A stretch of DNA of 63,918 bases from an uncultured bacterium (GTDB lineage: Bacteria > Bacillota_I > Bacilli_A > RF39 > UBA660): positions 1-63,918 of the forward strand of contig CASFOW010000035.1 in NCBI GenBank assembly GCA_949296705.1, given 5' to 3'. Positions 1 to 63,918 of this stretch are shown here, piece after piece (the stretch's first letter is position 1; every line of letters starts with the position of its first letter). Under the pieces are notes generated by a model, which had not been told where the DNA came from, did not search any database, and saw only the letters and a list, made by a program, of their open reading frames with translations. A program made the translations under genes and the position numbers.

Positions 1-45
1 AAATTACTATAACATTTTTTTATTTTTTCTGCTATAATCATATTA

Positions 46-107
46 ACAACTTCTTTACTGTATTTTTTTTTATCTTAACAACAGTTTACGAAGTTGTTTT
101 TATTTTG
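46..107 (+). terminator. Inverted repeat with T-run, possible terminator
   Basis: The arms AACAACTTC and GAAGTTGTT (about 46-98) can form a long hairpin, and a shorter AACAAC/GTTGTT hairpin is nested in it. The right arm runs into TTTTTATTTT on the plus strand, so it would terminate plus-strand transcription. No plus-strand gene is visible to its left. It lies just past the stop of the minus-strand tail-like gene, but that strand lacks a T-run here. Confidence 0.3.
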
Positions 108-581
108 TCAAATTGGTAATTTTATTTTTGGAAAGTCCCTATAACCACCAGCTACACTAAAATTAGTATCATCATATTTACCATTAGCTATAGTCGCATG
201 ATTATGACTAAGCATTTCATTAATCGTTAAAGTATGATTGGTTTCGCCACCTATAGACCCATTTAAATAAGCATCACCACAAGCCAGTAAAAACCGATCC
301 TTAATTTGTTCCCAAGTACCACCAAAGGTAACTTGTGGATTAATCAAATTCGTAGTTAAGTAAATAGAACCAACTGGATAAATAAAATCCAAAATATCTT
401 GAAAGGAAGTAATTCCCTCTACAGCATGAATACTATTTACCGTTAAGTTCCCATCACTATCTAACTCAAAATTATTATTTGGGGAAGTAATACAAGTAAC
501 ATTTAAATTATTTACCTCTAAATTTGTATTTTCCCCTTCCTTCGTAAAAGCATTTACGATATATTCATATTCATCATTCAT
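108..581 (-). CDS. Phage tail/baseplate-like protein, probably truncated
   Basis: The 157-residue protein ends with a segment typical of phage tail-fibre and baseplate proteins: residues about 68-125 contain YPVGSIYLTT, then FGGTWEQIKDRFLLACG, a GGE step and EMLSHNH. In phage proteins this module continues with a glycine-rich stretch and an aromatic C-terminus. Here it stops after about 30 more residues, so the 3' end looks lost. The first 65 residues are low-complexity and unrecognised. The start has a weak AAAGGA ribosome site. No other phage gene is visible, and the ksgA operon ends with a terminator before it. It may be a prophage or tailocin remnant, or a domesticated surface protein. 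The domain call is from motif recall only. Confidence 0.5.
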   Translation of the reverse strand: MNDEYEYIVNAFTKEGENTNLEVNNLNVTCITSPNNNFELDSDGNLTVNSIHAVEGITSFQDILDFIYPVGSIYLTTNLINPQVTFGGTWEQIKDRFLLACGDAYLNGSIGGETNHTLTINEMLSHNHATIANGKYDDTNFSVAGGYRDFPKIKLPI

Positions 582-713
582 TCTCTATTTCATCCTTTCT
601 ATTCATTTTTTATAATATTTTTATTATTTAAATTTTTTTGTTCAATTCCCCCCTTCACACTAATAATTTATTAATATTTTTTCATTAGAACTATAGCAAA
701 TGCCTAATTTTGC

Positions 714-743
714 CAAAAAAAACGATAGTATACAAACTATCGC
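714..743 (-). terminator. Terminator of the ksgA transcript
   Basis: On the minus strand CGATAGT, a six-base loop and ACTATCG are followed by eight T residues, a few bases after the ksgA stop codon. Confidence 0.85.
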
Positions 744-759
744 AAAAAAATTTAATATT

Positions 760-1551
760 CTAAGCTAACGCATTACTTAACTCCACAAAAATTTCTAAAG
801 GAAGTGCTTCAGCGCGTACAGATAAATCTAAAGAATAACGAGAAAGTATCTGTTCAATAATATTCAAATTATATTTCTTTAAATTATTTTTTAGTGTTTT
901 TCTTTTATATTGAAACGCATCACGTACTAGTTGAAAGAAAAGTTCTTGATTCTTAAGCGGTAACTGTTCTTCTTTCTTCGTAAATGATAAAACTACACTA
1001 TCGACATTGGGTTTAGGAACAAAACAATTTTTACTGACATCAAAGAGCTTCTTTAACTGAAAATAATAATGGAAAAATACAGTAATTGAACTATAATCAC
1101 GGCTTCCAGGTTCTGCGCTAAACCTTATTCCAACCTCTTTTTGTACCATAACAACAATTTTATCTACCGAAATATGTTCTTCGATCAATTTAAGTAAAAT
1201 CGGCGTCGTAATATAATAAGGAAGATTCGCAATGACATACAGATGAGAATAAGAATATTTTTTCAAATCCTCCTTAACATTTCGAGTCAAAAAATCTCCG
1301 TAAATAATATCAATATTAGAGTAATCCTTTAAATTATTTCTTAAAATAGAAGATAGGGAATCATCGATTTCATAAGCTAACACTTGTTTACAACAAGGAG
1401 CTAATTCCCTCGTCAATGCCCCGCCACCAGGTCCTATTTCTATCACTAAAGTATCCTCAGGAATCTCACTATAAAGAACTATTTTCTTAGGAATAGAATC
1501 ATCTTTTAAAAAATTTTGACCATATTTCTTCTTAAATTTAATCTTCTCCAT
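760..1551 (-). CDS. ksgA: 16S rRNA dimethyladenosine transferase KsgA
   Basis: This is the SAM-dependent enzyme that dimethylates the two adjacent adenosines in the 3'-terminal hairpin of 16S rRNA, a late quality check in small-subunit assembly. The SAM-binding EIGPGGG motif is at residues 38-44 and the catalytic NLPYY motif at about 109-113. Length (263 aa) is normal. I start at the ATG for MEKIKFK because GAGGTG lies six to seven bases upstream; an earlier in-frame ATG at 1578 would place that ribosome site inside the gene. In Bacillus ksgA follows tatD and rnmV. Here tatD, a 3D-domain gene and a signal peptidase precede it, and no ribonuclease M5 gene is present. Confidence 0.95.
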   Translation of the reverse strand: MEKIKFKKKYGQNFLKDDSIPKKIVLYSEIPEDTLVIEIGPGGGALTRELAPCCKQVLAYEIDDSLSSILRNNLKDYSNIDIIYGDFLTRNVKEDLKKYSYSHLYVIANLPYYITTPILLKLIEEHISVDKIVVMVQKEVGIRFSAEPGSRDYSSITVFFHYYFQLKKLFDVSKNCFVPKPNVDSVVLSFTKKEEQLPLKNQELFFQLVRDAFQYKRKTLKNNLKKYNLNIIEQILSRYSLDLSVRAEALPLEIFVELSNALA

Positions 1552-1600
1552 TTTTTTCACCTCTTCAAAAGTACTCATATTGTATCACAAAAAAGAGAAA

Positions 1601-2206
1601 TTAAATTATATTTTCCTTCTCGTTATCATCAGACTTAGCTTTGGAATTATTAATTATACCGACTAATTTTCCGATATCATAAATAATCACCCCAACACAA
1701 GGTAAAACAACAATTAACAGCCACCCAAGCTTACTAGTAATAAAACTACGTACATACCCAATCATTGGAATACGAAATAAGACTTTACCAATTACTTCAT
1801 CTTCCATAATCAAGGCATTATCCTCAGCATTATTATTATCTCCTTTAGTACGATAGCCAATCTTTCCATCCTCGGTTTCCACAATTCCCACTACACGATG
1901 AGTAATAGGAGTTCCATGCGTATCAATGTCTTTCGATAAAAAAGTGATTATGTCATACATTTCAATCTTCTCGGTCGGAACACGCATACTCACAACCGCA
2001 TCATAAACATTGATATTTGGTACCATACTAGGACTAATAATCACATAAACCCCAAATAAAGGAGAGCGATCCTCATGATTTTTCATTCCAATCATTTGAT
2101 CAACAACATAAGCGCCAAAAAAAACAACAATAATTAAAACAATAATCAAAAGGGAATACAAAAGTACAGTAGATAAAAAATGTAAAATCTTACGGACCGT
2201 ATCCAT
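1601..2206 (-). CDS. sipW: Signal peptidase I, SipW/ER type
   Basis: This membrane-bound signal peptidase is of the archaeal/ER (SipW) type, in which the catalytic base is His rather than Lys. A membrane helix spans residues about 11-35. The nucleophile is Ser60 in SPSM, the general base is likely His103 in THRVVGI, and GDNN is at 122-125. A second helix (about 161-176) leads into a charged cytoplasmic tail. In Bacillus SipW processes biofilm fibre proteins (TasA, TapA) and some spore-associated substrates, but none is encoded nearby. It lies between the 3D-domain gene and ksgA with its own upstream gap of about 115 bases. The type assignment is firm; the substrate is unknown. Confidence 0.85.
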   Translation of the reverse strand: MDTVRKILHFLSTVLLYSLLIIVLIIVVFFGAYVVDQMIGMKNHEDRSPLFGVYVIISPSMVPNINVYDAVVSMRVPTEKIEMYDIITFLSKDIDTHGTPITHRVVGIVETEDGKIGYRTKGDNNNAEDNALIMEDEVIGKVLFRIPMIGYVRSFITSKLGWLLIVVLPCVGVIIYDIGKLVGIINNSKAKSDDNEKENII

Positions 2207-2299
2207 ATAATCACCGCGCCATTCTAATATACTTTAATCATACCACAGGAAAACTAGACAAACAATAAAAATAGTATAATCTTTTTAATCCTTGACAAA

Positions 2300-2323
2300 G
2301 AAAAAGAAGTAGGTTTCTACTCC
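2300..2323 (-). terminator. Terminator of the 3D-domain gene
   Basis: On the minus strand GGAGTAG, AAAC and CTACTTC are followed by TTTTTCTTT. It begins directly at the stop codon of the 3D gene. Confidence 0.8.
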
Positions 2324-2911
2324 TTACCAACCCCAACGTAAAATTTCATATTGAACATTCTTTTGTCTACCCACTACATTAGGGTCATCCGTCTCCGCAA
2401 TAAGAAAATCCATAATATTTCCTTTAATTGCACCACCTCTATCTAAGACTATTCCAACAATTGGTTCAGTTGAAAAACTAACATTACTAATTCTTACAAT
2501 ACTACCACATGGAATCGCCATATCAGCAGCTAAAATACGAACTGTACCATAAGTAACATCTTCAAAATAAATATTATTATTTCGTACATCTTGGCGAGGT
2601 GGGCAACCAACTTTTCCTGAACAACCTGCACAGTTAGCTTGATAAGCCGTCATTTCTCCTACAAAAGAAATAGGATTAGTAGGACCATATTGAAGTGCTT
2701 CACTCATATTAGAAACCGGAATAACTTTTAACTGATTATTTCGATTATCATATTTACTAACAATGTGAATAGCTTCAATTGAACGAACACCATTAATATT
2801 ATTGACAAAATTATTCGTTTTATGATTACCACTCGCAACAACAACTAACAAAAGCAAAAAGAATAAAACGAAAAACGCCCGATTTAAAATTACTTTATAA
2901 AATTTTTTCAT
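2324..2911 (-). CDS. 3D-domain cell-wall protein, YabE position
   Basis: The 195-residue protein has an N-terminal membrane anchor or signal (residues about 12-27) and a C-terminal 3D domain. The three acidic residues that name the domain appear as D130 (ILAAD, then IPCGS), D157 and D168 (DRGGAIKGN then IMD). The domain has the double-psi beta-barrel fold of MltA-type lytic transglycosylases and Bacillus YabE/YocH, so a role in cell-wall turnover is likely. It sits next to tatD, where Bacillus has yabE, but lacks the DUF348 repeats and G5 domain of YabE. An unusual Cys cluster (C94, C97, C103, C135) could form disulphides outside the cell. Substrate and activity are inferred from the fold. 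Confidence 0.75.
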   Translation of the reverse strand: MKKFYKVILNRAFFVLFFLLLLVVVASGNHKTNNFVNNINGVRSIEAIHIVSKYDNRNNQLKVIPVSNMSEALQYGPTNPISFVGEMTAYQANCAGCSGKVGCPPRQDVRNNNIYFEDVTYGTVRILAADMAIPCGSIVRISNVSFSTEPIVGIVLDRGGAIKGNIMDFLIAETDDPNVVGRQKNVQYEILRWGW

Positions 2912-2951
2912 AACCCACCTATTACGCTTTCGACTTTTCTATTCTGTTTTT

Positions 2952-2980
2952 ACTATAACACAATTAAATCGGTAAGTCAA
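2952..2980 (-). promoter_or_regulatory. Sigma-A-type promoter of the 3D-domain gene
   Basis: On the minus strand TTGACT, a 17-base spacer and TATAGT read toward the 3D gene. The -35 box lies in the last codons of tatD. Confidence 0.65.
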
Positions 2981-3722
2981 ATACCCTTTTCGCATTATCT
3001 GTCGTTATTTTTTCAACCTCTGAAAGAGAAACACCTTTAATCTGAGCAATCTTTTCGGCAATTAAAGGAATATACTTTGATTCATTCATTTCACCGCGAT
3101 GAGGTTCTGGGGTAAGATAAGGACTATCTGTCTCTAAAACAATACTAGAAAGAGGAATTTTTTCAACAACTTGATATAACTTACTATTTTTAAAAGTAAG
3201 AACACCACCTATTCCAAGCACAAAACCAAGCTCAATAAAAGCACGAGCCATCTCATAACTACCGCTAAAACAATGAATTACTCCCTTTACTTTACCTTTA
3301 TATTGAGACAAAATATCATAAAGTTCTTGAATCGCATCCCGACAATGAATAACAACAGGCATCTGGTGTTTAACCGCCAAATCTAATTGCTTTTGAAACA
3401 AATCACGCTGTTTTTCTTTATTATCCTTTCGCCAATAATAATCCAATCCTATCTCACCAATCGCAACAATTCTAGAAGAAGAAAGAAGCACTTCATCTAA
3501 ACACTGTAAATCTTTATCCGTAATGATATCCGCATCTTCCGGATGAAAACCAAGAGATACAAAAACATCTTTATATTTAGCTAAAAATTCTTTCCCTACT
3601 TGATAACAATCATGATTACAAAAAGAAAAAATAAGACCTTTTACATTAGCCGAATAAGCATTTTCTAGATATACATCACCTGATACAGTCGAATCGATAT
3701 GACAATGGGTATCAATAAACAT
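2964..3722 (-). CDS. tatD: TatD-family metal-dependent DNase
   Basis: This TIM-barrel amidohydrolase-superfamily enzyme acts as a 3'-5' DNA/RNA exonuclease in characterised homologues. The metal ligands are visible in order: THCHID near the N-terminus, the Glu of GEIGLDYYW at about residues 92-100, HCRDA, HCFSG and the Asp of LETDSPYL. Length (252 aa) is typical. It follows metG, as in Bacillus (metS-yabD), but a terminator lies between them and a TGA-TAGAAT extended -10 precedes it. AGAGGTG sits ahead of the ATG. Confidence 0.93.
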   Translation of the reverse strand: MFIDTHCHIDSTVSGDVYLENAYSANVKGLIFSFCNHDCYQVGKEFLAKYKDVFVSLGFHPEDADIITDKDLQCLDEVLLSSSRIVAIGEIGLDYYWRKDNKEKQRDLFQKQLDLAVKHQMPVVIHCRDAIQELYDILSQYKGKVKGVIHCFSGSYEMARAFIELGFVLGIGGVLTFKNSKLYQVVEKIPLSSIVLETDSPYLTPEPHRGEMNESKYIPLIAEKIAQIKGVSLSEVEKITTDNAKRVFDLPI

Positions 3723-3754
3723 ATTTTCACCTCTTAACTACTATTCTATCATAG

Positions 3755-3780
3755 AAAAAATCCTACAAAATAGGATTTTG
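3755..3780 (-). terminator. Terminator after metG
   Basis: On the minus strand AATCCTA, a short loop and TAGGATT are followed by TTTTTC, just past the metG stop codon. It closes the T-box-dut-metG unit. Confidence 0.85.
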
Positions 3781-3781
3781 A

Positions 3782-5332
3782 TTAAGAATGACTAGATTGT
3801 CCAAGTTCTTGTAGCTTTTTTTCTTTATCCATTCTTAAAAATAATGGCTCTGGTTTAGAAACCGTATAAACTAAATTGTCAACAAATTTTCTAGAATCAC
3901 ACGTTGTATTTAATTGTTTTTGAATATTTAATGCCGTATCTGGTAAGAATGGCGCTAAAAATAAACTAGAAACACGGATTGATTCTAATAAATGATATAA
4001 AACCGTAGCTAAGCGAGTCTTTTTCGTCTCATCTTTAGCTAAAGCCCAAGGCAAAGTTTCATCAATATATTTATTACTACGACGAAGTAAATTAAATATT
4101 TCATCAAGAGCTGACCCAATCTCTAACTTTGCCATCTTCTCCTCTACTTTATCCTCTAATTGATCAATCATTCCTAATAACTCTTGATCAATTTCTTCGC
4201 TAACTTGTAGATTGCTTACTTCACCATCAAAATATTTCTGTACCATCGAAATCGTCCGATTAACCAAATTACCTAAGATATTCGCTAAATCACTATTGGT
4301 TCTTTCAATTAATAAATCATAAGTAAATACACCATCACTACTAAAAGGAATCTCATGTAATAAATAATAGCGGACAGCATCAACACCGAAATGTTCAACT
4401 AAATCATCAGCATAAACAACATTCCCTTTTGATTTACTCATCTTTCCATCTCCCACAATTAACCATGGGTGACCAAATACTTGTTTAGGAAGTGGTAAAT
4501 CTAAACTCATTAAAAAGCAAGGCCAATAAATCGTATGAAAACGAATAATATCTTTACCGATTAAATGTAAATCAGCTGGCCAATATTTATTAAACTCATC
4601 AGTACTGCCATCAGGATCATAACCAATATTAGTAATATAATTCGTAAGCGCATCTAACCACACATAAACAACATGCTTAGGATCAAAATCTACTGGAATT
4701 CCCCAATCAAAAGAAGTTCTAGATACACATAAATCTTGTAAGCCTGGCTTCAAAAAGTTATTCAACATTTCATTTTTTCTAGATTCTGGTTGAATAAAAT
4801 CAGGATGAGTTTCGATATACTCAATTAAACGATCTTGATACTTAGAAAGTCTAAAGAAATAAGCTTCCTCGCTCTTCCTATTTACTTCTCTACCACAATC
4901 AGGACACTTACCATCCACTAATTGACTTTCTGTAAAGAAAGACTCACAAGGTGTACAATACCACCCTTCATATTTTCCAAGATAAATATCCCCTTGATCC
5001 ATCATTTTCTTAAATATCTTTTGAACGATTCTTTCATGATGTGGATTAGTAGTTCGTACAAAGCGATCATAACTAGTATTCATAACATCCCAGATTCTTT
5101 TAATTTCAGTTGCGACTTCATCAACAAACTGTTTCGGTGTAGTACCAGCTAGCTCTGCTTTCTGTTGAATTTTTTCCCCGTGTTCATCAGTACCAGTCTG
5201 AAAATAAACTTCATACCCTTTAAATCTTTTATAGCGTGCAATCGCATCAGCTAAAACAATCTCATAAGTATTTCCAATATGAGGTTTTCCAGAAGTATAA
5301 GCAATTGCGGTTGAAATATAATATTTTTCCAT
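3782..5332 (-). CDS. metG: Methionyl-tRNA synthetase
   Basis: This class I synthetase charges initiator and elongator tRNA-Met. The HIGH-type signature is HIGN at residues 18-21 and the KMSKS loop is near residue 297. A CxxC...CxxC connective-peptide knuckle (CTPC, then CPDC) lies at about 126-145. At 516 aa it lacks the C-terminal EMAP-II/Trbp111-like tRNA-binding domain found in Bacillus MetS. I start at MEKYYIS because the upstream dUTPase ends four bases before it and AGAAGGG precedes the ATG; an in-frame GTG/ATG-type extension into dut has no support. It is co-transcribed with dut behind a T-box leader. Confidence 0.95.
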   Translation of the reverse strand: MEKYYISTAIAYTSGKPHIGNTYEIVLADAIARYKRFKGYEVYFQTGTDEHGEKIQQKAELAGTTPKQFVDEVATEIKRIWDVMNTSYDRFVRTTNPHHERIVQKIFKKMMDQGDIYLGKYEGWYCTPCESFFTESQLVDGKCPDCGREVNRKSEEAYFFRLSKYQDRLIEYIETHPDFIQPESRKNEMLNNFLKPGLQDLCVSRTSFDWGIPVDFDPKHVVYVWLDALTNYITNIGYDPDGSTDEFNKYWPADLHLIGKDIIRFHTIYWPCFLMSLDLPLPKQVFGHPWLIVGDGKMSKSKGNVVYADDLVEHFGVDAVRYYLLHEIPFSSDGVFTYDLLIERTNSDLANILGNLVNRTISMVQKYFDGEVSNLQVSEEIDQELLGMIDQLEDKVEEKMAKLEIGSALDEIFNLLRRSNKYIDETLPWALAKDETKKTRLATVLYHLLESIRVSSLFLAPFLPDTALNIQKQLNTTCDSRKFVDNLVYTVSKPEPLFLRMDKEKKLQELGQSSHS

Positions 5333-5336
5333 TTTT

Positions 5337-5834
5337 TTACCCTTCTTTCCTATCGGTAGAGCCAAACCCATTCACTCTTTTTCGAGTAACTTCTTCTTCA
5401 CCATCTACCGTTAAATATTTAATAAATATCATTTGACAAATCTTATCTTTACGATGTACTACATAGTCAGTATCTCCACAATTCTGTAAACATATCCAGA
5501 TATGTCCTTCATTTTCTATATTATTATAATAATCAGAATCAATGACACCAACTTGGTTACACATTCGTACCTGCGAACGAATTCCTTGACTACTACGAAT
5601 CATCATCAATAGTACTTCATCAGGATTCATACAAGCCTTAATACCTAAGGGAATCTTCTTTATCTCGCCTGGAGCTAAAACAAAATCAATTACTGATTCT
5701 CCATCATAACCAGCACTTTTCTTGGTTGCTCTTTGTGGTAAAGAGTATTCTTGATATAAAGAACTATCATCATTTATATCTCGTTTAAATTGTTCATAAC
5801 TAATCTTTTCAAAATATCGCGCCATGCTCTTCAT
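5337..5834 (-). CDS. dut: dUTP diphosphatase (trimeric dUTPase)
   Basis: This enzyme hydrolyses dUTP to dUMP and pyrophosphate, keeping uracil out of DNA and supplying dUMP for dTMP synthesis. All five trimeric-dUTPase motifs can be read: AGYDGES, RSSQGIR, GVIDSDYYN, KICQMIF and the C-terminal GFGSTDRKEG. GGAGGG lies just ahead of two in-frame ATGs, at 5834 (MKSMARY) and 5825 (MARY), so the exact start is uncertain. Longer upstream readings would run into the T-box terminator and are unlikely. It sits between the T-box and metG, so its expression should follow charging of the sensed tRNA, an odd pairing for a nucleotide-pool enzyme. A thymidylate-synthase-like gene (36.2 kb) and ung (54.0 kb) are also present. 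Confidence 0.88.
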   Translation of the reverse strand: MKSMARYFEKISYEQFKRDINDDSSLYQEYSLPQRATKKSAGYDGESVIDFVLAPGEIKKIPLGIKACMNPDEVLLMMIRSSQGIRSQVRMCNQVGVIDSDYYNNIENEGHIWICLQNCGDTDYVVHRKDKICQMIFIKYLTVDGEEEVTRKRVNGFGSTDRKEG

Positions 5835-5844
5835 CACCCTCCAT

Positions 5845-6069
5845 AAAAAAACGACTTTCTCGCCTATAAGGACGAAAAAATCGCGGTACCACCTTACTTT
5901 ATGAATCAATATCCATACTCTTAACTTCTTAACGCGAATAACGAATAAACCTACCTATCGATCTATCAGTTCCAGAACCATCTATCATACTTCCTTTATA
6001 TCTCCTTTCACCACCCGAGACTCTCTTATCATAAATTCCATATGACTCTTTCTTTCAAAACTTTTATAT
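5845..6069 (-). ncRNA. T-box leader controlling dut-metG
   Basis: The minus strand carries the diagnostic T-box sequence AAGGTGGTACCGCG (5882-5895), which pairs with the free acceptor end of an uncharged tRNA. Upstream is a Stem I region with AGAGAG and a GGGTGGTGAAA apical loop. Downstream CGATTTTTTCG pairs, with wobbles, with GCGAGAAAGTCG (5852-5883), and a T-run follows, forming the terminator. The UGGU bulge would pair with ACCA, consistent with a tRNA having discriminator A such as tRNA-Met. ATG triplets occur in the 3' half of Stem I (about 5975-5990) as candidate specifiers. Methionine as the sensed amino acid is inferred mainly from metG. Confidence 0.88.
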
Positions 6070-6075
6070 CTAGAA

Positions 6076-6104
6076 ATTATATCATAAAAATTTCTACTCT
6101 TCAA
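6076..6104 (-). promoter_or_regulatory. Promoter of the T-box-dut-metG unit
   Basis: On the minus strand TTGAAG, a 17-base spacer and TATAAT lie just upstream of the T-box. A perfect TTGACA at 6112-6117 is too far from this -10 to be its partner. Confidence 0.6.
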
Positions 6105-6621
6105 TATTTTTTGTCAAAAATGCATTAAACATCTTTACGGTCAATCTCTCTTGTTCCGACAACGGATTATCATCAAATAAAATTACCGCTCCTAACACAT
6201 CGCTATCCACAATAACAGGACTAATCATATAGTAGCCATTCTCATTCTTATCATCAACCAAAGAAAAAGAAGACTCCTGATTTTCTAAATAATCCATACG
6301 ATCCATACACTTATCCTGCACAAAAGAAGTAATTTCCTTATTTAAATAGTATTTTTCTAACTCCTTAGAACAAGCAATTACCTTATCATGGTCAGTAATT
6401 AATAACTTTTTCTTTAATAAATAATCACTAATTTCCACCAATTTAATTGCCATATCACTAAATTCATTAATTAAAGAAAATTTCTTTAAAATAATTTCAT
6501 TACCACTAATATAAAACTCTAACGTATCTCCTTCCCTAATTTTCAAATTCTTTCTTATTTCCTTAGGAATAACAATACGTCCTAAATCATCAATCCTACG
6601 AATAACTCCAGTAGATTTCAT
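6094..6621 (-). CDS. spoVT: Stage V sporulation regulator SpoVT
   Basis: SpoVT is an AbrB-family transcription factor that shapes late forespore gene expression. The N-terminal swapped-hairpin DNA-binding domain (about residues 1-50: MKSTGVIRRIDDLGRIVIPK) is nearly identical to that of Bacillus SpoVT. A GAF-like domain follows (about 55-175). The start at MKSTG has AGAAGG six bases upstream; an earlier ATG would bury that site. In Bacillus the order is also pth-fin-mfd-spoVT; here an unknown RNA and two unrecognised genes intervene. A TATAAT-like -10 lies at 6666-6671. Together with gerQ and a bofA-like gene it indicates a sporulation programme. Confidence 0.9.
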   Translation of the reverse strand: MKSTGVIRRIDDLGRIVIPKEIRKNLKIREGDTLEFYISGNEIILKKFSLINEFSDMAIKLVEISDYLLKKKLLITDHDKVIACSKELEKYYLNKEITSFVQDKCMDRMDYLENQESSFSLVDDKNENGYYMISPVIVDSDVLGAVILFDDNPLSEQERLTVKMFNAFLTKNIEE

Positions 6622-6687
6622 ATATAACCTTCTTTCTATCATTAGTCTTACTAAGATTAAAAAAGATTATACTAAAATAAATAAAAT

Positions 6688-7320
6688 TTATAATTTTTCT
6701 TCAGTCTTGGCACAAATCTCTTGATAACGTAAATAGCCTTCTTTAGCTTTATTAATCAAATTATTATCCCGAAGCATAATCTCCATATGAAGTTTAGTCT
6801 CTAATTTACCATAAAGCCGATTTTGTAAATAATCTTGAATACGTTTTAACGTAATTTCTTGTTTTTCTGGTAATATATTTTTTTTCACATTGCGTTCAAA
6901 TAAACACATAGCTTCTTCTTTAACTGAACAAAATGCTTTTTCAATAAATGGATCCTTTAATTGTTTAGTTGTCTCTAATACAAAATCATAATATTCCTTC
7001 ATCATATCCTCAGTAAATTCTAATTGACTAACCTTTTCTTCTAAAGAAAGCTTTTTCTTCTCTAATTGAACCTCTATTTCACGATAACTATCCATCTTCA
7101 TTTGATTAATGGTATCGATAACAAAGCGATAACGTCCCGTATACTCTCCATCTTCATAAATAGATCGAATATTTTTTATTCCAACATCAAATTCATGATT
7201 AAAAATATTAATTATCGTTTCTAAAAGAGAAGTAATATTCTTTTCAATATCGTATTTTAAGCTATTAATGAGGATGTTTTTATTTTTTTCTTTAAACATA
7301 TTTAAAATATCATGATCCAT
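6688..7320 (-). CDS. Hypothetical cytosolic helical protein
   Basis: I do not recognise this 210-residue protein. It has no signal peptide or membrane segment. It is rich in Glu, Lys, Leu and Ile, with a likely coiled coil at about residues 80-105 (EIEVQLEKKKLSLEEKV). AAGGGTG precedes the ATG, so it is probably expressed. It lies between the small orf at 7409 and spoVT, where Bacillus has no gene. No DNA-binding or catalytic motif is apparent. Confidence 0.6.
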   Translation of the reverse strand: MDHDILNMFKEKNKNILINSLKYDIEKNITSLLETIINIFNHEFDVGIKNIRSIYEDGEYTGRYRFVIDTINQMKMDSYREIEVQLEKKKLSLEEKVSQLEFTEDMMKEYYDFVLETTKQLKDPFIEKAFCSVKEEAMCLFERNVKKNILPEKQEITLKRIQDYLQNRLYGKLETKLHMEIMLRDNNLINKAKEGYLRYQEICAKTEEKL

Positions 7321-7402
7321 TTTTCTTCACCCTTATTGTATTCATCATAACAGGTTCTAAAAAAATAGTCAATTCATGACAAAAGAAAAATCGAACAAAA
7401 AA

Positions 7403-7424
7403 ATACCCTTATACTAAAGGATAT
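7403..7424 (-). terminator. Terminator overlapping the end of the 7409 orf
   Basis: On the minus strand ATATCCTT, a six-base loop and AAGGGTAT (one G-T pair) are followed by seven T residues. The right-hand arm contains the stop codon of the upstream gene. Confidence 0.7.
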
Positions 7425-7816
7425 TTGTTTGAATACATATACAAACGTTTCTTTTTTTGATAATCGCAAGCTGAATTTTCTGGTAAATGATACATAGAAG
7501 CAAAAGTCGTCGAATAGGCAAGTAAATCTTCTTCTATTAAAGTATCAAAAATAGTTGGATCGATATATATACTAGAAACCATATTAGCTCTAGTTAAATC
7601 TTCTTGATTTCTAAAATGAACTACTTGGAAAGTATCTTTTAATTGTAATAAACAATCTGGTTGTAGAAATATTTTCTTAACATCTAAATGAAGAGATTCA
7701 GAATATAAGTAAAATTCTTCATTATCTTGATCTCTTTTTAATTCAAAAATATAAGGAACCATATTAAAATCAAATAAAATCAACAGCGAAGTATCTTTTA
7801 AACTATTATTTAACAA
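7409..7816 (-). CDS. Hypothetical small protein behind a structured RNA
   Basis: This is an unrecognised 135-residue soluble protein. It begins with TTG, seven bases after AGGAG, which is the only well-placed start. The sequence alternates hydrophobic and acidic stretches, with no membrane segment and no motif I know; it ends in a Lys/Tyr-rich tail. It lies 40-odd bases downstream of the short RNA at 7855-7986, which has its own promoter and a hairpin ending in T residues. Expression may therefore depend on read-through of that hairpin. A terminator overlaps its stop codon, so RNA plus orf form one compact unit. Confidence 0.55.
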   Translation of the reverse strand: MLNNSLKDTSLLILFDFNMVPYIFELKRDQDNEEFYLYSESLHLDVKKIFLQPDCLLQLKDTFQVVHFRNQEDLTRANMVSSIYIDPTIFDTLIEEDLLAYSTTFASMYHLPENSACDYQKKKRLYMYSNKYPLV

Positions 7817-7854
7817 TGTACTTCTCCTTTCTTTATTATTTTGTGGCTTCCTGC

Positions 7855-7991
7855 AAACAAAAACACAGAAACCACCACTCTAGTGACTCCGTGTTATAAC
7901 GTGTAGGTTTCCCCTGTGCAGCTTTTCAGACTTTTCAGTATTTCTTTTTTCTTCATTACCTGAATATGCACACTCACTTGGCAAGTAATAA
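7855..7991 (-). ncRNA. Unidentified structured RNA or leader
   Basis: A transcript of about 130 nt is predicted from a promoter at 7991-8019 to a strong hairpin at 7862-7895: AACACGGAGTCAC paired, with mismatches, to GTGGTTTCTGTGTT, then TTTTTG. Inside, GTGCA (about 7968) can pair with TGCAC (about 7918), and the segment CACAGGGGAAACCTACACG looks like a conserved core. It matches no riboswitch or housekeeping RNA I can name: it has no T-box, SRP, tmRNA or RNase P signature. It could be a leader attenuating the 7409 orf, a 6S-like RNA or another small RNA. Confidence 0.5.
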
Positions 7992-8019
7992 TACTACTAT
8001 AAAATGGACATTATGTCAA
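7991..8019 (-). promoter_or_regulatory. Promoter of the unidentified RNA
   Basis: On the minus strand a perfect TTGACA (8014-8019) and TAGTAT (7991-7996) are separated by 17 bases. An alternative TATTAT sits slightly downstream. Confidence 0.6.
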
Positions 8020-8282
8020 CTACTAACAAAGTGATTCCTGAAAAAATTTAAATAATGTTAATTAAAATAGTAAACACTCGATTTTAAATAAAAAACATCA
8101 GATACTATTAATTTTTTATATCAAGTTAATCTTTTTTAGATAAATATTCTATCCTATTTTTTATTTTCAAAATATATCTTTATTAATCTCTAAAGTTTAG
8201 GAATAATAGTATGTAAATTATCTTTATCTTAATGAAACTAAAATTTCTAAATTTTTCTATATTCTAGCATATCAAATGTTTC
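8020..8282. other. AT-rich gene-free stretch
   Basis: Between the mfd terminator and the promoter of the unidentified RNA I see about 260 bases of AT-rich sequence with no open frame of note, no tRNA and no clear palindrome. Confidence 0.6.
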
Positions 8283-8329
8283 AAAAAAAGTAGTTAAAAC
8301 GAACTAACCATATAGCCATTTTAACTACT
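8283..8329 (-). terminator. Terminator of pth-mfd
   Basis: On the minus strand AGTAGTTAAAA and TTTTAACTACT form an 11-base-pair stem, followed by at least six T residues. Confidence 0.9.
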
Positions 8330-8385
8330 ATAAATTTTTTAATTTTTCCCTAATAATTTTTATATCTCTCTACAAGCAAAAGTCT

Positions 8386-11300
8386 CTACACCATCTGTTT
8401 CAATAAATCAATTAAATAATATATATAATGTTTCTCTAGTTTAATAAGATCTAAAATAACAATTAAATGATCAGATAATAATTTGAATCTAAACATTGGA
8501 CTGATTTTAAAACTTTCACGAAAGAGCTTTTCACCATCAATTTTTTTCGTCATATCTTTGCTAAATACCAATTCAACAGAGTTCAGTGTCTTATTTACTT
8601 TCTCAATTTCCAATTTTTTAGCTAATTTTTCAAACCATTCCTCATACATATAGATTAATATATCTTCATTTACTTTTCCAAAACGATCTTCAAGTTCAGT
8701 CTTAATCTCTTCTAATTTCTCATAAGAATCGATCTGATTAATCATACGATGAATTTCAATTTTTAAATTATCATCGTCTGTATATTGATCAGAAATATGA
8801 GTAGAAACGTCCAATAAAGGTTTATCATTTTTTACACTAGAAGAATTCTCATCAGACTCTTCTTCTACCGCATTTCCTTTTAAACGAGCTATCTCTTCAT
8901 TTAGAATTTTCAAATAAAGATCAATCCCTACACTATCAATAAAACCGGCCTGTTCACTGCCTAGGATATCACCGGCTCCTCGAATAGAAAGATCCCTTGT
9001 TGCGATTGAAAAACCACTACCTAATTCGGTAAAATCTTGAATAGCATGCAACCTCTTAACCGCAGATTCAGTTAAAACTTTACTAGGTTGATACATAAGA
9101 TAAGCATAAGCTATTTTATTACTTCTGCCAACTCTGCCTCTAATTTGATACAACTGACTAAGACCAAACCGATCAGCATCCAAAATAATTAAAGTATTAA
9201 CATTAGGAATATCAATTCCTGTTTCAATAATTGTCGTACATAAAAGAATATCATACTCTTGATTGATAAAATCAAACATTCTAGACTCCAACTCTTCTTT
9301 TGAAAGTTGACCATGAGCACAAACAATTCGAGCTTCTGGAACTAGTTTTTGAATTTCATAGGCCTTTTCTTCAATAGATTCTACGCGATTATAAAGAAGA
9401 AAAACTTGGCCATCACGAGATAATTCTTTATAAATCGCATCCTGAATTATTTGACTACTCTCTTCAATCACATAAGTTTGAATAGGGTAACGATCAACAG
9501 GAGGAGTTTCAATCAAGGAAAGACTTCTAATTCCTATCATTGACATCTGTAACGTTCTAGGAATAGGTGTAGCAGTAAGCGTTAATACGTCAATATTGCT
9601 CTTATATTCCTTTATCTTCTCTTTATGAGTAACCCCAAAACGTTGTTCTTCATCAATAATCAATAAACCTAAATCTCTCGGTTGTATATCATGACTAAGT
9701 AGTCGATGAGTACCAAACACAACATCAATCGTACCGTTTCTTAATCCAATCAATATTTCATTTTTCTCTTTAGTCGTCGTAAAACGATTAAGTAAAGCAA
9801 TATTAACTGGAAAACCGTGAAATCTCTTTATTGCATTCTGATATTGTTGATTAGAAAGAATCGTCGTTGGACAAAGATATAAAACTTGCTTTGAATCCAT
9901 TACAGCCTTAAAAATAGCCCGAAAAGCCACTTCTGTTTTACCATAGCCAACATCTCCACATAACAACCGATCCATTGGGTGATTAGACTCCATATCCTTC
10001 TTAATCTGATCTACTGCAAATAACTGATCCCTTGTCTCAACATATTCAAAAGCATCTTCAAATTTTACTTGTAAATCAGTATCAGGATGAAAAGCGTATC
10101 CTTGTTTCATTTCTCGAAGAGCATATAACTTAATTAATTGATCTGCAATATCATGAACTTTATTTCTAACACGATTTTTAACCCGATTCCAATCTGAGCC
10201 TCCTAATTTATTTATCTTAGGAGCAATTCCCTCTTTTCCAGAATACTTACTAATCAAGTCAATTTTTTCAACAGGAATGTAAAGCTTATCACCATCAGCA
10301 TACAATACCTCAAGATAATCCTTTAGTAAATCGCCTACTTTTAAAGTCCGTATACCATGATAAATACCAATACCATGTGCGTGATGAACAACATAGTCAC
10401 CAACCAATAACTTATTAATATCCTTAATCTTAGAGGCATACTTAAAATGCGTCTTATATTTTTTCTTCGAAGTGGTAGCGATAAATAAATCTTGATCAGA
10501 TAAAACAACATAATTAGCATAAATAAAACCTTTACCAATTATTTTAACAATAATATTCACTTTATCTGGAAAAATATTTTCTTCATCTGTTAGTACATAA
10601 GGAACAGTCAATTCTTTAACAAAGTTTTTAATTTGAAAATCTTTTAAACAAAGAACAATAGTTTTATTCAAATACAACTGTTCTTTAAGAAAAGCATTAA
10701 TTGCTTCAATATTTTCGCGGAAAGGAATTACTTCCTTGCTTTCAAAATAATGAATTTTAATGGAATGATCCTCTAAAAGATTATCAATTGTTAGATAATG
10801 AATCAAATGTTTTGGCACTAAAGAACTAAGAGAAAACATATATTCATCATGAAAAGATTGATCTTTCTCAGTTCGGTATTGAAAAATCTCTTTTTCTGTC
10901 ATTTCATAACTTATTTTAAGTTGTGGATAATCTTTATAAATAGTAATTGGTTGATGAAGATAAGAGAGAATAGAAACTACTTTATTTGAATACTGTTTTA
11001 AATACTTCTGCTTAAAAATAGTATCTTCAGGATAAGACTCCAACAAAAAGTCTGTATAAGGATAAAGTTGACAAGAAGAGATAGAGGAAATCGACTTTTG
11101 AGTCTCTTCATCAAAATAACGAATAGAATCAATCATATCTCCAAAGAACTCTAAACGAACTGGATGATTTTCACCTAGAGGAAAAATATCGATAACAAAA
11201 CCACGAACAGCAAATTCCCCAGTCCTAGTTACAATAGATTCACGATGGTATCCCATATTCGTTAATCGATTAGCTAACTTGCGAGGTTCAATTTCTAAAT

Positions 11301-11706
11301 TTGGTTTTAAAGATAAAATATGTGACTGATAAACTTCTACAGTTGGTAAATAACGTAGATATCCCATTAAATTGGTAACTACAACACTTGGTCTAGAATC
11401 ATCGAGCAAACTATTTATCGTCTCCAACCTAGTAACCATCAAATCAGGACTAACCGCAATAGCTTCACTCGTTAAGAAATCATCCATAGGAAATAGAAAT
11501 GTTCTCTCATAATAATTACTAATTACGTTATATAATTGATTAGCTTCATACAAAGAAGAAGCAACTACTAAAATAGAATTTTCCTTTTTCTGATAAATCA
11601 AATCATTAACATAAACGCCAAAAAGCTCATCTGTTAATCCAGATAAGCCAATCCGATCAATCTCTGACAAATGGATAATGGAATCAAAAAATCGCAAAGT
11701 AATCAC
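8386..11706 (-). CDS. mfd: Transcription-repair coupling factor Mfd
   Basis: Mfd is an ATP-driven DNA translocase that removes stalled RNA polymerase and recruits UvrA. The RNAP-interaction (CarD-like) module appears as GDYVVHHAHGIGIYHG, followed by the helicase core: Walker A GDVGYGKT near residue 584, the DEEQ box near 687 and RGRVGRS further on. A C-terminal TRCF domain follows. Length (1106 aa) is slightly below the usual 1150. The start is ambiguous: a GTG at 11706 directly follows the pth stop codon, whereas a TTG at 11697 is preceded by AGGTGA at good spacing. It is co-transcribed with pth, as in Bacillus. Confidence 0.96.
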   Translation of the reverse strand: MITLRFFDSIIHLSEIDRIGLSGLTDELFGVYVNDLIYQKKENSILVVASSLYEANQLYNVISNYYERTFLFPMDDFLTSEAIAVSPDLMVTRLETINSLLDDSRPSVVVTNLMGYLRYLPTVEVYQSHILSLKPNLEIEPRKLANRLTNMGYHRESIVTRTGEFAVRGFVIDIFPLGENHPVRLEFFGDMIDSIRYFDEETQKSISSISSCQLYPYTDFLLESYPEDTIFKQKYLKQYSNKVVSILSYLHQPITIYKDYPQLKISYEMTEKEIFQYRTEKDQSFHDEYMFSLSSLVPKHLIHYLTIDNLLEDHSIKIHYFESKEVIPFRENIEAINAFLKEQLYLNKTIVLCLKDFQIKNFVKELTVPYVLTDEENIFPDKVNIIVKIIGKGFIYANYVVLSDQDLFIATTSKKKYKTHFKYASKIKDINKLLVGDYVVHHAHGIGIYHGIRTLKVGDLLKDYLEVLYADGDKLYIPVEKIDLISKYSGKEGIAPKINKLGGSDWNRVKNRVRNKVHDIADQLIKLYALREMKQGYAFHPDTDLQVKFEDAFEYVETRDQLFAVDQIKKDMESNHPMDRLLCGDVGYGKTEVAFRAIFKAVMDSKQVLYLCPTTILSNQQYQNAIKRFHGFPVNIALLNRFTTTKEKNEILIGLRNGTIDVVFGTHRLLSHDIQPRDLGLLIIDEEQRFGVTHKEKIKEYKSNIDVLTLTATPIPRTLQMSMIGIRSLSLIETPPVDRYPIQTYVIEESSQIIQDAIYKELSRDGQVFLLYNRVESIEEKAYEIQKLVPEARIVCAHGQLSKEELESRMFDFINQEYDILLCTTIIETGIDIPNVNTLIILDADRFGLSQLYQIRGRVGRSNKIAYAYLMYQPSKVLTESAVKRLHAIQDFTELGSGFSIATRDLSIRGAGDILGSEQAGFIDSVGIDLYLKILNEEIARLKGNAVEEESDENSSSVKNDKPLLDVSTHISDQYTDDDNLKIEIHRMINQIDSYEKLEEIKTELEDRFGKVNEDILIYMYEEWFEKLAKKLEIEKVNKTLNSVELVFSKDMTKKIDGEKLFRESFKISPMFRFKLLSDHLIVILDLIKLEKHYIYYLIDLLKQMV

Positions 11707-12276
11707 CTATTTCTTATTTTTCGTATTATATTTAGACATTAACGAATCAAAGGGTAAAATAAAATAATCATCTAAAACTAACATAACAGTATCAATTACA
11801 GTTTCTAAACGTTGACTATCTTCCTTTGATAAGCGTCCCAAAACATAATCTTTAGTATCTATAGATTTATCATTAGAAATACCAATTTTAATTCGTTTAT
11901 ATTCCTGCGTTTTTAAATGTAATTCAATATTTTTTAAACCATTATGACCAGCTGGGGAACCTTTTTTCTTGATTCTAAAATTTCCTAATGGTAAATCTAA
12001 ATCATCATGAATAATTAAAATATCGCAGGTAGAAATATCAAAAAAATCTACATATCGACGAATAACTTCGCCACTTAAATTAATATAAGATTGAGGTTTA
12101 AGTAAAATTACTTTTTCTCCATGAATAAAACATTCGCCATATAAACCAGAAAACTTAGATTTACAAATAGAACAACCAACCTTTTTAGCGAAAGTATCTA
12201 AAGTCATAAAGCCAACATTATGACGAGTATGTTCGTACTCTTTACCAGGATTGCCTAATCCAACAATTAGTTTCAT
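11707..12276 (-). CDS. pth: Peptidyl-tRNA hydrolase
   Basis: The enzyme recycles peptidyl-tRNAs that drop off the ribosome. The signature GLGNPGKEYEHTRHNVGF is at residues 6-23 with the catalytic His at 19, and DDLDLPLG and the GHNGLKN motif follow. Length (189 aa) is normal. A good ribosome site (TAGGAG) precedes the ATG. The stop codon abuts the start of mfd. A Noc-binding palindrome lies in the gap upstream. Confidence 0.96.
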   Translation of the reverse strand: MKLIVGLGNPGKEYEHTRHNVGFMTLDTFAKKVGCSICKSKFSGLYGECFIHGEKVILLKPQSYINLSGEVIRRYVDFFDISTCDILIIHDDLDLPLGNFRIKKKGSPAGHNGLKNIELHLKTQEYKRIKIGISNDKSIDTKDYVLGRLSKEDSQRLETVIDTVMLVLDDYFILPFDSLMSKYNTKNKK

Positions 12277-12315
12277 TTAGAATCACTCCTACCTACTTTT
12301 TTACAAAAACAAGTA

Positions 12316-12341
12316 AAAATTATTTCCCGGGAAATAATTTT
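12316..12341. promoter_or_regulatory. Noc-binding site (NBS), single copy
   Basis: The core TATTTCCCGGGAAATA (12321-12336) is a perfect match to the Bacillus Noc site, extended to a 26-base perfect palindrome. It lies between pth and rsmI, about 17 kb left of oriC. Confidence 0.85.
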
Positions 12342-12352
12342 CAACTATAAAC

Positions 12353-13195
12353 CTACTTTTGAATATGATATTCGCGGTAAACAACAGATTTAGGTAAATC
12401 ACGTTCAAGAGCTACTTTTTTTATAGCTTCTTTCTCCGTAAATCCATCCTCTATATATAAATTAACATGTTCTAATATAGATAACATGGAAAAATCCTCT
12501 TGTTCATGATTACCATCTATCACTAAAACCATCTCACCTTTTAAATCAGAAACAACAGTTAAAACTTCGGTAATCGTACCACGAATAACTTCCTCATATT
12601 TTTTACTTATCTCACGACATAAAGCCACTTTTCGATCACCTAGTATTTCAAGTAAAGAATGAAGAGTATCTTCTATTCGATGAGGAGATTCGTAAAAAAT
12701 CAGTGTACAAGGATAATTCTTTAAAGTAGTTAATTCTTGCTCTCTTTTTCCCTTTTTACTGTTTAGAAAACCATAAAACAAAAAGGGAGCGGGCGATAAC
12801 CCAGACATTGTAAGGGCCGGAACAAAAGCTGTCGCCCCAGGTAAACTAACAACAGGAAAACCTGATTCAATTACATATCGACTAACCCGATACCCAGGAT
12901 CACTAATAATAGGTGTTCCCCGATCAGTAACTAAACCAATTATCGCCTTATCTTTTAAACGCTCTACTACCATCTGTTTAACCTGCTCTTCATTATGATC
13001 GTCACAGTGAATTAACCTTTTCTTTATATGTAAATAATTTAATAACTCTCTAGTTACTCTAGTATCTTCACAGAGAATAAAATCAACTTGCTCTAATAAG
13101 TGAACAGCTCGCAAAGTAATATCTTCCATATTTCCAATTGGCGTAGGAATTAGATACAAAATAGATTCTTCTTGCGCATAACTTTTCTGTCTCAT
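12353..13195 (-). CDS. rsmI: 16S rRNA C1402 2'-O-methyltransferase RsmI
   Basis: This tetrapyrrole-methylase-fold enzyme 2'-O-methylates C1402 of 16S rRNA in the decoding centre. Typical features are PTPIGNMEDITLRA near the N-terminus, CEDTRVT, DRGTPIISDPG, the SLPGATAF motif and YESPHRI. Length (280 aa) is normal. The ribosome site is AGAGGA. It ends the cluster that starts at dnaX, in the same relative position as yabC in Bacillus. Confidence 0.95.
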   Translation of the reverse strand: MRQKSYAQEESILYLIPTPIGNMEDITLRAVHLLEQVDFILCEDTRVTRELLNYLHIKKRLIHCDDHNEEQVKQMVVERLKDKAIIGLVTDRGTPIISDPGYRVSRYVIESGFPVVSLPGATAFVPALTMSGLSPAPFLFYGFLNSKKGKREQELTTLKNYPCTLIFYESPHRIEDTLHSLLEILGDRKVALCREISKKYEEVIRGTITEVLTVVSDLKGEMVLVIDGNHEQEDFSMLSILEHVNLYIEDGFTEKEAIKKVALERDLPKSVVYREYHIQK

Positions 13196-13205
13196 GATAT
13201 TCCTC

Positions 13206-13526
13206 TTATTTTAATTGCTTCAATTCCTTAATTAACCCACGCTTACTGGCATAAGGATATAAATTAAAATCAAATAAATGAGAACTTTCTCTTTGTTCAC
13301 TAGTTAAATTACCATAATAAGCATTTCGTAGTTGTTTAAGATATTCATTATGTAAGCCATCATATACTATATAATGCTCAGGTAGTAACGTCTTTTTTAA
13401 ACGATATAAAACAGATACCGTATCTTTAGAACTTAATCCAAAAAAATCTTCTGTTACTTGTACTTTACCCGCCATACATGGAAAAGCATACTTCCTAATT
13501 AATTGTTTTTCTTCATTTCGATCCAT
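13206..13526 (-). CDS. Hypothetical protein in the yazA position
   Basis: A 106-residue protein of unknown function lies between trmN6 and rsmI, where Bacillus carries the GIY-YIG protein YazA. No GIY or YIG motif is present, so it is not a YazA relative by eye. The start at MDRNEEK is chosen because GAGGAG of the overlapping trmN6 frame is well placed for it. The first 14 bases overlap the end of trmN6, suggesting translational coupling. The sequence is basic and Tyr/Leu-rich with no membrane segment. Confidence 0.6.
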   Translation of the reverse strand: MDRNEEKQLIRKYAFPCMAGKVQVTEDFFGLSSKDTVSVLYRLKKTLLPEHYIVYDGLHNEYLKQLRNAYYGNLTSEQRESSHLFDFNLYPYASKRGLIKELKQLK

Positions 13527-14256
13527 TATGTTCACTCTCCTCAAACATAGTCAAAACTTCATTAGTATAAGTTCCATCTGAATGATGTACATATAGTGGA
13601 GGTAATATTTTTAATCCCGTTTTCCCATTTTTACGAAACTCAATCAATACTAAATTAGAATCCGTATTTTCCTTTGGATAAACCAAACGAAGTCTTTTCA
13701 CTTCTAAACGATACTGATTAGCTAAATGAATGATTTCAATTAAACGATCAGTTCTGTGAACCATTCCTAGTACACCCTGATTCTTCAAAAGATAAAAACT
13801 TAAAGAAAAAATATCTTCCAGCGTAATACACTTTTCATGACGAGCAATCACTTTATGCTCATCATCATTCAAATGACTATTTTCCTGATACTTAAAATAT
13901 GGAGGATTACATGTAATCACATCAAAGGTATCAGGGCCATAAATTTTTCTTAATTTTTTCATGTCCAAATGAAGTAACTCTATTCTATCACATAAATGAT
14001 TATAATCAATATTTTTCCGAGCTAATTGATATAAATCGTCTTGAAGCTCCACCGCAACAATTTTAGCCTTTGTTTTTAACGATAAAATCATCGGAATAGG
14101 TGCATTACCCGTTCCTAAGTCTAAAACTCGTTCGATATTATGATTCAATGTAACAAAATTAGGTAACAATACAGAATCTAAGGAAAAAGAAAACCAATCC
14201 GTATTTTGAAAGATTTTTAAACCCTGAAATCCAACTAAGTCATGCAATACTTCCAT
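13513..14256 (-). CDS. trmN6: tRNA1(Val) A37 N6-methyltransferase-like protein
   Basis: A Rossmann-fold N6-adenine methyltransferase of the YfiC/TrmN6 (Bacillus YabB) family. The SAM motif DLGTGNAPIPMIL is near residue 47 and the catalytic NPPYF motif near residue 117. The E. coli relative methylates A37 of tRNA-Val; the Bacillus protein is uncharacterised by me. Length (247 aa) is normal. It sits between ricT and a small orf, as yabB follows yaaT/yabA in Bacillus. The replication regulator yabA is missing here. Confidence 0.88.
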   Translation of the reverse strand: MEVLHDLVGFQGLKIFQNTDWFSFSLDSVLLPNFVTLNHNIERVLDLGTGNAPIPMILSLKTKAKIVAVELQDDLYQLARKNIDYNHLCDRIELLHLDMKKLRKIYGPDTFDVITCNPPYFKYQENSHLNDDEHKVIARHEKCITLEDIFSLSFYLLKNQGVLGMVHRTDRLIEIIHLANQYRLEVKRLRLVYPKENTDSNLVLIEFRKNGKTGLKILPPLYVHHSDGTYTNEVLTMFEESEHNGSK

Positions 14257-14257
14257 G

Positions 14258-15037
14258 TTATTTTACCTCTACCTCTATTTGACTATGATCCTTTTGTTCA
14301 ACATTAATCGTACGTTTCCAAACATTAACACCAACAACCTTGCCTTTTACTTCCTCGTTTTCGTATGATTCACCAATTTTAGGTAATCCCTCTTTCATTT
14401 CCGAATAAAGTTGATCTTCATAATTTAAACAACACATCAACCGACCACAGACTCCATTTATTTTACTAGGATTTAGAGCAAGCATTTGATTTTTGGCCAT
14501 ATTAATAGAAACACTATTAAAATCCGTTAAAAAAGTACTACAACACAAAAAACGACCACAAGGTCCTAAACCACCAATTTCTTTAGCCTTATCACGAACG
14601 CCAATCTGCCTTAACTCTATTCTAGTTTTATAAATTTGAGCCAACTTCTTAGCAAGTTCTCGAAAATCAACACGATCATCAGCTAAAAAATTGAATAACA
14701 ATTGATTTCGATCAAAAGTAAAATTAGCATCGATCACACGCATTGGTAATTGGAGGCGACTAACCAACCTCTTAGCATCCTCCAAAGCCTTCTTTGCGTC
14801 TTTAATATTTTTAGTATGCTTCTTCTTATCTTCTTCTGTTGCTACTCTAAGAATTTTTTTCAAAGAAAAACCTAAATCCTGTTCTTCAACTTCCCTAAAA
14901 TACGAAATCACCCCATATTGTAAACCTTTTTCAGTCTCGACAATTACCTCATCTCCAACGAAAAGTTCAATATCTTCAACTAAAAATAAATAAGCTTTAC
15001 TATTCTTTTTGAAAGATACACCCGCTACTTTATACAT
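14258..15037 (-). CDS. ricT: RicT (YaaT), PSP1-domain protein
   Basis: RicT belongs to the RicA/F/T complex that binds iron-sulphur clusters, assists RNase Y-dependent mRNA maturation and affects competence, biofilm and sporulation in Bacillus. The PSP1 C-terminal domain shows GPCGRFLCC and GVCGRLMCC, supplying conserved cysteines. The start at MYKVAGV follows GGTGGTG and overlaps the end of holB by eight bases. RicA and RicF are not in this window. Confidence 0.92.
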   Translation of the reverse strand: MYKVAGVSFKKNSKAYLFLVEDIELFVGDEVIVETEKGLQYGVISYFREVEEQDLGFSLKKILRVATEEDKKKHTKNIKDAKKALEDAKRLVSRLQLPMRVIDANFTFDRNQLLFNFLADDRVDFRELAKKLAQIYKTRIELRQIGVRDKAKEIGGLGPCGRFLCCSTFLTDFNSVSINMAKNQMLALNPSKINGVCGRLMCCLNYEDQLYSEMKEGLPKIGESYENEEVKGKVVGVNVWKRTINVEQKDHSQIEVEVK

Positions 15038-15917
15038 GACTATATTCACCACCAGAAAAATCTATAATAAACGAATCAAGCATCAAAGAAACATTTAAAT
15101 TAAAGGTTAACTTTTGAATATAAGAATGAATCACTTCTAATTTTCGTAAACAATCTTTAGCCGTATTATATTTTAATACTTGATCTACTAATTCAGAAAA
15201 AGGACTAGAAAAATCAATTAATACGCTTTTTCTTAATGCTTGATCATAAATTACTGCCAATTGTTCAAAAATGGCACTCCATTCATCTTTTGACCAATAT
15301 TCATTAGCAAGAAGACTTGGAATAAATGCAATTGCCGATTCTTTTTTTGTTTCAATTACCTCAATCAACTTAGAAAGAAAAGCTTCATTTTCTATACTTA
15401 CAGGAACAAGTTTCTCACCTGATAAAGAAAGTAACTGACAACGACTTTGTAATGTTTCTAAAACCTGATAACGATTACGACAAACCAAAATTCCAATTAA
15501 TTGATTATCTGGTTCTTCTAAGAATTTTAACAAAGCATTGGCTGCCTGTTTATTGAGCTTGTCCGCTTCTTTAATTATATATATTCTAACATTATTTTCT
15601 AGTGATGTCGTCATAAATTTATCTTTAATTTCTTGAACTTGATCTTTTTTTATCCAAGAACCGTCAGGAGAAATAACCAAAATATCACTATTCGTAGATA
15701 AATCGATTAAATGACAGCGATTACAATCTCCACAATTTGAAGAATTAGTATAATGATAAGGACAATACAAAAATTTAACAAAAGCGAAAATAAGATTATC
15801 GGAATCCAAATAATCTTTTGTTTCAATTAAATAAGCATGACTAAATTTCTGATGAAGACCAAATTGAATAACTTCATGATAAAAATTTTCTTGAGAAAGT
15901 TTAAAATCTTCTAACAT
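15030..15917 (-). CDS. holB: DNA polymerase III delta-prime subunit
   Basis: This AAA+ clamp-loader subunit works with tau/gamma (DnaX) and delta to load the DnaN ring. The zinc-binding segment has clustered cysteines (SNCGDCNRC), and the sensor region ANALLKFLEEP is clear. Length (295 aa) is typical. It is in the recR-bofA-holB-ricT gene order related to Bacillus. The ribosome site is GAGGGG. Confidence 0.92.
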   Translation of the reverse strand: MLEDFKLSQENFYHEVIQFGLHQKFSHAYLIETKDYLDSDNLIFAFVKFLYCPYHYTNSSNCGDCNRCHLIDLSTNSDILVISPDGSWIKKDQVQEIKDKFMTTSLENNVRIYIIKEADKLNKQAANALLKFLEEPDNQLIGILVCRNRYQVLETLQSRCQLLSLSGEKLVPVSIENEAFLSKLIEVIETKKESAIAFIPSLLANEYWSKDEWSAIFEQLAVIYDQALRKSVLIDFSSPFSELVDQVLKYNTAKDCLRKLEVIHSYIQKLTFNLNVSLMLDSFIIDFSGGEYSHV

Positions 15918-15930
15918 AAGTCCCCTCCTC

Positions 15931-16116
15931 TCAATAAACTAATACAAATAATAAAACTAATGAAAAAAGAGCGGGAAAGCCAAGAAAAGAAACTAAAGAA
16001 ATCGTAATTACATTAATAGGGATAATAATGTTAAAATCACTCGCTATCATATTAAACCCATATAAAATAAAGAAACTAAAGATTACCTTACGTAATAAAG
16101 ATAATAATTTTTTCAT
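15931..16116 (-). CDS. bofA: BofA-like integral membrane protein
   Basis: This 61-residue protein is almost entirely membrane-embedded. Its second half (PINVITISLVSFLGFPAL) resembles the conserved C-terminus of BofA, the inhibitor of the SpoIVFB protease that activates pro-sigma-K during sporulation. It directly follows recR, as bofA does in Bacillus (recR-yaaL-bofA). The protein is short and sequence signal is limited, so the call rests on both motif and position. TAGGTGATGG precedes the ATG. Confidence 0.65.
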   Translation of the reverse strand: MKKLLSLLRKVIFSFFILYGFNMIASDFNIIIPINVITISLVSFLGFPALFSLVLLFVLVY

Positions 16117-16155
16117 ATTCCATCACCTAATAAAAATTATGGTACTAGAAAAAAT

Positions 16156-16752
16156 TTATTCTACATTTTTACGATCTCTAAGTGCCCTCTCTAAGGTCAT
16201 AGCATCTATATATTCCATATCTGCTCCAATTGGAACACCACTAGCAATTTTTGATATTTTAATATCTAAGTCGCTAAAGATTCTCTTAATATATAAAGCC
16301 GTAGTTTCCCCTTCTATACTAGGACGAAAGGCCAAAATTATCTCTTTTGGTTGAACTTCTCTAACCCTATCGACTAATTTTTCTAATTCTATATCTTCCG
16401 GATTAATTCCCATAGCAGGAGAAATTAGTCCTTTTAATACATGATATTTTCCTTTAAATAGTCCTAAACTTTCAAATAGAAAAACAGAACGTGGATCTTC
16501 TACTACACATAATATCGTATTATCACGAAGTTCATTCGAACATATGTTACATATTTTGGAGTCTGTAAACGAATTACAAATTGAACAAAGATGAATATTC
16601 TTTTTCACATTCTCAATACTAGAAGCTAATAATTCAACTCGCTCATCTGACATATTCATAACAGAAAAAGCCATTCTCTCAGCTGTTTTTCTACCAATTC
16701 CCGGAAAGAATTGTAAAGACTCAATCAAGTTTTCTAAATCCGCAGGATACAT
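16156..16752 (-). CDS. recR: Recombination protein RecR
   Basis: RecR works with RecO and RecF to load RecA at single-strand gaps. It has an N-terminal helix-hairpin-helix (FPGIGRKTAERMAF), a four-Cys zinc finger (CSIC...CNIC) and a Toprim domain with CVVEDPRSVF. Length (198 aa) is standard. It lies two bases downstream of ybaB in the conserved dnaX-ybaB-recR operon. Confidence 0.97.
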   Translation of the reverse strand: MYPADLENLIESLQFFPGIGRKTAERMAFSVMNMSDERVELLASSIENVKKNIHLCSICNSFTDSKICNICSNELRDNTILCVVEDPRSVFLFESLGLFKGKYHVLKGLISPAMGINPEDIELEKLVDRVREVQPKEIILAFRPSIEGETTALYIKRIFSDLDIKISKIASGVPIGADMEYIDAMTLERALRDRKNVE

Positions 16753-16754
16753 GA

Positions 16755-17048
16755 CTAAAATACACCCGGTAATGCATTAGCATAACGTCCAAGTTTCTTT
16801 TCCATCATCTTATCCACTTTTTTAAATGCATCGTTAATCGCAATCATCACCATATCAGCTAACATATCTTTATCAATGTCAGATAAATCCTCTTCAATAG
16901 TAATCTTTGTAATTTCTTTTGTTCCTTTTACTTCTACTTTAACAAAAGAACTTTCACCAGTAAAAGTAGTATTATCTACCTCATCTTTTGCTTTCATCAT
17001 ATCTTTTTGCATTGCTTGTGCTTGTTTCATAATAGCTTGTAAATTCAT
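16755..17048 (-). CDS. ybaB: YbaB/EbfC nucleoid-associated protein
   Basis: This small dimeric DNA-binding protein is conserved between dnaX and recR. I start at MNLQAIMKQ, eight bases after AAAGGA; the ATG three codons upstream overlaps that ribosome site. The body shows the usual DxxxFTGES-like segment (TFTGESSFV) and a C-terminal GRYANALPG tail. Confidence 0.93.
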   Translation of the reverse strand: MNLQAIMKQAQAMQKDMMKAKDEVDNTTFTGESSFVKVEVKGTKEITKITIEEDLSDIDKDMLADMVMIAINDAFKKVDKMMEKKLGRYANALPGVF

Positions 17049-17068
17049 ATAACTCATCCTTTCTAATT

Positions 17069-18796
17069 TTAATCTATACTCACTATATTTTCACCAAACA
17101 GCTTAATAGCCTCTTCTACACTGCTCGCACTCTCATCCGTATTATCTATTATTGAAGAAGGCTGAGATAACTGTTCACTTAATAAGGGAACTTCTTGATA
17201 CAGATAAGAAATTCCATTATTCTTTTTATCAACATATTCTTTCTTTTCTCTTTCCCAATCAGTGCTTGTAAGTAAAGCAATTCGAACTTTGTGTCCTAAA
17301 ATAATTCCAAATAACTCTTCGATTTTTGGTAATAATCGATATCCTCTATTAACCATAGATTCATAATCAAAAGTAATAATAATAGAATCTGAACTAGCAG
17401 CCCTTACTGTTCCATCAAAAATATAACAGGCAACCGCACCATAATAATTATCTAAAGCATAGTCATTTAACTTATCCCAATGATTCTTAAGTTCAAGGAG
17501 TTCACGCTTACTAGCTCCCGCAAAACAATTATTAATGATAACAGCATTAATTTTAAGATACTCTGTAAAATCATTATATATTTTATTCATATTATCCCCA
17601 TTATTATCTAATTTAAGTGTTCTCTCTACTTGTTTGGAAGGATTAGATAATTCAGTAGAAACTTTATTAAATGATGTTACAGATTTAATTTCTTTTCTTC
17701 TCTCAATTGGTTCATTTTCTTTACTCTTAACCTCTTTCGAAATAGATGCTGAGTGCGTGCTATAATGATAGATAAAAGAAAGAATTTTCATCTCAAAAAT
17801 CGTCTTCGTATTACTAGACTGTTTTACTTCATTTAACGTTTCATTCAACGATTCAGCAAAATCAAGTAAAAAATCAATATCAAATTCTATTTCTTTTGAT
17901 GAATAATAGTCAACAACTAAATCTCTACATAAAGTAAGTAAATCTTGATTAAAAATAATTAAGTCTTTACCTGCATCGTATATGGTGTCAATAAATAAAA
18001 TAACTTCAGAAATGTTTTGCTCGAAAATCATCGATAAAAATTTTTTCTTTTCAGTTTTAGAAACAATTCCATTTAGCATTTCAAAATCAGTTAAAGAAAC
18101 TTTAGAATCTGAAGAATAAGAAATAGCTTTATCTAACATTCCGATAGCATCTCTCATACCACCATCGACAAGTTCCGCAATTCGATTTAAAACCTCATCG
18201 TCAACTTGTACATTTTCTTGATCAGCAATATATCGAAGTCTTGAACTAATCTCTTTTTCAGTCAATCTTTGAAATTCGAAGCATTGGCACCTAGAAATTA
18301 CTGTAGTAGGAACTTTATGCAAATCAGTAGTAGCAAGAATGAAAATAATATGTTCAGGGGGTTCTTCCAACGTTTTTAACAATGCATTAAAAGCTCCAAT
18401 TGATAACATATGTACTTCGTCTATTATATATACTTTATACTTTAACTCCGAAGGAACTAAATTTATCTTGTTCTTTATTTCCCGAATCTCATCCACCCCA
18501 TTATTGGATGCAGCATCAATTTCAATGATATCTGAACACTCATTATTCATAATGGAAAGACAATTCTTACAAGTACCACATGCTTCTCCATTAACTGGAT
18601 TTAAGCAATTAACATCCTTAGCAAAAATTTTTGCCATCGTTGTTTTCCCTGTACCACGTGGACCAGAAAAAAGATACGCATGATTAATTTTATTATACTG
18701 AATAGCATTGCGAACAATTTTTACAACTGAACTCTGTCCAACAACATCTTCTAATCTAGAAGGTCTATATTTTCTGTATAATGCTTGATACGACAT
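17069..18796 (-). CDS. dnaX: DNA polymerase III tau/gamma subunit DnaX
   Basis: This is the ATPase of the clamp loader. Walker A is GPRGTGKTT (about residues 44-52); a zinc module follows (CLNP...CGTCKNC), then the DEVHMLS Walker B box, the EEPPEHIIF sensor and SRCQCFEF. The linker after about residue 360 is poorly conserved. At 575 aa it is a tau-length product; I did not find a clear slippage site for a gamma form. The start has AGGAGGTGAG upstream, and an extended -10 (TGG-TATAAT, 18821-18826) precedes it. Confidence 0.96.
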   Translation of the reverse strand: MSYQALYRKYRPSRLEDVVGQSSVVKIVRNAIQYNKINHAYLFSGPRGTGKTTMAKIFAKDVNCLNPVNGEACGTCKNCLSIMNNECSDIIEIDAASNNGVDEIREIKNKINLVPSELKYKVYIIDEVHMLSIGAFNALLKTLEEPPEHIIFILATTDLHKVPTTVISRCQCFEFQRLTEKEISSRLRYIADQENVQVDDEVLNRIAELVDGGMRDAIGMLDKAISYSSDSKVSLTDFEMLNGIVSKTEKKKFLSMIFEQNISEVILFIDTIYDAGKDLIIFNQDLLTLCRDLVVDYYSSKEIEFDIDFLLDFAESLNETLNEVKQSSNTKTIFEMKILSFIYHYSTHSASISKEVKSKENEPIERRKEIKSVTSFNKVSTELSNPSKQVERTLKLDNNGDNMNKIYNDFTEYLKINAVIINNCFAGASKRELLELKNHWDKLNDYALDNYYGAVACYIFDGTVRAASSDSIIITFDYESMVNRGYRLLPKIEELFGIILGHKVRIALLTSTDWEREKKEYVDKKNNGISYLYQEVPLLSEQLSQPSSIIDNTDESASSVEEAIKLFGENIVSID

Positions 18797-18820
18797 AACT
18801 CACCTCCTATAACTATACTA

Positions 18821-18829
18821 ATTATACCA
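18821..18829 (-). promoter_or_regulatory. Extended -10 promoter of the dnaX operon
   Basis: TGGTATAAT on the minus strand lies about 25 bases upstream of the dnaX start. No convincing -35 is present. Confidence 0.5.
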
Positions 18830-18852
18830 TAAAATAAGTTAGAAATACGTAA

Positions 18853-19299
18853 TTAAGAACGTTTTTCACGAAAAAAATCTTTTACTATATTTGAGGCTTC
18901 TTTCTCTAGAATACCACCAATAAGTTCAACTGTATTTCCATACGACTTTGTTGCAAATATTCTTTCAACCAATTCAACATCATTTGTATTAGCAACTGTC
19001 CCATAAATAACTTTTACTATTCTAGACTGAGCAATAGCACTAGCACACATTGGACATGGTAACATAGTTACATACAAAGTGCAATCAATCAAGCGCCAAT
19101 TTTCTAATTTTTTAGAAGCTTCCATAATACAACAAATTTCGGCATGAAAAATTGCACAATTTTTCGAATCTTTCTGATTATGAGAAGAAGCAATCACTTG
19201 ATTATCCTTAACTAAAACAGCTCCTACAGGTACTTCACCATTCTGATAAGCTATTTTAGCTTCTTTCAAAGCTAAAGTCATAAATTCTATATCATTCAT
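18853..19299 (-). CDS. tadA: tRNA-specific adenosine deaminase TadA
   Basis: TadA converts A34 to inosine in the anticodon of tRNA-Arg(ACG). The zinc-deaminase motifs are HAEI (catalytic Glu) and PCPMCASAI. I start at MNDIEFM, which is preceded by GGGAGAA, giving a normal 148 residues. A longer in-frame reading from 19380 would translate straight through the SRP RNA gene and is rejected. As in Bacillus, it is encoded near the small SRP RNA and dnaX. Confidence 0.93.
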   Translation of the reverse strand: MNDIEFMTLALKEAKIAYQNGEVPVGAVLVKDNQVIASSHNQKDSKNCAIFHAEICCIMEASKKLENWRLIDCTLYVTMLPCPMCASAIAQSRIVKVIYGTVANTNDVELVERIFATKSYGNTVELIGGILEKEASNIVKDFFREKRS

Positions 19300-19311
19300 A
19301 TATATTCTCCC

Positions 19312-19394
19312 AAAAAAAAGTGCACATAAATATAAAATGTTAAGGCTGCTATCTTCCGATCCTGACCTGGTTCCATCCATATTTATTGCACATC
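19312..19394 (-). ncRNA. ffs: Signal recognition particle RNA (small, 4.5S-like)
   Basis: The minus strand contains the universally conserved SRP domain IV core, ACCAGGTCAGGATCGGAAG then ATAGCAGCC. The flanks GTGCAATAAATAT (from 19391) and ATATTTATGTGCAC (to 19320) pair to close the hairpin, and eight T residues follow. At about 80 nt this is the short bacterial form without the Alu domain, unlike the long Bacillus scRNA. It binds Ffh for co-translational membrane targeting. It lies between the parS-NBS block and tadA, the usual tadA-dnaX neighbourhood. Confidence 0.93.
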
Positions 19395-19397
19395 AAT

Positions 19398-19426
19398 ATT
19401 TTAATATATTTTATCCACAATTTCAA
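19398..19426 (-). promoter_or_regulatory. SRP RNA promoter containing a DnaA box
   Basis: On the minus strand TTGAAA (19421-19426), a 17-base spacer and TAAAAT (19398-19403) place the start at about 19391, the 5' end of the RNA hairpin. The spacer contains a perfect DnaA box (TTATCCACA on plus, 19411-19419), so DnaA binding could affect this promoter. Confidence 0.65.
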
Positions 19427-19463
19427 TAAAAATACAAAATTTTCTATTATTTTTTTATCCACA
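19411..19463 (+). promoter_or_regulatory. Two perfect DnaA boxes left of the parS-NBS array
   Basis: TTATCCACA occurs at 19411-19419 and 19455-19463, both in the same orientation and 44 bases apart. A third copy is at 20692-20700 on the other side of the array. These are exact matches to the DnaA consensus, outside oriC but within 11 kb of it. Confidence 0.7.
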
Positions 19464-19475
19464 ATTTAATTAGAA

Positions 19476-19520
19476 TGTTTCACGTGAAACATTGGGTATA
19501 AAATTATTTCCCGGGAAATA
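19476..19520. promoter_or_regulatory. parS-NBS box 1
   Basis: Perfect parS TGTTTCACGTGAAACA (19476-19491) and perfect NBS TATTTCCCGGGAAATA (19505-19520), joined by TTGGGTATAAAAT. Followed by a type A spacer. Confidence 0.9.
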
Positions 19521-19673
19521 ATTTATATCTATTTAATCAATAAACATCTCTAAATGTAGTCACAATTATATTCTTTTAAACTTTATGCAATAGATCAACA
19601 TTTATCTATAAATATTAATCATCTATAAAGCATTATTAAAAAGGAATAAAGAAAGTTAACATTAATTTTTCAA

Positions 19674-19718
19674 TGTTTCACGTGAAACATTGGGTATAAA
19701 ATTATTTCCCGGGAAATA
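19674..19718. promoter_or_regulatory. parS-NBS box 2
   Basis: Perfect parS (19674-19689) and perfect NBS (19703-19718), with the same GGGTATAAAA linker as box 1. Followed by a type B spacer. Confidence 0.9.
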
Positions 19719-19894
19719 ATTTTGTGAAATATATCAAAGTACAAACAAATAATTTGAATACTTAAACAAAGAATTTAGGCTAATTATACAATCTTTTGGT
19801 ATTAATAGAACCAAATGTATTATCTGTAAGAACATAAGCTAATACAAATTTAAATATTTCAAAAAATTAAACACAAATAAATAACATTTTTCAA

Positions 19895-19939
19895 TGTTTC
19901 ACGTGAAACATTGTGCATAAAATTATTTCCCGGGAAATA
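19895..19939. promoter_or_regulatory. parS-NBS box 3
   Basis: Perfect parS (19895-19910) and perfect NBS (19924-19939) with a GTGCATAAAA linker. Followed by a type A spacer. Confidence 0.9.
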
Positions 19940-20103
19940 ATTTATAGCTATTTTATTCAATAGATATCTTTAAATTCAGTCACAATTATATTCCTTTAAA
20001 CTTTATACGATAGATTAACATATATCTATAAAGTAAATAACATATTAATCATCCATAGACTTTCTTAAAAAGAAAATAAAGAAAGTCAATAATGGTTTTT
20101 CAA

Positions 20104-20148
20104 TGTTTCACGAGAAACATTGTGTACAAAATTATATACCGGGAAATA
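20104..20148. promoter_or_regulatory. parS-NBS box 4, degenerate
   Basis: parS at 20104-20119 has one change (CACGAG for CACGTG), and NBS at 20133-20148 has two changes in its left half (TATATACC). The spacing is unchanged. This is the only box with both sites altered. Confidence 0.8.
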
Positions 20149-20301
20149 ATTAATAGCCATTTTATTAAATAGATATCTATAATTCAGTCACAATTATATT
20201 CTTTTAAACTTTATACGATAGTTCAACATTTATCTATAAATATTATTCATCTATAAGACATTATTAAAAAGGAATAAAGAAAATCAAGAATAATTTTTCA
20301 A

Positions 20302-20346
20302 TGTTTCACGTGGAACATTGGGTATAAAATTATTTCCCGGGAAATA
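20302..20346. promoter_or_regulatory. parS-NBS box 5
   Basis: parS at 20302-20317 has one change (GGAACA for GAAACA); NBS at 20331-20346 is perfect. The linker GGGTATAAAA matches boxes 1 and 2. Followed by the second type B spacer. Confidence 0.85.
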
Positions 20347-20524
20347 ATTTTGTGAAATAAATCAAAGTACAAACAGATAATTTGAATACTTAAACAAAGA
20401 ATTTAGGCTAATTATACAATCTTTTGGTATTAATAGAGCCAAAAGTATTATCTATAAGAACATAACTAATACAAATTTAAATATTTTAGAAAAAAATTAA
20501 ACATAAATAAATATACTTTTTCAA

Positions 20525-20569
20525 TGTTTCACGTGAAACATTGTGCACAAAATTATTTCCCGGGAAATA
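20525..20569. promoter_or_regulatory. parS-NBS box 6
   Basis: Perfect parS (20525-20540) and perfect NBS (20554-20569) with a GTGCACAAAA linker. Followed by a partial type A spacer. Confidence 0.9.
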
Positions 20570-20691
20570 ATTTATATCCATTTAATCAATAAACATCTTT
20601 AAATTCAGCACAATTAAATTCCTTTAAACTTTATGCGATAGATCAACAATTATCTATAAAATAAGTAATAGTTATCAATACAAATAAAGTT

Positions 20692-20700
20692 TTATCCACA
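20692..20700 (+). promoter_or_regulatory. DnaA box right of the array
   Basis: A perfect TTATCCACA directly abuts the A-run of the gyrA terminator, mirroring the two boxes on the left of the array. Confidence 0.6.
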
Positions 20701-20729
20701 AAAAAACATAGATCAATTATGACCTATGT
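20699..20729 (-). terminator. Terminator of recF-gyrB-gyrA
   Basis: On the minus strand ACATAGGTCA, TAAT and TGATCTATGT form a ten-pair stem (one G-T) followed by six T residues. Its upstream arm shares three bases with the seventh parS. Confidence 0.8.
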
Positions 20730-20742
20730 TTCACGTGAAACA
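20727..20742. promoter_or_regulatory. Solitary parS next to the gyrA stop
   Basis: A perfect TGTTTCACGTGAAACA with no NBS partner lies eight bases from the gyrA stop codon and overlaps the base of the gyrA terminator hairpin. Confidence 0.88.
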
Positions 20743-20750
20743 TTAAAATT

Positions 20751-23195
20751 TTATTCCACATTTTCTACTTCTTCCACTTCCGATTCAGGGGCACTATCAA
20801 TTACGGATACAGTCGCGACTCGCTGATCCTCCTTCAAATGAATTAATCTCACTCCTTGTGTAGCTCGTTTAAGTGTAGAAATCTGATCCATTGGCATCCT
20901 CATGATTATACCGTTGTCAGTAATAATAATTAAATCATCAGCATCTGTAACAGCTTTCAAAGAAACCATATTTCCATTCTTTTCAGTTATATGCAAAGCC
21001 ATAACTCCCTTGCTACCACGATGAGTTAATCGATATTCATCAACCTCAGTTTTCTTACCATAACCATTAACAGTAACAACTAAAATCTTTTGAGAATTAT
21101 CCACAACTTCGCCACCAACAGTAATCGCACCATCTAATTCCATTCCTTTAACACCAGAAGCAGTTCTTCCCATTACCCGAATTTCTTTTTCACTAAATCT
21201 AACCATACGTCCGTTCGATGCACCTATCAATACTTCGTTCTCACCTGTCGTTTTACGAACTGAAATTAATTCGTCATCTTCTTTTAACGTTATAGCCAGC
21301 TTACCACTTGATCTAATATTATCAAATTCAGATAAATTCGTCCTTTTTACCAATCCATTCTTAGTAATAAACAACAAATAATTAAACGAATGTTCGCTAG
21401 CTTCCAGAGTAACAACAGAACTTATATATTCTTCTTTCTCAAGAGGAAGTAAATTAATAATCGGTAATCCCTTGCTCTGACGACTGTATTCAGGAATTTC
21501 ATAACCTTTCATCCGATATACTTTGCCCTTATTCGTAAAGAATAAAATATAATCATGAGTACTCATATTGATCATCTTTTCTACAAAATCCTCTTCATTA
21601 GTTGTCATACCTTTTATTCCTACACCACCGCGATTTTGTGTACGATAAGCATCAACTGGCATACGTTTAATGTATCCTTTATTCGTTAAAGTAATCAAAG
21701 TCTGTTCTACCGGAATTAAAGACTCATCTTCAATATATTCAATAGCAGTCATATCAATTGTTGTTCTACGTTCATCAGCATATTTATCTTTAATTTCCAA
21801 TAATTCGTTCTTAATAACTTCCAAAATCTTTTCGTCACTACTCAAAATTAACCTTAGCTCCCCTATCAACTTTAATAAGTCAGCCAATTCATTTTCAATT
21901 TTTTCTCGCTCTAATCCAGTTAACCTTCTTAATTTCATCTCTAAAATCGCATTAGCTTGAACCTCTGATAAACCAAATTTCGACATTAAACCAGACCGAG
22001 CTTCATCATCAGAATTAGCTGCTTTAATTAGCTGAATAATTTCATCAATATTATCAAGAGCTATCTTCAACCCTTCTAAAATATGAACACGTTTCTCTGC
22101 ATTTTCCAAATCAAAACGAGTTCTACGAATAATTACTTCGCGTTGAAAATCAATATATTTAGCGATAATATCCTTTAATCCTAATGTTTTAGGAACACCT
22201 TGATCAAGCATAAGGAAAATAATACCATAACTAACTTGGAGACTAGTATGCTTATACAATTTATTCAAAACAACCTGGGCATTAGCATCCTTCTTCAAGG
22301 TAATCGTAATCTTAATGCCATCTTTTAAATCTGAATGATAATCTGAAATTCCCTCAATTGTCTTATTATGAACAAGTTCAGCAACTTTATTTTTTAAATC
22401 TAAAGTATTAATTCCATAAGGTACTTCTTCAATAATAATATAGTGTTTGCCATTCTTTTCCTCAATATGAGCCTTACTGCGTATAGTAATAGAGCCTCTA
22501 CCTGTTTCATATGCTTTTCTAATACCACTATTTCCTAAAATAGTAGCACCAGTAGGAAAATCAGGTCCTTTTACATACTGCATTAATTCATTTAACTCAA
22601 TGTCTGGATTATCAATATAAGCAACACAACCATCAATAACTTCACCCAAATTATGAGGCGGGATATTTGTAGCCATCCCAACAGCAATACCTGTAGTACC
22701 ATTTACTAAAATATTAGGAAATCTAGAAGGTAAAACAACGGGCTCCTTTGTAGATTCATCAAAGTTTGGAATAAAATCAACCGTATTTTTATTGATATTT
22801 CTAAGTAACTCCAAAGAAATCTTCGAAAGTCTAGATTCTGTGTATCGCATAGCAGCAGCGCCATAACCTTCAATATTTCCGAAGTTACCATGACCATCTA
22901 TCAACATGTAACGATAAGAAAAATCTTGAGCCATTCTTACCATAGCTTCATAAATAGAAGAATCACCGTGTGGGTGATAATTACCCATAACTTCACCGAC
23001 AGTTTTCGCACTTTTTTTATGAGGCTTATCTGGCGTATAACCAGACTCATACATAGAATATAAAATTCGACGATGAACAGGTTTTAAACCGTCACGAAGA
23101 TCAGGAATAGCACGTGCAGTTATAACACTCATCGAATAATCCAAAAAAGAATCTTGTACTTCTTTTACAATATTATTGTGTTCTAATCTATCCAT
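20751..23195 (-). CDS. gyrA: DNA gyrase subunit A
   Basis: GyrA is the breakage-reunion subunit of gyrase, which introduces negative supercoils. The catalytic Tyr is residue 118 in AMRYTESR. The quinolone-determining region reads [12 protein letters not shown] with Ser79 at the usual resistance position, i.e. the wild-type-like residue. C-terminal beta-pinwheel blades include a GyrA box ([10 protein letters not shown]). Length (814 aa) is normal. It follows gyrB by 12 bases with GGAGG upstream, in a recF-gyrB-gyrA operon ending at the terminator beside the parS-NBS block. Confidence 0.98.
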
Positions 23196-23207
23196 TTAAT
23201 AAACCTC

Positions 23208-26262
<3,055 letters not shown>

Positions 26263-26329
26263 AAATTACACCCTAAAATCATCGATAATCACCTTTTTTC
26301 AAAACTAGTACTCCCATACTTGCATATAC

Positions 26330-26338
26330 ATTATACCA
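26330..26338 (-). promoter_or_regulatory. Extended -10 promoter of recF-gyrB-gyrA
   Basis: TGGTATAAT on the minus strand lies in the gap between comK and recF, about 68 bases upstream of the recF start. The -35 region is poor. Confidence 0.5.
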
Positions 26339-26360
26339 CGAGTAATCGACTAAAACTACA

Positions 26361-26390
26361 AAAAAAAGGAAAAAGCCTTAACTTTTTTCC
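26361..26390 (-). terminator. Terminator of comK
   Basis: On the minus strand GGAAAAA, a nine-base loop and TTTTTCC are followed by eight T residues. It overlaps the comK stop codon. Confidence 0.7.
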
Positions 26391-26830
26391 ACTTTTCTAG
26401 AATCTAATAAACACTGTAAACGACTTGCTCGTAAGATTTGATTTTCTAAAGAAAGTTTAGAGATAGGAATCATTAGTTCTTTACCATTTTTAAAAATAAC
26501 TTTTGTTCCCTTAGAATCTCCTAGTACTCGTTCAATAGAATGCAATGAAAGCCAAATACAATCATATGAACTAGGCGATGTAGTTGGAAAAAAGATGATC
26601 CCTCTTGTTTCTTCCACAATAATTGGTAACTTATAATTAAAGCCTAACATCCTTTTGCTTCCTTCTGCTCTACCTTGATAACTACTTCCAAAATAACAAC
26701 AACTATAATCCATTACCTCATAAGCATTTTCTTCTAAAATACTATCCATCTGATATTCCATAATTTTTGTTTTATTTGGTTCTATCCCAATAACTGCCAT
26801 TGTCTCATTATTTACCTCATATTTATTCAT
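26378..26830 (-). CDS. comK: ComK-like competence transcription factor
   Basis: The 150-residue protein aligns by eye with Bacillus ComK over most of its length: YEVNNETMAV at the start, YSCCYFGSSYQGR, KLPIIVEE, FFPTTSP, TKVIFKNGKELMIPIS and LENQILRA. ComK binds AT-rich K-boxes and switches on the DNA-uptake machinery. It lacks the C-terminal tail that contributes to Bacillus ComK regulation and degradation. The start follows GGGGGAAG. It lies between dnaN and recF, where Bacillus has yaaA, an unusual location. The A/T-box preference is family knowledge; its targets are unknown here. Confidence 0.82.
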   Translation of the reverse strand: MNKYEVNNETMAVIGIEPNKTKIMEYQMDSILEENAYEVMDYSCCYFGSSYQGRAEGSKRMLGFNYKLPIIVEETRGIIFFPTTSPSSYDCIWLSLHSIERVLGDSKGTKVIFKNGKELMIPISKLSLENQILRASRLQCLLDSRKVEKS

Positions 26831-26904
26831 AAATCTTCCCCCTATCACTTGTCCATCAACCGATGAATGTCCACTACTTTAACAGCTTGGATGGGCGAAA
26901 AAAG

Positions 26905-26940
26905 TCGAAAAAAAGAAAAATAGCTAAAAAAACTATTTTC
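26905..26940 (-). terminator. Terminator of dnaN
   Basis: On the minus strand GAAAATAG and CTATTTTTC form the stem, followed by seven T residues, just past the dnaN stop. Confidence 0.7.
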
Positions 26941-26944
26941 TTTT

Positions 26945-28066
26945 CTAATAAGTACGAATTGGTAATACTAATTGTACTAATCCTTCATCTTTAGAAGATT
27001 TCAAAATAATTGGTTTAATTTCCCCTACAAAGGAAATTTCTACTTCATCATCTTCAAATGACTTTAAAGCATCCATCATATATTTAGCAACAAAAGAAAT
27101 TTTCAAGTTTTCTTCATTGTTCTTTTCAATAAACATTTTTTCCTCTACTCTACCAATTTCAGCACTACTACTTTTTACAAACAATTTATTTCCATCAATT
27201 TCAAACGTAACAATATTTTTCTCTTTATCACTTGTTAAAATACTAGCACGATCAATTACATTATATAAATCATTTATTCTAGTTTTAATAGATAATAAGA
27301 ATTCATCAGGTAATAAATTAGCTGTATTTGGATAAGTACCACTAATTAGCCGAGATTGAAATAATAGATTCTGATATTGAATTAATATTTTATTACTAAA
27401 TACATGTAATGAAATATTTTCTTCACTATCATCCATAATTTTAATGAACTCTAATAAATTTTTACTAGGAATAACAATATTATAGTTTTCTTCTACTACA
27501 TCGTTTAATGGAATTACTTTTCTAGCTAAACGATAAGAATCTGTAGAATTACATTCTAATAAATTACCCATAATTTTAAAATTGATACCTGTTAAAATTG
27601 GTCTAGATTCATCATTGCTAGAGGCAAAAGAAGTTTGATTAATAATACTTGCAAATACTTTAGAAGAAATAAGAATAGGATTTTTACTCTTTTCTAAATT
27701 AATATTAGGATACTCATTTTTACTAATTCCATTTAAATTAAATTCACTATTCTCTGTATAAATAATAATCTTTAATTCATCGACTACCTCAATATTAATA
27801 TACTCATCAGGTAATTTTCTTACAATATCTAATATATATTTACCTTGAATAATAATACTTCCTGTTGATTCAATTACCATATCATCATTTTTCTCTAAAA
27901 ATACTTGAATAGTAATATCATTATCACTAGCTGTTAAAGTTAATCCCTTGTCTTCTAGTTCAAATTTAATACCTGCTAAAACAGGGACTAAATTTTTGGT
28001 AGATATTGCTTTAGACACTTTACTTAGTCCATCCAATAATAGTTCTTTTTTGATTTTTAATTTCAT
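26945..28066 (-). CDS. dnaN: DNA polymerase III beta sliding clamp
   Basis: The ring-shaped processivity factor with three clamp domains. The C-terminus ends in VQLVLPIRTY, matching the conserved clamp tail (MPVR/L-type). Length (373 aa) is normal. It follows dnaA, separated by a 141-base gap that contains part of oriC. Confidence 0.97.
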   Translation of the reverse strand: MKLKIKKELLLDGLSKVSKAISTKNLVPVLAGIKFELEDKGLTLTASDNDITIQVFLEKNDDMVIESTGSIIIQGKYILDIVRKLPDEYINIEVVDELKIIIYTENSEFNLNGISKNEYPNINLEKSKNPILISSKVFASIINQTSFASSNDESRPILTGINFKIMGNLLECNSTDSYRLARKVIPLNDVVEENYNIVIPSKNLLEFIKIMDDSEENISLHVFSNKILIQYQNLLFQSRLISGTYPNTANLLPDEFLLSIKTRINDLYNVIDRASILTSDKEKNIVTFEIDGNKLFVKSSSAEIGRVEEKMFIEKNNEENLKISFVAKYMMDALKSFEDDEVEISFVGEIKPIILKSSKDEGLVQLVLPIRTY

Positions 28067-28207
28067 ATATATTCCTTCTTTCTTATATAATTATTATTAT
28101 TATTACTGTGGAAACTGTGGATAACTTGTTTTTTTCTATATTATATCATGTTTTTTTTCGTTTTCCACCTGTGGATAATCATGTTGATAAAAAATAGTTT
28201 TCAACAA
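28067..28207. other. oriC part 1 (dnaA-dnaN gap): DnaA boxes and DnaA-trios
   Basis: Perfect DnaA boxes TGTGGATAA lie at 28116-28124 and 28170-28178, with a weaker TGTGGAAAC at 28107-28115. Reading the minus strand, the first two are followed after one base by five consecutive TAA triplets (28091-28105) and then TATATAA. This matches the basal unwinding arrangement described in Bacillus (DnaA boxes, then DnaA-trios, [T/A]A[G/A]). DNA unwinding is therefore predicted to begin here. The Bacillus unwinding site is also in the dnaA-dnaN gap. Confidence 0.8.
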
Positions 28208-29581
28208 TTATACAATTTCCTTCTTTAATTTTTCGATAATATTCGCAAGTTCTTGGTTGGTTTGCATCTCTTTTTCTACTTTTTCGACAGAATGCATAAC
28301 AGTGGAATGATCTTTTCCACCAAATTCTATTCCTATTTTAGGAAAAGATTCGTTAGTAAGTTTTCTACAAAGATACATGGCAACCTGTCTTGGAAAGGCT
28401 AGATTAGCACTTCTTTTTTTACTTTTCATATCATCGACTGATATTTGGAAATGTTCTGCGACTATTCGCTGTATCCGATTGATATTGTTTTTTTCACTAT
28501 ATCCTTTATTTACATAGTCTTTTAATACTTCTATGGCTAAGTCGAGTGTAATATCGGCTCCTCCCATAATTGTCGAATACGCTAGTAATCTGGTAATAGA
28601 CCCCTCTAAATGTCGAACATCACTACCAACATTGGAGGCAATATAGTCAATAACATCGTCTGGAATATTCTTATCGATAGAATCACCAATGATTTTTTTC
28701 TTGATGATCGCCACTCTAAGCTCGAAGTCAGGGGGATAAATATCCGCTGTTAGTCCCCAACAAAATCTTGTTCTGAGCCTATCTTCTAGTAGTTTTAAAT
28801 CATCCGGAGATCGATCTGAGGAAATAATAATTTGCTTATTCTCATTATATAAGGTAGTAAACGTGTGAAAAAACTCATTCTGTGTTTGAGTAGCTCCTTG
28901 AAAAAACTGAATATCATCGATGATTAGCACATCAATATTTCGATACTTATCTTTAAAATAACTGACATAATCGAAATTTTGACCAAATTCATCTTTTTTA
29001 TTTATTCCAAGAAAATCGTTAATAAATTGATCACTCGGTACATATAATACCTTTTTATTAGAATGTTGTTCAATATAATTTCCGATGGCATGCATTAAAT
29101 GAGTCTTACCTAGCCCACTATTTCCATAGATAAATAAAGGATTATAAATATTGCCTGGATTTTCTGCTACATCCATTGCAGCGGCTTGTGCAAATTTATT
29201 GCTATTTCCAACAATGAAGTTATCAAAGGTATAGTTAGGATTCAGATTGGATTGATGGCGTCTTTCTAGCTTCGGCTCCCCTACTACTTCTTTTGGTTCA
29301 AAAGCCTTTGGTTCAGGTGTTTTTTCCACTTCTAACTCTTCTTTCAGGTAAAACTGAATATCGACGTTGTCTCCAACAATATCACTAAGTGTATTCACAA
29401 TTAAGTCGTAGTATTTTGTAGCTAAATGCCGTTTGAACATCCCCATAGGAACAATAATTTTGGCTACTCCATCTTTATACTCGTAAAGTTCAGTATCTTT
29501 AAACCAAGTATTATAAGAAAGAGGAGTCATTTCGTTTTGAATACTGTTTAAAAAGTTTGCCCAAATCATTTTGACGTTCAT
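28208..29581 (-). CDS. dnaA: Chromosomal replication initiator DnaA
   Basis: AAA+ initiator protein. It has an N-terminal domain, a linker with EKTPEPKAFEPKE, Walker A GNSGLGKTH, Walker B LLIDDIQF and the domain IV signature FPRQVAMYL with DHSTVMHS. I start at MNVKMIW, which has AGGAGGAG four bases upstream; an earlier in-frame start lacks a site. Length 457 aa. DnaA boxes lie on both sides of the gene. Confidence 0.98.
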   Translation of the reverse strand: MNVKMIWANFLNSIQNEMTPLSYNTWFKDTELYEYKDGVAKIIVPMGMFKRHLATKYYDLIVNTLSDIVGDNVDIQFYLKEELEVEKTPEPKAFEPKEVVGEPKLERRHQSNLNPNYTFDNFIVGNSNKFAQAAAMDVAENPGNIYNPLFIYGNSGLGKTHLMHAIGNYIEQHSNKKVLYVPSDQFINDFLGINKKDEFGQNFDYVSYFKDKYRNIDVLIIDDIQFFQGATQTQNEFFHTFTTLYNENKQIIISSDRSPDDLKLLEDRLRTRFCWGLTADIYPPDFELRVAIIKKKIIGDSIDKNIPDDVIDYIASNVGSDVRHLEGSITRLLAYSTIMGGADITLDLAIEVLKDYVNKGYSEKNNINRIQRIVAEHFQISVDDMKSKKRSANLAFPRQVAMYLCRKLTNESFPKIGIEFGGKDHSTVMHSVEKVEKEMQTNQELANIIEKLKKEIV

Positions 29582-29907
29582 ACTACTCCTCCTACTTCTA
29601 ACAAATTGCAAGAATTATTGTAACGTAAAACTGTGGAAAAATAAACTCTAAATTTCAAAAAAAATTAAATCCACAGCTAATCCACAAGTAATTCACAGAT
29701 TTATCCACAACTTTTTCTTAGAAAATAAAAAAGAAATCACTTCTTATCCACAATTTTGAAAAATTTTTAATTCACATAGTGGAAAAAGTTTTCAACAGCC
29801 TGTGGAAACTGTGGATAATTAAAAAGCAAATTTAATTTTTGATATTTGTTGACAAAGTGATTTAATTTTATTATACTAATGTAGATTTTATGTCTGGAGG
29901 TGGAAAT
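29582..29907. other. oriC part 2 (rpmH-dnaA gap): DnaA box cluster
   Basis: Perfect DnaA boxes are at 29701-29709 and 29744-29752 (TTATCCACA) and 29810-29818 (TGTGGATAA). Near-matches occur around 29631, 29670, 29680 and 29801. With the dnaA-dnaN gap this forms a bipartite origin like that of Bacillus. Gene orientation flips here: genes to the left are on minus and to the right on plus, which fits bidirectional forks leaving this point. Confidence 0.85.
29849..29877 (+). promoter_or_regulatory. Promoter of rpmH-rnpA-yidC-jag
   Basis: A perfect TTGACA (29849-29854), 17-base spacer and TATACT (29872-29877) lie 30 bases upstream of rpmH. Confidence 0.85.
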
Positions 29908-30030
29908 ATGAAAAGAACTTATCAACCTAATAATAGAAAAATGAAAAAGAAACACGGATTTTTTGCTCGTGTAAAATCTAAAGTTTTAAATAGTCGTAGA
30001 GCGAAAGGTCGTAAAAGATTATCGAAGTAA
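29908..30030 (+). CDS. rpmH: Ribosomal protein bL34
   Basis: A 40-residue, very basic protein that begins [18 protein letters not shown] and ends in AKGRKRLSK, the classic bL34 pattern of the 50S subunit. It is about four residues shorter than usual in the middle. CTGGAGGTGG precedes the ATG. It starts the conserved origin operon. Confidence 0.97.
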
Positions 30031-30031
30031 T

Positions 30032-30056
30032 GCCACTGTCTCCAGTGGTTTTTTAT
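30032..30056 (+). terminator. Hairpin with T-run after rpmH
   Basis: CCACT and AGTGG pair around GTCTCC, followed by TTTTTTATT. It probably attenuates transcription from the strong rpmH promoter into rnpA. Confidence 0.7.
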
Positions 30057-30083
30057 TCTTATCTATAGTAAGTAGGGGTAAAG

Positions 30084-30422
30084 ATGAAAAAATACGAAGT
30101 TGTGAAAGAAAATAGGGATTTTCAAAAAATAATCGAGCAGGGGATATACAAGAAAAATCAACAGTTAATTATATATTATCTCGAAAATTCGCTTAATCAT
30201 AATCGTTTTGGTATTTCGGTAGGAAAAAAAATAGGGAACGCAGTTACAAGGAATAAATGGAAGCGCAGATTACGTAGTATTATCGATAAAAATAAAAAAC
30301 TATACCAAAATCATCGAGATTATATTATAATATTAAGAAAGAACTGTCATAATTTAGAATTTAACGAATTAGAAGATAGTTTTTTGCATTTATTTGAAAA
30401 AGTAAATAAAGAATCCAGATAA
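30084..30422 (+). CDS. rnpA: Ribonuclease P protein component
   Basis: The small basic protein subunit that helps RNase P RNA mature tRNA 5' ends. The RNR-type motif is VTRNKWKRRLR, and the N-terminus KENRDFQKIIEQG is typical. Length 112 aa. AGTAGGGGT precedes the ATG. It is followed by yidC after nine bases. Confidence 0.96.
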   Translation: MKKYEVVKENRDFQKIIEQGIYKKNQQLIIYYLENSLNHNRFGISVGKKIGNAVTRNKWKRRLRSIIDKNKKLYQNHRDYIIILRKNCHNLEFNELEDSFLHLFEKVNKESR

Positions 30423-30431
30423 GGAGTGTCT

Positions 30432-31352
30432 ATGAAATATAAAAATAAATTTATCATTTTACTTGTTGTCGTTCTTTTGCTTACTGGTTGTACCACTACG
30501 CTGAAAACAGAGGATAAGAAAGTAGTAAAGAATCCAGAAACCGGTCAAAGTTTAACCGCAAATATATTATGTAAACCAACCAATGAAGAAACCATTAAAG
30601 CGTATGAAGAAAATGGGGTCGATCTCGCTGCATTGCCAAAGTGTACAGAGTTTAGTGTAACGAGTGGGGGATACGAAGGATTATGGACATCACTATTTGT
30701 TAAACCGCTAGCATTTATTATTTTGTTCATTATGAAATTTGTAAAGAGTGCCGGTTTTGCTTTAATCTTAACTAGTATTGCTTTAAGATTAATTTTATAT
30801 CCTGTAACGAAGAAAACTGCAATGCAATCAGAATTAATCAAGAAAGCAAAACCTGATCTTGACCGTCTAGAAAAGAAATATAAAGATAAAACTGATCAAG
30901 ATTCTCTAATGAGAAAGAGTCAAGAAATGACAATGATCTATAAGAAATATAATATTAATCCAATATCAGGATGCTTATATTCTTTCATACAACTTCCATT
31001 ATTTATTGCTTTCTTAGAGGCGATTAATAGAGTACCAGCTTTGTTTGAAGAGACATTCTTAACTCTTCAATTAGGAACAACTCCATCTGTTGGATTGTTT
31101 ACCAATGGTAATTTTTCTTATGTTATATTAATTGTACTCGTCGGTATAACAACTTATTTCTCCTTTAATTTAAATAAAACAACTGCGCAAACGCAAGACG
31201 ATCCAATGAAAAATATGACAAATATTATGACAGGTATGATTGTCGTAATGGGAATTTTTATGCCAGCTGCCTTATGTATTTACTGGATTACGACAAATGC
31301 CTTTACTATAGCACAGAATTTAATTGTAAAAAGGAGTAAGGAAGTATGCTAG
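30432..31352 (+). CDS. yidC: Membrane protein insertase YidC (lipoprotein type)
   Basis: This Oxa1/YidC/SpoIIIJ-family insertase folds membrane proteins with or without Sec. A lipoprotein signal ends at LLTGCTT (Cys near residue 20). Five membrane segments follow, including the region around ILRLILYPVTKKTA with the conserved hydrophilic-groove Arg near residue 120. In Bacillus this copy (SpoIIIJ) is also needed for the sporulation feeding tube. I start at MKYKNKF after AAGGAG; the GTG two codons earlier overlaps that site. Confidence 0.95.
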   Translation: MKYKNKFIILLVVVLLLTGCTTTLKTEDKKVVKNPETGQSLTANILCKPTNEETIKAYEENGVDLAALPKCTEFSVTSGGYEGLWTSLFVKPLAFIILFIMKFVKSAGFALILTSIALRLILYPVTKKTAMQSELIKKAKPDLDRLEKKYKDKTDQDSLMRKSQEMTMIYKKYNINPISGCLYSFIQLPLFIAFLEAINRVPALFEETFLTLQLGTTPSVGLFTNGNFSYVILIVLVGITTYFSFNLNKTTAQTQDDPMKNMTNIMTGMIVVMGIFMPAALCIYWITTNAFTIAQNLIVKRSKEVC

Positions 31353-31966
31353 AAATGATCGTAAAAAGTAAATATACTGGAAAAACAAAGGAAGAGGCTA
31401 TTAATCAAGCAAAGTTATCTCTCCAAGAAACGGAAAATAATCTCTATATTCGTGAATTAGAAACGAAGGGTGGCCTTTTCGGTAAAAAAGTAGAAATAGA
31501 AGTTATCTGTCGTGATGATTTAATCACGTACGTAAAAGATTTTTTAAAACAATTAATCGAGAATATGGGTTTAAATGCGGATCTTGAAGTAAAAAAGAGA
31601 GAGGATACAGTATTATTTACGATTTATTCCGATCATAATTCGATTTTAATAGGAAAAAATGGTAGAACGTTAGATGCTATAACCATAATTACTAAACAAA
31701 TGGTTCAAACCCTAGTCAATCGCCCGTTTCACTTTACGATTGATATCGGGGAATATAAAAAACAACATGAAGAACGCCTAATTCGTTTAGCAAAAAAGAT
31801 AGCGAAAGAGGTGGCTACTTCAAAAATAGAAGCAAAGTTAGACCCAATGAATTCTTATGAGAGAAGGATTATCCATACTACCTTAGCAGAAGATAATAGA
31901 GTGAGAACAGAGAGTGAAGGAGAAGAACCTAACCGTTATGTTGTCATCAAACCTAAAGAAGACTAG
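31346..31966 (+). CDS. jag: RNA-binding protein Jag/KhpB
   Basis: It has an N-terminal Jag domain, a central KH domain (HNSILIGKNGRTLDAI) and a C-terminal R3H domain (ERRIIHTTLAED). It partners with KhpA in several Firmicutes and affects cell division and elongation. The start overlaps yidC by seven bases. Length 206 aa. Confidence 0.94.
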   Translation: MLEMIVKSKYTGKTKEEAINQAKLSLQETENNLYIRELETKGGLFGKKVEIEVICRDDLITYVKDFLKQLIENMGLNADLEVKKREDTVLFTIYSDHNSILIGKNGRTLDAITIITKQMVQTLVNRPFHFTIDIGEYKKQHEERLIRLAKKIAKEVATSKIEAKLDPMNSYERRIIHTTLAEDNRVRTESEGEEPNRYVVIKPKED

Positions 31967-31988
31967 ACTAGTTTAGACTAGTTTTTTC
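31961..31988 (+). terminator. Terminator of the rpmH operon
   Basis: ACTAGT, TTAG and ACTAGT followed by TTTTT, overlapping the jag stop codon. Confidence 0.8.
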
Positions 31989-32035
31989 ATTTGAAAAAAT
32001 GTACGTAGAAAACATAAATTGGCTTTTTAATAGCT

Positions 32036-32060
32036 AAAATTATTTCCCGGGAAATAATTT
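32036..32060. promoter_or_regulatory. Noc-binding site between jag and mnmE
   Basis: A perfect TATTTCCCGGGAAATA at 32041-32056, with AAAAT before it and ATTT after it extending the palindrome. No parS is next to it. It lies about 50 bases upstream of the mnmE -10. Confidence 0.85.
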
Positions 32061-32109
32061 CTAGTTCAAAATTAGGGTTTTTAATTAAAAATAAGGAATA
32101 AAAGTTTTG

Positions 32110-32118
32110 TGATATAAT
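32110..32118 (+). promoter_or_regulatory. Extended -10 promoter of mnmE
   Basis: TGATATAAT lies 43 bases upstream of the mnmE ATG; there is no good -35. Confidence 0.55.
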
Positions 32119-32161
32119 AGATACACATAAGCAAATAAGCAAAAGAAAAGAGGAGTAGAAT

Positions 32162-33517
32162 ATGAATGATACGATAGCTGCTATTTCCACCGCTCAAGGA
32201 GTAGGGGCAATATCGATTATTAGAGTAAGTGGATCATCCGCCATTTCAATAGTCAATAAAGTGTTTACTGGAAAAGATTTGACCAATGTAGCTAGTCATA
32301 CTATTCATTATGGAAAAATAGTTGATCAAAACAGTCCCATCGATGAAGTATTAGTAACTGTAATGAGGACGCCTAAAACTTTTACGCGCGAAGATATTGT
32401 CGAAATCAATTGTCACGGAGGAATAGCTCCTACCAATAAAGTATTAGAATTAATATTAAGAAATGGAGCAAGATTAGCGGAAGCTGGTGAATTTACTAAA
32501 CGAGCTTTCCTAAATGGTCGTATTGATTTAACTGAGGCTGAGTCAATTATGGATTTAATTTCTGCTAAGACAGAAGCCAGTAGAAAAGTTGCCATCAAAG
32601 GCTTAACAGGGCATATTAGTCATTTGATTCGCAACCTAAGACAAGAGATATTAGAATTATTAGCTTCCATTGAAGTAAATATTGATTACCCTGAATATGA
32701 AGATGCTGTAGAGATGACTAACGAAAAAGTGAAGCCAGCTATTAAGAAAATTCAAGATAAACTTGCCCATATTATCGAAGAATCAGAAAACGGAAGAATT
32801 TTAACTAGCGGAATTAAAACGGTAATTATAGGTAAACCAAATGTAGGAAAAAGTAGTATTTTAAATCGTCTATTAGACGAAGAAAAAGCAATTGTTACTG
32901 CCATTGAAGGAACTACTAGGGATACAGTAGAAGGAAATATTACCATTAAAGGGGTAGCTTTAAATCTAATTGATACAGCTGGTATTCATGAAACTGAAGA
33001 CTTAGTAGAAAAAATAGGTGTGAATAAAAGTTTACGTTTAATCGAAGAAGCTGACTTAGTAATCCTAGTATTGAATCAAAATGAAAAACTAAGCGCAGAA
33101 GACCGTCAAATCCTAAAAGTTTGTCAAGATAAAAAGACAATTGTCGTATTGAACAAAAGTGACTTAGAAAAAAGAATCGAAGAAGAAGAAATCCCATATA
33201 CAGATATTATTCATACCAATACCTTGGATGAATCTGGAATAGAACCATTAAAAAATAAAATCAGTGAACTTTTTCATCTCGAACAACTACAGAATCAAGA
33301 TGATTCCTATTTAAGTAATATTCGTCAGATTTCTCTAGCTAAAGAAGCGCTTTCGATTTTAAATGAAGCAGTAATAGCTATTCAACAAGAAGTTCCAGTT
33401 GATATGATCGAAATCGATATTAAACGTGCTTGGGAAAAATTAGGCGAAATCATTGGAGAGACGTATAGTGAAGAACTAATCGATCAATTATTTAGTCAAT
33501 TTTGTCTAGGAAAATAG
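32162..33517 (+). CDS. mnmE: tRNA modification GTPase MnmE
   Basis: With MnmG, MnmE installs the 5-carboxymethylaminomethyl group at wobble U34 of tRNAs. It has an N-terminal folate-binding domain, a G domain with GKPNVGKSS and DTAGIHET and NKSD, and the C-terminal FCLGK motif with the catalytic Cys. Length 451 aa. Noc sites flank the gene on both sides. Confidence 0.97.
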   Translation: MNDTIAAISTAQGVGAISIIRVSGSSAISIVNKVFTGKDLTNVASHTIHYGKIVDQNSPIDEVLVTVMRTPKTFTREDIVEINCHGGIAPTNKVLELILRNGARLAEAGEFTKRAFLNGRIDLTEAESIMDLISAKTEASRKVAIKGLTGHISHLIRNLRQEILELLASIEVNIDYPEYEDAVEMTNEKVKPAIKKIQDKLAHIIEESENGRILTSGIKTVIIGKPNVGKSSILNRLLDEEKAIVTAIEGTTRDTVEGNITIKGVALNLIDTAGIHETEDLVEKIGVNKSLRLIEEADLVILVLNQNEKLSAEDRQILKVCQDKKTIVVLNKSDLEKRIEEEEIPYTDIIHTNTLDESGIEPLKNKISELFHLEQLQNQDDSYLSNIRQISLAKEALSILNEAVIAIQQEVPVDMIEIDIKRAWEKLGEIIGETYSEELIDQLFSQFCLGK

Positions 33518-33571
33518 AACTATTTGTATCAAAAAATGTTTTCATAACTCATTTTTTATTATTTAAAAACA

Positions 33572-33597
33572 AAAATTATTTCCCGGGAAATAATTTT
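33572..33597. promoter_or_regulatory. Noc-binding site between mnmE and mnmG
   Basis: A perfect TATTTCCCGGGAAATA at 33577-33592, palindrome extended by AAAAT on the left and ATTTT on the right. It is only about 30 bases upstream of the mnmG -10 (TATAAT, 33622-33627), so Noc binding could affect that promoter. Confidence 0.85.
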
Positions 33598-33654
33598 CTT
33601 CTGTCTATAAAAAAATTATAGTATAATATGAAGCGGTAAAAGGAAGTGATTTTG

Positions 33655-35514
33655 GTGAAATACGAAATTATTGTTGTTGGTGGTGGACATGCTGGATGTG
33701 AAGCTGCTTTAGCTTCTGCTCGACTTGGTCACGAAACTTTACTCATCACCGGAAATAAAAAGAATATAGCAGATATGCCTTGTAATCCTTCGATAGGTGG
33801 TCCCGCCAAAGGAATTATTGTAAGGGAAATTGATGCCTTAGGTGGAGAAATGGCTAATACCATAGATCATTCCTGCTTACAAGTAAAAATGTTAAATACT
33901 AAAAAAGGTCCAGCTGTAAGAGCCTTAAGAGCTCAGGCAGATAAAATAACTTATCCTAAAGTAATGCTAGCTACTTTGGAAAATCAAGATAAGTTAACAA
34001 TTTTAGAAGCTATGGTAGAAGATTTACTTGTTGAAGAGAAAAAAATAAAAGGGGTTATTCTTTCAAATGGAGAAAAGATTTTTTCTCAAGCTGTTATTTT
34101 GACAACGGGAACTTATTTAAAAGCAACGGTTTTAAGAGGTTCATCAAAAACAGTCAGCGGTCCTCATGGAGAAACACCGTCCAAACATTTAAGCGACAAC
34201 CTAAAAAAATTAGGTTTTACTATACAACGCTTAAAAACAGGTACCCCACCTAGAATTGAAAAAAGTAGTATCGATTATTCTAAAGCAACTCTAGAGCCGG
34301 GCGATAATACTAGTTATACTTTTTCATTTGATAATGAGCCATTATACCAAGTAGAAGAGCAAGTTCCTTGTCACTTGATTTATACAACCCCAGAAACTCA
34401 CCAGATAATTTTAGATAACTTAGAAAAGTCTAGTATGTATGGAGGATACGTTGAAGGAATTGGTCCAAGATACTGTCCATCTATAGAGGATAAAATTGTT
34501 CGTTTTAAAGACAAAGAACGCCATCAATTATTTTTAGAGCCAGAAAGTATTTATTACGATGATATTTATATTCAAGGCTTTTCAACAAGTATGCCAGAAG
34601 AAATTCAAGAAAAAATGGTACATAGTTTGCCAGGTATGGAACACGCCAAAATATTAAAGTATGCTTATGCGATAGAATATGACGCAATTGATCCACTTCA
34701 GCTAAAACAATCTTTAGAAACAAAGATAATTGAAAACTTATATACAGCAGGACAGATTAATGGAACGAGTGGTTATGAAGAAGCCGCAGGACAAGGACTA
34801 ATTGCCGGAATCAACGCATCATTAAAATTACAAGGAAAAGAGCCACTTATTTTAAAAAGAAATGAAGCCTATATTGGCGTTCTTATTGATGATTTAGTCA
34901 CAAAAGGAACCAAAGAGCCATACCGGATGTTAACCTCTCGTGCCGAATATCGATTACTTTTACGCCATGATAATGCTGATTTACGACTTCGTGATTATGG
35001 AAGAAAAATAGGGTTAATCAATGAGGAAAAATATCAAAAATTCAGTGCTAAAAAAGAAGCTATCTATGAGTTAAAAAATACACTACAACAAATAAAATTA
35101 ACCCCAACAGAAGAAATTAATCGTGAACTTATTTCTTTAAACTCAGCCCCACTATCCGATGGAATAACTTTGTACGACTTGTTAAAAAGAACAGAAATCA
35201 CCATTGAAAAAATTCAAAAATACCTTCCAAAATCCTATTCAAAAGAAGTAACAGAACAAGTAGAAATTCAAATTAAATATGAAGGATATATCAAAAAAGC
35301 AAACAAGGAAGCAGAAAAAATGCTAGATCTAGAAAAATTAAAAATACCTGAAGATATTAATTACCACCAAGTCCACAATTTAGCGAGCGAAGCCTTGCAA
35401 AAATTATCTACAGTTCGCCCATCTACCATTGCACAGGCATCTCGAATTAGTGGGGTAAATCCAGCTGATATTTCGATATTAATGATCTATTTAAAAAAGG
35501 AACATAAGTTATGA
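33655..35514 (+). CDS. mnmG: tRNA U34 modification enzyme MnmG (GidA)
   Basis: The FAD-dependent partner of MnmE. The dinucleotide motif GGGHAGCEAALAS is near the N-terminus; GGPAKG, TGTYLK and YAGQINGTSGYEEAAGQG-like segments follow. I start at the GTG for MKYEIIV, eight bases after AAGGAAG; a GTG three codons earlier is also possible. Length 619 aa. It overlaps rsmG by four bases (ATGA). Confidence 0.97.
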   Translation: MKYEIIVVGGGHAGCEAALASARLGHETLLITGNKKNIADMPCNPSIGGPAKGIIVREIDALGGEMANTIDHSCLQVKMLNTKKGPAVRALRAQADKITYPKVMLATLENQDKLTILEAMVEDLLVEEKKIKGVILSNGEKIFSQAVILTTGTYLKATVLRGSSKTVSGPHGETPSKHLSDNLKKLGFTIQRLKTGTPPRIEKSSIDYSKATLEPGDNTSYTFSFDNEPLYQVEEQVPCHLIYTTPETHQIILDNLEKSSMYGGYVEGIGPRYCPSIEDKIVRFKDKERHQLFLEPESIYYDDIYIQGFSTSMPEEIQEKMVHSLPGMEHAKILKYAYAIEYDAIDPLQLKQSLETKIIENLYTAGQINGTSGYEEAAGQGLIAGINASLKLQGKEPLILKRNEAYIGVLIDDLVTKGTKEPYRMLTSRAEYRLLLRHDNADLRLRDYGRKIGLINEEKYQKFSAKKEAIYELKNTLQQIKLTPTEEINRELISLNSAPLSDGITLYDLLKRTEITIEKIQKYLPKSYSKEVTEQVEIQIKYEGYIKKANKEAEKMLDLEKLKIPEDINYHQVHNLASEALQKLSTVRPSTIAQASRISGVNPADISILMIYLKKEHKL

Positions 35515-36197
35515 ATATAGAAATTTTTAAAGAAGAAGTAGAAAAGTTAGGAATTTTATTAACTGATGAGCAATTAAATCAACTAGCGCTATTTTATCAG
35601 TTATTATTATCATGGAATGAGAAAATGAATCTAACTAGAATTACAAATCAAGAAGAAGTATATCTTAAACATTTCTATGACAGCCTAACTATATATAAAG
35701 AAGTAAAATTAGAAACCATAGCTACTTTATGTGATGTAGGAAGTGGAGCTGGTTTTCCTGGTATTGTTTTAAAAATCGCTTTTCCTAACCTCAATATCAC
35801 CTTGATTGATTCTCTTCAAAAGCGAGTAAATTATCTCAATGAAGTGATTAAAGAATTAAAACTAACTAATATTAGAGCTATTCACACAAGATGTGAAGAT
35901 TATGCGCGAGTAAATAGAGAAAAATACGAAGTGGTAACCGCAAGAGCAGTAGCTAATTTGAAAGTATTATCAGAATTATGCCTTCCTCTTGTTAAAGAAC
36001 ACGGTTACTTCATTGCGATGAAAGGAAAAATAGCCGAAGAATTAGCAGAAGCCAAAGCGATGATTGGTACTTTAGGCGGAAAAATAGAACATATTAATGA
36101 ATTCAATTTACCCCTAGAAGAAAGTAGCCGTACATTGATAAAAATAAAAAAAGAGAAGAAAACCGATAAAATTTATCCTAGAAAAAAAATAAAATAA
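35511..36197 (+). CDS. rsmG: 16S rRNA m7G527 methyltransferase RsmG (GidB)
   Basis: It methylates G527 of 16S rRNA; loss gives low-level streptomycin resistance in other bacteria. The SAM motif DVGSGAGFPGI and the N-terminal LLLSWNEKMNLTRI are typical. Length 228 aa, with a basic tail. It is translationally coupled to mnmG. In Bacillus rsmG is followed directly by noc; here one gene intervenes. Confidence 0.96.
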   Translation: MNIEIFKEEVEKLGILLTDEQLNQLALFYQLLLSWNEKMNLTRITNQEEVYLKHFYDSLTIYKEVKLETIATLCDVGSGAGFPGIVLKIAFPNLNITLIDSLQKRVNYLNEVIKELKLTNIRAIHTRCEDYARVNREKYEVVTARAVANLKVLSELCLPLVKEHGYFIAMKGKIAEELAEAKAMIGTLGGKIEHINEFNLPLEESSRTLIKIKKEKKTDKIYPRKKIK

Positions 36198-36216
36198 TAC
36201 AAAAAAGAGAGGTAAC

Positions 36217-37641
36217 ATGCTAAAATACTATAAAAATGTGGTAAAGTATAATGAAAATGTCCAGTATGGACTAGGTATCATTACCGGCTGGAAATCAACG
36301 GATATGATTTTAAATCATCTAAGTGAAGAAGCTAAGAGAAAAATTGTAACCTGTGGTAATTTATACACTAAAAATGGTATTAATTATATAATAGCTAACT
36401 TGTTTTTAAATCCACAGATCACAGAATTAATTGTTTTGGAAGATTCTTCATTACAAAATGAAATGGCAGAAGGTATAACTGCTTTTTTACAATTTCTAAA
36501 CACTAACGTGTTAACTTTTGAACCAAAATTTCAATTTACAGAAGAAAACTTATTAGAATTTAGTTCCTATTTTAAAAATCATATCAGAGTAGTAAAGAGA
36601 AAAGACTTAGAAAAGGAATTAAAAGAAATAAAAATATTGGAAAAAGACTGGTGTAAAATTACCGAGATTGAAGAAAATCCTTTAGAACTCCAGCATCAAA
36701 TTCCAAGTGAAAAGGTAGGTTTTACGGTACGAGCCAATACTGTCTATGAAGCGTGGAATCGTGCCTTAAAATTAATTCACACCTATGGATACTTAAAACC
36801 ATCTGATTATGATGAAAATCAATTAGAACTAATTAATTTATCTATGATTATCAGAAATGAAGATTTGAGTGATCCAAGTATGGCTGGAATAATTGACATT
36901 ACTAAAGAAGAATTAGAAGAATATGAGAAAAGTATTCTTTCTAAAGCTGTGCCTGATGGAGTAAAATACACTTATGGAAATCGTTATCGGGATCAATTTG
37001 GGAAAGATCAATTTCAATATATGGTAGATACATTAAGAGAAAAGCCCTTTTCTAGAAGAGCGGTTGCTACTCTTTGGATTCCCGCTATCGATATTGAAGC
37101 CAAAGAGGGACCATGCCTTGACCTGTATCAAGCTATAATTGAAGGAGAATATCTTCATCTTCTTACTTATATCAGAGCTAATGATGTCTATAACGGTTGG
37201 CCTAGAAATATTTATGGGATTTTAAAAATTCAACAAGAACTATGCCAATCTCTTGGCTATCAAAAAGGCTATGTCAATACCATTGCAGGAAGTGCTCATA
37301 TTTACGAGAGGAATTTTGCAGATTTAGAAAAACGCTTGAATGAAAAAAACATTTCTTTTTGTGAAGAAGATGAAAGAGGATATTTTACCGTAACAATAGA
37401 AAATCAAGAGATTCAAGTTACTTTCTATAGTGTATCAGGTAAAGAATTACGTAAATTTACAGGAAAAAGTGCTCTTGAATTGAGAAATCAATGCACTTTT
37501 TACATCAGTAATATCGATCATGCTTTCTATTTAGGACAAGAGTTAATAAAAGCAGAATTAGCACTTAAAAATCAACTTTCCTATGTACAAGATACACAAT
37601 TAGACATAAGTTCAAAGAAAAAAATTTTAAAACTCAAGTAA
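36217..37641 (+). CDS. Thymidylate-synthase-like protein with N-terminal fusion
   Basis: The C-terminal half (about residues 230-410) has the thymidylate synthase fold. It shows YGNRYRDQFG, SRRAVATLW, the nucleophile region GPCLDL (Cys300), RANDVYNGWPRN (Asn331 at the dUMP-selecting position) and AHIYERN. The usual His after the catalytic Cys is Leu here, and Ser of the R-S-x-D phosphate site is Ala. The N-terminal half (GIITGWKSTD, GNLYTKNG, ANLFLNPQI) resembles the DUF4346/MtrA-like domains found with some archaeal-type synthases. At 474 aa it is much longer than ThyA (264-316). No other thymidylate synthase is visible, so it may supply dTMP or modify another nucleotide. It is inserted between rsmG and noc. 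Confidence 0.65.
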   Translation: MLKYYKNVVKYNENVQYGLGIITGWKSTDMILNHLSEEAKRKIVTCGNLYTKNGINYIIANLFLNPQITELIVLEDSSLQNEMAEGITAFLQFLNTNVLTFEPKFQFTEENLLEFSSYFKNHIRVVKRKDLEKELKEIKILEKDWCKITEIEENPLELQHQIPSEKVGFTVRANTVYEAWNRALKLIHTYGYLKPSDYDENQLELINLSMIIRNEDLSDPSMAGIIDITKEELEEYEKSILSKAVPDGVKYTYGNRYRDQFGKDQFQYMVDTLREKPFSRRAVATLWIPAIDIEAKEGPCLDLYQAIIEGEYLHLLTYIRANDVYNGWPRNIYGILKIQQELCQSLGYQKGYVNTIAGSAHIYERNFADLEKRLNEKNISFCEEDERGYFTVTIENQEIQVTFYSVSGKELRKFTGKSALELRNQCTFYISNIDHAFYLGQELIKAELALKNQLSYVQDTQLDISSKKKILKLK

Positions 37642-37674
37642 AAACTAATAAATAAAATATAAAAAATTCTATGT

Positions 37675-37699
37675 AGTCAAAGTAAAATTTGGCTTTTTT
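37675..37699 (+). terminator. Terminator before noc
   Basis: AGTCAAA and TTTGGCT (one G-T pair) around a six-base loop, followed by six T residues. Confidence 0.65.
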
Positions 37700-37700
37700 C

Positions 37701-37728
37701 TTGTCTAGTAAAAAAAATATGATATAAT
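37701..37728 (+). promoter_or_regulatory. Promoter of noc
   Basis: TTGTCT, a 16-base spacer and TATAAT (37723-37728) lie 45 bases upstream of the noc ATG, directly after the preceding terminator. Confidence 0.65.
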
Positions 37729-37772
37729 GAATATGATAAAGAATAACAGAAGAATGAAAAGAGGGTTAATTT

Positions 37773-38900
37773 ATGGATAGAGAAGTAGTGGATTTGTATT
37801 TAGATGACATTATCCCTAACCGTTTTCAACCACGTGAAGTATTTAATGAACAGGCTTTACGAGAATTAGCTGATTCCATCCGAGCGCATGGAGTAATTCA
37901 ACCAATCATTGTCCGTAAAATAGGAGATAAATACGAAATAATTGCTGGAGAGAGAAGATATAAAGCATCAGCGATGGCAGGCCTAACTAAGATTCCGGCT
38001 ATTATTAGAAATTTAGATGATAAAGAAACTTCAAAAGTAGCTTTACTAGAAAACTTACAACGAAAAGATCTAACACCAATAGAAGAAGCGAGAACTTATC
38101 AAAAAATCCTAGAGCTAGATTCGATGACTCAAGAAGAACTTGGACGTACTATGGGAAAATCTCAAGCTTCAATTGCCAATAAAATGCGTTTGTTATCTTT
38201 ACCAGATGAAGTTCAAGAAGCACTACTTCATGACCAGATATCAGAAAGGCATGCCAGAAGTTTATTAAATTTAGATTCAAGAGAAGATCAAATCAATATG
38301 CTTCATGATATTATTGAAAAAAGAATGACAGTTAGAGAACTAGATAATGCAATTAGAAAATTAAAAGGAATAGAAGAACCGATTTCTAATGAAACTAATT
38401 CAGGAAATGTGAATTTGGAAACCAACCCAATAACTAATACTCCATCACCAATAGAAATTCCAAGTCCAGTTACTCCGTCTAATCCCACAATAAACTTGGA
38501 TAACGATATTCCTCATCCTCCAATAGACTTGCTTGCTTCATCGAATCAGGCTAGTTCTAAAGTAGAGACGGTAGAAAAAACTCCACAAGTTAATACAAAA
38601 TCGCCATCAACACCAGTAAAGAATATCTTTGTTTTAAATGATGATGAAGATGACTCATCTATGACCATAGAACCACATCAATCAACTCCAACTTCTGGAG
38701 TAAGTAACAAAAAGATTGTCCATACTGATCCAGTTGAGGAATTATTGGATGATGAAGAATTGTATTCATTAAAAGATGCAGTAAAAGAACTAAGAAGAAC
38801 AGTAAGTAATCTAGAAAATAAAGGATTTGTTATTAAAGTCGAAGAATTAGATTTCGAAAATACTTATCAAGTAGTAGTAAAAATCAATAAAGATATCTAA
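37773..38900 (+). CDS. noc: Nucleoid occlusion protein Noc, no membrane helix
   Basis: A ParB-family CTPase. The N-domain has NRFQPR (16-21) and the CTP-binding GERRYKA (59-65). In the helix-turn-helix, Gln131, Lys137 and Arg159 occupy ParB positions 173, 179 and 201 and match Noc rather than ParB. The C-terminal dimer domain (about 325-375) also resembles Noc. The N-terminal amphipathic helix of Bacillus Noc is missing: the protein starts MDREVVDLYL at the ParB fold, a stop codon lies two codons upstream in frame, and GAGGG precedes the ATG. An extra Pro/Ser/Asn-rich linker (about 200-320) makes it 375 aa against about 283. In Bacillus Noc binds NBS and blocks FtsZ-ring assembly over the nucleoid. 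Confidence 0.92.
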   Translation: MDREVVDLYLDDIIPNRFQPREVFNEQALRELADSIRAHGVIQPIIVRKIGDKYEIIAGERRYKASAMAGLTKIPAIIRNLDDKETSKVALLENLQRKDLTPIEEARTYQKILELDSMTQEELGRTMGKSQASIANKMRLLSLPDEVQEALLHDQISERHARSLLNLDSREDQINMLHDIIEKRMTVRELDNAIRKLKGIEEPISNETNSGNVNLETNPITNTPSPIEIPSPVTPSNPTINLDNDIPHPPIDLLASSNQASSKVETVEKTPQVNTKSPSTPVKNIFVLNDDEDDSSMTIEPHQSTPTSGVSNKKIVHTDPVEELLDDEELYSLKDAVKELRRTVSNLENKGFVIKVEELDFENTYQVVVKINKDI

Positions 38901-38924
38901 AAGTAGAGAGTTCTACTTTTTTTT
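38901..38924 (+). terminator. Terminator of noc
   Basis: AAGTAGA, GAGT and TCTACTT followed by TTTTTT directly after the stop codon. Confidence 0.85.
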
Positions 38925-38996
38925 AACAAGAGGTTTCCTATTTTAATGTTTTCTGTTAAAATAGAATAGTAGAAAAACAAAAAAGGTGGTAAAAGC

Positions 38997-39806
38997 ATGG
39001 GAAAGATAATATCATTAGTAAATCAAAAAGGTGGAGTAGGAAAAACGACAACGAGTATCAATCTTTCTGCGTCTTTAGCTTACTTAGGAAAAAGAGTATT
39101 GTTAATCGATTTGGATCCTCAAGGAAATGCAACAACAGGCGTGGGTATCAATAAAGGAGATATTAGTAAAAGTGTTCACGATGTTATGACAGAAAAATGT
39201 AATGTAATCGAAGCAATTATTAAAACAAAATATAAAAATCTTTATCTTCTGCCGGCAACAATTAATTTAGCTGGTATTGATATTGAGCTTATGGAAAAAA
39301 GTAAACTGGATCAAAACTTTTCAAAGAATGTTCAATTAAAAAAAGCATTAGATCCTATTAAGGAGTCATTTGACTATATCATTATTGATTGCCCACCATC
39401 ACTCGGTTTAATTACAACTAATGCCCTAACGGCATCTAATTCTGTAATTATTCCCGTTCAGTGTGAATTTTTTGCCCTTGAAGGAATTACCCAGCTACTA
39501 AATACAATCATGTTAGCACAAAAGAATTTAAATCCTAACCTAGATATTGAAGGGGTTCTTCTTACTATGCTCGATTCACGAGCAATTCTATGCTTAGAAG
39601 TAGTAGAAGATATTAGAAGATTCTTTAAAGAGCGAGTATATAATACCATCATCCCAAGACTTGTTAGGATTGCTGAAGCTCCATCACATGGCACACCGAT
39701 CATCGCCTATGATTCCAAACACCGTGGATCGATTGCTTATTTAAATTTAGCAAAGGAAGTGATTGAAAGAAATGGAAACACAAACACAACTACAAACACA
39801 AAGTAG
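38997..39806 (+). CDS. soj: Chromosome partitioning ATPase Soj (ParA)
   Basis: A deviant Walker-A ATPase. The motif KGGVGKTTTS is near residue 11 and LIDLDPQGNATTG and DCPPSLG follow. In Bacillus Soj acts with Spo0J in origin segregation and regulates DnaA. Length 269 aa. The 3' end overlaps spo0J by 35 bases. Confidence 0.96.
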   Translation: MGKIISLVNQKGGVGKTTTSINLSASLAYLGKRVLLIDLDPQGNATTGVGINKGDISKSVHDVMTEKCNVIEAIIKTKYKNLYLLPATINLAGIDIELMEKSKLDQNFSKNVQLKKALDPIKESFDYIIIDCPPSLGLITTNALTASNSVIIPVQCEFFALEGITQLLNTIMLAQKNLNPNLDIEGVLLTMLDSRAILCLEVVEDIRRFFKERVYNTIIPRLVRIAEAPSHGTPIIAYDSKHRGSIAYLNLAKEVIERNGNTNTTTNTK

Positions 39807-40683
39807 AAGAAAAGCCTTAGGAAGAGGCTTAGAAGAATTATTCAATAATGAACCAATGAATTATGAAACAATCGAGGAAAAAATCATTACATCAACTCCA
39901 AAAGAAGAAATTGTAGAGTTAAATTTATCAGAATTACGTAGTAATCCTTATCAACCTCGTAAAAATTTTGATGAAAGAGCTCTTCAAGAATTAGCGAATT
40001 CTATTAAAGAATATGGTGTATTTCAACCAATAATTGCCAAAAAAAGTATAAAGGGCTACGAAATTATAGCCGGTGAAAGACGAGTAAAAGCATCAATTTT
40101 AGCGGGAAAGGAAACAATTCCAGCTATTCTTCGTGACTTTAGCGACCAAGAGATGATGGAAATCGCCCTATTAGAGAATCTACAACGTGAAAATCTAAAT
40201 GCCTTAGAGGAAGCACTTGCTTATAAAAAATTGATTGAAGAACTATCCCTAACCCAAGAAGCATTAGCCAAAAGAATTGGTAAAAGTAGAAGTCATATTA
40301 CCAATATGTTGGGAATTTTGACATTACCAGAAGAAGTAAAAGACCTAATCATGGAGAATAAATTGACAATGGGGCATGCCCGTGCATTAAGTAAATTAGA
40401 AAATCCAACAAAAATTAAAGATCTAGCTCAAAAAGTAGTAATGGAGAATTTAAGTGTTCGTCAAGTAGAAAATTTAGCTTTTGAACCAACAGAAGAAAAA
40501 AATCATAAAACGAAGAAAGTAAATATTTCTACAGAATATCGAAATATTGAGGAAAGTTTATCCGAAAAGTTAGGAACTAAAGTAAAAATTAATCATAATA
40601 AATTAGAAATTTCTTTCGTCAATCGTAATGATTTAAATCGCCTATTAGAAATAATAGGGATTGATCAAGAGAAAACCATCTGA
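39772..40683 (+). CDS. spo0J: Chromosome partitioning protein Spo0J (ParB)
   Basis: A CTP-dependent DNA clamp that loads at parS and slides. The N-terminal GRGLEELF is the ParA-stimulating peptide; NPYQPR and GERRVKA form the CTP site (near residues 58-63 and 101-107). The helix-turn-helix has Arg173, Met179, Thr184 and Gly201, the parS-type Arg/Gly pair rather than the Noc Gln/Arg pair. Seven candidate parS sites lie 19-20 kb away at 19.5-20.7 kb. The start is the ATG at 39772; a TTG three codons earlier is possible. Length 303 aa. Confidence 0.95.
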   Translation: METQTQLQTQSRRKALGRGLEELFNNEPMNYETIEEKIITSTPKEEIVELNLSELRSNPYQPRKNFDERALQELANSIKEYGVFQPIIAKKSIKGYEIIAGERRVKASILAGKETIPAILRDFSDQEMMEIALLENLQRENLNALEEALAYKKLIEELSLTQEALAKRIGKSRSHITNMLGILTLPEEVKDLIMENKLTMGHARALSKLENPTKIKDLAQKVVMENLSVRQVENLAFEPTEEKNHKTKKVNISTEYRNIEESLSEKLGTKVKINHNKLEISFVNRNDLNRLLEIIGIDQEKTI

Positions 40684-40698
40684 TGAGGAAGTGAAGAA

Positions 40699-41508
40699 AT
40701 GCTAGAAAAAATAATGATTCCAGAAATCTATTTACCAATCATTTATATATGTATAGCTATTATTTTAAATGGAATTTGTAAAAAGCTAATTGGAACAATT
40801 ATAAAAAGTAAACAAAAAAGTTTAAATAAAAATAGTTATAACTATAAAAAAACAGAAACCTTTCGGGTATTAATGAATAATATTATCAAATATGTCATTA
40901 TTTTATTCTTAGTTTTAGCTATACTAACCGTATATGGAGTAAATGTAACTTCTATTTTAGCTGGATTAGGAATTGCTGGTGTTGTTGCTAGTTTAGCTCT
41001 TCAAGATTTAGCTAAAGATATTATTGCTGGAATGGGAATCATTTTAGAAAATCAATACGCTATGGGAGATACAATCTCAATAAATGGGTTTAAAGGTGAA
41101 GTCGTTTTTTTAGGACTTAAAACAACTAGAATTAAAAGTTGGGAAGGTGAAGTAAAAATCCTTGCTAATCGTAATATTACAGAAGTAATTAATTATAGTA
41201 TTTCTAGTTCCCTTGCGATTGTAGATGTTGGGGTAGGCTATAATGAAGATTTAGATAAAGTAGAAGAAGTTTTGAATACTTTAGCTAAAGATTTAACAAA
41301 AAAACTTCCTAAATTAAAAGGGGATGTTGAAGTATTAGGGATTGATAAATTTTCTGATTCTGCTTTAATCTATCGTTTAATTGTACCAACCGTGAGTATG
41401 GAACACTATGGAATTGCTCGTCAAATTAGAAAAGAAATCATTCTTTGTTTTGAGAAAAATAATATCAACATTCCATATAATCAAATTGAGGTGCATCATG
41501 GAAAATAA
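40699..41508 (+). CDS. Small-conductance mechanosensitive channel (MscS family)
   Basis: Three membrane segments (about residues 9-30, 55-75 and the pore helix TSILAGLGIAGVVASLALQD) are followed by the beta domain (GDTISINGFKGEV) and a C-terminal alpha/beta domain. The channel protects cells from osmotic down-shock. Length 269 aa. In Bacillus an MscS homologue is likewise encoded next to ychF near soj-spo0J. It overlaps the next gene by 11 bases. Confidence 0.92.
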   Translation: MLEKIMIPEIYLPIIYICIAIILNGICKKLIGTIIKSKQKSLNKNSYNYKKTETFRVLMNNIIKYVIILFLVLAILTVYGVNVTSILAGLGIAGVVASLALQDLAKDIIAGMGIILENQYAMGDTISINGFKGEVVFLGLKTTRIKSWEGEVKILANRNITEVINYSISSSLAIVDVGVGYNEDLDKVEEVLNTLAKDLTKKLPKLKGDVEVLGIDKFSDSALIYRLIVPTVSMEHYGIARQIRKEIILCFEKNNINIPYNQIEVHHGK

Positions 41509-41698
41509 AGAATATACTTTAAATAGTAAAGTAGTGATGAAAAAGCAACATCCTTGTGGTAGTAATGAATGGGAAATTATAAGACTCGGTGCTGACATTA
41601 AGATAAAGTGTTGCAACTGCGGTAGAACAATCATGATGCCAAGAATCGAATTTAACAAAAAAATAAAAAAAGTACTCACTAACGAGGAGTGTAAATGA
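41498..41698 (+). CDS. DUF951-family zinc-knuckle protein
   Basis: The 66-residue protein has KKQHPCGSNEWEIIRLGAD, CCNCGRTIMMPR and a basic tail, the DUF951 (YyzM) pattern. Its four Cys residues could bind zinc. GAGGTG precedes the ATG. DUF951 genes are conserved between the mscS homologue and ychF near the origin of Firmicutes; function is unknown. It overlaps the AbgT gene by four bases. Confidence 0.85.
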   Translation: MENKEYTLNSKVVMKKQHPCGSNEWEIIRLGADIKIKCCNCGRTIMMPRIEFNKKIKKVLTNEECK

Positions 41699-43290
41699 TG
41701 AAAAATAAGAAAAAATTAAAACTAAAACGGTTCCATTTTCATCCCGTTACAGCTTTTATCTTAATGACCGCTATCGTTATTATTTTAAGCGGAATATTTT
41801 CTGTTTTAGAAATTCAAGCAACCTATAGTAATTTAAACTTGGCCACTTACGAACTTGAAAATACTCTAGTAACTGTAAAGAATTTATTTAATTATGATGG
41901 ATTAAAATATGTGATTAGTAATGCTGCTAGAAACTTCATCAGTTTTACGACCCTAAGTACTTTATTGATTTCTCTAATTGGTCTATCTGTTGCTCAAGCA
42001 ACTGGATTTTTAGATACCTTTATTAAACGAGTATTAGTAAAAATTGATAATAAAAAAATCACATTTATATTGCTTTTCATCTCTATTATTTCTAGTCTAA
42101 TTAACGAAATCGGTTATGTTATTCTAATTCCATTATCTGCAATCATATTTCTAAAAAATAAACGTAACCCATTAGCGGGAATTATTACTGCTTTTTGTGG
42201 GGTAGCATTTGGATATGGTGTCACCTTATTCGTTGGTTCGATGGAAGTAAATCTTAACCCGATTACAGAAGCTGCAGCTAGAATGATTGACACTAATTAC
42301 CATATTGCATTAAGCTCAAATCTAATTATTATTATCCTGTCTTCGATAATTTTATCAATAGTAGGTACAATCGTTATTGAAAAAATAGTGATTCCTAAAT
42401 TAGGAAAATATAAAGATCCAAATGAAGTAACTGTCGAATTAGAAGTAATTGAAGATGTCGAAGAAGCTGAACAGAGAAAATTAGAAGAAGAATCTCGTGA
42501 GAAAAAAGGATTAAATAATGCCTTCTTCGCTACAATAGCTTTTTTTGTTTTCTTCGTTTACTCGTTATTACCAAATTTACCATTCTCTGGAATGTTACTG
42601 GATATGGAAGAGACAACATATCTCGGCCAAGTATTCGGAAGTAACTCTTATTTTCAAGATGGATTTACTTTTCTAATCGCCCTATATTTCTTAGTGGTTG
42701 GCATCGCCTATGGAATTGGTGCTAAGACAATCAAAAACGACAAGCAATTAATTACGGATTCTGGAAAATATATAGCAGATATTGGTAGCCTAGTAATTTT
42801 AATCTTTTTTGCCTCTCAATTCATAGCTGTATTTAAAGAATCAAATATTGGAACGGTAATTACGGCATGGGGAGCCAATATGATTAATAGTTTAAACTTT
42901 ACTGGAGTCCCACTAATCCTATTAGTAATTTTAGTTATTGCCATTGTTAACCTTTTCACAACGACACCAGTCGCAAAATGGACTATTCTTGCACCAGTAG
43001 TAGTACCAAAATTGATGCAAGCCAATATTACCCCAGAGTTTTCTCAATTTATCTTACGGGCAGCTGATTCAATGACAAAAGGGATTACACCGTTACTGGC
43101 TTACTTTGTAATTTTTATCGGATATTTAAACATGTATAATCCAAATAAAAAGAAACCGATTACGATAACAGATGCTTTAAAATTAGTAACTCCTTTTTGT
43201 TTAATTATTAGTTTGACTTGGATTACAATCATTATATTATGGTATATCTCAGGTTTACCAATTGGTCCTGAAGTATATCCAACTTTATAA
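41695..43290 (+). CDS. AbgT-family transporter
   Basis: A 531-residue polytopic protein with about 11-12 hydrophobic segments and the family start HPVTAFILMTAIVIILSG. Conserved re-entrant segments such as LINEIGYVILIPLSAIIF and NLFTTTPVAKWTILAPVVVP fit AbgT. Characterised members import p-aminobenzoyl-glutamate or export sulphonamide-like antimetabolites. A charged insertion (about residues 240-275, Glu/Lys-rich) is cytoplasmic. It separates DUF951 from ychF, so it is an insertion into the usual order. GAGGAGTG precedes the ATG. Confidence 0.85.
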   Translation: MMKNKKKLKLKRFHFHPVTAFILMTAIVIILSGIFSVLEIQATYSNLNLATYELENTLVTVKNLFNYDGLKYVISNAARNFISFTTLSTLLISLIGLSVAQATGFLDTFIKRVLVKIDNKKITFILLFISIISSLINEIGYVILIPLSAIIFLKNKRNPLAGIITAFCGVAFGYGVTLFVGSMEVNLNPITEAAARMIDTNYHIALSSNLIIIILSSIILSIVGTIVIEKIVIPKLGKYKDPNEVTVELEVIEDVEEAEQRKLEEESREKKGLNNAFFATIAFFVFFVYSLLPNLPFSGMLLDMEETTYLGQVFGSNSYFQDGFTFLIALYFLVVGIAYGIGAKTIKNDKQLITDSGKYIADIGSLVILIFFASQFIAVFKESNIGTVITAWGANMINSLNFTGVPLILLVILVIAIVNLFTTTPVAKWTILAPVVVPKLMQANITPEFSQFILRAADSMTKGITPLLAYFVIFIGYLNMYNPNKKKPITITDALKLVTPFCLIISLTWITIIILWYISGLPIGPEVYPTL

Positions 43291-43291
43291 G

Positions 43292-43326
43292 CAACTTAAC
43301 ATAAGTTAAAGTTGTTTTCTTTTTTC
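43292..43326 (+). terminator. Terminator after the AbgT gene
   Basis: CAACTT and AAGTTG around an 11-base loop, followed by TTTTCTTTTTT. Confidence 0.7.
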
Positions 43327-43368
43327 TTTAAGTTATGATATACTAATACTGGAAATGAGGTAATATTT

Positions 43369-44469
43369 ATGGGTTTAACAGCAGGAATAGTAGGGCTTCC
43401 TAATGTAGGAAAGAGTACCTTATTCAATGCAATCACAAAAAATAGTATTTTAGCAGCAAATTATCCATTTGCAACCATTGATCCTAATGTTGGTGTAGTT
43501 ACAGTACCCGATGAACGATTAGAAAAATTGAATGCCATGTATGAGCCAAAACAAAAAATTCCTACCGCTTTTGAATTTACGGACATAGCTGGTTTAGTAA
43601 AAGGTGCTAGTCAAGGAGAAGGATTAGGCAACAAGTTTCTATCTCATATTCGGGAAACTGATGCGATTGTTGAAGTAGTAAGATGTTTTGAAAATAAAGA
43701 TATTATTCATGTCGAAGGAAAAGTTGATCCTATTCGTGACATCGAAATTATCAGTCTAGAACTAATTCTAGCTGATTTAGAAAGTATTGGAAATCGTATT
43801 GAAAAAATGGAAAAGAAAGTACGTACTTCTAAAGTTAAAGAAGAATTAATTGAATTAGAGGCACTAGAAAAAGCTAAGAAAGCACTAGAAGAAAATCACC
43901 CTTTACGAACTGTTGATTTTACCGCTGAAGAAAAGAGAGCCCTAAAATCATATAATTTTTTGACAATGAAACCAATTATCTATTTAGCGAATATTGATGA
44001 AGAAGAATTAACAGAGCCAGATAATCTTTATATCCAACAAGTAGAAGAATATGCCGGTAAAGAAGGATCAAAAGTTATTAAAGTTTGCGCCAAAATTGAA
44101 GAAGAATTAAGTCAATTAGAAGAACAAGATAAACAAGAAATGCTTCAGGCATTAGGAATTCCTATGAGTGGTCTAGATCAATTAATTAAAGCAACTTATG
44201 ATTTACTAGGACTTGCGACTTATTTTACGGTTGGAAAAGATGAAGTAAGAGCTTGGACGTTCCGTAAAGGAATGAATGCGAAAGAATGTGCCGGAATTAT
44301 TCATACAGATTTTGAAAAAGGATTCATCCGTGCCGAAGTAATTTCCTATACAGATTTAGTTGAATTAGGAAGCGAACAAAAAGTAAAAGAAGCCGGTAAA
44401 GCTAGACTAGAAGGTAAAGAGTATCTAATGCAAGATGGAGATATCTGTCATTTTAGATTTAACGTATAG
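43369..44469 (+). CDS. ychF: Obg-like ATPase YchF
   Basis: A ribosome-associated P-loop NTPase that prefers ATP. GLPNVGKSTLFNA is at residues 7-19, followed by FTDIAGLVKGASQGEGLGN, a coiled coil and a C-terminal TGS domain. Length 366 aa. A TATACT -10 lies upstream. The location near spo0J matches Bacillus yyaF. Confidence 0.97.
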   Translation: MGLTAGIVGLPNVGKSTLFNAITKNSILAANYPFATIDPNVGVVTVPDERLEKLNAMYEPKQKIPTAFEFTDIAGLVKGASQGEGLGNKFLSHIRETDAIVEVVRCFENKDIIHVEGKVDPIRDIEIISLELILADLESIGNRIEKMEKKVRTSKVKEELIELEALEKAKKALEENHPLRTVDFTAEEKRALKSYNFLTMKPIIYLANIDEEELTEPDNLYIQQVEEYAGKEGSKVIKVCAKIEEELSQLEEQDKQEMLQALGIPMSGLDQLIKATYDLLGLATYFTVGKDEVRAWTFRKGMNAKECAGIIHTDFEKGFIRAEVISYTDLVELGSEQKVKEAGKARLEGKEYLMQDGDICHFRFNV

Positions 44470-44478
44470 GAAAAATTT

Positions 44479-44925
44479 ATGAGTAAAATAGACGATGAAG
44501 CTCTAAAACTAATCAATCAAGATAGAAAAAAATACAGCTATGAATCGTTGGCAAATAAAAAGAAAAACGAAAATAGTCCATTACTCTCTATTTTTCTACT
44601 AGCTATTGTTGGCTTTGCGATATTTTCAGTGATCCAAACAATTTTCTTCGATAAAGAATCAGAACCAAGATTGACAGAAGAAGAAATTCTAAAAGCGGCT
44701 ACCGACTATTTAAAAGAAGAAACCGTCTATACTGAAGCCATTTGCGATAAATCCGAAGAACAAACTTGTACAGACGATAACTGTGGGCTTAGAAAATATC
44801 AAGTAACATGTCATACTGAAGATGTTGAATTCGAAATGACAGCAATTTTAACAATACAGTCAAAAGGTATCAATCAGTTTAATTTTTCGGTTTTAACAGA
44901 TACTATTCATAGTTATACTCCATAA
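44479..44925 (+). CDS. Hypothetical membrane-anchored protein with Cys pairs
   Basis: The 148-residue protein has a short cytoplasmic N-terminus, one membrane segment (about 35-55: LLSIFLLAIVGFAIFSVIQT) and an outer domain with Cys residues (CDK, CTDDNCG, TCH) that could form two disulphides. I do not recognise the family. It lies nine bases after ychF and is probably co-transcribed. Confidence 0.6.
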   Translation: MSKIDDEALKLINQDRKKYSYESLANKKKNENSPLLSIFLLAIVGFAIFSVIQTIFFDKESEPRLTEEEILKAATDYLKEETVYTEAICDKSEEQTCTDDNCGLRKYQVTCHTEDVEFEMTAILTIQSKGINQFNFSVLTDTIHSYTP

Positions 44926-44976
44926 ATAATACTTGAGAAAAGGCATAAAATAAAAATAAGAAAGAAGGTTTTAAAA

Positions 44977-45618
44977 GTGAATAATAAAATATATTCTAAA
45001 GTGTTTATGTGGATGTTTATAGGTTTACTAGTAACATTCTTAACAGGAATCTATACTTCAACTAATGTTGATGCGCTAGAAGTAATTTTTAATAAAAGTG
45101 GTTATTGGATTTTACTAATTGTAGAACTTGGTTTAGCCATTTTCTTATCCGCAAGAATATATAAAATGAGTCCAATAACAGCGAAAATTTGTTACTTATT
45201 GTATACATTCTTTACTGGCTTAACATTCTCCTCGATATTTATTGTCTATAAAATAGAATCAATCATGCTAGTATTTTTAGTTACCGCAATCTTATTCTTG
45301 ATATTTGCTATTATTGGTAAGACAACTAAAGTAGATTTAACAAAAATAGGTACAATATTATTAATGGCCTTATTTGGTATTATCATCTGTACAATCATCA
45401 ATATCTTCTTACAGAATAGTACTTTTGATATGATTCTATCTGGTATTAGTGTACTAATCTTCTTAGGATTTATTGCTTATGACATTCAAAAAATAAAACG
45501 TTTAGATGGTTGGGTAAATGAAGAAAATTTGGCCGTAATTGGCGCCTTTGAACTTTACTTAGACTTCATTAACATATTCCTTGATTTATTAAATCTATTT
45601 GGAAATAGTAAAGATTAA
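44977..45618 (+). CDS. Bax inhibitor-1/YccA-family membrane protein
   Basis: Six to seven membrane helices with the family pattern: an N-terminal KVFMWMFIGLLVTFLTG, FTGLTFSSIFIVYK in the middle, and the C-terminal GFIAYDIQKIK that carries the conserved Asp of the pH-sensor pair. Family members include the calcium leak channel YetJ and the FtsH-interacting YccA. Length 213 aa. AGAAGG precedes the start. Confidence 0.88.
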   Translation: MNNKIYSKVFMWMFIGLLVTFLTGIYTSTNVDALEVIFNKSGYWILLIVELGLAIFLSARIYKMSPITAKICYLLYTFFTGLTFSSIFIVYKIESIMLVFLVTAILFLIFAIIGKTTKVDLTKIGTILLMALFGIIICTIINIFLQNSTFDMILSGISVLIFLGFIAYDIQKIKRLDGWVNEENLAVIGAFELYLDFINIFLDLLNLFGNSKD

Positions 45619-45630
45619 AGAAAAATGAAC

Positions 45631-45658
45631 AAAAGCATTTACAAGAATGCTTTTTTTT
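45631..45658 (+). terminator. Terminator after the Bax-inhibitor-like gene
   Basis: AAGCATT, six bases and AATGCTT followed by six T residues. Confidence 0.85.
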
Positions 45659-45672
45659 GGTATATTACTAGC

Positions 45673-45727
45673 GAGTATTTAATACTCCTTGCCAAAGTAT
45701 TGGCCTTAAGTCCAGAAGGAGGTGTAA
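45673..45727 (+). promoter_or_regulatory. Structured leader of rpsF-ssb-rpsR
   Basis: Two hairpins can be drawn: GAGTATT-TA-ATACTC and GCCAA-AGTA-TTGGC, followed by the strong AGAAGGAGG ribosome site. The operons encoding S6 and S18 often carry a leader bound by the S6:S18 pair. I cannot match its consensus with confidence, so the regulatory role is a suggestion. Confidence 0.35.
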
Positions 45728-45731
45728 AGAT

Positions 45732-46022
45732 ATGAAAAAATATGAAATTATGTTCATCGTAAAACCTGATTTAGAGGAAGAAAACATCAAGAAAGTAGCT
45801 AATTCCATGAAAGAAACTTTAGAGAAAAATGAAGCTAAAGTATTAGACGTAAAAGAAATGGGACAAAGAGAACTTGCCTATGAAATTAATAAGTATAAGA
45901 CAGGTTACTACTTCTTATTTGTAATCGAAACGGAAAATACAACAGCTACAAAAGAATTTGATCGTTTAGCTCTTATCAACGAAAATATTATTCGTCATTT
46001 AATCGTAAGAGTAGAAGATTAA
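45732..46022 (+). CDS. rpsF: Ribosomal protein bS6
   Basis: A 96-residue 30S protein with the usual start MKKYEIMFIVKPDL and ending in HLIVRVED. It pairs with S18 on the platform. First gene of the conserved rpsF-ssb-rpsR operon. Confidence 0.97.
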   Translation: MKKYEIMFIVKPDLEEENIKKVANSMKETLEKNEAKVLDVKEMGQRELAYEINKYKTGYYFLFVIETENTTATKEFDRLALINENIIRHLIVRVED

Positions 46023-46034
46023 GAGAGGTATAAA

Positions 46035-46535
46035 ATGAATAAAGTTTTTTTAATCGGAAGATTAACAAAAGATCCTGAATTACGTTATACAAGTACAAAT
46101 ACAGCTGCTGCCTCATTTACTGTTGCGGTAAATAGAAATTTCACTAATCAAAATGGTGAACGTGAAGCAGATTTTATTAATGTTGTTGTATGGCGTAAAC
46201 AAGCGGAAAATGTAAAACAATACTTAACCAAAGGTAGCCAAGTAGCAATCGACGGAAGAATTCAAACAAGAAGCTATGATGCCCAAGATGGAAGTAAACG
46301 TTATGTGACAGAAGTTGTTGCCGATAATGTTCAATTCTTAGATAGTAGATCAGCTTCATCATCAGGTATGACAAGTACTGTAAGTCCTATGCCATCTGCT
46401 AACACCAATCCGTCTCCATATGATTTTGCTACTCCAACAGAAACTGTTTCAAATAGTACAACTGATGTTTCTTCAGATCCTTTTGCAGATTTTGGTTCTA
46501 GTATTGAAATTAATGATGATGAATTACCATTCTAA
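46035..46535 (+). CDS. ssb: Single-stranded DNA-binding protein
   Basis: An OB-fold domain (residues 1-105: MNKVFLIGRLTKDPELRYT, FINVVVWRKQAE), a Ser/Pro-rich linker and the acidic C-terminal tip INDDELPF, which recruits partner proteins. Length 166 aa. Confidence 0.97.
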   Translation: MNKVFLIGRLTKDPELRYTSTNTAAASFTVAVNRNFTNQNGEREADFINVVVWRKQAENVKQYLTKGSQVAIDGRIQTRSYDAQDGSKRYVTEVVADNVQFLDSRSASSSGMTSTVSPMPSANTNPSPYDFATPTETVSNSTTDVSSDPFADFGSSIEINDDELPF

Positions 46536-46550
46536 AGAAGGAGGGAAAGT

Positions 46551-46766
46551 ATGGCAGAATTTTATAGAAAAAAGAAAAAAGTATGTTACATGTGTACAGG
46601 TAAAAATGTTGATTATAAAGATGTAGATACTTTAAAAAAATATATTAATGATCGTGGTAAAATCTTACCAAGAAGAATTACTGGTAATTGTGCAAAACAT
46701 CAAAGATATATCGCTGAGCAAATTAAACGTGCTCGTGCTATTGCTTTATTACCATATACGAAATAG
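46551..46766 (+). CDS. rpsR: Ribosomal protein bS18
   Basis: A 71-residue basic protein with [10 protein letters not shown] and the C-terminal signature [33 protein letters not shown] precedes the ATG. Confidence 0.97.
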
Positions 46767-46767
46767 T

Positions 46768-46804
46768 AAAAAGACTACCAACTATCCCGTTGATAGTCTT
46801 TTTC
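46768..46804 (+). terminator. Terminator of rpsF-ssb-rpsR
   Basis: AAAGACTA and TAGTCTTT form the stem, with TTTTT at the end, directly after rpsR. Confidence 0.85.
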
Positions 46805-46874
46805 AACTAGTAGAAGAGATGACAGAGCGTTAAATTTGTAGTATAATGAAAATGGGGTTTTCTAAGGAGGCAAG

Positions 46875-47840
46875 ATGAATATACAAAACTATGCCAAAGA
46901 AATAAAAAGAAAAATTAAGTCCCATCAGACGATTTTTATCGTTGGTCATCAAAATTTAGACTTAGATGCGATTGGAAGTGCCTTAGGCTTACACAATATT
47001 ATAAAAAAGTATCGTAAGGAATCTTACATTATCGTAGATGATAAAGTTCATGAATTAGGGGTTGAAAAAGTAATTAGTGAACAACCTAAAAGGATTTTCA
47101 TTACCAGTCAAGAACTTAAAGAAAAGAAATCAAAGAAAAACTTGTTAATTATCGTTGATACCAATAAAATAAATTTATTATCTAATCCAGAAATATTAAA
47201 TGAATTTGAAGATATTATTGTAATTGATCATCATCAAACTAATGAATATACCATTAATCGAGGATTATTAATTATCGATAAAGAGTCCTCATCAACTTGC
47301 GAAATGATCACTCAATTACTAAGTCATTACCGAATCAAAGTATCCCCAGAAATTGCCACAATTATTCTAGCTGGAATTGTCTTAGATACCAATAATTTTG
47401 TATTAAAGACACAAGCTAAGACTTATTTCACTGCTTATTATCTCGCATCTTTTGGGGCTGATCCAAAAAAAGTTCAATATTATTTAAAACAAAATATTAA
47501 AGAGTATATAGCTAGGCAAAAAGTAATTACGAATATTGAAATAGTTAAAGAAAAATATGCCGTTACGACTGGAGTGGAGAAAATTAAATATAAACGAGAA
47601 GAACTTGCGAAAATTGCTTCCACTCTCATTCAGTTCAATGATATTGAAGCAAGTTTTGTTATCGGTTGGAATCAAGAAAATAAAATTGGAATTAGTGCTC
47701 GTAGTGAAGGACGATTGAATGTAGGAAAAATCATGGAGAAATTAGGTGGTGGTGGAGATAAACACGATGCCGCAACCCAAATAGAAGCAAATTCCATTCG
47801 CGAAGTAAAAGAAAAATTACTGACAATTCTAAACGAATAG
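46875..47840 (+). CDS. GdpP-like DHH/DHHA1 phosphodiesterase, soluble
   Basis: It carries the DHH metal site: HQNLDLDAIGS (Asp29, Asp31), VDTNK (Asp95), DHH (118-120) and LDTNNF (Asp171). A DHHA1 domain with SARSEG and GGGGDKHDAAT follows. Sequence and position (between rpsR and rplI) match the C-terminal half of GdpP, the c-di-AMP phosphodiesterase. Bacillus GdpP is about 659 aa, with two membrane helices, a PAS-like and a degenerate GGDEF domain; this protein is 321 aa and starts at the DHH domain. An AAGGAGG site precedes the ATG, and a TATAAT box lies upstream, so it is not a broken fragment. It may hydrolyse c-di-AMP or pApA/nanoRNA. Confidence 0.8.
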   Translation: MNIQNYAKEIKRKIKSHQTIFIVGHQNLDLDAIGSALGLHNIIKKYRKESYIIVDDKVHELGVEKVISEQPKRIFITSQELKEKKSKKNLLIIVDTNKINLLSNPEILNEFEDIIVIDHHQTNEYTINRGLLIIDKESSSTCEMITQLLSHYRIKVSPEIATIILAGIVLDTNNFVLKTQAKTYFTAYYLASFGADPKKVQYYLKQNIKEYIARQKVITNIEIVKEKYAVTTGVEKIKYKREELAKIASTLIQFNDIEASFVIGWNQENKIGISARSEGRLNVGKIMEKLGGGGDKHDAATQIEANSIREVKEKLLTILNE

Positions 47841-47852
47841 GGGGAAGAATAT

Positions 47853-48293
47853 ATGAAAGTAATATTTGTTAAAGATTTAAAAAAAATTGCGAAAAAAGGG
47901 GATATTAAAGAAGTAAAAGATGGGTATGCCAAAAATTATTTAATCAAAAACGGTTATGCTGTTCAAGTAACAGGAAAAAATTTAGAAGTATACGAAGAAG
48001 AAAAGCAAAAGCACCAACAAGAAGAAGATAAAAAACGCCAAGAAGCGCTAATAGAAAAAGAAAAATTAGAAAAGTTAACCCTATTATTTAAAGTAAAAAC
48101 CGGAGAACAAGATAAAGTTTTTGGTAGTGTAAGCCCTAAACAAATTAAAGATGAGCTTCATAAAAGAGGACATAAAATCGAAAAAAGACAAATCGAGTTA
48201 ATTGGAAACTTAACCACTTTAGGCTATCACCAAGTAAAGGTGAATCTCTTTAAAGAGGTTGTTGCGAACCTTAAAGTACAATTAGTAAAATAA
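47853..48293 (+). CDS. rplI: Ribosomal protein bL9
   Basis: A 146-residue 50S protein: MKVIFVKDLKKIAKKGD, VKDGYAKNYLI, a long charged helix, and a C-terminal domain with FGSVSPKQI. It follows the GdpP-like gene as in Bacillus. Confidence 0.97.
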   Translation: MKVIFVKDLKKIAKKGDIKEVKDGYAKNYLIKNGYAVQVTGKNLEVYEEEKQKHQQEEDKKRQEALIEKEKLEKLTLLFKVKTGEQDKVFGSVSPKQIKDELHKRGHKIEKRQIELIGNLTTLGYHQVKVNLFKEVVANLKVQLVK

Positions 48294-48311
48294 CACCCGG
48301 AGGTGAAACAA

Positions 48312-49673
48312 ATGGCAACCAAAACAATACCTAATGATGTGGTCGCTGAACAGTCAGTTTTAGGAGCGATGTTCTTATCGAAACTAGCTATCGAAAAAGC
48401 AACAGAAAAACTATCGAAAAGAAGTTTTTATAATGAGAAAAACGGTATCATTTTCTCTGTACTCGCTGAATTGTATGATAAAAAAGTACCTATTGATTTA
48501 ACAACAGTAACTGCTGAACTCAATCAAACAAGCAAACTAAATGAAGTAGGGGGAGTAGAGTACTTAACAGAAATTATCGATACTGTTCCAACAGCCGCAA
48601 ATATTGATTATTATATCCAAATCGTAGAAGATAATGCGATGCTTCGAGATGTAATTGATACATCAACAGAAATTGCAACCCTTGCTTATGAACATGAAGG
48701 AGAAGTTACAGATGTATTAGACCAAGTAGAACGTAAAATTGTAGGTATTATTAAAAATCGTCGTAGTAGTGAATTTAGAAAAATCCAAGAAGTACTCAAT
48801 GATGTTCAATTAAATTTAGAAAAATTAGCTCAATCAAAAGGAGAAATAACAGGAATTCCAACAGGCTGGTATGAATTAGATAAATTAACTTCTGGTCTCC
48901 AAGAAAATCAATTGATTATCTTGGCAGCGCGTCCGGCAATGGGAAAAACAGCCTTTGCTTTGAACTTAGCGACTAATGTTGCAATCAACACCAATAAAAG
49001 CGTTGCGATTTTTTCCCTTGAAATGGGTGCCGAGCAATTAGCCAGTCGTATTATCTCTTCGTTAGGACAAATCGAAGGTCAAAAACTAACGAATGGTAAT
49101 TTACTAAATAATGATTGGAAAAGAATTACTGAAGCTAAAAGTCAGTTAGCAGGTGCTAAGCTTTATATTTCAGATGATGCTGGTGTAACTGTCGGAGAAC
49201 TAAAAACTAAATGTCGCCGTTTGGCTACTAGTGAAGATGGCCTAGATTTAGTCATTATTGATCACTTACAACTTCTAACTATGGGGGGAAATTATGGTAA
49301 TAACCGTCAAGCAGAGATTACCGATATCTCTAGAAGTTTAAAAAAGATGGCTATGGAGTTAAACATTCCAGTTATTGCTTTAGCTCAGCTTTCCCGTGGC
49401 GTAGAAAGTAGAGAGGACAAACGTCCTAAAATGAGTGATTTGAGAGAATCTGGCTCGATTGAACAAGATGCCGACATCGTTGCCTTACTATATCGTGATG
49501 ACTATTATCAAACGATTAAAGATAGCAGTGAAGCTCCCGATCCTAGCTTAAGTGAACTAATTATTGGTAAACATCGTAATGGCCCAACCGGAAAAATTGA
49601 TTTATTATTTCGAAAAAGTACCAGTACCTTTTTAAATTTTATCAAAGATAGTAGAGGTGAAGAAAGTGGATAA
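48312..49673 (+). CDS. dnaB: Replicative DNA helicase DnaB (DnaC of Bacillus)
   Basis: A hexameric 5'-3' helicase. The N-terminal collar domain (PNDVVAEQSVLGAMF) is followed by the RecA-like domain with Walker A ARPAMGKTAFA and DHLQL, then LRESGSIEQDAD. I start at MATKTIP, eight bases after CGGAGG; the GTG at 48303 overlaps that site. Length 453 aa. Confidence 0.97.
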   Translation: MATKTIPNDVVAEQSVLGAMFLSKLAIEKATEKLSKRSFYNEKNGIIFSVLAELYDKKVPIDLTTVTAELNQTSKLNEVGGVEYLTEIIDTVPTAANIDYYIQIVEDNAMLRDVIDTSTEIATLAYEHEGEVTDVLDQVERKIVGIIKNRRSSEFRKIQEVLNDVQLNLEKLAQSKGEITGIPTGWYELDKLTSGLQENQLIILAARPAMGKTAFALNLATNVAINTNKSVAIFSLEMGAEQLASRIISSLGQIEGQKLTNGNLLNNDWKRITEAKSQLAGAKLYISDDAGVTVGELKTKCRRLATSEDGLDLVIIDHLQLLTMGGNYGNNRQAEITDISRSLKKMAMELNIPVIALAQLSRGVESREDKRPKMSDLRESGSIEQDADIVALLYRDDYYQTIKDSSEAPDPSLSELIIGKHRNGPTGKIDLLFRKSTSTFLNFIKDSRGEESG

Positions 49674-51207
49674 AAAGACTACCATTTTAACGGTAATTGC
49701 TTTAATGATTACTGGAATTGTCGTTTATTTAGGAAGCAATCCAACAACTACATATGCCAAAATATTAGGAATAAAGAATAAGAATGAACCAAACCAACTA
49801 TACCATGTTTATCTTGGTGGTGAATCCCTTGGTCTGATTGAATCCCAAGAAGATCTAGAAAACTTCATCGATGAAAAACAAAGTGAAATAAAAAAGAAAT
49901 ATCAAGTAAATAAAGTTTATGTACCTAATGACTTAGACATTGTTCAAGAGATTACTTATGATCAAAAAATTTCTACCGTTGATGAAATATATCAAAAAAT
50001 TCAAGAAAAAAGAGGTAGTGAATCATTTACTATTGATGGCTATAAAATTGTTATTGAAGGAATTGAAAAGGAAACCGAAGGAGGAGAGGCTACAACCACT
50101 CCTGACATTGTTTTATATGTTTTGGATAAAGAAGTATTTACCAATTCAGTAGAAAAAACAATTACTTCCTTTATCAATGAAGATAGTTACCATGACTTTT
50201 TAAACGATACTCAAGCAGAAATTCAAGAAACAGGAACAATTATCGAAGATTTATATATTCAAAACAATATCAGTATTCATAAAGGTAGAATTCCAACCGG
50301 AGAAAAAATTTATTTAACTGAGGATGAATTAAGTAGATTTCTATTATTTGGTACCATTGAAGATCAAGCCACTTATATTGTACAAGAAGGAGATACGATT
50401 GAAGATATTGCTTTCAATAACAAATTATCTCCAGAAGAATTTCTCATTGCCAATACTGAATATACATCACCTAATGATTTATTATATCCTGGAAAAGAAG
50501 TCGTTCTAGGCGTTATTCAACCCCAATTCGACACTGTAGAAGAAACTCACGTTGTATCAAAGAAAACGGTTGAGATTCAAACAGTATATGAAGATGACCC
50601 TAATCAATATATTGGCTATGAAAAAGTAAAAGAAGAAGGGTCAGAAGGATTAAGTTTAGTAACAGAGAAGCATCAAATAATCAATGGGGAAATTACCAAT
50701 GTTATCCCTGTTTCTGAAGAAAAAATTATTCCTGTTGTCAATAAAGTGGTTGTTCGTGGTACTAAGAAAAGACAAAATACTTCTTCTTCAATTACTAATC
50801 AAGAAGTACCAGTAGGAGTCGGCAGTTGGGTATGGCCAACAATAGCTCCATATACGATTTCTAGTAGCTTTGGTTGGCGATGGGGAAAACTTCATGAAGG
50901 AATAGATATTAGTGGTATTGGTCGTGGTTCACCAATCAAAGCAGCCAATAATGGACTTGTAGTTCAATCAGGATATACAAGTACAAATGGTAACTATATT
51001 GTAATTGCACATAGTAATGGATATTATACGATGTACGCGCATATGAATTCCCGGATTCGTAAAGCAGGAGATGTTGTCATGGCAGGAGATCAAATTGGAA
51101 CAGCTGGAGATAGTGGTTTTGCGACAGGTGTTCACCTTCATTTTGCTATTTATCGAGGAATGCCATATCGTGGTGGGGTAGCTGTTAGCCCATTCAACTT
51201 TTTCTAA
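49666..51207 (+). CDS. M23 peptidase with LysM and G5 domains
   Basis: A secreted cell-wall protein. The N-terminal membrane segment is at about residues 6-24. A LysM domain (IVQEGDTIEDIA, near 242-290) binds glycan, a G5 domain follows (about 300-370), and the C-terminal M23 domain has HEGIDI and HLHF zinc motifs. It is likely a peptidoglycan DD- or cross-bridge endopeptidase. I start at GTG 49666 (MDKKTTILT) with GAGGTGAAG upstream; it overlaps dnaB by eight bases. In Bacillus the dnaC-walR interval has yycH-I; no WalRK genes are in this window. Confidence 0.9.
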   Translation: MDKKTTILTVIALMITGIVVYLGSNPTTTYAKILGIKNKNEPNQLYHVYLGGESLGLIESQEDLENFIDEKQSEIKKKYQVNKVYVPNDLDIVQEITYDQKISTVDEIYQKIQEKRGSESFTIDGYKIVIEGIEKETEGGEATTTPDIVLYVLDKEVFTNSVEKTITSFINEDSYHDFLNDTQAEIQETGTIIEDLYIQNNISIHKGRIPTGEKIYLTEDELSRFLLFGTIEDQATYIVQEGDTIEDIAFNNKLSPEEFLIANTEYTSPNDLLYPGKEVVLGVIQPQFDTVEETHVVSKKTVEIQTVYEDDPNQYIGYEKVKEEGSEGLSLVTEKHQIINGEITNVIPVSEEKIIPVVNKVVVRGTKKRQNTSSSITNQEVPVGVGSWVWPTIAPYTISSSFGWRWGKLHEGIDISGIGRGSPIKAANNGLVVQSGYTSTNGNYIVIAHSNGYYTMYAHMNSRIRKAGDVVMAGDQIGTAGDSGFATGVHLHFAIYRGMPYRGGVAVSPFNFF

Positions 51208-51209
51208 TC

Positions 51210-51968
51210 ATGAAACTAAAAGTATTAGCAAGTGGTTCTAAAGGTAACTCCACTTATGTTGAGACTAAGAAAAGCAAAATCCTAATTGATATTGGCATTA
51301 CTTATCCGCATCTTTTATCAGAACTATCAACCATAAATAAAACCCCACAAGATTTAGATGCAATCCTACTTACACATACTCATTCTGATCACATCAAAGG
51401 TTTACAAACTCTGGTAAAAAAGACCAATATTCCCGTTTATGCTAGTTTAGAAATGATCAAAGAGTTAAAAGAAAAAATACCGCTTACGTCGTGTCGCTAC
51501 TTAGAGGAGCATTTCTTCTTAAATGATATCGAAATAGAACTTATGCATACTTCTCATGATGTAGATTCTGTAGGGTATATACTATCTAATGATGAGAAAA
51601 GTATCGTTTATGTAACCGATACAGGCTACATTAATCGCCGCTATTTAAAGAAAATGAAAAATAAAGACTTATATGTGATTGAAAGTAATCACGATGAAAA
51701 AATGGTAATGGAAGGTCCCTACCCTTACATCCTTAAGCAACGAGTACTAAGTGATAAAGGCCACTTATCCAATCACACTACTGCTAGATATCTACAAGAA
51801 ATTGTTGGGGATAAAACAAAATATATTATTTTAGCACATATCAGTGAGAACAATAATACTGAAGAATTAGCTTATCAAACGACGAAAGAAGTTTTAGAAG
51901 AACATCATATCGATAAAGAAATCATCATTGCCAAACAATATGAATCACTAGAAACGATCGAGGTATAA
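51210..51968 (+). CDS. walJ: Metallo-hydrolase WalJ (YycJ)
   Basis: A beta-lactamase-fold metal-dependent hydrolase with HTHSDH (His56, His58, Asp60, His61). In Bacillus it is encoded in the walRKHIJ operon and linked to DNA repair or division coordination. Length 252 aa. The walRK kinase and regulator genes that normally precede it are absent, so the wal operon has been reduced here to walJ. Confidence 0.9.
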   Translation: MKLKVLASGSKGNSTYVETKKSKILIDIGITYPHLLSELSTINKTPQDLDAILLTHTHSDHIKGLQTLVKKTNIPVYASLEMIKELKEKIPLTSCRYLEEHFFLNDIEIELMHTSHDVDSVGYILSNDEKSIVYVTDTGYINRRYLKKMKNKDLYVIESNHDEKMVMEGPYPYILKQRVLSDKGHLSNHTTARYLQEIVGDKTKYIILAHISENNNTEELAYQTTKEVLEEHHIDKEIIIAKQYESLETIEV

Positions 51969-51970
51969 AA

Positions 51971-52426
51971 ATGATTAAGATAATTTGTATTGGAAAACTA
52001 AAAGAAAAATATTTTCAAGATGCCTGTTATGAATATCAAAAAAGATTAGAAAAATATACAAAATTAGAAATTATCGAACTAGCGGATGAAAAAAGTGATG
52101 ACGAGAAAATTTGTCTACTTAAAGAAAAAGAGCGAATAGAAAAAGTATTAAATCCTAAAGATTATTTGATTACTTTAGAAATCGATGCTCCCCAAGTGGA
52201 TTCCCCTAACCTTTCAGAAAAGATTGATCGTCTTCAAATGCAAAATAGTACAGTTACTTTTCTAATTGGAGGATCCCACGGAATTCATCAAGACTTGAAA
52301 AATTTAGCTAATGAACATCTTTCTTTTTCTAAATTGACTTTTCCTCATCAACTATTTCGCCTTCTTCTTCTAGAACAACTTTATCGAAGCTATAAGATTA
52401 TCCATAATGAAAAATATCATAAATAA
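51971..52426 (+). CDS. rlmH: 23S rRNA pseudouridine-1915 methyltransferase RlmH
   Basis: A SPOUT-fold methyltransferase that acts on Psi1915 in the A-site finger of assembled 70S ribosomes. Length 151 aa, near the family norm. The SAM knot contains FLIGGSHGIHQD and the C-terminal FPHQLFRLLLLEQLYRSYKI. Two bases after walJ, as in Bacillus. Confidence 0.96.
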   Translation: MIKIICIGKLKEKYFQDACYEYQKRLEKYTKLEIIELADEKSDDEKICLLKEKERIEKVLNPKDYLITLEIDAPQVDSPNLSEKIDRLQMQNSTVTFLIGGSHGIHQDLKNLANEHLSFSKLTFPHQLFRLLLLEQLYRSYKIIHNEKYHK

Positions 52427-52462
52427 TAGAGTACGGTTAAAGAATCGTATTCTTTTTTTAAC
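52427..52462 (+). terminator. Terminator after rlmH
   Basis: AGAGTACG and CGTATTCT (one G-T pair) around a ten-base loop, followed by TTTTTT. Confidence 0.7.
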
Positions 52463-52660
52463 GAAAGTTAACTATAAGTAAATATTGTCCCCCTTGTTTC
52501 ACTTTTTTCATATAGAAAAAGCCAATTCCCTCATCCATTTAATATACACAAAACTTAAAAAGTCAAATCGAACAGATAAAAAAACAGATACCTATAAAAC
52601 AAAGCTAATTAAGTTTTAATAAATAGAGTCAATATTTCATAGAATAGTACGGGTGATCCT

Positions 52661-53950
52661 ATGGAAATAGTAACCGATATTCTATGGAGTATAGCTACCG
52701 TTTGTCTATTGGGCGGAGGACTTTATTTTTCTTATCGTCTAAATTTTCCTCAGCTTCATTTATTCAAATTATTTAAAACCTGTAAAGGAAAAAGCAAAAA
52801 CACCATTTCTCCATTAGCTAGTTTGAGTATGTCCCTAGCCGCAAGGATCGGTGTAGGCTCACTTGCAGGAATCGCTATCGCTATTTATATAGGTGGTCCG
52901 GGTTCTATTTTTTGGATGTGGATTATCACTATATTTACTTCCATTAATGCTTACTGTGAAAGTTATTTAGGCGCTAAATATCAAGAAAAAGATGGCGATG
53001 AATATAAAGGAGGACCGGCTTATTATATAGATAAAGGATTAAATAAGAAAAAATTAGCTAAAACTTATGCCATTTTGATTATTATTGCCTATATCTTTGG
53101 TTTTATGACTATCCAAGCCAATACAATCACTAAATCTATCAGTGAATATCTACCTATCCCACATATTCTTATTGGCTTTTTTATCGCATTTTTATCCGGT
53201 ATAATCATAGTTAAAGGATTAAACGGAATTGTTCATATAACAAGTAAAATGGTACCGATTATGGGTGTTGGTTACCTTTCGGTGTCGCTTCTAGTGATTT
53301 TTAAAAATTTCAGCCAATTACCAGACATTTTTCAATTAATCGTTACATCAGCATTTGATATCAAAGCAGCATCAACTGGTATTCTAACTACCTTTATTAT
53401 CGGATTACAACGAGGAATATTTTCTACCGAAGCCGGCTTAGGAAGTGGTTCGATAGCATCTTCTACTTCTTTAGTAACTGATAAGGTAGGCCTTGGCTTA
53501 CTACAAATTTTAGGTATTTATTTCACCACTTTTATCATCTGCACCTCAACCGCTATTTTAATTCTGCTTTCTGACTATCAAAACCTTGTCTTTACCAATC
53601 TTAATGGTATCGAAATCACTCAATATGCCTTAACTAAAGAATTAGGCCAATTGGGAAATATCTTTCTAATACTTTCTATTTTCTTCTTTGCTTTTTCTAC
53701 CATTATTGCCGGTTATTATTATGGAGAAAGTAATATCAAATATCTATTTAAAAACAACAGTCATAAACTAGTTCATCTATTAAAAATAGTAACTATATTA
53801 CTCTTAATTATTGGCAGTATAATAAGCCCAACTATTCTATGGAAAACAATTGATACTTTAGTTTCCTTACTTGCAATAATTAATATGTATTGCATGATAA
53901 AAATGCGTAAAGAAATTGTCTTTGATTATCAAAAATCTCTATCCAAATAA
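52661..53950 (+). CDS. Alanine/glycine:cation symporter (AGCS family)
   Basis: A sodium/proton-coupled amino-acid carrier with about ten to eleven helices. Family motifs: LAARIGVGSLAGIAIAI, GGPAYYIDKGL and RGIFSTEAGLGSGSIASS, the latter a signature of the family. At 429 aa it is slightly short. No nearby substrate genes suggest which of alanine or glycine it uses. A terminator precedes it by about 200 bases; this gap holds nothing else I can see. Confidence 0.9.
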   Translation: MEIVTDILWSIATVCLLGGGLYFSYRLNFPQLHLFKLFKTCKGKSKNTISPLASLSMSLAARIGVGSLAGIAIAIYIGGPGSIFWMWIITIFTSINAYCESYLGAKYQEKDGDEYKGGPAYYIDKGLNKKKLAKTYAILIIIAYIFGFMTIQANTITKSISEYLPIPHILIGFFIAFLSGIIIVKGLNGIVHITSKMVPIMGVGYLSVSLLVIFKNFSQLPDIFQLIVTSAFDIKAASTGILTTFIIGLQRGIFSTEAGLGSGSIASSTSLVTDKVGLGLLQILGIYFTTFIICTSTAILILLSDYQNLVFTNLNGIEITQYALTKELGQLGNIFLILSIFFFAFSTIIAGYYYGESNIKYLFKNNSHKLVHLLKIVTILLLIIGSIISPTILWKTIDTLVSLLAIINMYCMIKMRKEIVFDYQKSLSK

Positions 53951-53992
53951 ATAAGTTTATATTATAATAAAGACTAGAAGTTAGGTGATAAA

Positions 53993-54658
53993 ATGATAGG
54001 TAATGATTGGGATATAGTATTAAAAGAAGAAATGGAAAAAGACTATTTTGAAGAATTAATTATCAAAGTAAAACAAGAATATCATCAACATACCATTTAT
54101 CCACAACAAGCAGAAATCTTTAAAGCTTTCCGTAATACTAGTTTTTCTGATACTAAAGTCGTTATCTTAGGACAAGATCCTTATCACGGAGAAAATCAAG
54201 CTGAAGGATTATCGTTTTCTGTAAAAAAAGGAATTCAAAAGCCTCCATCACTTCAAAATATTTTTAAAGAATTACATGATGATTTAGGCTGTTGTATTCC
54301 GCAAAATGGTAGTCTTGTTGCTTGGTCTAATGAAGGAGTATTACTGTTAAACAGTGTATTAACCGTTCAAGCACATCACCCAATGTCTCATAAAAACTTT
54401 GGCTGGGAAACGTTTACTGATGCAGTAATCGAAAAGTTAAATCAAAAAGAAAAGCCAGTTGTTTTTATTCTCTGGGGAAGTTACGCAAGAAGTAAAAAGA
54501 AACTAATTACTAACCCTAATCACTGTATTATTGAATCTGCCCACCCTTCACCACTATCTGCTTATAACGGTTTCTTTGGTAGTCATCCTTTCTCTAAAAC
54601 AAATAATTTTTTAGTAAGTAAAGGAGAAAAACCAATTAACTGGGAAATAACTAATTAA
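53993..54658 (+). CDS. ung: Uracil-DNA glycosylase
   Basis: Removes uracil from DNA. Catalytic motifs are GQDPYHGENQAEG and HPSPLSAY; VVFILWGSYAR is typical. Length 221 aa. It complements the dUTPase at 5.3 kb. Confidence 0.97.
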   Translation: MIGNDWDIVLKEEMEKDYFEELIIKVKQEYHQHTIYPQQAEIFKAFRNTSFSDTKVVILGQDPYHGENQAEGLSFSVKKGIQKPPSLQNIFKELHDDLGCCIPQNGSLVAWSNEGVLLLNSVLTVQAHHPMSHKNFGWETFTDAVIEKLNQKEKPVVFILWGSYARSKKKLITNPNHCIIESAHPSPLSAYNGFFGSHPFSKTNNFLVSKGEKPINWEITN

Positions 54659-54659
54659 T

Positions 54660-54712
54660 CAGAAAAAAAGAATAAGTATCAAAAATTAGAAGTACTTATT
54701 CTTTTTATTTTT
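54660..54712. terminator. Bidirectional terminator between ung and lemA-like gene
   Basis: AAGAATAAGTA and TACTTATTCTT form an 11-pair stem with T-rich (plus) and A-rich (minus T) flanks, so it serves both converging genes. Confidence 0.75.
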
Positions 54713-55247
54713 CTTTCAAAATCTCAAAAATTTCTACTTTTTCATCCGCATAAAATTCTTTCCGTGGATAATGAAAAATAAGTGCCACAAAATTAGAAGG
54801 GAAACACTTTACTAATTTATTATAAGAAATAATCGTATCGTTATAATATTTCTTTGCCGCAATCAAATCATTATCAATATCGATTAAATCAAAATTAATC
54901 GTATTTAGAGCATCAACTTCTTTTAACCTAGACTCTAAATCTAATAATCCCTTATATTCAGCCATTTGTTTTTCTAATTCTTTATTTAATTCGAAATTAT
55001 TTAATTTCTTATTTTTGATTTTTAATAATCCAGATAAAATCTGATCTTCTTGATATTTAGGATCAAAATCTTCGATAATTTTGACAGTTCTTTCTAATAA
55101 AGTTAATTTTTTTTGTAGAAGAATATCAATATTATTTTCTGCTTCACTGATTCTGATTCTGGCCATTTGAAATTTATTATAATAAATAACCTCGATTAAA
55201 AGTATAATCAATACTAAAATAAGTATTCCGACGATAATATAGTACAT
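54705..55247 (-). CDS. LemA-family membrane protein
   Basis: A 180-residue protein with an N-terminal membrane helix (about 3-22), a long helical region and a LemA-type C-terminus (ISYNKLVKCFPSNFVALIF). LemA proteins are common in bacteria but their function is unsettled. It is the distal gene of a minus-strand block opposing the replication fork. Confidence 0.75.
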   Translation of the reverse strand: MYYIIVGILILVLIILLIEVIYYNKFQMARIRISEAENNIDILLQKKLTLLERTVKIIEDFDPKYQEDQILSGLLKIKNKKLNNFELNKELEKQMAEYKGLLDLESRLKEVDALNTINFDLIDIDNDLIAAKKYYNDTIISYNKLVKCFPSNFVALIFHYPRKEFYADEKVEIFEILKEK

Positions 55248-55347
55248 AACATCCCCTCGTATCCTATACCATCATTTTAGCATTGTTTTTTCATTTAGTA
55301 AATTAATTTGTGTAAGGAAAGAAAGAAAATCGCCAGAAAAATTCCTT

Positions 55348-55698
55348 TTAGAAATTAATATCTTCATCAAAGATAGCATAGTTAATATAAACTAACCATA
55401 ATAGAATGGTTTTTCCTTCACTATCTTTTAATAACAAGTAATCTCTACCATCCGCTATGATAATCCCTTTAAAAATGCGATCTCGCCACTCTACAGAGTC
55501 AGGGTAGGAAAGATAAACAGAAACTTGTTTTCCATGGTTCTTAGAAAAAATGGTTTCTGCGTATTGAGGATTAGCCGCCTGTTGTTGCACAATATTTTGA
55601 TAACCTGGGAAATCTGTATAGGGTGGATATGTACTTTGATTGGAAATAAGATTAGGATTAGTTGTAGTTACTCGATTAGAAAAATCTGGATTCATCAA
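55348..55698 (-). CDS. gerQ: Spore coat protein GerQ
   Basis: The C-terminal domain matches GerQ: NHGKQVSVYLSYP, FKGIIIADGRDYLLL and ILLWLVYINYAIFDEDI. GerQ is a coat protein cross-linked by transglutaminase and needed for normal localisation of the cortex-lytic enzyme CwlJ in germination. The N-terminal 40 residues are Asn/Pro/Tyr/Gln-rich, as in coat proteins. Length 116 aa. A cwlJ gene is not adjacent. Confidence 0.88.
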   Translation of the reverse strand: MMNPDFSNRVTTTNPNLISNQSTYPPYTDFPGYQNIVQQQAANPQYAETIFSKNHGKQVSVYLSYPDSVEWRDRIFKGIIIADGRDYLLLKDSEGKTILLWLVYINYAIFDEDINF

Positions 55699-55749
55699 AT
55701 CACCTTCCTATAAAACTATATGAAAGGATTAAAAAAATAGTACATAAAC

Positions 55750-57726
55750 CTAATTTTGTTCTAATATTTGCTCATCCTGCTCTAATAGTTCATCAAAAAC
55801 GGTATCGGTAGTAGAGGGTTCTGTTCCTTTGACATAATACATAATTTTTTTCTTTTCATCCGCATCGGTTGCCGGTTTTCCTGTAATAGGATTCACTAGG
55901 ACACCAACCACATTATTTGGTTGCTTATACCACGCATCCTCTTGGTCTTGCAAGTAACCCTCAGTTGCTTCTACCCAAATATTTCGAGAGTATTTATAGT
56001 CAGATGCCTCAATATCACGGTTATCATCATAGCCAATCCAAACCGCAGTAACAATGTTATGATTGTAGCCAATCGACCAATGATCGGTATTAGTAGTTCC
56101 ACTTTTTAAAGCTAATTTATGCTTAATTTTAGGTGCTATTCCAATTGCTGTAGGGTAATTGTAATCAATAAAAGTGGAATCATAAGTAGAAGTTAATAGT
56201 TCACTTAAAATATAAGTTAAACTTTTATTTAAAATGTTTTCTTTTTCTTCTTTATGTTCATAGAGAACATTTCCCTTTAAATCTTCTACCCTAGAAATTA
56301 AGTATCCTTCTACTTTATATCCTTCATTCGCAAATGCCGAATAAGCAGCAGCCATCTCAATAATATTGATACTAGCTGTACCTAAAGGAAGAGAAGGAAT
56401 TTCTTCTAATTCAGCAGTTATTCCTAAGCGTTTAGAAATATTGACCAAAGCATCTTCGCCTAGAAACATATGAGTTTTAACCGCATAAATATTATCAGAG
56501 TAAGAAATTGCTGTAGCTAAAGAAATTGGTTTATTCCCATATTGATCCCCATAGTTTTGTGGTGAATATGTCTGATTGTTAGAAAAAGTAAATGTAGTTT
56601 GTTCACTAGTAAACGTTGTACTTGAAGTAAAACCATTCTCTAAGGCAGCATAGTAAAGGAAAGGTTTCATCGTTGAACCAACTTGTCTTGCTGATTGATA
56701 AGCTCGATTATATTGACTTTTATTGTAATCTTTTCCTCCTACCAAAGCGAGAATTTTCCCGGTATTTGGATCCATCATGACACTAGCGACTTGTAACTCA
56801 CTATCACCCGTTAAATTATTCTTAATGCTGTTTTCTAAAATACTTTGAGCATTCATATCTAAATTAGTGTAGATTTTAATTCCCCCGGTTTCTAACAAAG
56901 ATTCTGGAATTTCTTCCAAAGAGTTCAACTCTCGCATAACCGCATCTTGATAATACATGATATTGGCTAGTTCTTGAGAATTCTTTTCTCCTACAATAGT
57001 CAATTCTTCTTCCTTTGCTTGATTGTACTCCTCTTCTGTAATTATCTTATTTTTATATAAATTATATAGAATATTTACCTGTCTTTGTTTAGCTAAATCA
57101 AAATTCACAATGGGAGAATAATTAGAAGGAGATTTAGGAATACCTGTAAGCATCGCTGCTTCTGCCCAGTCTAGTTCCGATGCATTTTTATCAAAATAAA
57201 ATTTAGCTGCATTTTGAATACCATACATTCCGTGTCCATAATTAATAGTATTTAAATACCCTTCTAAGATTTCATCTTTATCATAGTGTACTTCTAATTG
57301 TAAAGTAATCCACATTTCCTTTAACTTTCGTTCCCAAGTTTTATCAAAATCAAGAAACAAGTTTTTAGCATATTGTTGAGAAATAGTACTTGCACCTTGA
57401 CTTTTACTTCCGGAAGTAATATTCACAACCATCGCTTTCGCAATTCGTAAAAAGTCAAATCCAAAATGTTGATAAAAGTGCTTATCTTCAGTATAAATCG
57501 TCGCTTGTATTAATTTATCTGAAATATCTTCTAAATTCACCCATTCCTGTGAACCACTTCCTTGAAAAAATAGTTCATTTTGACTGTCATACATTAAAAA
57601 AGCATTTGCGTTTTTGATTTCTAATTTAGGAGACATTTTAATATAAAGAATAACACCCCCAAAAGCTAAAAGGGCAACAATCATCAATAAAACAAAAACT
57701 TTGATGACTTTTTTTAACTTCTTCAT
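55750..57726 (-). CDS. Class A penicillin-binding protein
   Basis: A bifunctional peptidoglycan synthase. Membrane helix near residues 8-29, glycosyltransferase motifs EDKHFYQHFGFD and QGASTISQQ, and transpeptidase motifs STMK (Ser nucleophile, near 352), SDN and KSGTTN. Length 658 aa, short for PBP1 because it lacks a long C-terminal extension. It opposes the replication fork, being on the minus strand to the right of oriC. Confidence 0.92.
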   Translation of the reverse strand: MKKLKKVIKVFVLLMIVALLAFGGVILYIKMSPKLEIKNANAFLMYDSQNELFFQGSGSQEWVNLEDISDKLIQATIYTEDKHFYQHFGFDFLRIAKAMVVNITSGSKSQGASTISQQYAKNLFLDFDKTWERKLKEMWITLQLEVHYDKDEILEGYLNTINYGHGMYGIQNAAKFYFDKNASELDWAEAAMLTGIPKSPSNYSPIVNFDLAKQRQVNILYNLYKNKIITEEEYNQAKEEELTIVGEKNSQELANIMYYQDAVMRELNSLEEIPESLLETGGIKIYTNLDMNAQSILENSIKNNLTGDSELQVASVMMDPNTGKILALVGGKDYNKSQYNRAYQSARQVGSTMKPFLYYAALENGFTSSTTFTSEQTTFTFSNNQTYSPQNYGDQYGNKPISLATAISYSDNIYAVKTHMFLGEDALVNISKRLGITAELEEIPSLPLGTASINIIEMAAAYSAFANEGYKVEGYLISRVEDLKGNVLYEHKEEKENILNKSLTYILSELLTSTYDSTFIDYNYPTAIGIAPKIKHKLALKSGTTNTDHWSIGYNHNIVTAVWIGYDDNRDIEASDYKYSRNIWVEATEGYLQDQEDAWYKQPNNVVGVLVNPITGKPATDADEKKKIMYYVKGTEPSTTDTVFDELLEQDEQILEQN

Positions 57727-57871
57727 AAAATCCCTCCAATACTATTTTTAATATGGATTACTTTAAAAAAAATATGTATAAAAACAATAGACTAAAAGTA
57801 AGTAAGAGTAAAAGTTTTTAAAAGGGAAATAAATAAAATAATGGAAAAAAGTAGGAAAATTACATGAGGTA

Positions 57872-57880
57872 TGCTATAAT
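57872..57880 (+). promoter_or_regulatory. Extended -10 promoter of ywiB-argS
   Basis: TGCTATAAT lies 25 bases upstream of the ywiB start. No clear -35. Confidence 0.5.
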
Positions 57881-57905
57881 GATGCTTAGATTTCTGGGTG
57901 ATAAA

Positions 57906-58274
57906 ATGAAAAAAGTAAATTTAAGTATTTCACTGATAACACAATCTGAACACGAAGAATATAATTTAACAGGCGAGATAGATGAAAAATTTAATCGTTT
58001 AACTTATGTAGAACCTTCTACCAATATCCATATAGTAATCGATAAAAATGCTAATCAGATGATTAGAGAAAGTGATCATTACCGAATGGTTCTATATTTT
58101 AAAGAAGATGAACGAATTGAAATTTTGTTAAAAGAAGAATCAAAAAAAGGAACAGTAGAAATTAAAACAAAGATATATGAGATTAGTGAAAGTCACTTTC
58201 ATGTCAAGTATCGATTACTCCCATCTAATGAAGAAGTAGAATATATAGTCAATAGTGAAGAGGTGAAAGAATGA
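57906..58274 (+). CDS. ywiB: YwiB-like DUF1934 protein
   Basis: A 122-residue predicted beta-barrel of the DUF1934 family, encoded just upstream of argS in many Firmicutes, as here. The function is unknown. The start follows GGGTGATAAA. It overlaps argS by four bases, so the two are translationally coupled. Confidence 0.75.
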   Translation: MKKVNLSISLITQSEHEEYNLTGEIDEKFNRLTYVEPSTNIHIVIDKNANQMIRESDHYRMVLYFKEDERIEILLKEESKKGTVEIKTKIYEISESHFHVKYRLLPSNEEVEYIVNSEEVKE

Positions 58275-60016
58275 GTATAATTAGAAATTTAGAACAAGAT
58301 ATTTTAAAAATTATAAAATCATTAGGTTACGATTTAGATAAAGTAAATTTAATTCCTAGTAGTAGAAAAGAATTTGGTGAATATCAAATAAATAATGCCT
58401 TTAGTTTAGCTAAACAGTATCAACAAAATCCCAAAGCAATTGCGGAAAATATCTTAAAGGAATTAGAGAAAGATACAAGGTTTTGTAGCTTAAATATAGC
58501 AGGGGCTGGCTTTATCAATCTCAGTCTAAGTGATGAATTTTATATCGAAGCAATGAATACGATTAAACAAGATATCTATTCTAATATCGATAAGCAAGAA
58601 AAAAAGAAAATCATTATCGATTATGGTGGAGCTAATATTGCGAAAACTCTACATGTTGGTCATCTACGTAGTGCTGATATAGGGGAGGCATTAAAACGTT
58701 TGACCAAATTATTAGGTCATGAAGTAATTGCGGATGTTCACTTTGGTGATATTGGTAGACAATCTGGTATGGTAATTTATGAAATCAAGAGTCGCTATCC
58801 TAATTTGTGCTATTTTAAAGAGAATTATCAAGGCGAAGAGGAAGAACTTCCTATTAAAGTAGAAGATCTTCAAGAAATTTACCCTCTTGCCTCCCAAAAG
58901 GCCAAAGATGATGAAGCAGTAATGGAAGAAGTAAGAACCATCACAATGCAAATAGAACAAGGACATCCAGGATACTCACGCCTTTGGGAAAAAATTAAAG
59001 AATTATCTAAACAAGATATCAAAGGAATTTACAAACGATTAAATGTTGATTTCGACTTATGGGAGGGAGAAAGTGATTGCTACCCTTATATTCCTAAAGT
59101 AATCTCTTTATTAAAAGAGAAAAACTTACTTAGAGAAAGTGAAGGCGCGCTTGTCGTTGATGTCAAACAAGAAACGGATAAAGAACCGATGCCACCATTA
59201 GTAGTCTTAAAGACAAACGGTGGAACCGTATACCAAACAAGAGAACTCGCTACTCTTATTTCTCGTGAAGAACGTTTTAATCCTGATGAGATATGGTATT
59301 TGACCGATAACCGTCAAGAGCTATATTTCAAACAAGTATTTCGTGCTGCCAAACTATCTGGGATTAGTAAAACTACCACAAACTTAGAGTTTTTTGGTTT
59401 TGGAACGATGAACGGTATAGATGGAAAACCATTCAAAACCCGTGCTGGTGGTGTCATGAATCTTACTGATTTATTGGATATGGTTAAACAAGAAATCGAA
59501 AAACGAATTAACATCGATATGGTAGCTGAAGATAAAAAAGAAGAAACAGCGGAAAAAATTACAATTGCGACAATTAAATATGCTGATTTCTTACCATTTA
59601 GAAGTAAGGACTTTATCTTTGATGTTAATAAATTCTCTGATTTAGAAGGAAAGACTGGTCCATATCTACTTTATTCTACTGTTAGAATGAATTCTCTACT
59701 TACTAAGGCCAATTGTGATATTGAAAACTTATATATTAGTAAAATTAAAACTCAAGAAGAAAAAGAAATCTTTCAACTTCTACTTAGAATGCCAATTATC
59801 TTAGAAAATGCTTTCCAAGAAAAATCTTTAAATGATATCAGTGAGTATTTATATAAATTGACAAGTAGTTATAATAAATTCTACGCTGAAAATCATATTT
59901 TAACTTGCGAAGATAACGCCCTAAAAACGAGTTGGCTAGCACTAACTAAGATTGTTTACGATACAAATATTTTATTGCTTGATACATTAGGAATTATGGT
60001 TCCAGAAAAAATGTAA
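58271..60016 (+). CDS. argS: Arginyl-tRNA synthetase
   Basis: Class I synthetase with the HIGH-type motif HVGHLRS, an N-terminal additional domain, the GTMNGIDGKPFKTRAGG region and a DALR anticodon-binding domain. Length 581 aa. The start overlaps ywiB. Confidence 0.95.
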   Translation: MSIIRNLEQDILKIIKSLGYDLDKVNLIPSSRKEFGEYQINNAFSLAKQYQQNPKAIAENILKELEKDTRFCSLNIAGAGFINLSLSDEFYIEAMNTIKQDIYSNIDKQEKKKIIIDYGGANIAKTLHVGHLRSADIGEALKRLTKLLGHEVIADVHFGDIGRQSGMVIYEIKSRYPNLCYFKENYQGEEEELPIKVEDLQEIYPLASQKAKDDEAVMEEVRTITMQIEQGHPGYSRLWEKIKELSKQDIKGIYKRLNVDFDLWEGESDCYPYIPKVISLLKEKNLLRESEGALVVDVKQETDKEPMPPLVVLKTNGGTVYQTRELATLISREERFNPDEIWYLTDNRQELYFKQVFRAAKLSGISKTTTNLEFFGFGTMNGIDGKPFKTRAGGVMNLTDLLDMVKQEIEKRINIDMVAEDKKEETAEKITIATIKYADFLPFRSKDFIFDVNKFSDLEGKTGPYLLYSTVRMNSLLTKANCDIENLYISKIKTQEEKEIFQLLLRMPIILENAFQEKSLNDISEYLYKLTSSYNKFYAENHILTCEDNALKTSWLALTKIVYDTNILLLDTLGIMVPEKM

Positions 60017-60114
60017 AAAAATAGGTTGCTTTTCTATAGAAATAATGGTATAAGTTTAGATGATAATTTTAAAATGAAAAATAATTTTGTTTTAGATAAA
60101 TAGGAGGACAAAAT

Positions 60115-60552
60115 ATGAGTTTAAAAGATATGAAAAAAGAAGATTTAGAACTTTTATCATATAAAGACATTACGAATTTGTTACTAGAAGAAAAAGGCGA
60201 ACAAAATACCGCTAATCTATTTAAGAAAATCATTAAATTATTGGAATTACCTGATGCTGTTTTCGATCAAAAAATAGGAGATTATTATACTTCACTAACG
60301 ACAGATAAACGTTTTATTCTATTGGAAGATGGAAAATGGGATCTTAGAAGTAGACATACTTCTGATAAGATTATCAAAATTGTCGATGAAGAAGATGATG
60401 AAGACTTAGAAGCAATCAACGAAGAAGAAGAGGAAGAAGAAGCTGAAGAGTTCGACAGTATGGATAGTGATGATGATATCGATAACTCAGATGATGAAGA
60501 TTTAAAAGATTTAGTCGTATTGGATGAAGATGAACTAGAATTAGATCAATAA
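60115..60552 (+). CDS. rpoE: RNA polymerase delta subunit
   Basis: The small HARE-HTH N-terminal domain (1-85: SYKDITNLLLEEKGE) is followed by a highly acidic, disordered C-terminal tail (from about residue 90, Asp/Glu runs). Delta helps RNA polymerase recycle and is characteristic of Firmicutes. AGGAGG precedes the ATG. Confidence 0.93.
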   Translation: MSLKDMKKEDLELLSYKDITNLLLEEKGEQNTANLFKKIIKLLELPDAVFDQKIGDYYTSLTTDKRFILLEDGKWDLRSRHTSDKIIKIVDEEDDEDLEAINEEEEEEEAEEFDSMDSDDDIDNSDDEDLKDLVVLDEDELELDQ

Positions 60553-60602
60553 TTCTAGTTTTCTTTTCTAAGTATGATATAATGTTTGTAGGTGAATTAG
60601 AT

Positions 60603-61604
60603 ATGAATTTTATTGAAAAAATAAAGATGCGAGCTAAAACTAAAAAAATGAAAATAATTCTTCCTGAAACTATGGATGAAAGAGTACTAGAAGCCGCATC
60701 TATCGCACTTAAAGAAGAGTTGGCGGATATTATTTTAATTGGCAATAAAACGGAAGTAGAAAAAAAATCGCCACATTTAGACTTAAGTAAAGCAGATTTT
60801 ATTGATCCAAAAACCTCGAATTTAACTGAACAATATACTAAACAATTAGCCGAGTTAAGAAAAAATAAGGGAATGACACTAGAAGAAGCCAACCGTTTAT
60901 TAACAGAAGATTACGTGTACTTTGCTTGCATGTTAGTGTATAATCATCAAGCAGATGGCGTTGTTTCTGGAGCATGTCATTCGACCGCCAATACGTTGAG
61001 ACCATCTCTTCAAATTATAAAAACCAAACCAGGTTGTGAACTTGTATCAGCATTCTTTTTAATGGTGGTACCAGATTGTCCTTATGGAGAGAAGGGAACC
61101 TTTATTTTCGCCGATTCTGGCTTGGAACAAAATCCCGATTCTGAAAAGTTGGCTTCTATTGCGAAATCAAGTGCCGAAAGTTTTGAACTATTAGTCGAAG
61201 CAGAACCAATTGTGGCCTTTTTATCCCATTCCACTAAAGGTAGTGCCAAACATGCTGATGTTGATAAAGTAGTAAAAGCAGTAGAAATTGCTAAGAGTAA
61301 ATATAAAGAATATAAAATGGATGGTGAACTTCAACTAGATGCTGCCATTATAGAAGAAGTTGCTAAATCTAAGGCACCAAATAGCGAAGTGGCCGGTCAT
61401 GCTAATGTCTTGATTTTCCCTGATTTAGATGCAGGAAATATTGGTTATAAACTAGTACAACGCTTAGCTAAAGCCGAAGCATATGGACCAATTACACAAG
61501 GAATCAATGCGCCAATTAACGATTTATCTCGTGGGTGTTCAAGTGAAGACATTGTAGGTGTCATCGCCATTACTGCAGTTCAAGCTCAAGCAACGAAAAA
61601 GTAA
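60603..61604 (+). CDS. pta: Phosphate acetyltransferase
   Basis: Interconverts acetyl-CoA and acetyl phosphate. Motifs: MKIILPETMDERVLEAA, VSGACHSTANTLRP, and GHANVLIFPDLDAGNIGYK. I start at MNFIEK behind AGGTGA. Length 333 aa. No acetate kinase in the window. Confidence 0.96.
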   Translation: MNFIEKIKMRAKTKKMKIILPETMDERVLEAASIALKEELADIILIGNKTEVEKKSPHLDLSKADFIDPKTSNLTEQYTKQLAELRKNKGMTLEEANRLLTEDYVYFACMLVYNHQADGVVSGACHSTANTLRPSLQIIKTKPGCELVSAFFLMVVPDCPYGEKGTFIFADSGLEQNPDSEKLASIAKSSAESFELLVEAEPIVAFLSHSTKGSAKHADVDKVVKAVEIAKSKYKEYKMDGELQLDAAIIEEVAKSKAPNSEVAGHANVLIFPDLDAGNIGYKLVQRLAKAEAYGPITQGINAPINDLSRGCSSEDIVGVIAITAVQAQATKK

Positions 61605-61622
61605 GAAAAATCTTGCTTTTTT
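61596..61622 (+). terminator. Terminator of pta
   Basis: AAGTAAGA and TCTTGCTT (with G-T pairs) followed by six T residues, starting within the pta stop codon. Confidence 0.7.
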
Positions 61623-61662
61623 TCTTTTCTCTATTATAATAATAACCATTAAGGAGGATAAA

Positions 61663-62031
61663 ATGGAACAAGAAATTAAGAAGAAAATTAGTCGTTTAAT
61701 GATCACACCAGGACTGATTATCATTAGTGGAATTATTGGCTACAATATTGGGCTAAACAAAGCAAAGGATGAAACAACGTTATTAGAAGGAAGTCTCCAA
61801 AAAACCTTTTATACAGAGATAAATAACGCTCCTGCTATCGTTAGATCTCAAAGTATTTTTGGAGGTTATCAAGATATTCTAACCAATGCCCCTGTAAATT
61901 ATCAGGATACAGAAAATCTAATTCCGATATATCAAGAAATTCCAGCAGATATTTTATTTTTACCTGATAATCAAGAAGGAAAGAAAGAATTGGTCAAATA
62001 TTTACAAGAAAAAAATTTGGATACTGAATAG
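61663..62031 (+). CDS. Hypothetical single-pass membrane protein
   Basis: The start ATG follows AAGGAGG. The 122-residue protein has one membrane helix (about 13-28) and a soluble tail with no recognised motif. It lies between pta and the beta-lactamase-fold gene. Confidence 0.55.
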   Translation: MEQEIKKKISRLMITPGLIIISGIIGYNIGLNKAKDETTLLEGSLQKTFYTEINNAPAIVRSQSIFGGYQDILTNAPVNYQDTENLIPIYQEIPADILFLPDNQEGKKELVKYLQEKNLDTE

Positions 62032-62124
62032 AAGCTTCTTTGTACATAAAGTGATATTAAAATTTGCGATTATCTATAATTTATTGTAAAATAACGCCAT
62101 CTATAAAAGAAGGGGAGATAATTT

Positions 62125-63504
62125 ATGAATTATGATAAAATTTTTGAGAACTTTTTAGATCAAGTTCAAAAAGAAGGAACCTATGCAACTCGTGAAGAAT
62201 TAGCTGAAGCAACCAAGAAGATGTTAGAAATTATTAAGGCTAATAAAGATGCTACTCCAGAGGAATTAGTTGAAGCAGTTATTAAAGACAATGTAAAATT
62301 CTTAGAAGAAATGAGAAACACTTATCCTGTTCCTGGATATACAGTAGGCATGAAGGTTGGAAATATTAATGTAAAATTATACGGTGGTTACATGGATGAA
62401 ACCAGTCGCCAAATGTCAGAAAACGCTTTATTTGATATCGCATCTGTAACGAAGTTATATACCCAAATTATTGCCTATAACTTAATTAAAGAAGGATGTT
62501 TTTCTTACCAAGACAAAATTAAAGATTTAGATTCTCGTTTTACTCAAGTAGGTGATTTAACAGTAGGTGATGTTCTAACTTTCACAACAGAATTTAAAAC
62601 GAATGGCCGACTTTCTGATAAACAAACAATTAGTGAAGCTAAGGATTGTCTATACAACATGAATGTAGTCGCAACAGGAAAATACAATTACAATGATATG
62701 GGTATGATGCTGATGAAAGAAGTCATGGAAAAGGTAACTGGAAAAAGTTATGAAACTTTACTAAAAGAATATATTACAGATAAATTATCATTAAAAAATA
62801 CCCATTTAGTTTTACCATCATCTAAAATAGAATATTTAACGGGTACACCAAATGCCCAATACGGAATGGTTAATGATCCTAGCGCCTTATCTGTAGGTGG
62901 GTATAGTGGACATGCCGGAATTAAAGTAACAAGCGATGATTTGATTAGTCTTGGAGAAGGCTTCTTAACTGGGACAATATTTCCAAAAGAAAATCAAAAA
63001 GATGCCTATACCCCAGGAATAACCATTAATCCTGAAGGAGGAAAAGTCAACAGAGGGATTATGGGGAATACTTATACCTCACACGAAAAAGGCTTAGCCA
63101 TTACTTACGTGGATAAATTAAGCCCTATTCAAAGCTTCGTTTCTCAAGGTAGTACTAGAACCCAGATTACAGTTGGGCCAGATGCTATTAGTACGATTTT
63201 ACTTAACCCAAGTTCAATGGGAATAGAAAGAGCTAAGGAAGAAGAAGCAAAGATTAATCTAGCTCGTCAGGAAAAAGGTCAAGCTCCATTATCCCTAGTT
63301 AAAGAATTCACCTTTGAACGAAATGGAAATAAAGTAAAATACCAATTAATTGATGCTAGACAGATGGCACCAGATAGTAAAACAATGGAACCTATTATCA
63401 CAATGAACGCTATTACAAGTTTACGTCTTAGATTCCTAAATGAAGTAATTAAAGAATACGATCATAATTATCAAAAAGAAATCAATATCAATTATCATAA
63501 ATAA
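62125..63504 (+). CDS. Beta-lactamase-fold serine hydrolase, cytosolic
   Basis: A class-C-like serine hydrolase. The nucleophile motif SxxK is SVTK (near 113-116) within FDIASVTKLYT, and the Tyr motif is YNDMG (near 190). No signal peptide or membrane segment is present, and the first about 65 residues are a charged helical extension unlike exported penicillin-recognising enzymes. Such proteins can be esterases or peptidases; resistance activity is not implied. AGGGGAG precedes the ATG. Length 459 aa. Confidence 0.75.
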   Translation: MNYDKIFENFLDQVQKEGTYATREELAEATKKMLEIIKANKDATPEELVEAVIKDNVKFLEEMRNTYPVPGYTVGMKVGNINVKLYGGYMDETSRQMSENALFDIASVTKLYTQIIAYNLIKEGCFSYQDKIKDLDSRFTQVGDLTVGDVLTFTTEFKTNGRLSDKQTISEAKDCLYNMNVVATGKYNYNDMGMMLMKEVMEKVTGKSYETLLKEYITDKLSLKNTHLVLPSSKIEYLTGTPNAQYGMVNDPSALSVGGYSGHAGIKVTSDDLISLGEGFLTGTIFPKENQKDAYTPGITINPEGGKVNRGIMGNTYTSHEKGLAITYVDKLSPIQSFVSQGSTRTQITVGPDAISTILLNPSSMGIERAKEEEAKINLARQEKGQAPLSLVKEFTFERNGNKVKYQLIDARQMAPDSKTMEPIITMNAITSLRLRFLNEVIKEYDHNYQKEININYHK

Positions 63505-63517
63505 AATAGAAAAAGAA

Positions 63518-63556
63518 AATACCATTCTTCAATAATGAGGTTGGTATTTTTTTAAA
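63518..63556 (+). terminator. Terminator after the serine hydrolase gene
   Basis: AATACCA and TTGGTATT around a short loop, followed by seven T residues. Confidence 0.8.
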
Positions 63557-63628
63557 TTTTTCCATAATTAGTTTTAATAACCAAAGAATATGATATACTA
63601 AACTGAGAAATTATATGAGGTGATAAAA

Positions 63629-63709
63629 GTGAAGTGCCTTTTTTATATAATAAGAAAGTCATACCTGAATTGTTATCACAAACAACTGTACGTATTATGT
63701 AGTATGTAA
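63629..63709 (+). CDS. Possible small Cys-containing peptide
   Basis: A 26-codon frame starts with GTG, preceded by GAGGTG at good spacing and a TATACT box upstream. It encodes MKCLFYIIRKSY, then Cys-rich residues (three more Cys). No known peptide matches. A hairpin CGAGATA-ATA-TATCTCG (63720-63736) follows. Existence is uncertain. Confidence 0.3.
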   Translation: MKCLFYIIRKSYLNCYHKQLYVLCSM

Positions 63710-63760
63710 CCACAAAAACCGAGATAATATATCTCGTTTCAATTAAATAACAAATTAATT

Positions 63761-63918
63761 TTAACCTTTATAAATGAGATGATATCCTCTTTTAGAATGA
63801 TAATCTAAAGGAACACATTTATCATATTTACACTTTCCACAGATAATATATGGAGGAGTAGAAATAGGCAATCCATTCCATTCATCCTCTTGTTCAAATT
63901 CTAAAACGGCTTCAATAG
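63761..63918 (-). CDS. C-terminal part of a zinc-ribbon-like protein (partial)
   Basis: A minus-strand frame runs off the right edge and ends at 63761. The last 51 residues include TPPYIICGKCKYDKC, three Cys plus a downstream His-rich YHSKRGYHL, which could bind zinc. The N-terminus lies outside the window, so the family is unknown. Confidence 0.6.
   Translation of the reverse strand, partial: IEAVLEFEQEDEWNGLPISTPPYIICGKCKYDKCVPLDYHSKRGYHLIYKG

Follow-up and report, generated by a model that had tools for sequence, protein, structure and literature searches.

Clusters of parS sites near the replication origin are well known, and Noc and ParB are textbook paralogues, regarded as having diverged both in function and in the sites that they bind. 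The closest described counterparts of the locus studied here are the Soj/Spo0J/parS system of B. subtilis and the Noc proteins of B. subtilis and S. aureus with their Noc-binding sites (NBS). For NBS binding, Q173 and R201 together with one permissive lysine (K179 and/or K184) are sufficient (Jalal et al. 2020, PMC7383237). The N-terminal 10 residues of B. subtilis Noc are its membrane-targeting determinant and are required for function (PMC8429893, PMC4331003), and all homologues examined in a 2015 study were predicted to have a membrane-targeting helix (PMC4331003). In S. aureus, minor binding of Noc occurs near dnaA (PMC5540599).

We analysed 63,918 nt of contig CASFOW010000035.1 (positions 1-63,918; the window in what follows) in a 1.58 Mb assembly (GCA_949296705.1) from an uncultured member of the Bacilli. 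It belongs to a large family of uncultured gut Bacilli with more than 150 genera, which we call the host family throughout. The minus strand of the window encodes dnaA, dnaN, recF, gyrB and gyrA, and oriC lies upstream of dnaA; on the other side of oriC lie jag, mnmE, mnmG, rsmG, noc, parA and parB. Common replication genes bear the names that we take to apply from sequence and order. Between rsmG and noc, positions 36217-37641 encode a protein of 474 aa that combines a thymidylate synthase domain of the methanogen type with an MtrA-like C-terminal stretch.

The gene-free block next to gyrA contains seven parS sites (TGTTTCACGTGAAACA), five of them exact and two with one mismatch, where 0.47 sites with up to three mismatches would be expected by chance in the whole window. 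Six of the seven are followed by an NBS (TATTTCCCGGGAAATA), always after a gap of 13 bp, that is, at 29 bp centre-to-centre (Table 1). A reading made from the sequence alone had described six parS-NBS boxes and a seventh, lone parS in a gene-free block about 9-10 kb from oriC. Both statements were borne out; measured from the 5' end of dnaA, the seven sites are 8.9-10.1 kb away. When the 1.58 Mb assembly was searched, no further parS (≤1 mismatch) was found beyond these seven, and exact NBS were found in the block and at three lone positions of the window and nowhere else. In our reading, the block is the only parS centromere of the chromosome, 9-10 kb from oriC. The parS variant of box 5 is frequent in the host family.

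Table 1. Sites and genes of the window (positions on the contig; gaps are those between parS and NBS)
Feature	Position	Strand	Remarks
SRP RNA, bacterial small	19311..19397	-	far edge of the block
centromere block	19398-20750		no gene inside; between gyrA stop and SRP RNA
box 1	19476..19520	+	parS 19476-19491, 13 bp, NBS 19505-19520; exact
box 2	19674..19718	+	parS 19674-19689, 13 bp, NBS 19703-19718; exact
box 3	19895..19939	+	parS 19895-19910, 13 bp, NBS 19924-19939; exact
box 4	20104..20148	+	both halves degenerate: parS from 20104, 1 mismatch, 13 bp, NBS from 20133, 2 mismatches
box 5	20302..20346	+	parS from 20302, 1 mismatch (TGTTTCACGTGGAACA), 13 bp, exact NBS from 20331
box 6	20525..20569	+	parS 20525-20540, 13 bp, NBS 20554-20569; exact
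lone parS	20727..20742	+	9 bp from gyrA stop codon
gyrA	20751..23195	-	stop codon is the start of the block, as in 65 of 67 genomes of the host family
dnaA	28208..29611	-	reference for oriC distances
lone NBS	12321..12336	.	-17.3 kb from dnaA 5' end
lone NBS	32041..32056	.	gap between jag-like gene and mnmE, +2.4 kb; slot common to several genera
lone NBS	33577..33592	.	gap between mnmE and mnmG, +4.0 kb; slot common to several genera
noc	37773..38900	+	Noc orthologue, 375 aa; NTD and HTH, long linker, short C-terminal domain
parA-type ATPase	38997..39806	+	neighbour of parB
parB	39763..40683	+	canonical ParB: LGRGL ParA-binding motif and dimerisation domain

The boxes are part of six repeat units of 198-223 bp. 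Across the aligned units, identity was 96% in parS and NBS, 87% in the spacer (without any indel) and 57% in the remainder, indicating that the box was preserved while the rest of the unit drifted. The array clearly grew by duplication, the trace of which is a 300-nt stretch that recurs 628 bp away with 91% identity. Such duplication is what one would expect under the main rival explanation, coincident clustering, in which each site type is selected near the origin, the gene-free stretch after gyrA is the safest place, tandem duplication multiplies chance neighbours and ParB and Noc are not coupled. The invariant length of the spacer in six diverged units speaks against it.

We rejected an action of the array via transcription or RNA: the block has no Rfam match and no terminator, and promoter-like matches were close to the shuffled background. 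Exact DnaA boxes (TTATCCACA) flank the array at window positions 19411, 19455, 20692 and 21097, and across the host family such boxes occur in the parS block at about five times the density seen in other places away from oriC (13 boxes in 61 kb; uncorrected for coding density).

The predicted ParB (306 aa) matches the Pfam domains ParB_N, HTH_ParB and ParB_C, and the predicted Noc has ParB_N and HTH_ParB domains and a long linker rich in Ser, Pro and Thr. In the host family, the length of Noc varies from ~340 to 720 aa via this low-complexity linker, and the C-terminal ~45 residues are conserved. In a tree of the shared domains, the family Noc formed a clade with the Noc proteins of B. subtilis and Geobacillus (SH-like support 0.98), and the family ParB grouped with Spo0J (0.93). 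NCBIfam TIGR04285 was the best match of the window Noc, with 287.5 bits against a curated cut-off of 315; because the score falls below this value, we regard the protein as a Noc orthologue of divergent kind. At the specificity positions 173, 179, 184 and 201, Noc has Q, K, S and R, and ParB has R, M, T and G. Judged by these positions, the specificity residues of the host Noc are of the NBS type and those of the host ParB are of the parS type. Both sequences contain the GERR motif of the CTPase fold.

For comparison we used the oriC regions of 80 relatives, nearly all of them one per genus. In 65 of the 67 genomes that cover the place, parS occurred within 2.5 kb downstream of gyrA. Three layouts were seen among the relatives, namely compound arrays, parS-only arrays and NBS-only stretches. 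Adjacent parS-NBS pairs at 14-110 bp centre-to-centre were present, at least one in each, in 51 genera. In the host family, 39 of 291 genomes, representing 32 of 150 genera, had close pairs of exact cores (16-46 bp), and the reversed-pattern control had zero matches in the same 291 genomes. All 12 genomes with pairs in a class-wide sample belong to the host family, and a scan of named genomes yielded, among the matches listed, only uncultured MAGs, mostly labelled Bacilli, Tenericutes or Erysipelotrichaceae.

The sequence-only reading had called for a search of related genomes against random expectation, and the outcome was in its favour. Of 58 genomes with both site types within the fetched region, 23 had a parS with an NBS no more than 60 bp away, compared with 9.8 expected when sites were placed at random in non-coding DNA (a count of 23 was not reached in any of 3000 trials). 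In the 29 genomes with an NBS already inside the parS block, the median distance was ≤60 bp in 22 compared with 14.5 expected (P=0.002), again closer than coincident clustering predicts; at ≤40 bp, the excess in these genomes was not significant (P=0.15). Pairing is not required, because the majority of genomes that have parS and NBS lack a pair within 60 bp. Pairs were commoner where noc adjoins parA-parB (13/16 vs 7/29 genomes; Fisher p=4×10−4), a link that may reflect clade as well as function. Coincident clustering would also account for the many genomes that have a parS-only array with NBS elsewhere near oriC, and for the finding that both site order and exact parS-NBS distance differ between genera. 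We accordingly rejected a fixed spacing and, as both orders were found, a constant order relative to oriC. Many MAG contigs end ~9 kb downstream of dnaA; contig ends at this place fit repeats that break the assembly, so array size is probably under-counted. In the oriC region of one relative (G131, L303), a palindrome adjoining gyrA (TATTTCACGTGAAATA) resembles a parS-NBS hybrid.

The distances between parS and NBS centres favour half-integer helical turns, with peaks near 27, 36, 46, 58 and 68 bp. Using one value per genome, the 10.5-bp component was significant in 102 genomes (Rayleigh p~1.5×10−5), and the 40-110 bp range alone gave p=5×10−4 with the same phase. In a replication test that was written down before it was run, new pairs at 48-78 bp clustered at 48, 58 and 68 bp [V-test: p=4×10−4 for 26 pairs; p=0.005 with one per genome (n=19)], and a broader parS definition gave p~5×10−6 per genome in the V-test. 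The phasing was weaker when counted by genus (random-phase p=0.013, or 0.05 for the far range by itself), and a third replicate with the GTTCCACGTGGAAC parS variant, comprising eight genomes only, gave p=0.2. The window's 29 bp exceeds the most frequent distance, 26-27 bp, by 2-3 bp. Distances between parS sites in the 40-110 bp range had another phase, near whole turns. Generic AA/TT periodicity is an unlikely source of the phasing: A/T runs share offsets in both sites and would give parS-NBS and parS-parS distances one phase, and the observed phases differ.

Recurrence of the pairing with a conserved spacing had been named at the outset as what distinguishes the arrangement from chance. The pairing does recur, in 51 genera; its length is not fixed, yet it is helically biased. 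We take the bias to be real, and it constitutes moderate evidence that the two dimers, if bound, would matter to each other. With its phase unlike that of parS-parS pairs, it counts against coincident clustering, which the data have made less likely and which we now consider doubtful.

Half-turn phasing would set the two dimers on opposite faces. Such an arrangement would be compatible with antagonism, in which Noc clamps beside parS act as roadblocks or competitors and limit the extent or direction of ParB sliding, and hence the place of SMC loading. Close pairs within one array and the CTP-binding GERR motif retained in both proteins would suit this reading too. However, NBS lie on either side of parS depending on the genus, which leaves no consistent direction for such a block, and we regard antagonism as unlikely.

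The chromosome-wide scatter of NBS that is a hallmark of Noc was not seen in the host family. In 32 fully covered genomes, 74 of the 79 NBS in the whole genome were located within -18 to +16 kb of dnaA, and the median number of NBS per genome was 2. The Noc protein differs as well. In the alignment with Geobacillus Noc, residue 4 of the window Noc falls on residue 27, and an in-frame TAA is located two codons upstream of the ATG. We looked for a Bacillus-type N-terminus in 56 Noc sequences of the family and found it in none of them; the conserved IPNRFQPR motif typically follows after only 10-25 residues, and a few of the genes have longer open upstream frames. Going by these alignments, the N-terminal amphipathic membrane-targeting segment is absent from the window Noc and from nearly all of the 56 family members. 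With this anchor absent, Noc would be unable to occlude division by the known route.

These observations bear on classical nucleoid occlusion, by which Noc would tether the origin region to the membrane and division would be blocked there. Such a protein would be expected to be an orthologue of Bacillus Noc with specificity residues of the NBS type, as is the case here. In contrast, the segment that is missing corresponds to a helix necessary in B. subtilis (PMC4331003, PMC8429893), and the sites are restricted to the origin. We therefore consider classical occlusion very unlikely, and the coupling of origin segregation to division-site occlusion that had been proposed from the sequence is weakened by the same two findings.

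The TATTTCCCGGGAAATA palindromes might be bound by another protein or might be no sites at all. Two genomes whose single ParB-family gene is of the ParB type still have one match each, as this would predict. Against it, the sequence is the known NBS core, and it occurred in 91 of 107 genomes compared with 0 for the reversed control. Moreover, NBS were absent from 4 of 6 genomes without detected noc and from 12 of 101 genomes with noc (Fisher p=0.004), a co-occurrence that involves few cases (six genomes without noc, and G073 alone). In G073 (L321/L322), Noc has V instead of Q173, there are no NBS, and an array of variant parS sites (TGTTACACGTGTAACA) follows gyrA, which probably represents a natural change of specificity. 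Taken together, a different binder, or none, is scarcely credible.

Several individual sites were of note. NBS recur in slots at +2.4 kb and +3.9 kb. In ten genera (G017, G019, G022, G032, G069, G070, G112, G129, G146 and G149), noc is directly preceded by an NBS at a distance of 29-627 bp, which could indicate autoregulation. In G062 and G083, an NBS is located within oriC by dnaA, at +284 and +297 bp. G152, a candidate for Noc in the absence of both ParB and parS, was dropped, as TGTTCCACGTGGAACA sites are present.

Our preferred explanation, which we hold with modest confidence, is a compound origin centromere, in which the array units pair a ParB-loading parS with a Noc-loading NBS and both clamps load. 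Each of the two proteins would be loaded at its own palindrome and would then close into a CTP-dependent sliding clamp, steps that we infer from PMC8429893 and the ParB literature. If both clamps load, close and slide, they would therefore both coat the same few kilobases around the origin. The co-loading platform suggested by the sequence-only reading thus gains support from recurrence above chance and from specificity residues of both types, which predict binding. Since Noc lacks an anchor and nearly all of its sites are in the origin region, it most likely serves as a second clamp in the complex that segregates the origin rather than as a chromosome-wide nucleoid-occlusion factor. In that capacity it might modulate the spreading of ParB or the loading of SMC, or it might signal to replication initiation in the style of S. 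aureus. We propose tentatively, and with less confidence than the compound centromere itself, that clamps are loaded at a set angle on the paired sites and that the anchor-free Noc is a second subunit of the segregation complex.

The loss of the anchor and the confinement of the sites almost exclusively to the origin suggest that the role of this Noc differs from the one known in Bacillus. An origin-centred role appears more likely, and the site map would agree better with a part in the segregation complex or, as for the S. aureus protein, in initiation. An origin-only, anchor-free Noc may even be ancestral to the nucleoid-occlusion Noc of Bacillus. Many lineages of this family of more than 150 genera retain both sites jointly at the origin, with a Noc that would be unable to tether in the known way. 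The host family therefore makes earlier or additional roles of Noc beside nucleoid occlusion testable, and its natural two-clamp loading arrays offer a setting in which crosstalk of sliding CTPase clamps can be measured.

The feature is real, it recurs, and we found no description of it in the literature that was searched. It joins a ParABS centromere to a Noc-NBS system, each of a known kind. With B. subtilis Soj/Spo0J/parS it shares the parS sequence, the proximity to oriC and the canonical motifs of ParA and ParB; it differs in its gene-free tandem parS array interleaved with NBS. With the Noc-NBS system of B. subtilis and S. aureus it has in common the NBS core (ATTTCCCGGGAAAT), an orthologous protein and NBS-type residues. 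Unlike the Noc of these species, the protein described here lacks the N-terminal helix and has a long, disordered-looking linker. An origin-linked role would resemble the control of initiation by S. aureus Noc (PMC5540599), and the two genera with an NBS less than 300 bp from dnaA recall the binding of that protein near dnaA. In S. aureus, however, scattered NBS are kept (41 ChIP loci) and no parS-NBS compound sites have been reported (PMC5540599), whereas in the host family nearly all NBS are located within 18 kb of dnaA.
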